Of a DNA stretch of 23,082 nt, positions 1 through 23,082 are shown one piece after another. The translations under genes were made by a program, and so were the position numbers. A model generated the notes under the pieces. It worked only from the letters and a program-made list of their open reading frames with translations. It was not told the origin of the DNA and did not search any database. Position 1 is the stretch's first letter. Each line of letters begins with the position of its first letter. This DNA is from a virus, in the IMG/VR virus record IMGVR_UViG_3300028831_000819, positions 1-23,082 of that record, one strand, 5' to 3'.

Positions 1-1137
1 CTAAGCCACCTTGCCCTTGTTCGTCCGGGGCGCCGTCCGGGATTCCTTGCCTTCCTCGGCGCGGACCATTCCAGCCCTCAATTCATCGTCCAGCACATGC
101 GCATACTTGGTGGTGGTCTCAATCTTTCGATGGTTCAAGGCGCGCTGCACCAGCTTGAGATTGCCGGTCGCGCGGAGGAGCTTCGTCGCAAAGTCGTGGC
201 GGTTGTCGTGCCATCGGTAGTCAAGGATTCCTGCCTTCGCTTTAGAGCGCCGCCAGTGCGTTTTCAGTCCTGATCTCGTGATTGGGTAGCGGGCTTTGCG
301 AATGCGCTTACCCTTGGCCGCCCGCTTGGCGACATAGGTGAACACGAACTCGGGATGGTGGCCTTTCCGCCCGATCAGTATGTGTCGCATAACCGGGGTG
401 ATCGGGAGGCGGACCGGCCGGCCGCCCTTGCCGGCGCGGATGATGGTAGCGCTCGCGAAGTCCACTTGGGACCAGCGCAGCAGGCTTTCGTTCATGCGTA
501 GGCCGGACGCAAGCGAGAAGCGCCGCAGTTCATCGTAATCTGGGTCCATGCTCGCGGCCAACGCTGCGTCCTCATCCCCGCGCAGCTCGCGAACACGCTC
601 CTCGGGTTCGGGTAGCATGTGGTTGCGCCAAATCGGTGCATTCGACAGCGGGACCCGCCATACGTCACGAGCGCGGGTGAATATGCGCTGCAGGACCTCG
701 GTGGTTGATCGATTGACCTGGGATGGGGTGATGAGCGGGTCTTGCACCTTCGCCTTGCGCTTACGATGCCGGACGACCCGATGCCCGCGGCGCCAGGCAA
801 CGAGCTTCGCAACATCGTCATCCCCGATGTCCGCCAGCAGCCGTTGCGGTCCGAAGTATTCCACGATCCTTGCCAGGTCCCGTTCCAGATCCTTTGCATT
901 CGCCTTGTGTTGGCCCGCCTCGGTCCAGTAGCGATCGGCCGCCAAGTCGATCGTCAGCGGCCCATCCTTTGCCGCCTGCCGCGCCTTGACGATACGCGCA
1001 GCTTTCTCCCGCTCTATCCTCTCGACTTGCTCTGCCTCTCGGCGATCGCCTTTTCGCGTCGTGCCAGAAAACCGATGACCTCCGATTTGGAAGTCGAAGT
1101 GGTAGAACGGGTGGCCTTTCGGCCGGTAGACTGACAT
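1..1137 (-). CDS. int: Tyrosine recombinase (phage integrase)
   Basis: 378 aa, complete, with the stop codon at the first bases of the window. It catalyses site-specific integration and excision of the prophage. The C-terminal catalytic domain shows the tyrosine-recombinase set: Arg224 in SGLRMNE, a likely Lys in the GKGGRP hairpin (about 237), His310 and Arg313 in WHDNRH, His336 in LNHRK, and the nucleophile Tyr345 in TTKYAHV. Residues 1-60 look like an arm-binding N-terminus and about 65-180 like the SAM-like core-binding domain. It is the last gene of the leftward operon. Its 5' end overlaps the upstream HTH gene by 124 bases in another frame. The start is ATG at 1137; the MSVYRPKG opening is typical of related phage integrases, so I keep it despite the overlap. 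The att site should lie left of base 1, outside the window. Confidence 0.95.
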   Translation of the reverse strand: MSVYRPKGHPFYHFDFQIGGHRFSGTTRKGDRREAEQVERIEREKAARIVKARQAAKDGPLTIDLAADRYWTEAGQHKANAKDLERDLARIVEYFGPQRLLADIGDDDVAKLVAWRRGHRVVRHRKRKAKVQDPLITPSQVNRSTTEVLQRIFTRARDVWRVPLSNAPIWRNHMLPEPEERVRELRGDEDAALAASMDPDYDELRRFSLASGLRMNESLLRWSQVDFASATIIRAGKGGRPVRLPITPVMRHILIGRKGHHPEFVFTYVAKRAAKGKRIRKARYPITRSGLKTHWRRSKAKAGILDYRWHDNRHDFATKLLRATGNLKLVQRALNHRKIETTTKYAHVLDDELRAGMVRAEEGKESRTAPRTNKGKVA

Positions 1138-1328
1138 GGGGCGCTCCGGCGTTTGCGCTCGTTCTTGAAGTCCTCAAGGTCCGTAGGATCGAAGGCAATG
1201 CGCGGGCGCTTCGGCCCGAGTCCCGTGACGATATAGCGGATCGATCCCGCGCGGACGTGACTGCGCAGCATCTTCACCGACATTTTCAGGTCGGCCGCAG
1301 CCTCGGCAGGGGTGAGCAGCGCCGTCAC
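1014..1328 (-). CDS. Excisionase-like helix-turn-helix protein
   Basis: 104 aa from a GTG start at 1328, which overlaps the TGA of the upstream gene (GTGA) and implies translational coupling; the upstream in-frame ATG would add 32 unlikely residues. Residues about 4-60 (LTPAEAAADLKMS, then a wing ending in DPTDLEDFKNERKR) resemble the MerR/HTH_17 fold of excisionases and AlpA-type regulators. Position directly before int supports a role in excision directionality. The C-terminal part (from about residue 62, APCQSTGRK onward) is encoded in the 124-base overlap with int and is Ser/Thr/Lys-rich, ending in SEVIGFLARRE. From memory this tail recurs in related rhizobial phage proteins, so the overlap is probably genuine. 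Excisionase function is inferred from fold and position. Confidence 0.75.
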   Translation of the reverse strand: MTALLTPAEAAADLKMSVKMLRSHVRAGSIRYIVTGLGPKRPRIAFDPTDLEDFKNERKRRSAPCQSTGRKATRSTTSTSKSEVIGFLARREKAIAERQSKSRG

Positions 1329-1567
1329 TTCGCCCCCGGCTGCTTGGGGGAGGCGGATGGCCGATCGATCTTCGCGGCGCGGACGCCTTTGCAGAAGTCG
1401 ATGATGCCTATGCAGTCGGGGCATGTGATGCGTCGGTTCGTGAGGGTCATTTCCTCATCGCCGGTCTCGCCATCCATCGCGCGTCCACAAAGGGTGTAAT
1501 CACTTCCCGCGTGAGGCCCGCTGTGAATCAATCCATCGCAATCTGCGAAATGCCGAGTCTCGCTCAC
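1325..1567 (-). CDS. Small Cys-rich phage protein, putative zinc binder
   Basis: 80 aa, GTG start at 1567 overlapping the TGA of the preceding gene. It contains TLCGR near residue 26 and ITCPDC near residues 48-53, then another Cys (FCKG). A pattern of one Cys plus a CxxC pair is common in very short phage proteins that probably bind one zinc ion. I cannot assign a partner or reaction. It lies in the tightly coupled methyltransferase-xis-int end of the left operon. Confidence 0.7.
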   Translation of the reverse strand: MSETRHFADCDGLIHSGPHAGSDYTLCGRAMDGETGDEEMTLTNRRITCPDCIGIIDFCKGVRAAKIDRPSASPKQPGAK

Positions 1568-1740
1568 GACCGCTCTCCCTTATGGATGGCCACTTCGGCG
1601 TTGAGCCGATCGGCTTCCTCTTGAGCCTCCCAGCCGTAGAGCCAAGGGCCGGCATCGGGACCGACCACATAGGACCAGCCCTTGTGCTCGATCACGCGAT
1701 AGCGGGCCTTGCCGATTACTGAGACGGCGGTGTCGGCCAT
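1564..1740 (-). CDS. Hypothetical 58-aa protein
   Basis: ATG at 1740 overlaps the TGA of the upstream methyltransferase (ATGA), and its own TGA overlaps the next gene's GTG. These linked overlaps are the main evidence that it is real. The product starts MADTAVSVIGKARYRV and has a Trp/Tyr/Gly-rich middle (GWSYVVGPDAGPWLYGWEAQ), then a charged helix. No family recognised. Confidence 0.65.
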   Translation of the reverse strand: MADTAVSVIGKARYRVIEHKGWSYVVGPDAGPWLYGWEAQEEADRLNAEVAIHKGERS

Positions 1741-2294
1741 CACTTCGTCCCCTGTTGGATGTTAAGAGCCAACGGCTGAAAATCGAGTTTGCAGGACACC
1801 TTACGGCCGACTGTCACGATGGTGTCGTTCTGGTCGCCATGGTTCACCATCAGGATTTCCTCGAGCTCCATCCCGTTCTTTGCGCCAAGCCCCAAGGAGT
1901 TCCAGCCGCACACGATGGCGACTCCGCCCATCTTGAGGACGCGCGCGGCCTCGCGCTTGCGGTCGCTGTAAAAACGGCGCGTCGTGTCGGCTGGGCCGAA
2001 GCCCTGATAGGCTTCAATCACTTGCCTGGGCGAGAACGGCGGATCGAACAGGACGCCATCCACGCTCGCCGCCGGCAGCGACTTGAGGAAGTCGAGTGCG
2101 TCCATGTTGTGCGTGCCGGCGAACTTGGGATTGAGATCGTTCGTCATCGCGCAGCGGGTCTTGAAAATGCTGTCGCGGCAGAACGGATCAATCCAGGAGC
2201 CGCCGTCATCGAGATAGCGTTCGACCAGCTCGCGTATCGGCTTGATCGAAAATGTCTCGGTTGATGGCATGGCCCAGGTCCGGTTGATCTTCAC
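1740..2294 (-). CDS. Phage DNA adenine-specific methyltransferase (DPPF type)
   Basis: 184 aa from a GTG start at 2294 overlapping the TGA of the Dam-like gene; the longer in-frame ORF upstream runs through that gene and is an artefact. It shows a class I methyltransferase layout: WIDPFCRDS (about 34-42) in the position of the SAM-binding region, TNDLNP (51-56) as the acidic strand end, and the catalytic DPPF at 84-87 followed by SPRQ, as in phage amino-methyltransferases. It probably methylates adenine N6 in an unknown site. No target recognition domain is obvious and it is short, so a partner protein is possible. There is no cognate restriction gene nearby, so an orphan methyltransferase for restriction evasion or regulation is more likely than a restriction-modification pair. 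Confidence 0.8.
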   Translation of the reverse strand: MKINRTWAMPSTETFSIKPIRELVERYLDDGGSWIDPFCRDSIFKTRCAMTNDLNPKFAGTHNMDALDFLKSLPAASVDGVLFDPPFSPRQVIEAYQGFGPADTTRRFYSDRKREAARVLKMGGVAIVCGWNSLGLGAKNGMELEEILMVNHGDQNDTIVTVGRKVSCKLDFQPLALNIQQGTK

Positions 2295-2794
2295 GTTCCA
2301 TTCCCACTGGAAATTGGCCTGACCAGCACGCCGAGCTGCGCGCCGGCTGCGCGCTGAAGCGCCCATTTCGCCCGCTCGCCTATCCCGAGTAGTGACGTGC
2401 CCTGTGCTGGCGACGTGCCCGGTCTCCCGTCCACTCCGATGAATTTGAGCTTCGGAGCGACAAATAGGATCAGTTCTGCTTCTGGAGCGAACTGCTGCCA
2501 CCACGGGGCCGACGTGCGATCAGGCACAAGCGCGATGCCGTTCCGGTGCTGGAAAAACTTCATGAGCCAAGGCACCAAGCCGTTCCGCGCCCCGAAGGGC
2601 GGGTTCATCCAAACGAAGCCGCGCCAATCCGGCGGGCTGTGCTTGGTGATGAAGCGACGGGCCGGGATCCATGGGGTGATTTCGTGGCCGGGACTGGCAA
2701 CGTCCGTGTCAAACGAACAACCCATCGCATCGAAGACGTGCGGTGGCGTGTACCACTCATCCGTCGCCCCAACGCATTGCTCGTGCAGCGCCAC
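2291..2794 (-). CDS. Phage Dam-family DNA N6-adenine methyltransferase
   Basis: 167 aa, GTG start at 2794, one base after the upstream stop. The opening DEWYTPPHVFDAMG followed by FDTDVASP and the catalytic NPPF at 64-67 match the phage-type Dam family (DNA_N6_adenine_MTase, Pfam Dam), whose usual length is about 150-190 aa. These enzymes transfer a methyl group from SAM to adenine in short sites. Its target cannot be read from the sequence. It is translationally coupled to a second methyltransferase through a GTGA overlap, so the two are made together early. They may act separately or as a pair. Confidence 0.88.
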   Translation of the reverse strand: MALHEQCVGATDEWYTPPHVFDAMGCSFDTDVASPGHEITPWIPARRFITKHSPPDWRGFVWMNPPFGARNGLVPWLMKFFQHRNGIALVPDRTSAPWWQQFAPEAELILFVAPKLKFIGVDGRPGTSPAQGTSLLGIGERAKWALQRAAGAQLGVLVRPISSGNGT

Positions 2795-2795
2795 G

Positions 2796-2981
2796 TCAAA
2801 CCTCGCTTTTATCTGCGGAAAGCGGCTCGCGGCCGAACTGAATCCAGTCCTCGACTGTCTGCTGGATTAGCGCCGCAAGCTCATCGCAATCGTCATCCCA
2901 GCGATCCGATGGAAACTCGTCAGCCAAAAACACCTTGGCCAAATCGAGACAGCGAGAGTCGTAGTTTTTCTTTGCTCTCAT
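2796..2981 (-). CDS. Small conserved-looking acidic phage protein
   Basis: 61 aa. ATG at 2981 overlaps the upstream TGA (ATGA). It is a helical, acidic protein (DLAKVFLADEF, WDDDCDELAALIQQTVEDWI) of a type often seen in small phage genes between early functions. The pattern of leucines and acidic residues suggests a single helical hairpin. Function unknown. Confidence 0.7.
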   Translation of the reverse strand: MRAKKNYDSRCLDLAKVFLADEFPSDRWDDDCDELAALIQQTVEDWIQFGREPLSADKSEV

Positions 2982-3274
2982 TGCGACAACCCGAGGCGCG
3001 CAAGCCGAAAGACCTCGCCAAGCAGCTTGTTGGCCTCATCGGCTGAGAGCAGGTTGCTATCGAACTCGGTGGCCGGCGACGCGAGCTCGAGTTGAGCGAT
3101 GGCATGAAGGTGATACTCTGCCGCCATCGCCCGGCCGTTCCAGTATTCCCAAGCCTCGGCCTTCTCCTCCTCGGGAGTCATGGGCTCACACTCGTCAATG
3201 GGTGAGCCGACCGCCTCATCAATCATGCGGTCGGTGACGCCTGGCGGTAGATTCCATCTTGTTCGGAAGGTCAT
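2978..3274 (-). CDS. Hypothetical early phage protein, paralogue of the 5628-5957 gene
   Basis: 98 aa, joined to both neighbours by ATGA overlaps. It has a PPGVT...D N-terminus, an acidic linker (EPMTPEEEKAEA) and the motif AWEYWNGRAMAAE, then a C-terminal helical region. The same order (PPGCT, EPTREEQEGDA, AWEYWHERARALEAE) occurs in the gene at 5628-5957, so they belong to one family. At DNA level both share CCAGTATTCCCAAGC (+ strand, 3140-3154 and 5826-5840). Function unknown. Confidence 0.75.
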   Translation of the reverse strand: MTFRTRWNLPPGVTDRMIDEAVGSPIDECEPMTPEEEKAEAWEYWNGRAMAAEYHLHAIAQLELASPATEFDSNLLSADEANKLLGEVFRLARLGLSQ

Positions 3275-3618
3275 GGTTTTGTTCCATTGTCAGATGTCAG
3301 TGAGCCGAGTGCCTTTGCGAGCGTCGGCAAGTCAGCTTCGCGAACCGCAAAGGCTAGCGCCTCGATAAATTCTCGCGCCTGATCGTAGTCACCGATCTTC
3401 GCAAGCAAGCGCGGCGACGGGTCATAGAAGACGAGGAACCGGCCGCCATCTCCGTCGAAGTAGTCGAAGCCGCGACAACTATCGTACAGGTCTCGGCTGA
3501 TCTCTCCGCACCACAAACGCTTGCCATCGCCGAGATACAGGCTCACGCCAACGTCGGGCCCTCCGTCGTCCTCAGACGAATGCCACGTTACGCCGCCGGT
3601 CCTGGTGTCTTCGGTCAT
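3271..3618 (-). CDS. Hypothetical 115-aa protein
   Basis: The start is taken as ATG at 3618, which overlaps the upstream TGA; a 10-codon longer in-frame start exists but would run into the upstream gene. The protein is Asp/Gly-rich in its first half (SEDDGGPDVGVSLYLGDG, FDYFDGDGGRFLVFYD) and helical in its second (ARLLAKIGDYDQ-like, FIEALAFAVREADL). No family recognised. Confidence 0.7.
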   Translation of the reverse strand: MTEDTRTGGVTWHSSEDDGGPDVGVSLYLGDGKRLWCGEISRDLYDSCRGFDYFDGDGGRFLVFYDPSPRLLAKIGDYDQAREFIEALAFAVREADLPTLAKALGSLTSDNGTKP

Positions 3619-3815
3619 AGGGGGTTTTCCTTTTTGAGCTTCCGCCACTCATCGACGGCTGCGATCAGCTTGGCGCGTGTATCGTCAAGTGCGGCATTGC
3701 GGTCGGCGCGGGGCAGGCCAGCGATGTTCTGATTTTGCCAGAGCGCAACCAGCAAGTCGGCGATGTCTGCGACTTCAAGCGCGGCTTCGATTTCGTTGGT
3801 TGCTGCTGTGCTCAT
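3615..3815 (-). CDS. Hypothetical 66-aa helical protein
   Basis: ATG at 3815 overlaps the TGA of an 11-codon ORF, and its TGA overlaps the next ATG. It is mostly predicted helix (IEAALEVADIADLLVALW, then DDTRAKLIAAVDEWRKLKKE). Function unknown. Confidence 0.65.
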   Translation of the reverse strand: MSTAATNEIEAALEVADIADLLVALWQNQNIAGLPRADRNAALDDTRAKLIAAVDEWRKLKKENPL

Positions 3816-3847
3816 GACTGGCTCTTATCGGCAACAAGCGGTGTCAT
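3812..3847 (-). CDS. 11-codon linking micro-ORF
   Basis: It encodes MTPLVADKSQS. Its ATG overlaps the TGA of the upstream 70-aa gene and its TGA overlaps the ATG of the downstream 66-aa gene. It exactly bridges the 28-base gap between them and would let ribosomes pass by termination-reinitiation. It may be a coupling device rather than a functional peptide. Evidence is purely positional. Confidence 0.35.
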   Translation of the reverse strand: MTPLVADKSQS

Positions 3848-4056
3848 GGCTCAAATGCCCTATCGACTTCGTAGCCCTGCTTCTTGGCCCACGCAGCGAC
3901 AGCTTTCAGATTTGGAAACTCAACTTCCTCACCGTCGATCTTGCCGAGCCACGCCTTGTTCGACCGTCCATTGCCGTGAATGTCGCAGGCTTGAAGATCG
4001 CCAACCGACTGCCCGCCCATCATGACGTGCAACAGCGTGCATTCTTTGCGCTTCAT
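3844..4056 (-). CDS. Hypothetical 70-aa basic protein
   Basis: ATG at 4056, three bases past the stop of the 250-aa gene. It starts MKRKECTLLHVMMGG and has a CDIHGNG segment and a C-terminal LKAVAAWAKKQGYEV helix. Two of its Cys and two of its His residues could bind a metal ion, but the spacing matches no family I know. Confidence 0.65.
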   Translation of the reverse strand: MKRKECTLLHVMMGGQSVGDLQACDIHGNGRSNKAWLGKIDGEEVEFPNLKAVAAWAKKQGYEVDRAFEP

Positions 4057-4059
4057 CCT

Positions 4060-4812
4060 CTACCTCTTCGCTTCGGCAACGATGGGCGGGGCCGCGTGCG
4101 CGGCGAGCAGAGCACGTTGTTCGTCAACCAACTCTTTTATGATGGGGTCTTTTAACCAGCGCTCTATTTGCGATGGAGAATAGCTATTGCTGCCGGGCAG
4201 AGAGTCCCACCAACTAAGAAACTTGCGCGCTAATCTTTCCCCTTCCGGGGCTGGCGCTGGTGGGGCGCTTGGAAGTATTTGCAACAAAGCTCGATATTCG
4301 GCCCTGCCATTTGCGATACGCTCACCAACACTGAACCCGTGGTTCAAACGAGAAAGAAATTGAGCGGCGTCGTCAGATGGTTCTTTTGGTACAAGCTGCC
4401 AGCCCTCCGGCACGGCCTTTTCGGCGAACACCCGCTTTGTATCTTCGTGAACTGCGCCAGCACATCGCCCTCTGCAATCAGACGGATCACGACAGTTGCC
4501 GTAAACACATTCGATATTCATCCGCCGTTCCTGCACGGCGGGGAAGGAAAGGATGGCGTCAGCGATTTTCTGCAAATCATTTCGTGCGCTTTCGACATGC
4601 GACCGGCGCGGCGTCCAAGCGTAATCGCTGAGCCAGTTAGCGATCAGGCTAGCGGCCTCCTGTGCGTCCCGCGCGATCTCCTCCCGCCCCACCCGCAGAT
4701 GCGGAAGGGCGGCGGTGAGAGCATCGAGCATTCCATTGCGTTCGTTATAGTCGTGACGCTCAACGACTTTGTGCCAAGCTGCCAGCGCCGCCTCTATCGC
4801 CTTCTCGCTCAT
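4060..4812 (-). CDS. Hypothetical 250-aa early phage protein with a Cys4 cluster
   Basis: It starts at ATG 4812, one base after the upstream stop. The N-terminal third is helical and charged. The middle has a tight cysteine cluster, ECVYGNCRDPSDCRGRCAG (about residues 100-118), with four Cys that could bind zinc. It is followed by VPEGWQLVPKEPSDD, a short segment seen in many otherwise unrelated phage proteins. A Pro/Ala-rich linker (PSAPPAPAPEG) then leads to a C-terminal helical part. This looks like a mosaic of small modules. No enzyme motif is seen and the function is unknown. Confidence 0.75.
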   Translation of the reverse strand: MSEKAIEAALAAWHKVVERHDYNERNGMLDALTAALPHLRVGREEIARDAQEAASLIANWLSDYAWTPRRSHVESARNDLQKIADAILSFPAVQERRMNIECVYGNCRDPSDCRGRCAGAVHEDTKRVFAEKAVPEGWQLVPKEPSDDAAQFLSRLNHGFSVGERIANGRAEYRALLQILPSAPPAPAPEGERLARKFLSWWDSLPGSNSYSPSQIERWLKDPIIKELVDEQRALLAAHAAPPIVAEAKR

Positions 4813-4813
4813 G

Positions 4814-4972
4814 TCAGCCCTCTATCCGGTAAACCTGATCGAAAAACTTCTTGCGGTCGAAGTTCGGGGCTGCGCGCTGCAAGATGTCAGCGATCTCATT
4901 GGAGAGTTTGTCGAACTCCGTAAGTCGCTTGTTAAGCGCAGCGGCAACGGCTTCGGTGTCTTTCTTGGTCAT
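4814..4972 (-). CDS. Hypothetical 52-aa protein
   Basis: The start is ATG at 4972 (MTKKDTEAVAAALNKRL); the longer in-frame version would overlap the MazG-like gene and begins with non-helical sequence. It is a charged amphipathic helix with a short C-terminal FDRKKFFDQVYRIEG. No family recognised. Confidence 0.6.
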   Translation of the reverse strand: MTKKDTEAVAAALNKRLTEFDKLSNEIADILQRAAPNFDRKKFFDQVYRIEG

Positions 4973-4994
4973 GTCATTTACTCGGCAGAAGCGG

Positions 4995-5345
4995 TCAGTA
5001 CCGCCAGCCACGAAAACCACGCGGTGGCGGCGCAGGGACTGGCGCGGCTAGCCGCGCTTTGTGCTTTTCGGCAACTTTCTCCAGCTTTTCTTTCACGCGC
5101 TGATCGAGCTTGTCTCCTTCGATGCCGAAGCACTTGGCGAGCAATTCCAGGTACACGCGGATGTCGGCGATCTCGTCTCGGATTTCTTCCGAGAGGTCTA
5201 CGTCATCGCGCCAGCGTTTCTTGATGTAGTTGGCAAGCTCGCCCGCCTCACCGCACAGTGCGATGGTAAGGAAGCGCTCGTCCTGCGATGAATAGGACGG
5301 GAACAGCGGCGCAGTCAGTTTTTCGTGCAGTTCAAAAAGGTTCAT
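4995..5345 (-). CDS. MazG-like nucleotide pyrophosphohydrolase
   Basis: 116 aa; ATG at 5345 is preceded by a good GGAGG site. It shows the all-alpha NTP pyrophosphohydrolase pattern: EAGE at 33-36 and EIAD at 58-61 inside a long helix (LSEEIRDEIADIRVYLELL), the acidic residues that hold Mg2+. Family members hydrolyse (d)NTPs to NMPs and PPi. In phages they are thought to adjust nucleotide pools or ppGpp-linked starvation signalling. The tail is Pro-rich (APVPAPPPRGFRGW). It has a short spacer and its own ribosome site, unlike its coupled neighbours. Confidence 0.85.
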   Translation of the reverse strand: MNLFELHEKLTAPLFPSYSSQDERFLTIALCGEAGELANYIKKRWRDDVDLSEEIRDEIADIRVYLELLAKCFGIEGDKLDQRVKEKLEKVAEKHKARLAAPVPAPPPRGFRGWRY

Positions 5346-5373
5346 TCCATCCTCCTGTTAAAACTGCCGCTCA

Positions 5374-5631
5374 CTAGTCGTGAGAGCGTCGTTCCGACGC
5401 CTTGTTGATCGGCGCCCATGTCGTGCCGCCTTGGCGACCCGTTCCGATCTTGTTGCGGTTTCCGCGCGGGGAGCTAGTTCGGATTGAGTGGGGCCAATCT
5501 GCTCGCCAGCAAACACCCGCCACCACATTGCGCGAGATGCCGAGCCGTTGCGCGATGAGCGTGAAGGACATATGGCCTCGCAATGCGAGTATTCGTTCGT
5601 TTCGTGCGTTCCGCGTCATGGCACTTGTCAT
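5374..5631 (-). CDS. Small HTH protein, GcrA-N-terminus-like
   Basis: 85 aa; ATG at 5631 overlaps the upstream TGA. Residues about 6-45 (ARNERILALRGHMSFTLIAQ, then RLGISRNVVAGVCWR) form a homeodomain-like helix-turn-helix whose SRN-VV-G-V-R recognition helix resembles that of GcrA (SRSAILGKVHR in the gene at 12831). The rest is basic and glycine-rich, without the GcrA C-terminal domain. It probably binds DNA; target unknown. Confidence 0.7.
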   Translation of the reverse strand: MTSAMTRNARNERILALRGHMSFTLIAQRLGISRNVVAGVCWRADWPHSIRTSSPRGNRNKIGTGRQGGTTWAPINKASERRSHD

Positions 5632-5957
5632 CTTGTAGAGGGAAGCGGACGGCCTTCGGCCTTGGCGACATGGGCGCGCGCTTGCGTGATAAACGCGGGC
5701 TCGCCGACGATAGAGTTGGCTGGAAGATTAAGGCCGCGGTTGACGCGATCATGAACCGCTATCAGCGCCCGAAACGTATCAATCATCGCCGCATTCTCGG
5801 CTTCGAGGGCGCGCGCCCGCTCGTGCCAGTATTCCCAAGCGTCGCCTTCCTGTTCCTCGCGCGTCGGCTCGTAGGGCGGCTCGTCGCCTTGCTGCGCTCG
5901 GTCCACGTCCCGTTGCGTGCAGCCGGGCGGGTAAGCGCCTGTGTTAAAGGTGGTCAT
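5628..5957 (-). CDS. Hypothetical early phage protein, paralogue of the 2978-3274 gene
   Basis: 109 aa from ATG 5957 (MTTFNTGAYPPGCT); the longer in-frame ORF upstream overlaps the HNH gene and is not coding. It contains PPGCTQRD, an acidic linker, AWEYWHERARALEAENAA and a C-terminal segment with a short helical end. It shares domain order with the 98-aa protein 2.4 kb downstream. The helical core around EYW is the conserved feature. Function unknown. Confidence 0.72.
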   Translation of the reverse strand: MTTFNTGAYPPGCTQRDVDRAQQGDEPPYEPTREEQEGDAWEYWHERARALEAENAAMIDTFRALIAVHDRVNRGLNLPANSIVGEPAFITQARAHVAKAEGRPLPSTR

Positions 5958-5980
5958 CGTTCTGTCCCCGCGTAGACGAT

Positions 5981-6313
5981 TTAACCGCCGAACCGGCGCC
6001 ATGCGCGAATAGTCCGCGGCTTCTTGATCCCGAGATGTCGCTTGCGAATGCGATCGGTCTTGGCCTTGATCTTCACGTCCTGAGCAGTTTTGATCCTGTG
6101 CGGTTGCTTGAGCGCGGGAGCGAGATTGGACTCGCGATGCTCGCCGCCATTGCAAAGCGCCTTGATGTGTTCGCAGTCCCAGGCTTCGCCGGCCTGTATC
6201 TTTCGGCCCGTGATATGACAGCGGTCCTCATGACGTTCCCAGATGCGCAAGCGCACGCGCGGTGGTATCTTTGCGTCAGGCGTCTTGCCAATCCATTCGG
6301 GGACTTCACGCAT
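5981..6313 (-). CDS. HNH endonuclease
   Basis: 110 aa. ATG at 6313 (MREVPEWIGKTPDAKIPPRV) overlaps the upstream gene by 8 bases; an in-frame ATG further up overlaps more and is less likely. The HNH fold is visible: Cys32 (RCHITGR), then CEH with His49, NGGEHRESNL with Asn63, and PHRIKT with His72. Proteins with this opening and length are common in alphaproteobacterial phages and sit among recombination genes. It nicks or cleaves DNA with a divalent metal. It is not next to the terminase, so a packaging role is less likely than recombination or host DNA attack. Confidence 0.85.
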   Translation of the reverse strand: MREVPEWIGKTPDAKIPPRVRLRIWERHEDRCHITGRKIQAGEAWDCEHIKALCNGGEHRESNLAPALKQPHRIKTAQDVKIKAKTDRIRKRHLGIKKPRTIRAWRRFGG

Positions 6314-6845
6314 CTTCAAGCTCCGGGTGACTTTCCCAAAGCCGGAAGGCAAGCAAGAGGCCAGACCAATCCGCGTTATCGGTTGTCAGCAATGCGCGGG
6401 ATTTGACTTTGCACAGTTCGCGCACGGCTTCGGCGGCTTCTTCATCGGTCGTGACGCCGTAGTTAAAGCGTTTACTGAGAAAGATGCGGAAGGACGGCTG
6501 GCCGCATAAAATCCCAGCCTGCTGGGCTGGCGTCAGGTCCTCGAATTTGCGTCTGACTTTCGCCCCAGCCGGTACGCCGACTGATTGATCTGGCTGGGGC
6601 GTGGTGTCAGGCTTATGTCTGGCGTTAGATGCGGACGCTTCTTTGGCCGTATCAGGCGAAACCACCTTCCTTTCGTCTAGACGTGCAACGGCGCACCAAA
6701 TCTCATTCGCGGCCATCGGCATTCCGCCCAACACCTGATAGGCTTGGTCTGCCGTCTCAAGCGGCAGCTCGAGGACGACCTGAACGACCTTGCGGCCCTT
6801 CACGACCTTCCAATCAGAATAGGTGGCGCGGAATGCTGCGGTCAT
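6306..6845 (-). CDS. Conserved-looking phage protein next to the annealase
   Basis: 179 aa; its ATG overlaps the TGA of a 54-aa gene. The N-terminal half (MTAAFRATYSDWKVV, VVLELPLETADQAYQVLGG, EIWCAVARL) forms a compact alpha-beta unit. A Pro/Gln/Ser-rich linker follows, then a helical C-terminal half (LTPAQQAGILC, FRIFLSKRF, DEEAAEAVRELCKVKSR, WSGLLLAFRLWE). Position between the Rad52-type protein and the HNH nuclease suggests a recombination or replication accessory role. This is inference only. Confidence 0.75.
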   Translation of the reverse strand: MTAAFRATYSDWKVVKGRKVVQVVLELPLETADQAYQVLGGMPMAANEIWCAVARLDERKVVSPDTAKEASASNARHKPDTTPQPDQSVGVPAGAKVRRKFEDLTPAQQAGILCGQPSFRIFLSKRFNYGVTTDEEAAEAVRELCKVKSRALLTTDNADWSGLLLAFRLWESHPELEDA

Positions 6846-7006
6846 GCTGCACTCCGGTCATAGCGACGGACGGCAGCGCGGATACTCTCTGATTGAAACT
6901 TGCGGCCACTGCGGCGATGAATATCCTTCGCAACCTTGGCCCAATTCCCAAGCATGCGGTAAAGCGCAGCCGCGAAGATGACCGGCACTGTGACGCGCTT
7001 GCTCAT
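6842..7006 (-). CDS. Small basic HTH-like protein (54 aa)
   Basis: Its ATG at 7006 overlaps the TGA of the Rad52-type gene, and its TGA overlaps the next ATG. The product has Arg/Lys-rich helices (LYRMLGNWAKVAKDIHRR, SESIRAAVRRYDR) consistent with a small helix-turn-helix. It probably binds nucleic acid. Coupling on both sides argues for a real gene. Confidence 0.65.
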   Translation of the reverse strand: MSKRVTVPVIFAAALYRMLGNWAKVAKDIHRRSGRKFQSESIRAAVRRYDRSAA

Positions 7007-7674
7007 GCCGCTCGCGCCTCAATTTTCTCGCGCTGCGCCTTCCCAGCATTGAAAACACGGCCGCGATGCTTTTGAGGCAGAATGGCATAGATAGACTTGA
7101 AGGCATCCGAGGCGACGTATTTATTCAACTCGTCGCTGCTGATGCAGCCGCCGATAAATCCGATCAGCTTATTTGCGTCGTCGGTCGCCTGCGGCTCTCC
7201 AATGATTTTCGGGGCGCTCTCATCCGCGACGTTGTTCTGCTCTTTGTCGTACAGGGCGAGGCCGAAGGGATTGCCGAAGGTAATAAGGGCGCGCTTCATC
7301 GCGTCCGTCTCGGCTTCCTTGATCGCGCTTTCGTGTGCCTGACCAAGATCAACATCAATCCCGTGACCGGCCCCGAGTCCTTCGCGCGTCACCAGGGTAT
7401 CATCGGCAAAGACCACGATGCGAACCTTGGCGATATACGAGACGCCCCAGCCCGGCTTCTGTTGCTGACCGATCGCGCGCTCGCGCTCTGCCACACACCG
7501 AATTTCTGTCGTCTCGCGCGTCCAGCTATCGAAACCAAAAATGCGATTGGCTTCCGTGATGGCGTGCCAGCCCTCAACGTAGCTGACCTCACGCCCACCC
7601 TGCTTGCGTCCCTTGACGTGCTGCGAGGAAAGCGGAGCGGCCAAAAGTTTCTTCTGTTCATCGGTGAAGCTCAT
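7003..7674 (-). CDS. Rad52-family single-strand annealing protein
   Basis: 223 aa from ATG 7674 (MSFTDEQKKLLAAPL), which overlaps the upstream TGA; the longer in-frame start is not used. It carries the Rad52/22 signature: VEGWHAITEANRIFGFDSW (about 33-51), SYIAKVRIVV, a Gly-rich turn REGLGAGHGI, and AHESAIKEAETDAMKRAL with ITFGNPFGLALY. Such proteins anneal complementary single strands and drive phage recombination and concatemer formation. The C-terminal 70 residues are helical and probably mediate oligomer or partner contacts. No obvious partner exonuclease is present, although the HNH gene lies close by. Confidence 0.92.
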   Translation of the reverse strand: MSFTDEQKKLLAAPLSSQHVKGRKQGGREVSYVEGWHAITEANRIFGFDSWTRETTEIRCVAERERAIGQQQKPGWGVSYIAKVRIVVFADDTLVTREGLGAGHGIDVDLGQAHESAIKEAETDAMKRALITFGNPFGLALYDKEQNNVADESAPKIIGEPQATDDANKLIGFIGGCISSDELNKYVASDAFKSIYAILPQKHRGRVFNAGKAQREKIEARAA

Positions 7675-7898
7675 ACGCCTAGCTCCTTTTGGCCTTCGCG
7701 GCGCTTCACCCAAAGCGGGCAATGCCCCATATTGATCTGCACGCATCGGTTATACGGTTCGATTGCCATCCACTGCGTAGGAGCAACCGGGCTTAGTCCT
7801 TCCAGCCTGGGAAACTTGACGCACATCCAGCGCTGATAGGATTGCTTGCGCGTTTCCATGTGAACGTTCTCACAGTTCTCGCACGCTGTTCGTTCCAT
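7671..7898 (-). CDS. Small Cys-rich protein, putative zinc binder
   Basis: 75 aa from ATG 7898 (TGATG overlap with the upstream stop). It has CENC near the N-terminus, then WMCVKFP, YNRCV and GHCPLW, giving two or more possible metal-binding Cys pairs. It lies just before the annealing protein. Function unknown. Confidence 0.7.
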   Translation of the reverse strand: MERTACENCENVHMETRKQSYQRWMCVKFPRLEGLSPVAPTQWMAIEPYNRCVQINMGHCPLWVKRREGQKELGV

Positions 7899-8101
7899 CA
7901 CTTCCCCTGCGCGCCGCTGTTCACCAATAAACACTCGACAGCTTTGAAGTCGCGATTTAGTGTGATGCGAACTTCATAGCCCGATAGGTCGGCTGGCAAT
8001 GACGGATCGATTTTCCGCGCAATCGCTTCGAGCTCGTCCCATGCCTCTGATGACCGCACCGGGCTATCCATTTGCACTTCCATCTCGTGATCCATTCTCA
8101 T
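7898..8101 (-). CDS. Hypothetical 67-aa protein
   Basis: The start is ATG at 8101, which overlaps the TGA of the 25-codon membrane peptide; a longer in-frame start at 8134 would swallow that gene. It has a charged N-terminal half (DELEAIARKIDPSLPADL) and a short beta-like end (YEVRITLNRDFKAVECLLV). No family recognised. Confidence 0.65.
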   Translation of the reverse strand: MRMDHEMEVQMDSPVRSSEAWDELEAIARKIDPSLPADLSGYEVRITLNRDFKAVECLLVNSGAQGK

Positions 8102-8175
8102 TTCGAAATCACCGCGTAGAAGATGATGGCCCAACTCAAGGCGAAGCCGCCTATGAGGAATGCTTTTTGTTTCAC
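8098..8175 (-). CDS. 25-aa single-pass membrane micropeptide
   Basis: GTG at 8175 is preceded by GAGGG about 7 bases upstream, and the TGA overlaps the next gene's ATG (ATGA). The product is MKQKAFLIGGFALSWAIIFY followed by AVISK: two Lys at the start, a hydrophobic run of about 18 residues, and a Lys end. This is a typical inner-membrane peptide with N-in charge. The ribosome site, the coupled stop and the hydrophobic composition support it despite its size. Confidence 0.6.
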   Translation of the reverse strand: MKQKAFLIGGFALSWAIIFYAVISK

Positions 8176-8209
8176 GATAGGCCCTCGCTTTGGTTTCCCG
8201 GCTGTGCGG

Positions 8210-8530
8210 TCATCGAATGGTTTTCTGAATGTTGTCTGCGATTTCATTGAAGGAAAGTCCGTCATCGTTCATCCTGGCAAATTTGTGCTGTTGTTCTCTC
8301 GTAAGCTCCGCAAAATCCTCGTTGAGATATTGCGCTCCTTCTTTCTTTGCCGACCTTCCGTCGAAAACTGGATCATCTCCAACGATGCCGGGGCGCCAAG
8401 AGCACCCCTTGATGTCAGCCAAAACGCCGAGGCAGCAAAAACCGTTACTATCGCGCAAAAGAGATCGAGTTTGGTGATATTTTCCACTCCGCAGCGCCTC
8501 AATCCACTTCAATTTCATTTCCTTTTTCAT
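8210..8530 (-). CDS. Conserved-type phage protein (FCCLGVL family)
   Basis: 106 aa. It starts MKKEMKLKWIEALRSGKYHQ and carries FCCLGVLADI, a middle insert, and a C-terminal REQQHKFARMNDDGLSFNEI plus ADNIQ. This pattern (basic start, a CCLGVL core, and a C-terminal LNDxGxSFxxIAxxI-like segment) is widespread in phage and bacterial small proteins of unknown function. The two adjacent Cys are characteristic. Role unknown. Confidence 0.8.
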   Translation of the reverse strand: MKKEMKLKWIEALRSGKYHQTRSLLRDSNGFCCLGVLADIKGCSWRPGIVGDDPVFDGRSAKKEGAQYLNEDFAELTREQQHKFARMNDDGLSFNEIADNIQKTIR

Positions 8531-8584
8531 CTCAAGCCCCTGATGACCGTAAGACCTCTCACGCAGTACGCCCTCTCGTGATCC

Positions 8585-8947
8585 CTAAGCCGCCCTTTTC
8601 ATCTCTTCCCGTTCAACCGGATCAAGCCTTGGTTTTGGAAAATCTCGTCTTGCTATTTCCAGTTCTTGAAATGCCCGGCTGATGAAGCGACGGCGGCGGT
8701 ATTCATCGGTCGATTGCATTGCGTATTTTCTGTCCAGCGCAGCACTCAATAGCATCGGAAAACCGTAGTGTTTCTTGCCGCGGAAGTAGCCCGGCAGAAC
8801 TGATATCGTGCCGTCCTTCCAATCGAGGACTTCCGAGAGTTCCCGTTCCTGACCGTTGGCCGAGTGGTGATAGGTGAACAGGCGCGAGCCCACTTTTAGA
8901 AAGCGATCGGAGCCTTGGGCGCGCATGCGCTTGGTGAAGGCGTTCAT
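8585..8947 (-). CDS. Hypothetical 120-aa protein
   Basis: ATG at 8947, 10 bases from the stop of the first operon gene. It is a basic protein with many Arg. The N-terminal half is beta-rich (RFLKVGSRLFTYHH, ELSEVLDWKDGTISVLPGYF) and the C-terminal half helical (YRRRRFISRAFQELEIARR). No family recognised. Its place as second gene of the left operon suggests early expression. Confidence 0.72.
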   Translation of the reverse strand: MNAFTKRMRAQGSDRFLKVGSRLFTYHHSANGQERELSEVLDWKDGTISVLPGYFRGKKHYGFPMLLSAALDRKYAMQSTDEYRRRRFISRAFQELEIARRDFPKPRLDPVEREEMKRAA

Positions 8948-8957
8948 GGTTAGGCCC

Positions 8958-9188
8958 TCACGCGGCTTTTGTGATTGCGCCCTTGGCGCGGATAGCGGGC
9001 GTCACGTCGGGATCGAACGTGCGCATCCATTCCATAACGACTTCGCGAGCGTCGCTGCGCGTCAGTCCAAATTCTGATTGGATGAAAGGTCCAGCGCCGA
9101 ACATATTGGTTTCGCCGCTCCCCCGAAGATCATCGAGGAAGCGGAAATACCGGCTCAGCTCTTTCTCGGCGAAATCGGCTAGGGCCAT
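8958..9188 (-). CDS. Conserved-type phage protein, first gene of the left operon
   Basis: 76 aa; ATG at 9188 preceded by GGGAG. It contains FRFLDDLRGSGETNMFGAGP and SEFGLTRSDAREVVMEWMRT, a pattern I recognise from many small phage proteins (LRxSGxxNMFGAxPxL, then helix and WMxTF). The function is unknown. It sits right after the operator-promoter region, so it is probably among the earliest products. Its ribosome site lies inside one arm of an 8-bp inverted repeat (9192-9215). Confidence 0.82.
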   Translation of the reverse strand: MALADFAEKELSRYFRFLDDLRGSGETNMFGAGPFIQSEFGLTRSDAREVVMEWMRTFDPDVTPAIRAKGAITKAA

Positions 9189-9191
9189 CGC

Positions 9192-9215
9192 TGTCTCCCG
9201 TTGCTATGGGAGACA
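9192..9215 (-). promoter_or_regulatory. Perfect 8-bp inverted repeat covering the first ribosome site
   Basis: TGTCTCCC and GGGAGACA are separated by 8 bases. On the leftward transcript the 3' arm contains the GGGAG ribosome site of the 8958-9188 gene, so a hairpin would hide it. It could be an RNA switch, a nut-like antitermination hairpin, or a DNA operator for a second regulator. Confidence 0.5.
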
Positions 9216-9242
9216 CGTTACCATAATGGAAACCAAACGCAA
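9215..9242 (-). promoter_or_regulatory. Candidate leftward early promoter (PL)
   Basis: Reading leftward, TTGCGT (9242-9237) and TAACGT (9220-9215) are 16 bases apart. The same TTGCG...TGGTAAC arrangement recurs at the candidate rightward promoter. A second pairing, TTGCCT (9249-9244) with TTATGG (9226-9221) at 17 bases, is also possible. Both overlap the operator at 9217-9233. The -10 matches are weak, so the exact boxes are uncertain. Confidence 0.4.
9217..9233. promoter_or_regulatory. Repressor/Cro operator-like site, left 1
   Basis: GTTACCATAATGGAAAC, a 17-bp dyad fitting the shared consensus GTTACCANNNTGGWAAC. It overlaps the candidate leftward promoter. Confidence 0.7.
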
Positions 9243-9250
9243 GAGGCAAG

Positions 9251-9267
9251 GTTGCCTTTGTGGAAAC
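9251..9267. promoter_or_regulatory. Repressor/Cro operator-like site, left 2
   Basis: GTTGCCTTTGTGGAAAC. Its centre is 34 bp from left site 1, the same spacing as between two of the right-hand sites. The right half-site is perfect; the left half has one change in each of two positions. Confidence 0.6.
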
Positions 9268-9330
9268 TTTTTTGGGGACGGCGCGCAACCTGGCGCGGCA
9301 TCCCGTCTAAAAACACAAATTGTTAGGGGA

Positions 9331-9798
9331 CTAGCGAGCGGGCCGTATCGGGATAAGGGCTGGCCCAGTGTTGAGCGTACTAGCTATTTCAGATTGGGCG
9401 ATGGCCGAAAGGGTTTGTGCGCGTGCAACTTGGTTCGCTGCCAGCCGCCGTTGTTCTTCGGACACGGCTGCAGAGTTGACCCTTGCAAATTCGGCCGCAG
9501 CTTGCGCTTCGCTGATCTGGCCGCGCTGCTCCCGCTCCGCAATTGCCAGCCGTTGAGCATTCATGGTGTCCATGAGGTCTGGGAACGGGATATGCTGTCT
9601 TACCAGCTCGTGCGCTTCATTCTTGCAGCGAGCGCGCGCCATCGAGTTCCGCGATCCGGGGAACTTGATGTTGCACTCAGACATAGCCTCCCCGAAGAGA
9701 TTTTCAGCGGCCTTGCGCTCATAGTATGCTGGACCTGGGCCGGACTGAGCACACCCCGCAAGCACCAAAGCGATTATTGCAGCCCGCGGGATGCTCAT
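9331..9798 (-). CDS. Prophage lipoprotein coupled to the repressor gene
   Basis: 155 aa. The N-terminus MSIPRAAIIALVLAGC is a lipoprotein signal peptide: Arg5, a hydrophobic core, and the lipobox L-A-G-C with Cys16 as lipidation site. The mature part has a Cys pair (SECNIKFPG, RARCKNE) and then a long Ala/Gln/Glu-rich amphipathic helix (about residues 80-140) that looks like a coiled coil. The ATG at 9798 overlaps the repressor TGA, with GGAAGG just upstream, so it should be made in the lysogen. A lipoprotein made in the lysogen suggests superinfection exclusion or another lysogenic conversion role. This is inference from position; a lysis-type spanin is less likely because of the location. 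Confidence 0.8.
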   Translation of the reverse strand: MSIPRAAIIALVLAGCAQSGPGPAYYERKAAENLFGEAMSECNIKFPGSRNSMARARCKNEAHELVRQHIPFPDLMDTMNAQRLAIAEREQRGQISEAQAAAEFARVNSAAVSEEQRRLAANQVARAQTLSAIAQSEIASTLNTGPALIPIRPAR

Positions 9799-10133
9799 GA
9801 GGCCTTCCGCCCCATAAGCCCTTCGATATATCCAATGGCCCTATTCCGATCTTCGGCCGGCAATTTTTCCACAAGCGCGTCCAAGCTGGGCTGCTGTGGC
9901 GGCCGGAGCATGTCTCCAAACGTTTTATTTAGTGCCTCGGCGTAGGCCGCGACGACGCCTGTAGGCAGCCTGCCGGTCCGAGCTGCCTTCTCCCATCGGG
10001 AGACCGTTCCCTTATCTACGGGCGGCCTAATGCGATTGCCGAGCATCTCCTGTGAGAGAGTCGGGCTATGAGCCTCCCGATGCTCAGCGAGGTAGAAACG
10101 AATAGCGCGTTTGGGTCCGATTCTAGGCGGCAT
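9795..10133 (-). CDS. CI-like repressor, short form without a peptidase domain
   Basis: 112 aa from ATG 10133 (MPPRIGPKRAIRFYLAEHRE). Residues about 9-75 form an XRE-type helix-turn-helix (TLSQEMLGNRI, then DKGTVSRWEKAARTGRLPTG and VVAAYAEAL). The last 35 residues (SLDALVEKLPAEDRNRAIGY, IEGLMG) are a helical tail, probably for dimerisation. There is no S24/LexA autocleavage domain. It diverges from the Cro-like gene across three operators, and one operator (10132-10148) overlaps its own start codon. I see no well-placed ribosome site, so it may be leaderless like lambda cI from PRM. A GTG two codons upstream is an alternative start. Confidence 0.8.
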   Translation of the reverse strand: MPPRIGPKRAIRFYLAEHREAHSPTLSQEMLGNRIRPPVDKGTVSRWEKAARTGRLPTGVVAAYAEALNKTFGDMLRPPQQPSLDALVEKLPAEDRNRAIGYIEGLMGRKAS

Positions 10134-10148
10134 TACCACTATGGTAAC
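10132..10148. promoter_or_regulatory. Repressor/Cro operator-like site, right 1 (on the repressor start)
   Basis: ATTACCACTATGGTAAC; TTACCA-CTA-TGGTAA is a perfect 6-bp dyad. It covers the repressor ATG (10133-10131, complement), so binding would block repressor expression and give autoregulation or Cro control. Confidence 0.72.
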
Positions 10149-10168
10149 CCGCCCGGCTGCCAAAGGCG

Positions 10169-10185
10169 TCAGCCATTGTGGAAAC
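10169..10185. promoter_or_regulatory. Repressor/Cro operator-like site, right 2
   Basis: TCAGCCATTGTGGAAAC. The right half-site is perfect and the left half degenerate. Its centre is 37 bp from right site 1 and 34 bp from right site 3. Confidence 0.6.
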
Positions 10186-10192
10186 CTCCCTC

Positions 10193-10221
10193 TTGCGCCG
10201 TGGTTGTCATTATGGTAACCA
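10193..10221 (+). promoter_or_regulatory. Candidate rightward early promoter (PR)
   Basis: TTGCGC at 10193-10198 and TAACCA at 10216-10221 are 17 bases apart and enclose operator right 3. The layout mirrors the candidate PL. Transcription would begin at or just before the Cro ATG at 10228, implying a leaderless or very short leader mRNA. The -10 box is weak. Confidence 0.4.
10203..10219. promoter_or_regulatory. Repressor/Cro operator-like site, right 3
   Basis: GTTGTCATTATGGTAAC, lying between the -35 and -10 of the candidate rightward promoter and ending 8 bases before the Cro-like ATG. Binding here would shut off Cro and the right operon. Confidence 0.68.
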
Positions 10222-10227
10222 CGGGAC

Positions 10228-10434
10228 ATGGAAGGCACCCACCCGTTACGTCAGTGGCGTATCGATCGCGGCCTCACGCAAGAGGAAGCCGCGCGGGAAT
10301 TGGATCTGAAGAAGCCCGAGCTTTCCAGGTTTGAGAACCGCCGCCGTCTCCCGACTCTCACCCGTGCCGCCAAGCTCAGTGAGAAAACGGGCATTCCGCT
10401 TGATGCATTCGTGTCGGTCGAGGCCGCCGAATGA
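10228..10434 (+). CDS. Cro-like XRE-family regulator
   Basis: 68 aa. Residues about 7-58 are a textbook XRE helix-turn-helix (LRQWRIDRGLTQEEAARELD, then KKPELSRFENRRRLP and AAKLSEKTGIPLDAF). The start is ATG at 10228; there is no other in-frame start before the HTH and only a GGGA three bases upstream, so the mRNA may be leaderless. It diverges from the CI-like repressor with three shared operators between them, the Cro position. Its opposite orientation and small size make Cro the best call, though which of the two proteins maintains lysogeny is not proven by sequence. Confidence 0.82.
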   Translation: MEGTHPLRQWRIDRGLTQEEAARELDLKKPELSRFENRRRLPTLTRAAKLSEKTGIPLDAFVSVEAAE

Positions 10435-10478
10435 CACGGGATTCAGCCGCATGACGCTACCTCCATTCCGTCAAGCGA

Positions 10479-10733
10479 TCACTTGGGATCAGTTGACTGA
10501 ACAAAGCCGACAGGCGGCGCAGGCTTGGCCGCAGCCAAATACTCTGGGGTCAGGTTTTGATAATTGGCGGCGACCATCCCGAACACCGCCTGATCGACCG
10601 CAACCTTCTCGCCGGATCCCAGAGCGAAATAGCTTTTCTGAAACATCTCGCGTGCAGCGGTCATCCCGTTCAGCAGCGTCAGGTGTGCCACTGCCGCACG
10701 CAAAAGATTCTCCTTGTAGGTCTCGTCAGTCAT
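10479..10733 (-). CDS. Hypothetical 84-aa helical protein (leftward)
   Basis: ATG at 10733 has a strong GGGAGG site 6 bases upstream. The protein is mainly helical (MTDETYKENLLRAAVAHLTL, REMFQKSYFALGSGEKVAVD, QAVFGMVAANYQ) with a Pro-rich end. It is convergent with the Cro-like gene, and therefore antisense to the transcript from the candidate rightward promoter. A rightward ORF on the opposite strand (from 10452) has poorer protein character. Function unknown. Confidence 0.7.
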   Translation of the reverse strand: MTDETYKENLLRAAVAHLTLLNGMTAAREMFQKSYFALGSGEKVAVDQAVFGMVAANYQNLTPEYLAAAKPAPPVGFVQSTDPK

Positions 10734-10788
10734 CTGTGCCTCCCCGAAAAGGCAAGCCTAACCTGAAGCGGGGCAGCTCGTAATGACC

Positions 10789-11007
10789 TCAATTCACATC
10801 GCGTCGCTGGCCGGCCATGAACGCGGTGGCTTCCGCCATGTTCTGTGGAACCACATGCGCCTGCATAATCAGGGTACAGCGCAACACGGTTTCCCCGTCT
10901 TCGTGGACCAGCATTCGAGCTCGGATCAGCCCAGGGGCGATCTCCTCCAGTTTCATGGCGTCCACAAAGTATTCCGGCGCTCCGAACGGATCGATGAAGC
11001 TGCCCAT
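10789..11007 (-). CDS. Hypothetical 72-aa protein (leftward)
   Basis: It starts MGSFIDPFGAPEYFVDAMKL, followed by a beta-rich middle (GLIRARMLVHEDGETVLRCT, LIMQAHVVPQ) and a helical end. The N-terminus (DPFGAPE, VD) resembles short proteins of rhizobial phages that I have seen but cannot name. The ribosome site is weak, so the start could instead be the internal ATG at 10956. It reads leftward like its neighbours at 10479 and 11350. Confidence 0.6.
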   Translation of the reverse strand: MGSFIDPFGAPEYFVDAMKLEEIAPGLIRARMLVHEDGETVLRCTLIMQAHVVPQNMAEATAFMAGQRRDVN

Positions 11008-11318
11008 GGAACCGTGCCCCCGGCTGGTGGAACTTACCCCACGTTAGTCCAAGGGGAAAAACACCGCTACGGCAACGGCTTGAATGAACTACCGCTCTGC
11101 CACAACCTAACCGCTTTCGGCTGCAGGTTGATACCGCATTGTGAAAAACGGGTTGGCCAAGGTTCCGCAACGGAAACCGCAAGATCGGGCACATACCCGC
11201 ATTCAACAGCAGCCCGGGCTTTATCCCCGTTATCCCGGGAATATACCAACGGATATTTGGGAGGGCTTGACAGGTATCACGAGAGCCCGAGCCCAGCCGT
11301 CCCGCCTGTAGAGGCCAC
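11008..11318. other. Region of about 310 bases without a confident gene
   Basis: I see no convincing gene. One weak rightward candidate runs 11141-11311 from GTG (56 aa, MKNGLAKVPQRKPQDRAH at the start and YPGNIPTDIWEGLTGI later) without a clear ribosome site. The stretch also holds an operator-like dyad at 11161 and a perfect TTGACA at 11267 with no matching -10. It probably contains the promoter for the leftward 10789-11007 gene or for the rightward 11319 ORF. Confidence 0.4.
11161..11177. promoter_or_regulatory. Possible sixth operator-like site
   Basis: GGTTCCGCAACGGAAAC has a symmetric CCG-CAA-CGG core and matches about 10 of the 14 defined positions of the operator consensus, including a full GGAAAC half. 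It lies upstream of the leftward 10789-11007 gene. It could be chance. Confidence 0.3.
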
Positions 11319-11483
11319 ATGAGCACCTATGTTCTCCGCAACGGCCGGCTCATTGAAGCCCCATCGCGCCGGGAAGCTGTTGCCGAACGGCGACAAGAAA
11401 CTCCCAAAGCACGTTTATCTCGCGCAGCTCGAGCCGCAGCGCGATTTCTGTTCCGTCTTGCAACACGGCTGGAACGATCATGA
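11319..11483 (+). CDS. Small rightward ORF (54 aa), MSTYVLRNGRLIE type
   Basis: ATG at 11319 follows AGAGG by 4-5 bases. The N-terminus MSTYVLRNGRLIEAPSRREA resembles the short 'YVLRNGxLVE' proteins common in rhizobial phages. The rest is Arg/Ala-rich and could be nucleic-acid binding. It overlaps the leftward 11350-11556 gene antisense for 134 bases, so one of the two may be false. Confidence 0.45.
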   Translation: MSTYVLRNGRLIEAPSRREAVAERRQETPKARLSRAARAAARFLFRLATRLERS

Positions 11484-11556
11484 ATGCCGTCTCAGGCGGA
11501 TCGCCCGTCGTGATTTCAATGTCGCCAATAGCGGCGATGTGCAGCATGTCAGCCAT
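11350..11556 (-). CDS. Hypothetical 68-aa protein (leftward)
   Basis: ATG at 11556 is preceded by GGAGGG. The sequence (MADMLHIAAIGDIEITTGDP, then PETAFMIVPAVLQDGTEIAL and LRELREINVLW-like segments) has a balanced, folded-domain character, with beta strands followed by a helix. No family recognised. It overlaps the 11319-11483 ORF antisense. Confidence 0.6.
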   Translation of the reverse strand: MADMLHIAAIGDIEITTGDPPETAFMIVPAVLQDGTEIALRLELREINVLWEFLVAVRQQLPGAMGLQ

Positions 11557-11573
11557 CGATTATCCCTCCATGA

Positions 11574-11596
11574 CTCGTATCGTGGCACGAGTTTTT
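11574..11596 (+). terminator. Weak candidate rightward intrinsic terminator
   Basis: CTCGT/ACGAG 5-bp stem around an 8-base loop, followed by TTTTT. It could end short transcripts from the Cro promoter before the long rightward operon. The stem is short. Confidence 0.3.
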
Positions 11597-11669
11597 CCAT
11601 GAGGGCACCGCAAACCTTGGCTACTCGCCTCCTCATCGGCAGCTACTACAGCGACGTTCTGACTAGGCG

Positions 11670-11714
11670 TCACGAGAGCGAAGTGAGCGGGGCACAATCT
11701 CCGCTCTCTCGTGA
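11670..11714. repeat. Imperfect long inverted repeat in noncoding DNA
   Basis: TCACGAGAG pairs perfectly with CTCTCGTGA, and further CG and AGCGG/CCGCT pairings extend the hairpin. There is no T-run on either side, so it is not a simple terminator. It lies next to the leftward terminator hairpin. Confidence 0.5.
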
Positions 11715-11717
11715 TCC

Positions 11718-11773
11718 AATAAAAACCAGCCGAGCGGGTACACGGGAAGGGGCATCCCATCCCGCCCGGCTGG
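11718..11773 (-). terminator. Strong leftward intrinsic terminator
   Basis: The leftward transcript would form a 13-bp stem, CCAGCCGGGCGGG with CCCGCTCGGCTGG (one G-U type mismatch), followed by TTTTTATT. It blocks leftward transcription arriving from the right operon side, insulating the leftward genes below 11556. Confidence 0.65.
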
Positions 11774-11801
11774 ACGCGCGTTCTGTGAGTAGGGGCGAGT
11801 C

Positions 11802-12062
11802 ATGTATCGCAACGTACCGTTCGGGGTTGCAAGTTCCAGAGAAATCAACACGCAAGAAGCTACAGAGCCCCGCAGAATTGCGGAAAGGCCCGAATTTCCG
11901 CGAGTTTCAAAACTCCTCTGGCCCGACAAGACAGCCGCCACTCTCGCTAGTCTCGTCAACGCAAATCCCAGAACGGCAGAGCGATGGGTCTCAGGCGAGA
12001 TCGAGCCGCCCTACGATGTTGTTGAACTCACCATGCACAAAATCTTCGGCGGGTATCGCTGA
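11802..12062 (+). CDS. Small HTH-like phage regulator
   Basis: 86 aa; ATG at 11802 with AGGGG upstream. The C-terminal half (LLWPDKTAATLASLVNANPR, then TAERWVSGEIEPPYD and VVELTMHKIF) resembles the small helix-turn-helix proteins of rhizobial phages, in which a 'WPxKTAxxLA' helix is followed by an 'RTAExWLSGExxP' recognition helix. The N-terminal 35 residues are basic and poorly structured. It is the first gene of the continuous rightward block, so a regulatory role is plausible. A GAGTC site directly precedes the ATG. Confidence 0.7.
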   Translation: MYRNVPFGVASSREINTQEATEPRRIAERPEFPRVSKLLWPDKTAATLASLVNANPRTAERWVSGEIEPPYDVVELTMHKIFGGYR

Positions 12063-12080
12063 CCTTTGCGGGAGTGAGTG

Positions 12081-12731
12081 ATGGTGGACCCGTTCGCCTC
12101 ACTTCCGCGCGGCCATTTCGGGGCGATCCTTGCTGACCCGCCGTGGCCTTTCGCTACATGGTCGCACAAGGGACAGGGACGTAGCGGAGAGGCCCATTAT
12201 AGCACGATGTCCCATGCTGATATGGAAAATCTGCCAGTTGCTGACTTGGCGGCCGATGATTGCGCGCTATTCATGTGGATTGTGCAAACGCAAATCCCGG
12301 AAGCCGTCAGGCTGATCGAAGCATGGGGCTTTAAACTAAAATCATGCGCCTTCAACTGGGTAAAGGGCGGCGCGCTTCCGCTATTCCCCGACGACGTTGT
12401 AACCCAGATGGGTATGGGGAAATGGACCCGCGCCGAGTCGGAGGTTTGCTGGCTTGCTACACGCGGAAGTCCGAAGCGGCTTAACGCCGACGTTCGACAG
12501 GTGATTGACGAGCGACGCCGTGAGCATAGCCGCAAACCAGACTGTGTACACGAACGCATCGAGCGGCTGGTAGCCGGGCCCTACCTTGAGCTATTCGCGC
12601 GCCAGCAGCGTCCTAATTGGACTGTATGGGGCAATCAAACCGACAAGTTCAGCGCGCCCGAAAAGCGACAGACATTCTCGGACATCTGGAAAGCGCCTTA
12701 CTGGAACGAAGAAGGTACTGCGCCAGCGTAA
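12081..12731 (+). CDS. MT-A70 family N6-adenine DNA methyltransferase
   Basis: 216 aa. The start is ATG at 12081, placed 6 bases after GGAG; the GTG at 12078 is too close. Catalytic DPPW lies at 19-22 (AILADPPWPF), followed by family features: HYSTMSHADM (about 40-49), LFMWIVQTQIPEA, WGFKLKSCAFNWVKGG, GMGKWTRAESEVCWLATRGS, and the C-terminal PNWTVWGNQ. Family members methylate adenine N6 with SAM; in bacteria and phages the substrate is usually DNA, though the eukaryotic relatives act on RNA. It is next to the GcrA homologue. No restriction partner is present. Confidence 0.92.
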   Translation: MVDPFASLPRGHFGAILADPPWPFATWSHKGQGRSGEAHYSTMSHADMENLPVADLAADDCALFMWIVQTQIPEAVRLIEAWGFKLKSCAFNWVKGGALPLFPDDVVTQMGMGKWTRAESEVCWLATRGSPKRLNADVRQVIDERRREHSRKPDCVHERIERLVAGPYLELFARQQRPNWTVWGNQTDKFSAPEKRQTFSDIWKAPYWNEEGTAPA

Positions 12732-12830
12732 ATCGACGGGGCTTGGGGGCCTCAAGTAATCGTTGCGTCAGTGCGGAAAGTGGTGGCTCTACGCCGCTGC
12801 GTTAATGCGTATCGGGAGAGGAACGGACAA

Positions 12831-13367
12831 ATGTCGAACATGCATCCCAATCAGGCGCATTTGCCGCCATCACCTTGGAACGAGGAAAAAGAAACCCATC
12901 TGAAACAGGCATGGGCCAACGGCCTATCAGCCTCCCAAATTTCTATCATGATATTTCAAGGGGAGTTTTCCCGCTCAGCCATTCTCGGCAAGGTGCATAG
13001 GCTTGATCTAGCTCCTCGAAATACCCCGATTATGACCCAAGATGAACGCGAGCAGCGTAGACGGGATCGCGATCGTACCCGAGACATCAAGCTAACTCGT
13101 GCGAGGCGGCGCACCAATAGGCCGGTTTATGCTCGGGCAGAGGTCCCAGAGCCGCCAGCCCCCAAAATGAAACCCTGCTCATTGCCGGAACTGACTAGAG
13201 AGACTTGCCGCTGGCCAATCGGGCATCCAGGTAATTCAGATTTCTTCTTCTGCGGGGCTGAGCCAGAGGCTCACAAGCCGTACTGTACCTACCACGACAG
13301 ACTATCGCACGCCAGATTACCAGGTGTCTCAGGCAGGCCGTTCATTCAAAGAGGATGGCCGGCGTGA
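12831..13367 (+). CDS. gcrA: GcrA cell-cycle regulator homologue
   Basis: 178 aa from ATG 12831 with GAGAGG upstream. Residues about 14-62 (PWNEEKETHLKQAWANGLSA then ILGKVHRLDL) match the GcrA DNA-binding HTH. The C-terminal domain has the GcrA hallmarks ETCRWPIGHPG (about 124-134), FFFCG and PYCTYHDRL. In Caulobacter, GcrA binds sigma70-RNA polymerase and activates promoters carrying GANTC methylated by CcrM. Both domains are present, so this copy could work on host or phage promoters. The linker is long, Arg-rich and proline-rich. Phage-borne GcrA proteins are known in alphaproteobacterial phages. Confidence 0.92.
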   Translation: MSNMHPNQAHLPPSPWNEEKETHLKQAWANGLSASQISIMIFQGEFSRSAILGKVHRLDLAPRNTPIMTQDEREQRRRDRDRTRDIKLTRARRRTNRPVYARAEVPEPPAPKMKPCSLPELTRETCRWPIGHPGNSDFFFCGAEPEAHKPYCTYHDRLSHARLPGVSGRPFIQRGWPA

Positions 13368-14086
13368 CCGCAATGCGGCCGTGGATGAAATGGTATCCCG
13401 CCGACTGGCGGGCTGACCCACGGCTGCGCATGTGCTCGCTGGCGGCGCGCGGCTTATGGGCCGATCTCATCAGCTACATGCACGAAGGAGAGCCTTACGG
13501 ACATCTCACAATTGACGGAATAGAGCCAAACGAACCAGGCATTGCTGCTCTGGTGGCCCGGCCGCTAAAGGAGGTGAAAAGGGCTTTGGCCGAGCTCGAT
13601 CGGTTTCAGGTGTTTAGCCGGACGGAAGCAGGTGTAATTTTCTCACGACGGATGGTTAGGGATAAGGCCAAAGCGGAATCCGACACAGTAAATGGTAAAG
13701 GGGGTGGTAATCCCAAATTGACCGTGGGGGATAAGGGGGGGGTTAACCCCCCGGATAAGGCCCATATGCCAGAGGCTAGAAGCCAGAAAGAAAGTGAAGA
13801 TGCGGCTGATGCCGCGCCATCGACAGGGTACGCCTTTGAACAGGGGGTCATTCGGTTGTCCCCTAAAGACTTTGCCAAGTGGCAAAAGGCCTATCCAAAT
13901 CTCGACCTTGCCGCGGAACTGATCCCAATGGCCCAATGGGCCGGCGAGCAGCGAGATTGGTTTTTTGCTGTGTCCGGCGCGCTCGCCAAGAAAAACCGTG
14001 AGGAAAAGCGGCGCCGGGAAATGCGGAACGGCGCGCCCGTGCTGCTTACACCATCAGGAAACCCTTGGCCTGAAGGCATTACATGA
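13364..14086 (+). CDS. Phage replication protein, DUF1376-like/O-like
   Basis: 240 aa from GTG 13364, which overlaps the GcrA stop (GTGA) with AAGAGG about 9 bases upstream; an ATG at 13355 is possible but has no spaced ribosome site. The N-terminus MRPWMKWYPADWRADPRLRM with AARGLWADLISYMHE and an LDRFQVFSRTEAGVIFSRRM end is the winged-helix type of DUF1376/replication-initiator proteins. A Gly/Lys-rich linker (about 105-145) follows, then PEARSQKESEDAA, and a C-terminal helical domain. It stands immediately before a DnaB/RecA-like ATPase through an ATGA overlap, matching the lambda O-P arrangement. The linker DNA is unusually G-rich and palindromic and may be the origin. Confidence 0.8.
   Translation: MTAMRPWMKWYPADWRADPRLRMCSLAARGLWADLISYMHEGEPYGHLTIDGIEPNEPGIAALVARPLKEVKRALAELDRFQVFSRTEAGVIFSRRMVRDKAKAESDTVNGKGGGNPKLTVGDKGGVNPPDKAHMPEARSQKESEDAADAAPSTGYAFEQGVIRLSPKDFAKWQKAYPNLDLAAELIPMAQWAGEQRDWFFAVSGALAKKNREEKRRREMRNGAPVLLTPSGNPWPEGIT
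13680..13770 (+). other. G-rich palindromic tract, candidate replication origin
   Basis: Within the replication gene linker there is GGGGGGTTAACCCCCC (13737-13752, perfect 16-bp palindrome), two copies of GGATAAGG (13728-13735 and 13752-13759), and runs of G near 13699 and 13726. Phage origins often lie inside the initiator gene, as in lambda O. This is a suggestion only. Confidence 0.3.
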
Positions 14087-14904
14087 CCGTCGTGCATCTC
14101 CCGAGACACAAGCAGCCCGGCTATTATTCGCTCGCAGATTTGCCGCAGCAGCTGAGTGTGGCCGAAATCGCGATCAGCACCGGATGGTGGGAGTTAGACC
14201 AGATTTGGAAGCCATATCCCGGCCAATTCAATGTAGTTTCAGGCATCGCTGGGCATGGGAAATCGACGTTTCTGCTCAATGTGATCTGCAATGTGGCCAA
14301 GAAGCATGGCACAAAATCGTTCCTCTACGTTCCGGAAAATGAGTCCCATGTCCGCGAAAAGTTGCGCTTGATCTGGGGTAATTCCGGCGGGTTTGAGGAC
14401 TTCTGCCAGTCCGGATGTTTTATTCAGTCGGCCGTTCCGGACCATTACGATGACGCCCCGAAGACGCTTGGATGGGTGCTCAATCAAGCTGTAACGGCTC
14501 TGGATGAGGACGAGGTTGATATTGTGCTGATTGATCCATGGAATGAGCTGGAACGCGCCAAGCCCCCAGATTTGTTGATGACCGACTATATCGGGCAATG
14601 CCTGATGTATCTCAAGCAGTTCTGCCGTGCCACGCAAGCGACCGCGATCTTGGTTGCGCACCCAACTAAGGCCGGCACGGCAGAAGGTAAAACGCCAGGG
14701 TTGGCCGACATTGAAGGATCGATGAATTGGTACAACAAATGTGACAACGGCCTCATCGTGGTCCGTGACCCCGACAAAAGCACCTGTCGGGTTATCAGCG
14801 CCAAGGCTCGAGAGTCAGGATCAGGAAAGCGTGGCGTCTGTCACTTTTTCGTTGAGCAGGAAACCGGCATTTTCACGCCGCAGGTCGGGGCCGTTACACC
14901 ATGA
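14083..14904 (+). CDS. DnaB/RecA-like replicative ATPase (helicase)
   Basis: 273 aa; ATG at 14083 overlaps the previous TGA. Walker A is GIAGHGKST (about 54-62, Lys60), within a STGWWELDQIWKPYPGQFNV lead-in typical of DnaB C-terminal/Twinkle-type domains. Walker B is VDIVLIDPWNEL with Asp151, followed by the ILVAHPTK motif, which carries the sensor/motif 3 residues, and a SMNWYNKCDNGLIV, ISAKARESGSG arginine-finger-like end. The DnaB N-terminal domain is absent; the preceding gene may supply the loader/initiator role. It probably unwinds phage DNA at the origin. Confidence 0.88.
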   Translation: MTVVHLPRHKQPGYYSLADLPQQLSVAEIAISTGWWELDQIWKPYPGQFNVVSGIAGHGKSTFLLNVICNVAKKHGTKSFLYVPENESHVREKLRLIWGNSGGFEDFCQSGCFIQSAVPDHYDDAPKTLGWVLNQAVTALDEDEVDIVLIDPWNELERAKPPDLLMTDYIGQCLMYLKQFCRATQATAILVAHPTKAGTAEGKTPGLADIEGSMNWYNKCDNGLIVVRDPDKSTCRVISAKARESGSGKRGVCHFFVEQETGIFTPQVGAVTP

Positions 14905-15080
14905 TTGACCCAGCAGACCAAGCAGACATCGAACTTATCAAGCGCCAGATTGAGCAGCAAATCGGTAGCTATGAGCAAGCATTAGCCGAATACAAGGCTT
15001 TCATGGACGATTGGCGTGAGAAGAACGATCCATCTCGAAAGCGGGTTAAGCGGTTTCGTGAAGCCTCTAAATCCGCATGA
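14901..15080 (+). CDS. Hypothetical 59-aa helical protein
   Basis: ATG at 14901 overlaps the helicase TGA and its own TGA overlaps the next ATG. It is highly charged and helical (MIDPADQADIELIKRQIEQQ, then EYKAFMDDWREK and RKRVKRFREASKSA) and probably forms a coiled coil. It is just below a 60-codon cutoff and easily missed. Confidence 0.7.
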   Translation: MIDPADQADIELIKRQIEQQIGSYEQALAEYKAFMDDWREKNDPSRKRVKRFREASKSA

Positions 15081-15658
15081 GGGGAGCCATGCACGGGGTA
15101 CAAGAACTGATGGTTAAATCTCGGAAACGAACAAAGCTTGTGCTGGTGCGTGAGCCTAACGGGCGGGCCTCTCGAGCTGAGGAGCCGAAGGAATACGCCC
15201 CAGCCCGCATTAAGCGGCTCCTGGATGATGCGCTTGCCGGTTATGGTGATCCAGAATGGGGAACGGCTATTGGTCGCCTCTACGCTCGCCAAAAGATCAC
15301 GGCGCCCATGTACGCCGCGGGAAAGCGATGGGCAGAGCGCGCTGACAAGTATCATCATGCTATCGGAGCGCCGCCGCCAAATCCAAAAGCCTTGTCATTT
15401 GAAGGCCATGAGCGCGGTAATCCACCTGATCCGGATAGCGCAGAGGGAAAAAAACAGGCTGAGCGGGAAAGTCAGGCTGTAACCGATTTCATGGCGGCTC
15501 ATTCGGTATTGGTAGCCGCCGGCATGTTGGCCGAAGCAATGGTCCGAAACGCTTGTGAACGAGACATTCAGCCCGACGATTATGAACAGCTCCAAGCACT
15601 GAATTGTGGGCTTCTGTGGTTAGCCGAGTACTGGGGCTTGACAAATCAGAGGAAATAG
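15077..15658 (+). CDS. Conserved-looking phage protein of unknown function
   Basis: 193 aa from ATG 15077 (ATGA overlap); ATGs at 15089 and 15110 are alternative starts. It has a basic N-terminus, then RIKRLLDDALAGYGDPEWGT, AIGRLYARQKITAPMYAAGK, RWAERADKYHHAIGAPPPNP (about 43-105), an acidic linker (DPDSAEGKKQ), and a C-terminal helical domain (AVTDFMAAHSVLVAAGMLAE). I have seen this opening pattern in other rhizobial phage genes but not with a function. Its place between helicase and terminase suggests a middle- or late-gene regulator, or a packaging helper. This is unproven. Confidence 0.75.
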   Translation: MRGAMHGVQELMVKSRKRTKLVLVREPNGRASRAEEPKEYAPARIKRLLDDALAGYGDPEWGTAIGRLYARQKITAPMYAAGKRWAERADKYHHAIGAPPPNPKALSFEGHERGNPPDPDSAEGKKQAERESQAVTDFMAAHSVLVAAGMLAEAMVRNACERDIQPDDYEQLQALNCGLLWLAEYWGLTNQRK

Positions 15659-15659
15659 A

Positions 15660-15887
15660 ATGTCAAATAGGCAACCTCCCAAATCGCGCCCTTTCAGGGT
15701 TGGCCCCGGCCTCGCGAACGTTCCCCCAAAGCTGGAGTCCGGGGCCTCATGTTCAAATTGCCTTCATGTCAGCCGTGAAGATGAGAATTCTTGGTGCAGG
15801 CGTTTTCCTCCGGTTGCTCTTGAAGGCGGTAGAAGCGCATTTCCGCCCGTTCGCCTTAATTGGAAATGCGGGGAGTGGGCGAAGTGA
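15660..15887 (+). CDS. Small zinc-ribbon-like phage protein
   Basis: 75 aa; ATG at 15660 preceded by GAGGAAA. It contains CSNCLHV, WCRRFPP, FPPVRLNWKCGEW: two Cys pairs in a CxxC...C...C arrangement, likely one zinc. Proteins of this pattern (C..C, CRRxPP, WCGEW) are common in phages. No partner known. Confidence 0.8.
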   Translation: MSNRQPPKSRPFRVGPGLANVPPKLESGASCSNCLHVSREDENSWCRRFPPVALEGGRSAFPPVRLNWKCGEWAK

Positions 15888-16111
15888 TGGCTGTACTCAA
15901 TGAAAAAACAGCTGATGAAATGGCGATCATGCCTAAGCATTCGTTCTACAGTAGCGAGCGCGCAACTGAGAAGGATCGCGAGACGTTCAGGTTCATACTG
16001 AACCAACGAGGAACGTTCTGTCTGCTGGACGAAAAGGCTCAAAGCGACGTTTTACACGGTCGCTGTATCCTCAAGGAATACCAAGGTGTTCCAATCTTGG
16101 ATTATCAATAA
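15887..16111 (+). CDS. Hypothetical 74-aa protein
   Basis: ATG at 15887 overlaps the previous stop (TGATG); an earlier in-frame ATG at 15860 lies inside the zinc-ribbon gene. It has a helical N-terminus (NEKTADEMAIMPKHSFYSSE) and a beta-rich second half (FRFILNQRGTFCLLDEKA, GVPILDY). No family recognised. Confidence 0.6.
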   Translation: MAVLNEKTADEMAIMPKHSFYSSERATEKDRETFRFILNQRGTFCLLDEKAQSDVLHGRCILKEYQGVPILDYQ

Positions 16112-16128
16112 CCTAGCTATGCAGAACC

Positions 16129-16452
16129 ATGCCGTTTCAAAAGGGAAATAGAGCCAATCCAGGCGGCCGTCCAAAAGACAAGCCTTGGGCTGATGCGCTT
16201 CGCATGGAAATAGCAGCGGCCGGAGAAGATAATCCCCGCGCACTCCGAAAGATCGCTCAAAAGGTGCTTGATCTTGCGGCGTCTGGTGACATGCAGGCCA
16301 TTAGGGAAATTGGCGATCGGCTCGACGGTAAGCCTGTGCAGGAAAACCAGACCGAATTGACGCACCGCTATGTCGCTCGGGTTCCCGAGAAAGCCCCAGA
16401 TGCAACCGAATGGCAGAAGACCTACAGCCCGGACGCGCGGACGATTCAGTAG
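16129..16452 (+). CDS. Terminase small-subunit-like protein (DUF5681 type)
   Basis: 107 aa. The basic start MPFQKGNRANPGGRPKDKPW and the core LRKIAQKVLDLAASGDMQ with AIREIGDRLDGKP are typical of the DUF5681/terminase-small family next to terL. It should bind the packaging start site (pac or cos) and recruit the large subunit. It overlaps terL by 43 bases. Confidence 0.82.
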   Translation: MPFQKGNRANPGGRPKDKPWADALRMEIAAAGEDNPRALRKIAQKVLDLAASGDMQAIREIGDRLDGKPVQENQTELTHRYVARVPEKAPDATEWQKTYSPDARTIQ

Positions 16453-17861
16453 AGACGATCTGGACCGCACAGGAAGGTCCGCAGCGTGCATTGATTGCCT
16501 GTCCAGTTTTTGAAGTATTTTTTGGCGGGGCTCGTGGCGGCGGTAAGACGGACGGGGTTCTTGGTGACTTTGTAGAGCACGCGGACGCTTATGGCGAACA
16601 CGCGATCGGCCTGATGATTCGCCGGCAACGGACAGAACTGATTGAAACCATAGAGCGGTCGCGGCAAATCTACATTCCGCTCGGTTGGCAGTATCACGAA
16701 CAGGACAAGATGTGGCGAGCCCCAAATGGGGCACGGCTCAGGTTTGCCTATCTTGAGCGGGACGCCGATGCTGAGGGATACCAAGGCCACAGCTACACAC
16801 GCGTTTATATTGAGGAGATCGGAAACTTTCCCAATCCGGCGCCCATCCTTAAGCTCATGGCCACGCTACGTTCAGGTGCTGGCGTTCCTGTGGGATTTAG
16901 AGCAACCGGCAATCCTGGTGGACCTGGACATCAGTGGGTCCGATCCCGCTATATTGATCCTGCCCCGCTTGGATGGCGGGTTATCAAGGATTCAATAAGC
17001 GAATTAGAGCGTGTCTACATTCCGTCGCGGGTTTCGGACAACCACTTTCTCGGGCCAGATTACGTCCAGAAACTCAAGGCGGCTGGCAGCAAAGAACTGG
17101 TCCGGGCATGGCTTGAAGGTGACTGGGATGTTATCGAGGGCGCATTCTTCGATTGCTGGGAAGCGAGCCGGCACGTTGTTCGACCGTTCACAATCCCGAA
17201 AGACTGGCCGCGTATTCGATCGATGGACTGGGGCTCAGCAAAGCCTTTCTCGGTGGGCTGGTGGGCTGTCGTTTCAGATGATTACAGCCATGATGGGAAA
17301 GTCCTACCGCGGGGCTGCTTGGTTCGTTACCGTGAATGGTATGGGGCGAGTGGGCCAAACCTGGGCCTAAAACTGACGGCGGAAGCGGTCGGAGCCGGAA
17401 TTATTGAGCGCGAGGCTGATGAGAAGATAGCCGATAGCGTTCTTGATCCCTCGGCATTTGCTGAGGATGGCGGCCCCTCGATCGCTGAGCGCATCACATT
17501 AGGCTCAAACGGCAAGATTCACTTCAGGCCAGCGGACAATAAGCGCGTTCCCCAGCGCGGCGCAATGGGCGGCTGGGATCAGGTGAGGGCAAGGCTCAAG
17601 GGCGATGCTGACGGCAGGCCGATGCTGGTCATGTTCTCGACCTGCGTTGATAGCATTCGGACCATTCCAGTTCTGCAGCACGATCCGATCAGAGCTGAAG
17701 ACCTGGACACGGACGGCGAAGATCATGCGGCAGACGAAACCCGTTACGCCTGCATGTCGCGGCCGTGGCTGCCGAAGATCGTGGTCGAGAAGCCGAACGA
17801 CATGAGCGGCTATCGGCCGGCACGGACAACCGCGACAGTCGGCGATTGGAAAAGCTACTAG
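16410..17861 (+). CDS. terL: Terminase large subunit (packaging ATPase-nuclease)
   Basis: 483 aa. The N-terminal ATPase shows Walker A GGARGGGKT (39-47, Lys46), Walker B RVYIEEIG with Glu135/Glu136, and the coupling motif ATGNPGG (165-171). The C-terminal RNase H-like nuclease shows SMDWGS with Asp273, LDPSAF with Asp346, and HAADETRY with Asp442. The ATG at 16410 lies inside the small-subunit gene; no start codon is available nearer the ATPase domain. It cuts concatemers and pumps DNA into the prohead through the portal encoded next. Confidence 0.95.
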   Translation: MAEDLQPGRADDSVETIWTAQEGPQRALIACPVFEVFFGGARGGGKTDGVLGDFVEHADAYGEHAIGLMIRRQRTELIETIERSRQIYIPLGWQYHEQDKMWRAPNGARLRFAYLERDADAEGYQGHSYTRVYIEEIGNFPNPAPILKLMATLRSGAGVPVGFRATGNPGGPGHQWVRSRYIDPAPLGWRVIKDSISELERVYIPSRVSDNHFLGPDYVQKLKAAGSKELVRAWLEGDWDVIEGAFFDCWEASRHVVRPFTIPKDWPRIRSMDWGSAKPFSVGWWAVVSDDYSHDGKVLPRGCLVRYREWYGASGPNLGLKLTAEAVGAGIIEREADEKIADSVLDPSAFAEDGGPSIAERITLGSNGKIHFRPADNKRVPQRGAMGGWDQVRARLKGDADGRPMLVMFSTCVDSIRTIPVLQHDPIRAEDLDTDGEDHAADETRYACMSRPWLPKIVVEKPNDMSGYRPARTTATVGDWKSY

Positions 17862-19865
17862 ATGGCTGATACGGGCTATACAACCGTCTCCCCGATTAAT
17901 GGCAGCGGCGGCACAGTCGCGTCCGATCAGGCCGTCAAGCCGGAAGATTACTGGACGCTTGAACAGTGCAAGCAGGCCTATCTCGACTACACCGGGTCGA
18001 AGGCGCTGGAAATCGAGGAGATCAAGGAAGCTCGGCGCTATCGGCATCATTCACAATGGACCGCGGCTCAGATCGAGACCTTCAACAAGCGCAAGCAGCC
18101 GGTGGTCACCTATCCCCGTATCGGTCGGAAGATCGATGGCATTGTCGGAACGGTCGAACGGCTCAAGCAGGATCCCAAAGCTTACCCACGAACCCCTCAG
18201 CAGGAGCAGGGAGCCGATCTAGCCACAGCGGCGCTGCGTTATGCCCTCGAAAGTCAACGCTGGGACGCCAAGACACCGATTGCCGCGGATAACTGCGCGA
18301 CGGATGGGCACTCCGGTCTTGAGTTGGAATTGATCGAAGGTGACAAGGGCGACAAGGAGGTGTCTTTCGAGATCGTAGAGGATGGGTTTTTCTACGATCC
18401 ACGGTCCTTCCGGCTTGATTTCTCGGATGCCCGCTATTTGGGTGTTTCAAAGCTGGTCGATGTAGAGACTGCTATTGAAATGATGCCCGACAAGGAAGCC
18501 GATATCAGGGCGGCGACCGAGACCGGCGGGGAATTGTCGGTCAATTCCGACCGGGAAAATCGCTGGTTTACGACGATTGGTAGGCGCAAGTTCATCCGAC
18601 TTGTCGATGTCTGGTACAAGCACAAAGGCGGGGTGTGCTGGACATTGTTTAGTGGCTCATCCAAGTTTATGGAAGGACAAAGCCCGTTCTTCGATGAGAA
18701 GAACAAGCCAATTTCCAAATATATCATGTTCCGTTGTGCGGTGGATCAGGACGGCGATAGCTATGGTTTCCCGCGGGCGCTGAAATCCTCACAGGACGAG
18801 ATAAACCAGCGCCGGTCCAAAGGCCTGCATATTCTCAATACGCGCCGGGTGCAGGGTGAAAAGGGCGCGTTCGATGATATTGAGGAGGCAAGACGCGAAG
18901 CGGCTCGTCCGGATGGCTTCGTGCTGCGTAACAGGGGATTCGAAGCTGAGTTCGAGGACCAGTCCAAGCAGCTTGAGCTTTCCGGGCAGTTGAAATTCCT
19001 CGAGGACGCCAAGGCCGAGATAGATAATTACGGTCCGTCACAGGTCGTCACCGGTGAAGGTGTTGACGGTCAGTCGGGGCGGGCAATCGCATTGAGGCAA
19101 TCTGCGGCTCTCGCTGAGCTAGGTCCGTTCATCCTCTCCTATCGCGGTTGGAAATTGCGGGTGTACCGGGCGGTATTTGCGGCCATTCAAAAATACTGGA
19201 CTGGCGAACGCTGGGTTCGGGTAACGGACAGCGAAGGGCTGGCGCAGTTCATCAAAATCAACGGCACTGAGAATAGCCCGCTCGGTCCGGTAGCCGTTAA
19301 TGCCCTCGGCTCGGTTGATGTTGATATCATCCTGGATGAAGGCCCGGATACAATCAATGCCATGGCCGATACGTTCGAGACATTAAAGGAGCTAGGTCCG
19401 TCGCTTATTCCGTTATTGGCGCCTCCAAAGGCTGCCGCGATGGCCGATTTGATTATCGAGACCTCGCCGCTTCCCTCCGAAGCAAAGCAGAAATGGCGAC
19501 AGGCCGGTCAGCAACAGCAACCTAACCCGATGCAGCAGCAGGCGGCAGCGCTTCAAATGCAGGATGCTCAGGCCAAGGTCCGCAAGACCAATGCCGATGC
19601 CGGCTTGGCTGAGGCAAAGACAAAACAGACGTTGATCGAAACACATCTCAAGCCGGCCGAAGCCGCGCACGATGCCACGATAGATCACCTTAATCTCATA
19701 CATGATGGGATGAACAGCCAAATTGACCGATCGCATGACACGATGCAGACAGCGCGCGACCGGCATTTGCAGCTCGTCTTCAAAGCAGCTGATTTGGATC
19801 AGGCCGCACAGGACCGCGACGCGGCTGAGCGGCAAGCAGCGCAACAGCAAGCAGTCCCCGCGTAG
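17862..19865 (+). CDS. Portal protein, P22-type
   Basis: 667 aa, starting immediately after the terminase stop. The body (YRHHSQWTAAQIETFNKRKQ, PVVTYPRIGRKIDGIVGTVE, FFYDPRSFRLDFSDARYLG, FPRALKSSQDEINQRRSKG) fits the P22 portal family in order and length. About residues 545-667 form a Gln/Ala-rich, mostly helical tail with repeated heptad character. It matches the long C-terminal barrel of P22-like portals, though the sequence has drifted. The portal forms a ring at one vertex and is the DNA channel. Confidence 0.9.
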   Translation: MADTGYTTVSPINGSGGTVASDQAVKPEDYWTLEQCKQAYLDYTGSKALEIEEIKEARRYRHHSQWTAAQIETFNKRKQPVVTYPRIGRKIDGIVGTVERLKQDPKAYPRTPQQEQGADLATAALRYALESQRWDAKTPIAADNCATDGHSGLELELIEGDKGDKEVSFEIVEDGFFYDPRSFRLDFSDARYLGVSKLVDVETAIEMMPDKEADIRAATETGGELSVNSDRENRWFTTIGRRKFIRLVDVWYKHKGGVCWTLFSGSSKFMEGQSPFFDEKNKPISKYIMFRCAVDQDGDSYGFPRALKSSQDEINQRRSKGLHILNTRRVQGEKGAFDDIEEARREAARPDGFVLRNRGFEAEFEDQSKQLELSGQLKFLEDAKAEIDNYGPSQVVTGEGVDGQSGRAIALRQSAALAELGPFILSYRGWKLRVYRAVFAAIQKYWTGERWVRVTDSEGLAQFIKINGTENSPLGPVAVNALGSVDVDIILDEGPDTINAMADTFETLKELGPSLIPLLAPPKAAAMADLIIETSPLPSEAKQKWRQAGQQQQPNPMQQQAAALQMQDAQAKVRKTNADAGLAEAKTKQTLIETHLKPAEAAHDATIDHLNLIHDGMNSQIDRSHDTMQTARDRHLQLVFKAADLDQAAQDRDAAERQAAQQQAVPA

Positions 19866-19889
19866 CTACCTCCATTTGGGATCTGAACG

Positions 19890-20492
19890 ATGACGACATA
19901 CAATGACATTCGTAGCCGGATTCTTATGGACGAAAACGGCAACGTCGGCTCGGCTGCCACCATCGGCAAGATCACTATTGACCAGACCACGCCGGGAACT
20001 ACCAACCAGATCAATGCCAGCCCGAACATCTCAACGATCTCGACCAGCATCACCCGGCCCAACGATACCAACGCCTATGCGGCCAACGATGCCTTCGCCA
20101 ATTCCACTTCCGCGCCGACAACTGGCGGCTTCACTTTTACGAGCGCGGCGCGGGCCAGCGGCGGTTCTGGCACGATTACGGATGCGGTGATCTCAGCGAG
20201 CGCGGCTACGCGCTATCAAGGCGAAGTCTGGATTTTCGATCAGGCCATTACGGCAACGAACGACAATGCGGCACTGTCGGTCAGCGATAGCGACATATTG
20301 ACTCTGGTCGGCGTAATTCCTTTTGACACCAGCGATGTGAACGCGGCGAACGCGATCAGCTACGTAACCGGGTTGAATATTGGGTACACTTGTATCGGTA
20401 CAGCGAACCTGCGGTTTCTTGTAAAGATCATGACTGCTATCACGCCGGCAGCGCAGGAAGTTCTCGCCATTCGGATTAAGGTACAGAACTGA
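19890..20492 (+). CDS. Phage structural protein, STSITRPNDTNAYAAND type
   Basis: 200 aa. It starts MTTYNDIRSRILMDENGN, with STSITRPNDTNAYAANDAFA, GGFTFTSAARASGGSGTITD, a GEVWIFDQAITATNDNAALS segment, and ends in AIRIKVQN. It is beta-rich with almost no Cys, which fits a head decoration or tail structural protein. The same pattern occurs in other rhizobial phages next to portal and capsid genes. It overlaps the next gene as TGATG. Function is inferred from location. Confidence 0.75.
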   Translation: MTTYNDIRSRILMDENGNVGSAATIGKITIDQTTPGTTNQINASPNISTISTSITRPNDTNAYAANDAFANSTSAPTTGGFTFTSAARASGGSGTITDAVISASAATRYQGEVWIFDQAITATNDNAALSVSDSDILTLVGVIPFDTSDVNAANAISYVTGLNIGYTCIGTANLRFLVKIMTAITPAAQEVLAIRIKVQN

Positions 20493-21478
20493 TGCAACTC
20501 AATAGCGCGCCGTCGATCAACGGCCTATCTTACTGGATTAACCAGACCGGCGCTCCTATCACACCGCAAGGGCGTATCTCGTTCTCGTCCGGCGTGCGCG
20601 TGCACAGCACGACTGTCTCGGCGCAGGGAACTATCTACTATGGCCCATATGCTGGCCCGCACGTTCCAATCTATAATGGAACAGGCTGGCACAATGTGTT
20701 TATGACGGCCGAACTATCGAACATTGCAGCTAACGCCGCAACCGGAAATGCTGGCCCTGCGGCGGTCGCGGCGAGCAAGGTCTACGATCTCTTCGTGTGG
20801 GAGAGCTCGGCCGGGGTCCTGACGCTAACGCGCTCGCCGGCCTGGACCAACGATACGACGCGCGGCTTCAATGCCCCGAGCTTCCAGGACGGTATCCCTC
20901 TCAACACCGACGCGATCACGAACGGCCCGGCCGCATTGCGCGGGACCTGGGTCAGCACGGTGCGCTCGAACGGGTCGTCCACGTTCGACTTCATCTTCGG
21001 CGGCTCGGCCGCGGGGGGCACGGCCGCCTTCTTCGGGCTGTGGAACGTCCACAATCGGCGGATTGTCACGACGACCGTCACGGACTCTAACGCAACATGG
21101 ACCCAGTCAAGCGCAACGGTGGGCGCGCTCGATGCGGGCGGCACGGGCTCGGGCCTCAATAATCGTGCGACGTTCGTCTCGGGCATCGCGGAAGACAGCA
21201 TCCTCGCGAGCCTTATGACATGTATTTTCCCGGCTACTTCGGCCGGCGCCAACGGTGCGGCCGGCCTTGTGCTCGATGCGACAAACGCCTTCGACAAACG
21301 CGGGTTTGTCGAAAGTCAGGCGGCCTCGCAAATGGCTGCGTCCGTGACCGTGACGAACACCTACGCGCCGCAGCTCGGCGCGCATTTCATTCAGGCGGTG
21401 CAGGCCGGCGACGGATCGACAACCACGCTGTTCACGGGAGGCAACACACAGGGCCTTACCGTGACCTTGATGCTATGA
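20492..21478 (+). CDS. Putative phage structural/tail-fibre-like protein
   Basis: 328 aa. The N-terminal half (GRISFSSGVRVHSTTVSAQG, TIYYGPYAGPHVPIYNGTGW, then YDLFVWESSAGVLTLTRSPA with WTNDTTRGFNAPSFQDGIPL) matches a beta-rich structural family of unknown detail in phages. The C-terminal half is Ala/Gly/Thr-rich and ends in TGGNTQGLTVTLML. The DNA from about 20780 to 21300 is visibly more GC-rich at third codon positions than the start of the gene and than its neighbours, suggesting a swapped segment. It could be a fibre or decoration protein. Confidence 0.7.
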   Translation: MQLNSAPSINGLSYWINQTGAPITPQGRISFSSGVRVHSTTVSAQGTIYYGPYAGPHVPIYNGTGWHNVFMTAELSNIAANAATGNAGPAAVAASKVYDLFVWESSAGVLTLTRSPAWTNDTTRGFNAPSFQDGIPLNTDAITNGPAALRGTWVSTVRSNGSSTFDFIFGGSAAGGTAAFFGLWNVHNRRIVTTTVTDSNATWTQSSATVGALDAGGTGSGLNNRATFVSGIAEDSILASLMTCIFPATSAGANGAAGLVLDATNAFDKRGFVESQAASQMAASVTVTNTYAPQLGAHFIQAVQAGDGSTTTLFTGGNTQGLTVTLML

Positions 21479-21612
21479 TCAGCAAATTTACTGCTTAAAA
21501 GTTTCGTCCGCGCCACGATACGGCGCATCACGCAAGCAACCGCGACATGGTGCCCCTAAGCCCAGGGATAGGGCGGGATTCGTAGGCGCTACGACACAGC
21601 CAAGAGGAAGCC

Positions 21613-22452
21613 ATGAGTGAGACTGAAACCACTGTTCCGATGGACGACAAGGCACTGTTTGAATCAGCGACGGCTGAAGCTGCTCCGGCAGCAGAAGCCC
21701 CAGAAGCGGCTCAAGCCGAACAGTCAGCAGATCAACCGCGCGATGAGCACGGACGATTTGCGCCGAAGGTGGAAGCACAGCCCGAGGCGGAAGCGCCGAA
21801 GGTTGAAGCTCCTGCCCCTGTTGTCCAAGCGCCTGCACCCGTTCAACACGAGCCCCCACCCGGATGGCTTCCGGCATGGCGTGTCCGTGAAATGGTCGAG
21901 GCTGCACAGCGCAAAGCCGCCCCTCCACCCGAGCCTGTTGATCCCTACGTTGATCCGCAGAAGTTCCGCGATCAAGGGATTCAGGAGGCCACGTCACCGC
22001 TCGTCCAGCAATTGTCGGGAACGCGAGAATACTACTCGCGCAAGCTCGCAATCAAGGAATACGGGCAACAGACCGTGCAGGAAGCTTTTACCTGGCTACA
22101 GACCGCCGCCGCAAACGGCGATCCAAAAGCCGGTCCTATCTTGCAGCGTGCAATGAACTCGATCGATCCATTCGAGGAAATTGTTGCCGGCTACAAACGG
22201 GACAAGGCGCTTTCAACGGTCGGTGATGATCCAAACGCATGGTTCGAGAAAGAGCTTGAACGCCGGGCGTCTACTGATCCGGTCTTCAAGGCGAAACTCG
22301 CGGCGATGCAGGTCGGTGAACAGTCCAGCACTCAGCAACCTCAAACATCCGTCGTGAGGCTTCCGCCGTCGCTCAACCGGCAACCGGGCACACAGTCTCC
22401 TAATGCCGGCAGCATGAACGACGCGGACCTTTATCGATCCGCAATAAGCTAG
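21613..22452 (+). CDS. Scaffold-like phage protein
   Basis: 279 aa, ATG at 21613 with AGAGGAAG upstream. A Glu/Ala/Pro-rich N-terminus (EAAPAAEAPEAAQAEQSADQ) is followed by DEHGRFAPK, a Pro-rich linker and a helical C-terminal region (about 115-245). The end, VVRLPPSLNRQPG then SMNDADLYRSA, is typical of scaffolding proteins. Place between portal and major capsid genes supports scaffolding; it would direct prohead assembly and then leave. Confidence 0.8.
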   Translation: MSETETTVPMDDKALFESATAEAAPAAEAPEAAQAEQSADQPRDEHGRFAPKVEAQPEAEAPKVEAPAPVVQAPAPVQHEPPPGWLPAWRVREMVEAAQRKAAPPPEPVDPYVDPQKFRDQGIQEATSPLVQQLSGTREYYSRKLAIKEYGQQTVQEAFTWLQTAAANGDPKAGPILQRAMNSIDPFEEIVAGYKRDKALSTVGDDPNAWFEKELERRASTDPVFKAKLAAMQVGEQSSTQQPQTSVVRLPPSLNRQPGTQSPNAGSMNDADLYRSAIS

Positions 22453-22474
22453 CCGTCTTAAACGTCCGACGACC

Positions 22475-22499
22475 AACCCGCCCAAGTGGCGGGTTTTTT
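22475..22499 (+). terminator. Strong intrinsic terminator before the capsid gene
   Basis: AACCCGCC, a 5-base loop and GGCGGGTT, followed by a run of six T (22494-22499). It points rightward and lies 37 bases before the capsid ATG. The capsid gene must be read through from upstream or have its own promoter. Confidence 0.85.
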
Positions 22500-22536
22500 G
22501 TTGGGCGCATGACGGCCACACGAAAGGACCACGGCT

Positions 22537-23082
22537 ATGGCCGTCACCACGATCCAGAGTAACAATAAACTCGTCCGGTATACGCAGGAAATCGGGCGCG
22601 AGTTTGTGCGTGAGAATTTGTTCTCGCCATACATGGGCGAGGATGCAACCGCGATTATCCGCCGTCGCTTTGAACTGAAAAACGGCGGAGAGCAGATGAA
22701 TATCCCGCTGGTCACTCGTTTGACCGGCGTTGGCGTTTCGACCGGCACGCTGGTCGGCAACGAAGAGCAGATCGACAACTACGGTATGCGGGTCTGGCTC
22801 GATTGGGCTCGCCATGCGGTTGTCAGCAACAAGGCTGAGGCCCAGAAGGACTCGGCTGACATCTTTGGCGAAGCCAAGCCACTGCTTTCGGATTGGATCA
22901 AGGAACTCAACCGCGACGAGTTGATCTCTGCGCTCATGGCGCTCCCGTCCGAATCTCAGCCCTCAGCCGGCGTCCGCGTCAACGGCATCCAGTATGATCT
23001 GGCCACGGTCGGTCAGCGCAATACCTGGAACTCGGACAACTCCGATCGTGTGGTTTACGGCTCGGTTGCCTTCAATGCCACG
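22537..23082 (+). CDS. Major capsid protein, N4-gp56-like (partial)
   Basis: The first 182 aa of a gene that runs off the window end. ATG at 22537 with AAAGGA upstream. It starts MAVTTIQSNNKLVRYTQEIG, then REFVRENLFSPYMGED, RRRFELKNGGEQMNIPLVTR, GTLVGNEEQIDNYGMRVWLD, KDSADIFGEAKPLLSDWIKE and RVNGIQYDLATVGQRNTW. This order matches the N4-gp56-like/DUF4043 family of podovirus-type capsid proteins, which are about 330-400 aa, so roughly half is present. It forms the icosahedral shell. Confidence 0.92.
   Translation, partial: MAVTTIQSNNKLVRYTQEIGREFVRENLFSPYMGEDATAIIRRRFELKNGGEQMNIPLVTRLTGVGVSTGTLVGNEEQIDNYGMRVWLDWARHAVVSNKAEAQKDSADIFGEAKPLLSDWIKELNRDELISALMALPSESQPSAGVRVNGIQYDLATVGQRNTWNSDNSDRVVYGSVAFNAT

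Follow-up and report, generated by a model that had tools for sequence, protein, structure and literature searches.

GcrA of Caulobacter binds methylated GANTC better than the unmethylated site and activates promoters (PMC3667746), and phage versions of this regulator have been published for phiCbK, Atu_ph08, and phiLM21-like prophages. The phiCbK protein has been proposed to act in favor of an S-phase-like transcription in the host or of the early promoters of the phage (PMC3556154), an upregulation of the host replication machinery has been proposed for Atu_ph08 (PMC6630229), and the expression of a Brevundimonas prophage operon is GcrA dependent (PMC7987155). Phage enzymes that methylate GANTC are also known, namely, phiLM21_p027, Phi2LM21_p21, Phi3LM21_p21, and three Paracoccus prophage enzymes (PMC5537653, PMC3925955), as well as PhiOC_p213, which resembles CcrM (PMC7139368). 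Unrelated enzymes of alphaproteobacterial phages have converged on this specificity (PMC5537653, PMC7139368). Within the MT-A70 family, PhiBZS1_p32, which is 75% identical to HK639_35, is GATC specific and leaves the DNA sensitive to HinfI (PMC7556043), and the enzyme M.EcoPA8orf6770P of a STEC prophage, with its partner PNB-2, prefers 16S rRNA (PMC10810198). Phage GcrA, phage GANTC methyltransferases, and the presence of both in one phage (Atu_ph08 and the Caulobacter phage DMCA) are already on record.

The stretch of DNA that we analyzed (here, the window) is an entire virus record of 23,082 bases. It is a fragment of a phage that we classify as temperate, as it codes for a tyrosine integrase (Table 1). 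The leftward operon contains a Rad52-like recombinase and two methyltransferases, and the rightward operon codes, in this order, for a small regulator, an MT-A70 methyltransferase, GcrA, replication proteins, the terminase, and a P22-type portal. The product of the small gene that opens the right operon had no family match, and the slot that follows GcrA is occupied by DUF1376 proteins in two of the viral loci compared (L088 and L022). The sequence ATGGTAACC occurs twice close to the divergently oriented repressor-like and Cro-like genes (10137-10227), and both copies look like operator sites. A search against plasmids gave no match for the window. The host is probably a member of the Hyphomicrobiales or another alphaproteobacterium, judging from distant prophage relatives. 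When MT-A70 and the switch genes in common are considered, the nearest cellular prophage-like match is a locus of a Hyphomicrobium MAG (L110), in which the MT-A70 is 59% identical to that of the window, GcrA lies 499 bp from it, and homologs of the repressor-like, Cro-like, and HNH genes of the window are also found. The same assembly contains a separate chromosomal-type GcrA and, on another contig, a portal 36% identical to ours.

Table 1. Coordinates of the features of the window discussed in the text
Feature	Position	Strand	Evidence
Tyrosine integrase	1..1137	-	PF00589, E = 6.8e-19
Orphan DPPF methyltransferase, 4-nt overlap with the Dam-like gene	1740..2294	-	phrog_11619, E = 1.9e-40
Dam-like adenine methyltransferase, NPPF motif, left operon	2291..2794	-	PF05869, E = 2.5e-8
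Small helix-turn-helix protein with weak similarity to the DNA-binding domain of GcrA	5374..5631	-	phrog_16311, E = 0.0013
Helix-turn-helix repressor-like gene	9795..10136	-	weak PF13560/PF01381
Cro-like HTH_3 gene, divergent from the repressor-like gene	10228..10434	+	PF01381, E = 3.7e-14
Intergenic stretch before the right operon, GANTC sites at 11572 and 11797	11557..11801	+	
Small gene opening the right operon	11802..12062	+	upstream homologs in related phages, 34-43% identity
MT-A70-type adenine methyltransferase, start GTG 12078 or GTG 12081	12078..12731	+	PF05063, E = 2.1e-27; phrog_359, E = 2e-79
Phage GcrA, DNA-binding and sigma70-interacting domains	12831..13367 (open frame from 12771)	+	PF07750, E = 8.5e-33
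phrog_17247 protein, function unassigned, translationally coupled to GcrA	13355..14086	+	
DnaB/primase-helicase-like ATPase, replication module	14083..14904	+	PF13481, E = 5.8e-9; phrog_239, E = 8e-27

Several described phages share parts of this organization. Phage DMCA (PQ480021) also has an integrase, a GcrA in the replication-side operon, and a Dam-like methyltransferase in the opposite operon (60.7% identical to that of the window). However, its GcrA is only 28% identical to ours and lies 871 nt from a PF01555 adenine methyltransferase, where the window has MT-A70 as the neighbor, and an extra cytosine methyltransferase is present. The Agrobacterium phage Atu_ph08 (PMC6630229) likewise combines GcrA with several methyltransferases, but it is T7-like, its GcrA is 90% identical to an Agrobacterium protein, and its Dam-like protein is only 35% identical to that of the window. 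A PF07750 phage GcrA is also found in phiCbK (gp222; PMC3556154), a giant phage of over 200 kb, in which the protein is 28% identical in tblastn. The temperate phage phiLM21 resembles the window in that, within its rightward module, the gene for the DnaB helicase is preceded by that for an adenine methyltransferase (PMC5537653), although p027 has no detectable similarity to our MT-A70 or Dam-like enzyme. Last, the MT-A70 enzymes of BZS1 and HK639 (PMC7556043) belong to the same family as that of the window, but these phages infect gammaproteobacteria and lack GcrA, and the GATC specificity was shown for BZS1 only.

The GcrA gene likely starts at the ATG at 12831, which has the better ribosome-binding site (of the GGGAGAGGAACGG type), 100 bp downstream of the MT-A70 gene, and its last 13 nt are shared with the following gene of the replication operon. 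The PF07750 match covers positions 3 to 145 of 155, and the structure of Caulobacter GcrA (7ye1) was matched over both domains (E = 8.8e-19), so that the homolog proposed in the sequence-only reading is full length. The family-invariant residues are kept (W, G-K, R, and, in the C-terminal domain, the C/C/C/H set). In contrast, the protein scores 85.3 bits against NF050816, the chromosomal GcrA equivalog, which has a cutoff of 280, and the Asn of the TRNAVIGK segment, found in all 18 chromosomal GcrAs compared, is replaced by Ser, as also seen in other phage GcrAs. In a tree of 115 sequences, the 18 chromosomal proteins group with 8 phage sequences (support, 0.90) apart from the other 89, which are mostly viral and include the protein of the window. 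This separation from the chromosomal GcrAs argues, at the level of the tree, that it belongs to an old phage lineage with no recent capture from a host.

The small protein encoded at 5374-5631 had been described as a GcrA-like HTH protein. It does resemble the first domain of GcrA weakly, as GcrA profiles gave 11 to 17 bits in a match confined to the helix-turn-helix, but the C-terminal sigma-interacting domain is absent. It had no Pfam match, its AlphaFold model was poor (pLDDT, 57), and no relatives were found in the viral contigs searched, so we rejected it as a second GcrA.

All three methyltransferase genes proposed from the sequence were confirmed by family matches. MT-A70 scores 96.6 bits (PF05063 cutoff, 23.9), has an intact catalytic DPPW, and shares 22 invariant columns with 18 phage relatives; the Dam-like enzyme scores 34.2 bits (PF05869 cutoff, 28.1), which places it in the phage Dam family. 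The DPPF enzyme, identified by its PHROG family, had no Pfam match and is 44 to 55% identical to proteins of Staphylococcus, Streptococcus, and Erwinia phages, a distribution over Gram-positive and enterobacterial phages from which we regard this sequence family as broadly mobile. The suggestion that these enzymes write the mark read by GcrA found no support. None of the three matched the CcrM-type family PF01555 at an E value of 0.01, phiLM21_p027 gave no meaningful BLASTP alignment with MT-A70 or the Dam-like enzyme, and phmmer/profile searches with it matched no open reading frame of the window. Judged by homology, then, none of them is a GANTC writer. The MT-A70 of the window and HK639_35 share 37% identity in an alignment of 198 columns, DPPW included. 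As this is too distant for a safe transfer of specificity, and convergence toward GANTC is documented, a GANTC target for MT-A70 is possible but unlikely.

We then compared the neighborhoods of both genes in viral contigs searched with GcrA and MT-A70 profiles, with gene calls taken from a crude longest-ORF set. MT-A70 occurs in 12 of 81 GcrA-anchored loci (at less than 1 kb in 9), and GcrA occurs in 12 of 91 MT-A70-anchored loci (at less than 1 kb in 10), in every case on the same strand (12/12 for both sets). Among the contigs with both genes, 18 of 23 carried them on one strand and no more than 1 kb apart versus 3.3 expected, a value reached in 0 of 100,000 simulations in which MT-A70 was placed uniformly, by position alone and ignoring operon structure. 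After dereplication to 67 loci, MT-A70 was found on the same strand at less than 1 kb from GcrA in 9 (1.6 expected), which amount to about 7 independent cases, as three loci (L029, L030, and L060) are related, and the profile used also takes in a few of the counted loci. Dam-like enzymes were found at less than 1 kb in 4 (0.7 expected; P = 0.001). The MT-A70 and Dam-like queries for this count were derived from the window, itself not one of the loci counted. PF01555 enzymes were not enriched near GcrA in the 67 loci (2 versus 2.0 expected); some of their queries had been picked from loci near GcrA. MT-A70 was the family most often close to GcrA, at a distance of up to 2 kb in 8 of 9 loci, compared to 5 of 13 for a helicase-like family.

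MT-A70 and GcrA are found in either gene order, so they do not represent a single inherited block. The pair is also optional, since close MT-A70 relatives (89% identical in L088 and 80% in L090) have no GcrA in the flanks examined. Two loci with an MT-A70 80% identical to ours and no GcrA (L090 and L091) have many GANTC sites (observed/expected ratio of 1.02 in L090 and 5.7 sites per kb in L091), which suggests a host without a CcrM-type constraint. In two other contigs, GcrA overlaps a homolog of phiLM21_p027, located at 9295-9975 in L032 (E = 3e-59; GcrA, 9911-10438) and at 10303-11169 in L042 (E = 2e-60; GcrA, 9791-10456); by their sequences, these two would be the best candidates for a true GANTC writer-reader cassette. 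An MT-A70-like gene that overlaps GcrA in L044 (9417-9998) reads DPPT in place of DPPW and is possibly inactive, and a Dam-like enzyme 61% identical to that of the window lies ca. 0.6 kb downstream. A large open frame adjoining a normal phage GcrA in L070 (10036-11973) has a further sigma-interacting domain of the GcrA type at its end (PF07750, E = 4.8e-9); we discarded it as a methyltransferase, as that identity was not confirmed. As a whole, these comparative data suggest that methyltransferase/GcrA pairs are selected, although shared membership in the early/replication module may explain part of the MT-A70/GcrA association.

GANTC is scarce in the window, with 38 sites versus 74 expected under a maximal-order Markov model (97 with order 2 and 111 with order 1). 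Among 16 interrupted five-base palindromes, it has the lowest observed/expected ratio (0.51); the ratio for GATC is close to unity (0.98). A scan detected no clustering of GANTC (P = 0.5 to 0.9), and the intergenic count (7 versus 3.6 expected; P = 0.06) is inflated by the unannotated right end. In 74 GcrA-phage loci, the depletion of GANTC was similar for coding (0.57) and intergenic (0.62) DNA, with an intergenic/coding ratio of 1.09 that is similar to those of other motifs there and to the 1.11 of MT-A70 phages without GcrA. The median observed/expected ratio was 0.56 in GcrA phages versus 0.64 in MT-A70 phages without GcrA (Mann-Whitney P = 0.01), a difference that may reflect only host biology, because the hosts of the two sets differ. 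Caulobacter GcrA recognizes the motif YGAKTCG. Only two matches to it were found in the window (12434 and 16615), both within coding sequence, and we did not retain them as regulatory sites. We also rejected the GANTC sites as promoter evidence, given their lack of clustering, the marginal intergenic excess here, and the lack of any excess across the 74 loci.

These counts bear on the methylation-timed switch put forward in the sequence-only reading. The GACTC at 11572 and the GAGTC at 11797, the latter abutting the ATG at 11802, do exist but are unremarkable, as GANTC is neither clustered nor enriched in promoters; the count against expectation gave instead an approximately 2-fold depletion across the window. 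The gap of 91 bp between the divergent repressor-like and Cro-like genes contains no GANTC, and a scan for sigma70-like promoters in the switch region and in the intergenic stretch before the right operon gave no excess over shuffled sequences, so a switch of this kind is unsupported. What stands is the presence of the methyltransferase and GcrA genes in one phage and their pairing above chance, but not a writer-reader function.

The explanation that we favor, with a probability of about 0.5, is that GcrA would read the CcrM marks of the host in favor of early or replication transcription and that the methyltransferases would mainly protect the phage DNA. As both domains and the invariant residues are kept, the phage protein probably acts like that of the host, as a sigma70 cofactor recruiting RNA polymerase to promoters with CcrM-methylated GANTC. 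Made together with the replication genes, it would push the cell toward S-phase-like transcription or aid the early genes of the phage during infection or induction. The MT-A70 and Dam-like enzymes plausibly target GATC. Protection does not account for everything, however, as the adjacency of MT-A70 and GcrA exceeds what it predicts, and restriction avoidance would deplete the protected site, while GATC is not depleted. That adjacency could point to a closed circuit in which MT-A70 or the Dam-like enzyme had become GANTC specific by convergence, as documented for unrelated enzymes, and the adjacent GcrA read the marks made by the phage to time the promoters of the phage or the host. The overlap of GcrA with an enzyme whose homolog has a GANTC specificity shown experimentally (PMC5537653), in the slot that MT-A70 fills here, goes in the same direction. 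Nevertheless, the tested MT-A70 enzymes modify GATC or 16S rRNA, close homologs dispense with GcrA (one of them in a locus without GANTC depletion), and the intergenic DNA of GcrA phages is not enriched in GANTC, so we consider such a circuit improbable. A portable version of it, in which MT-A70 would replace the proven type of GANTC writer beside GcrA to give a self-contained methylation-dependent transcription switch, is rather unlikely as well.

GcrA itself might work differently, either as an activator independent of methylation or as a decoy that competes with the host protein for sigma70 and stalls the host cell cycle, an effect suggested for the GcrA of phiCbK (PMC7987155). Its deep divergence from chromosomal GcrA and the replaced Asn would fit, but most residues of the DNA-binding domain are kept and the Ser is common to other phage GcrAs, which leaves this a doubtful reading. 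It is quite unlikely that MT-A70 is an RNA (e.g., rRNA) methyltransferase unrelated to GcrA reading. The preference of M.EcoPA8orf6770P and the nearest solved structures, which are the eukaryotic MT-A70 and METTL3 enzymes, are consistent with it; PHROGs and PADLOC, by family annotation only, place the protein among the DNA methyltransferases, a related Serratia phage enzyme methylates DNA, and there is no ParB-like gene among the window genes scanned against Pfam. The remaining explanation is that both genes are frequent cargo of a mosaic early module and that their adjacency has no functional meaning, given that phage methyltransferases are often found near replication modules (PMC5537653), that PF01555-type enzymes are not enriched near GcrA, and that GcrA is variably present among close MT-A70 relatives. 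Against this, MT-A70 is the family found closest to GcrA, ahead of a helicase-like family, and we give mere co-residence little credence.

In the set of open-access papers searched, none names GcrA and MT-A70 together, and within that scope their statistical pairing therefore appears to be undescribed; the overlap of GcrA with a homolog of a proven GANTC methyltransferase in two viral contigs is apparently unreported. The adjacency of GcrA and methyltransferases, seen across many phages that are not related to one another, hints at a joint function. If the pairing is not functional, the value of these data is that of a catalog, in which phage GcrA and adenine methyltransferases, MT-A70 above all, travel together beyond chance. 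A functional pairing would mean that phages bring along the two halves of an epigenetic regulatory circuit, and it would make testable the older idea of a host cell cycle steered by phage GcrA.
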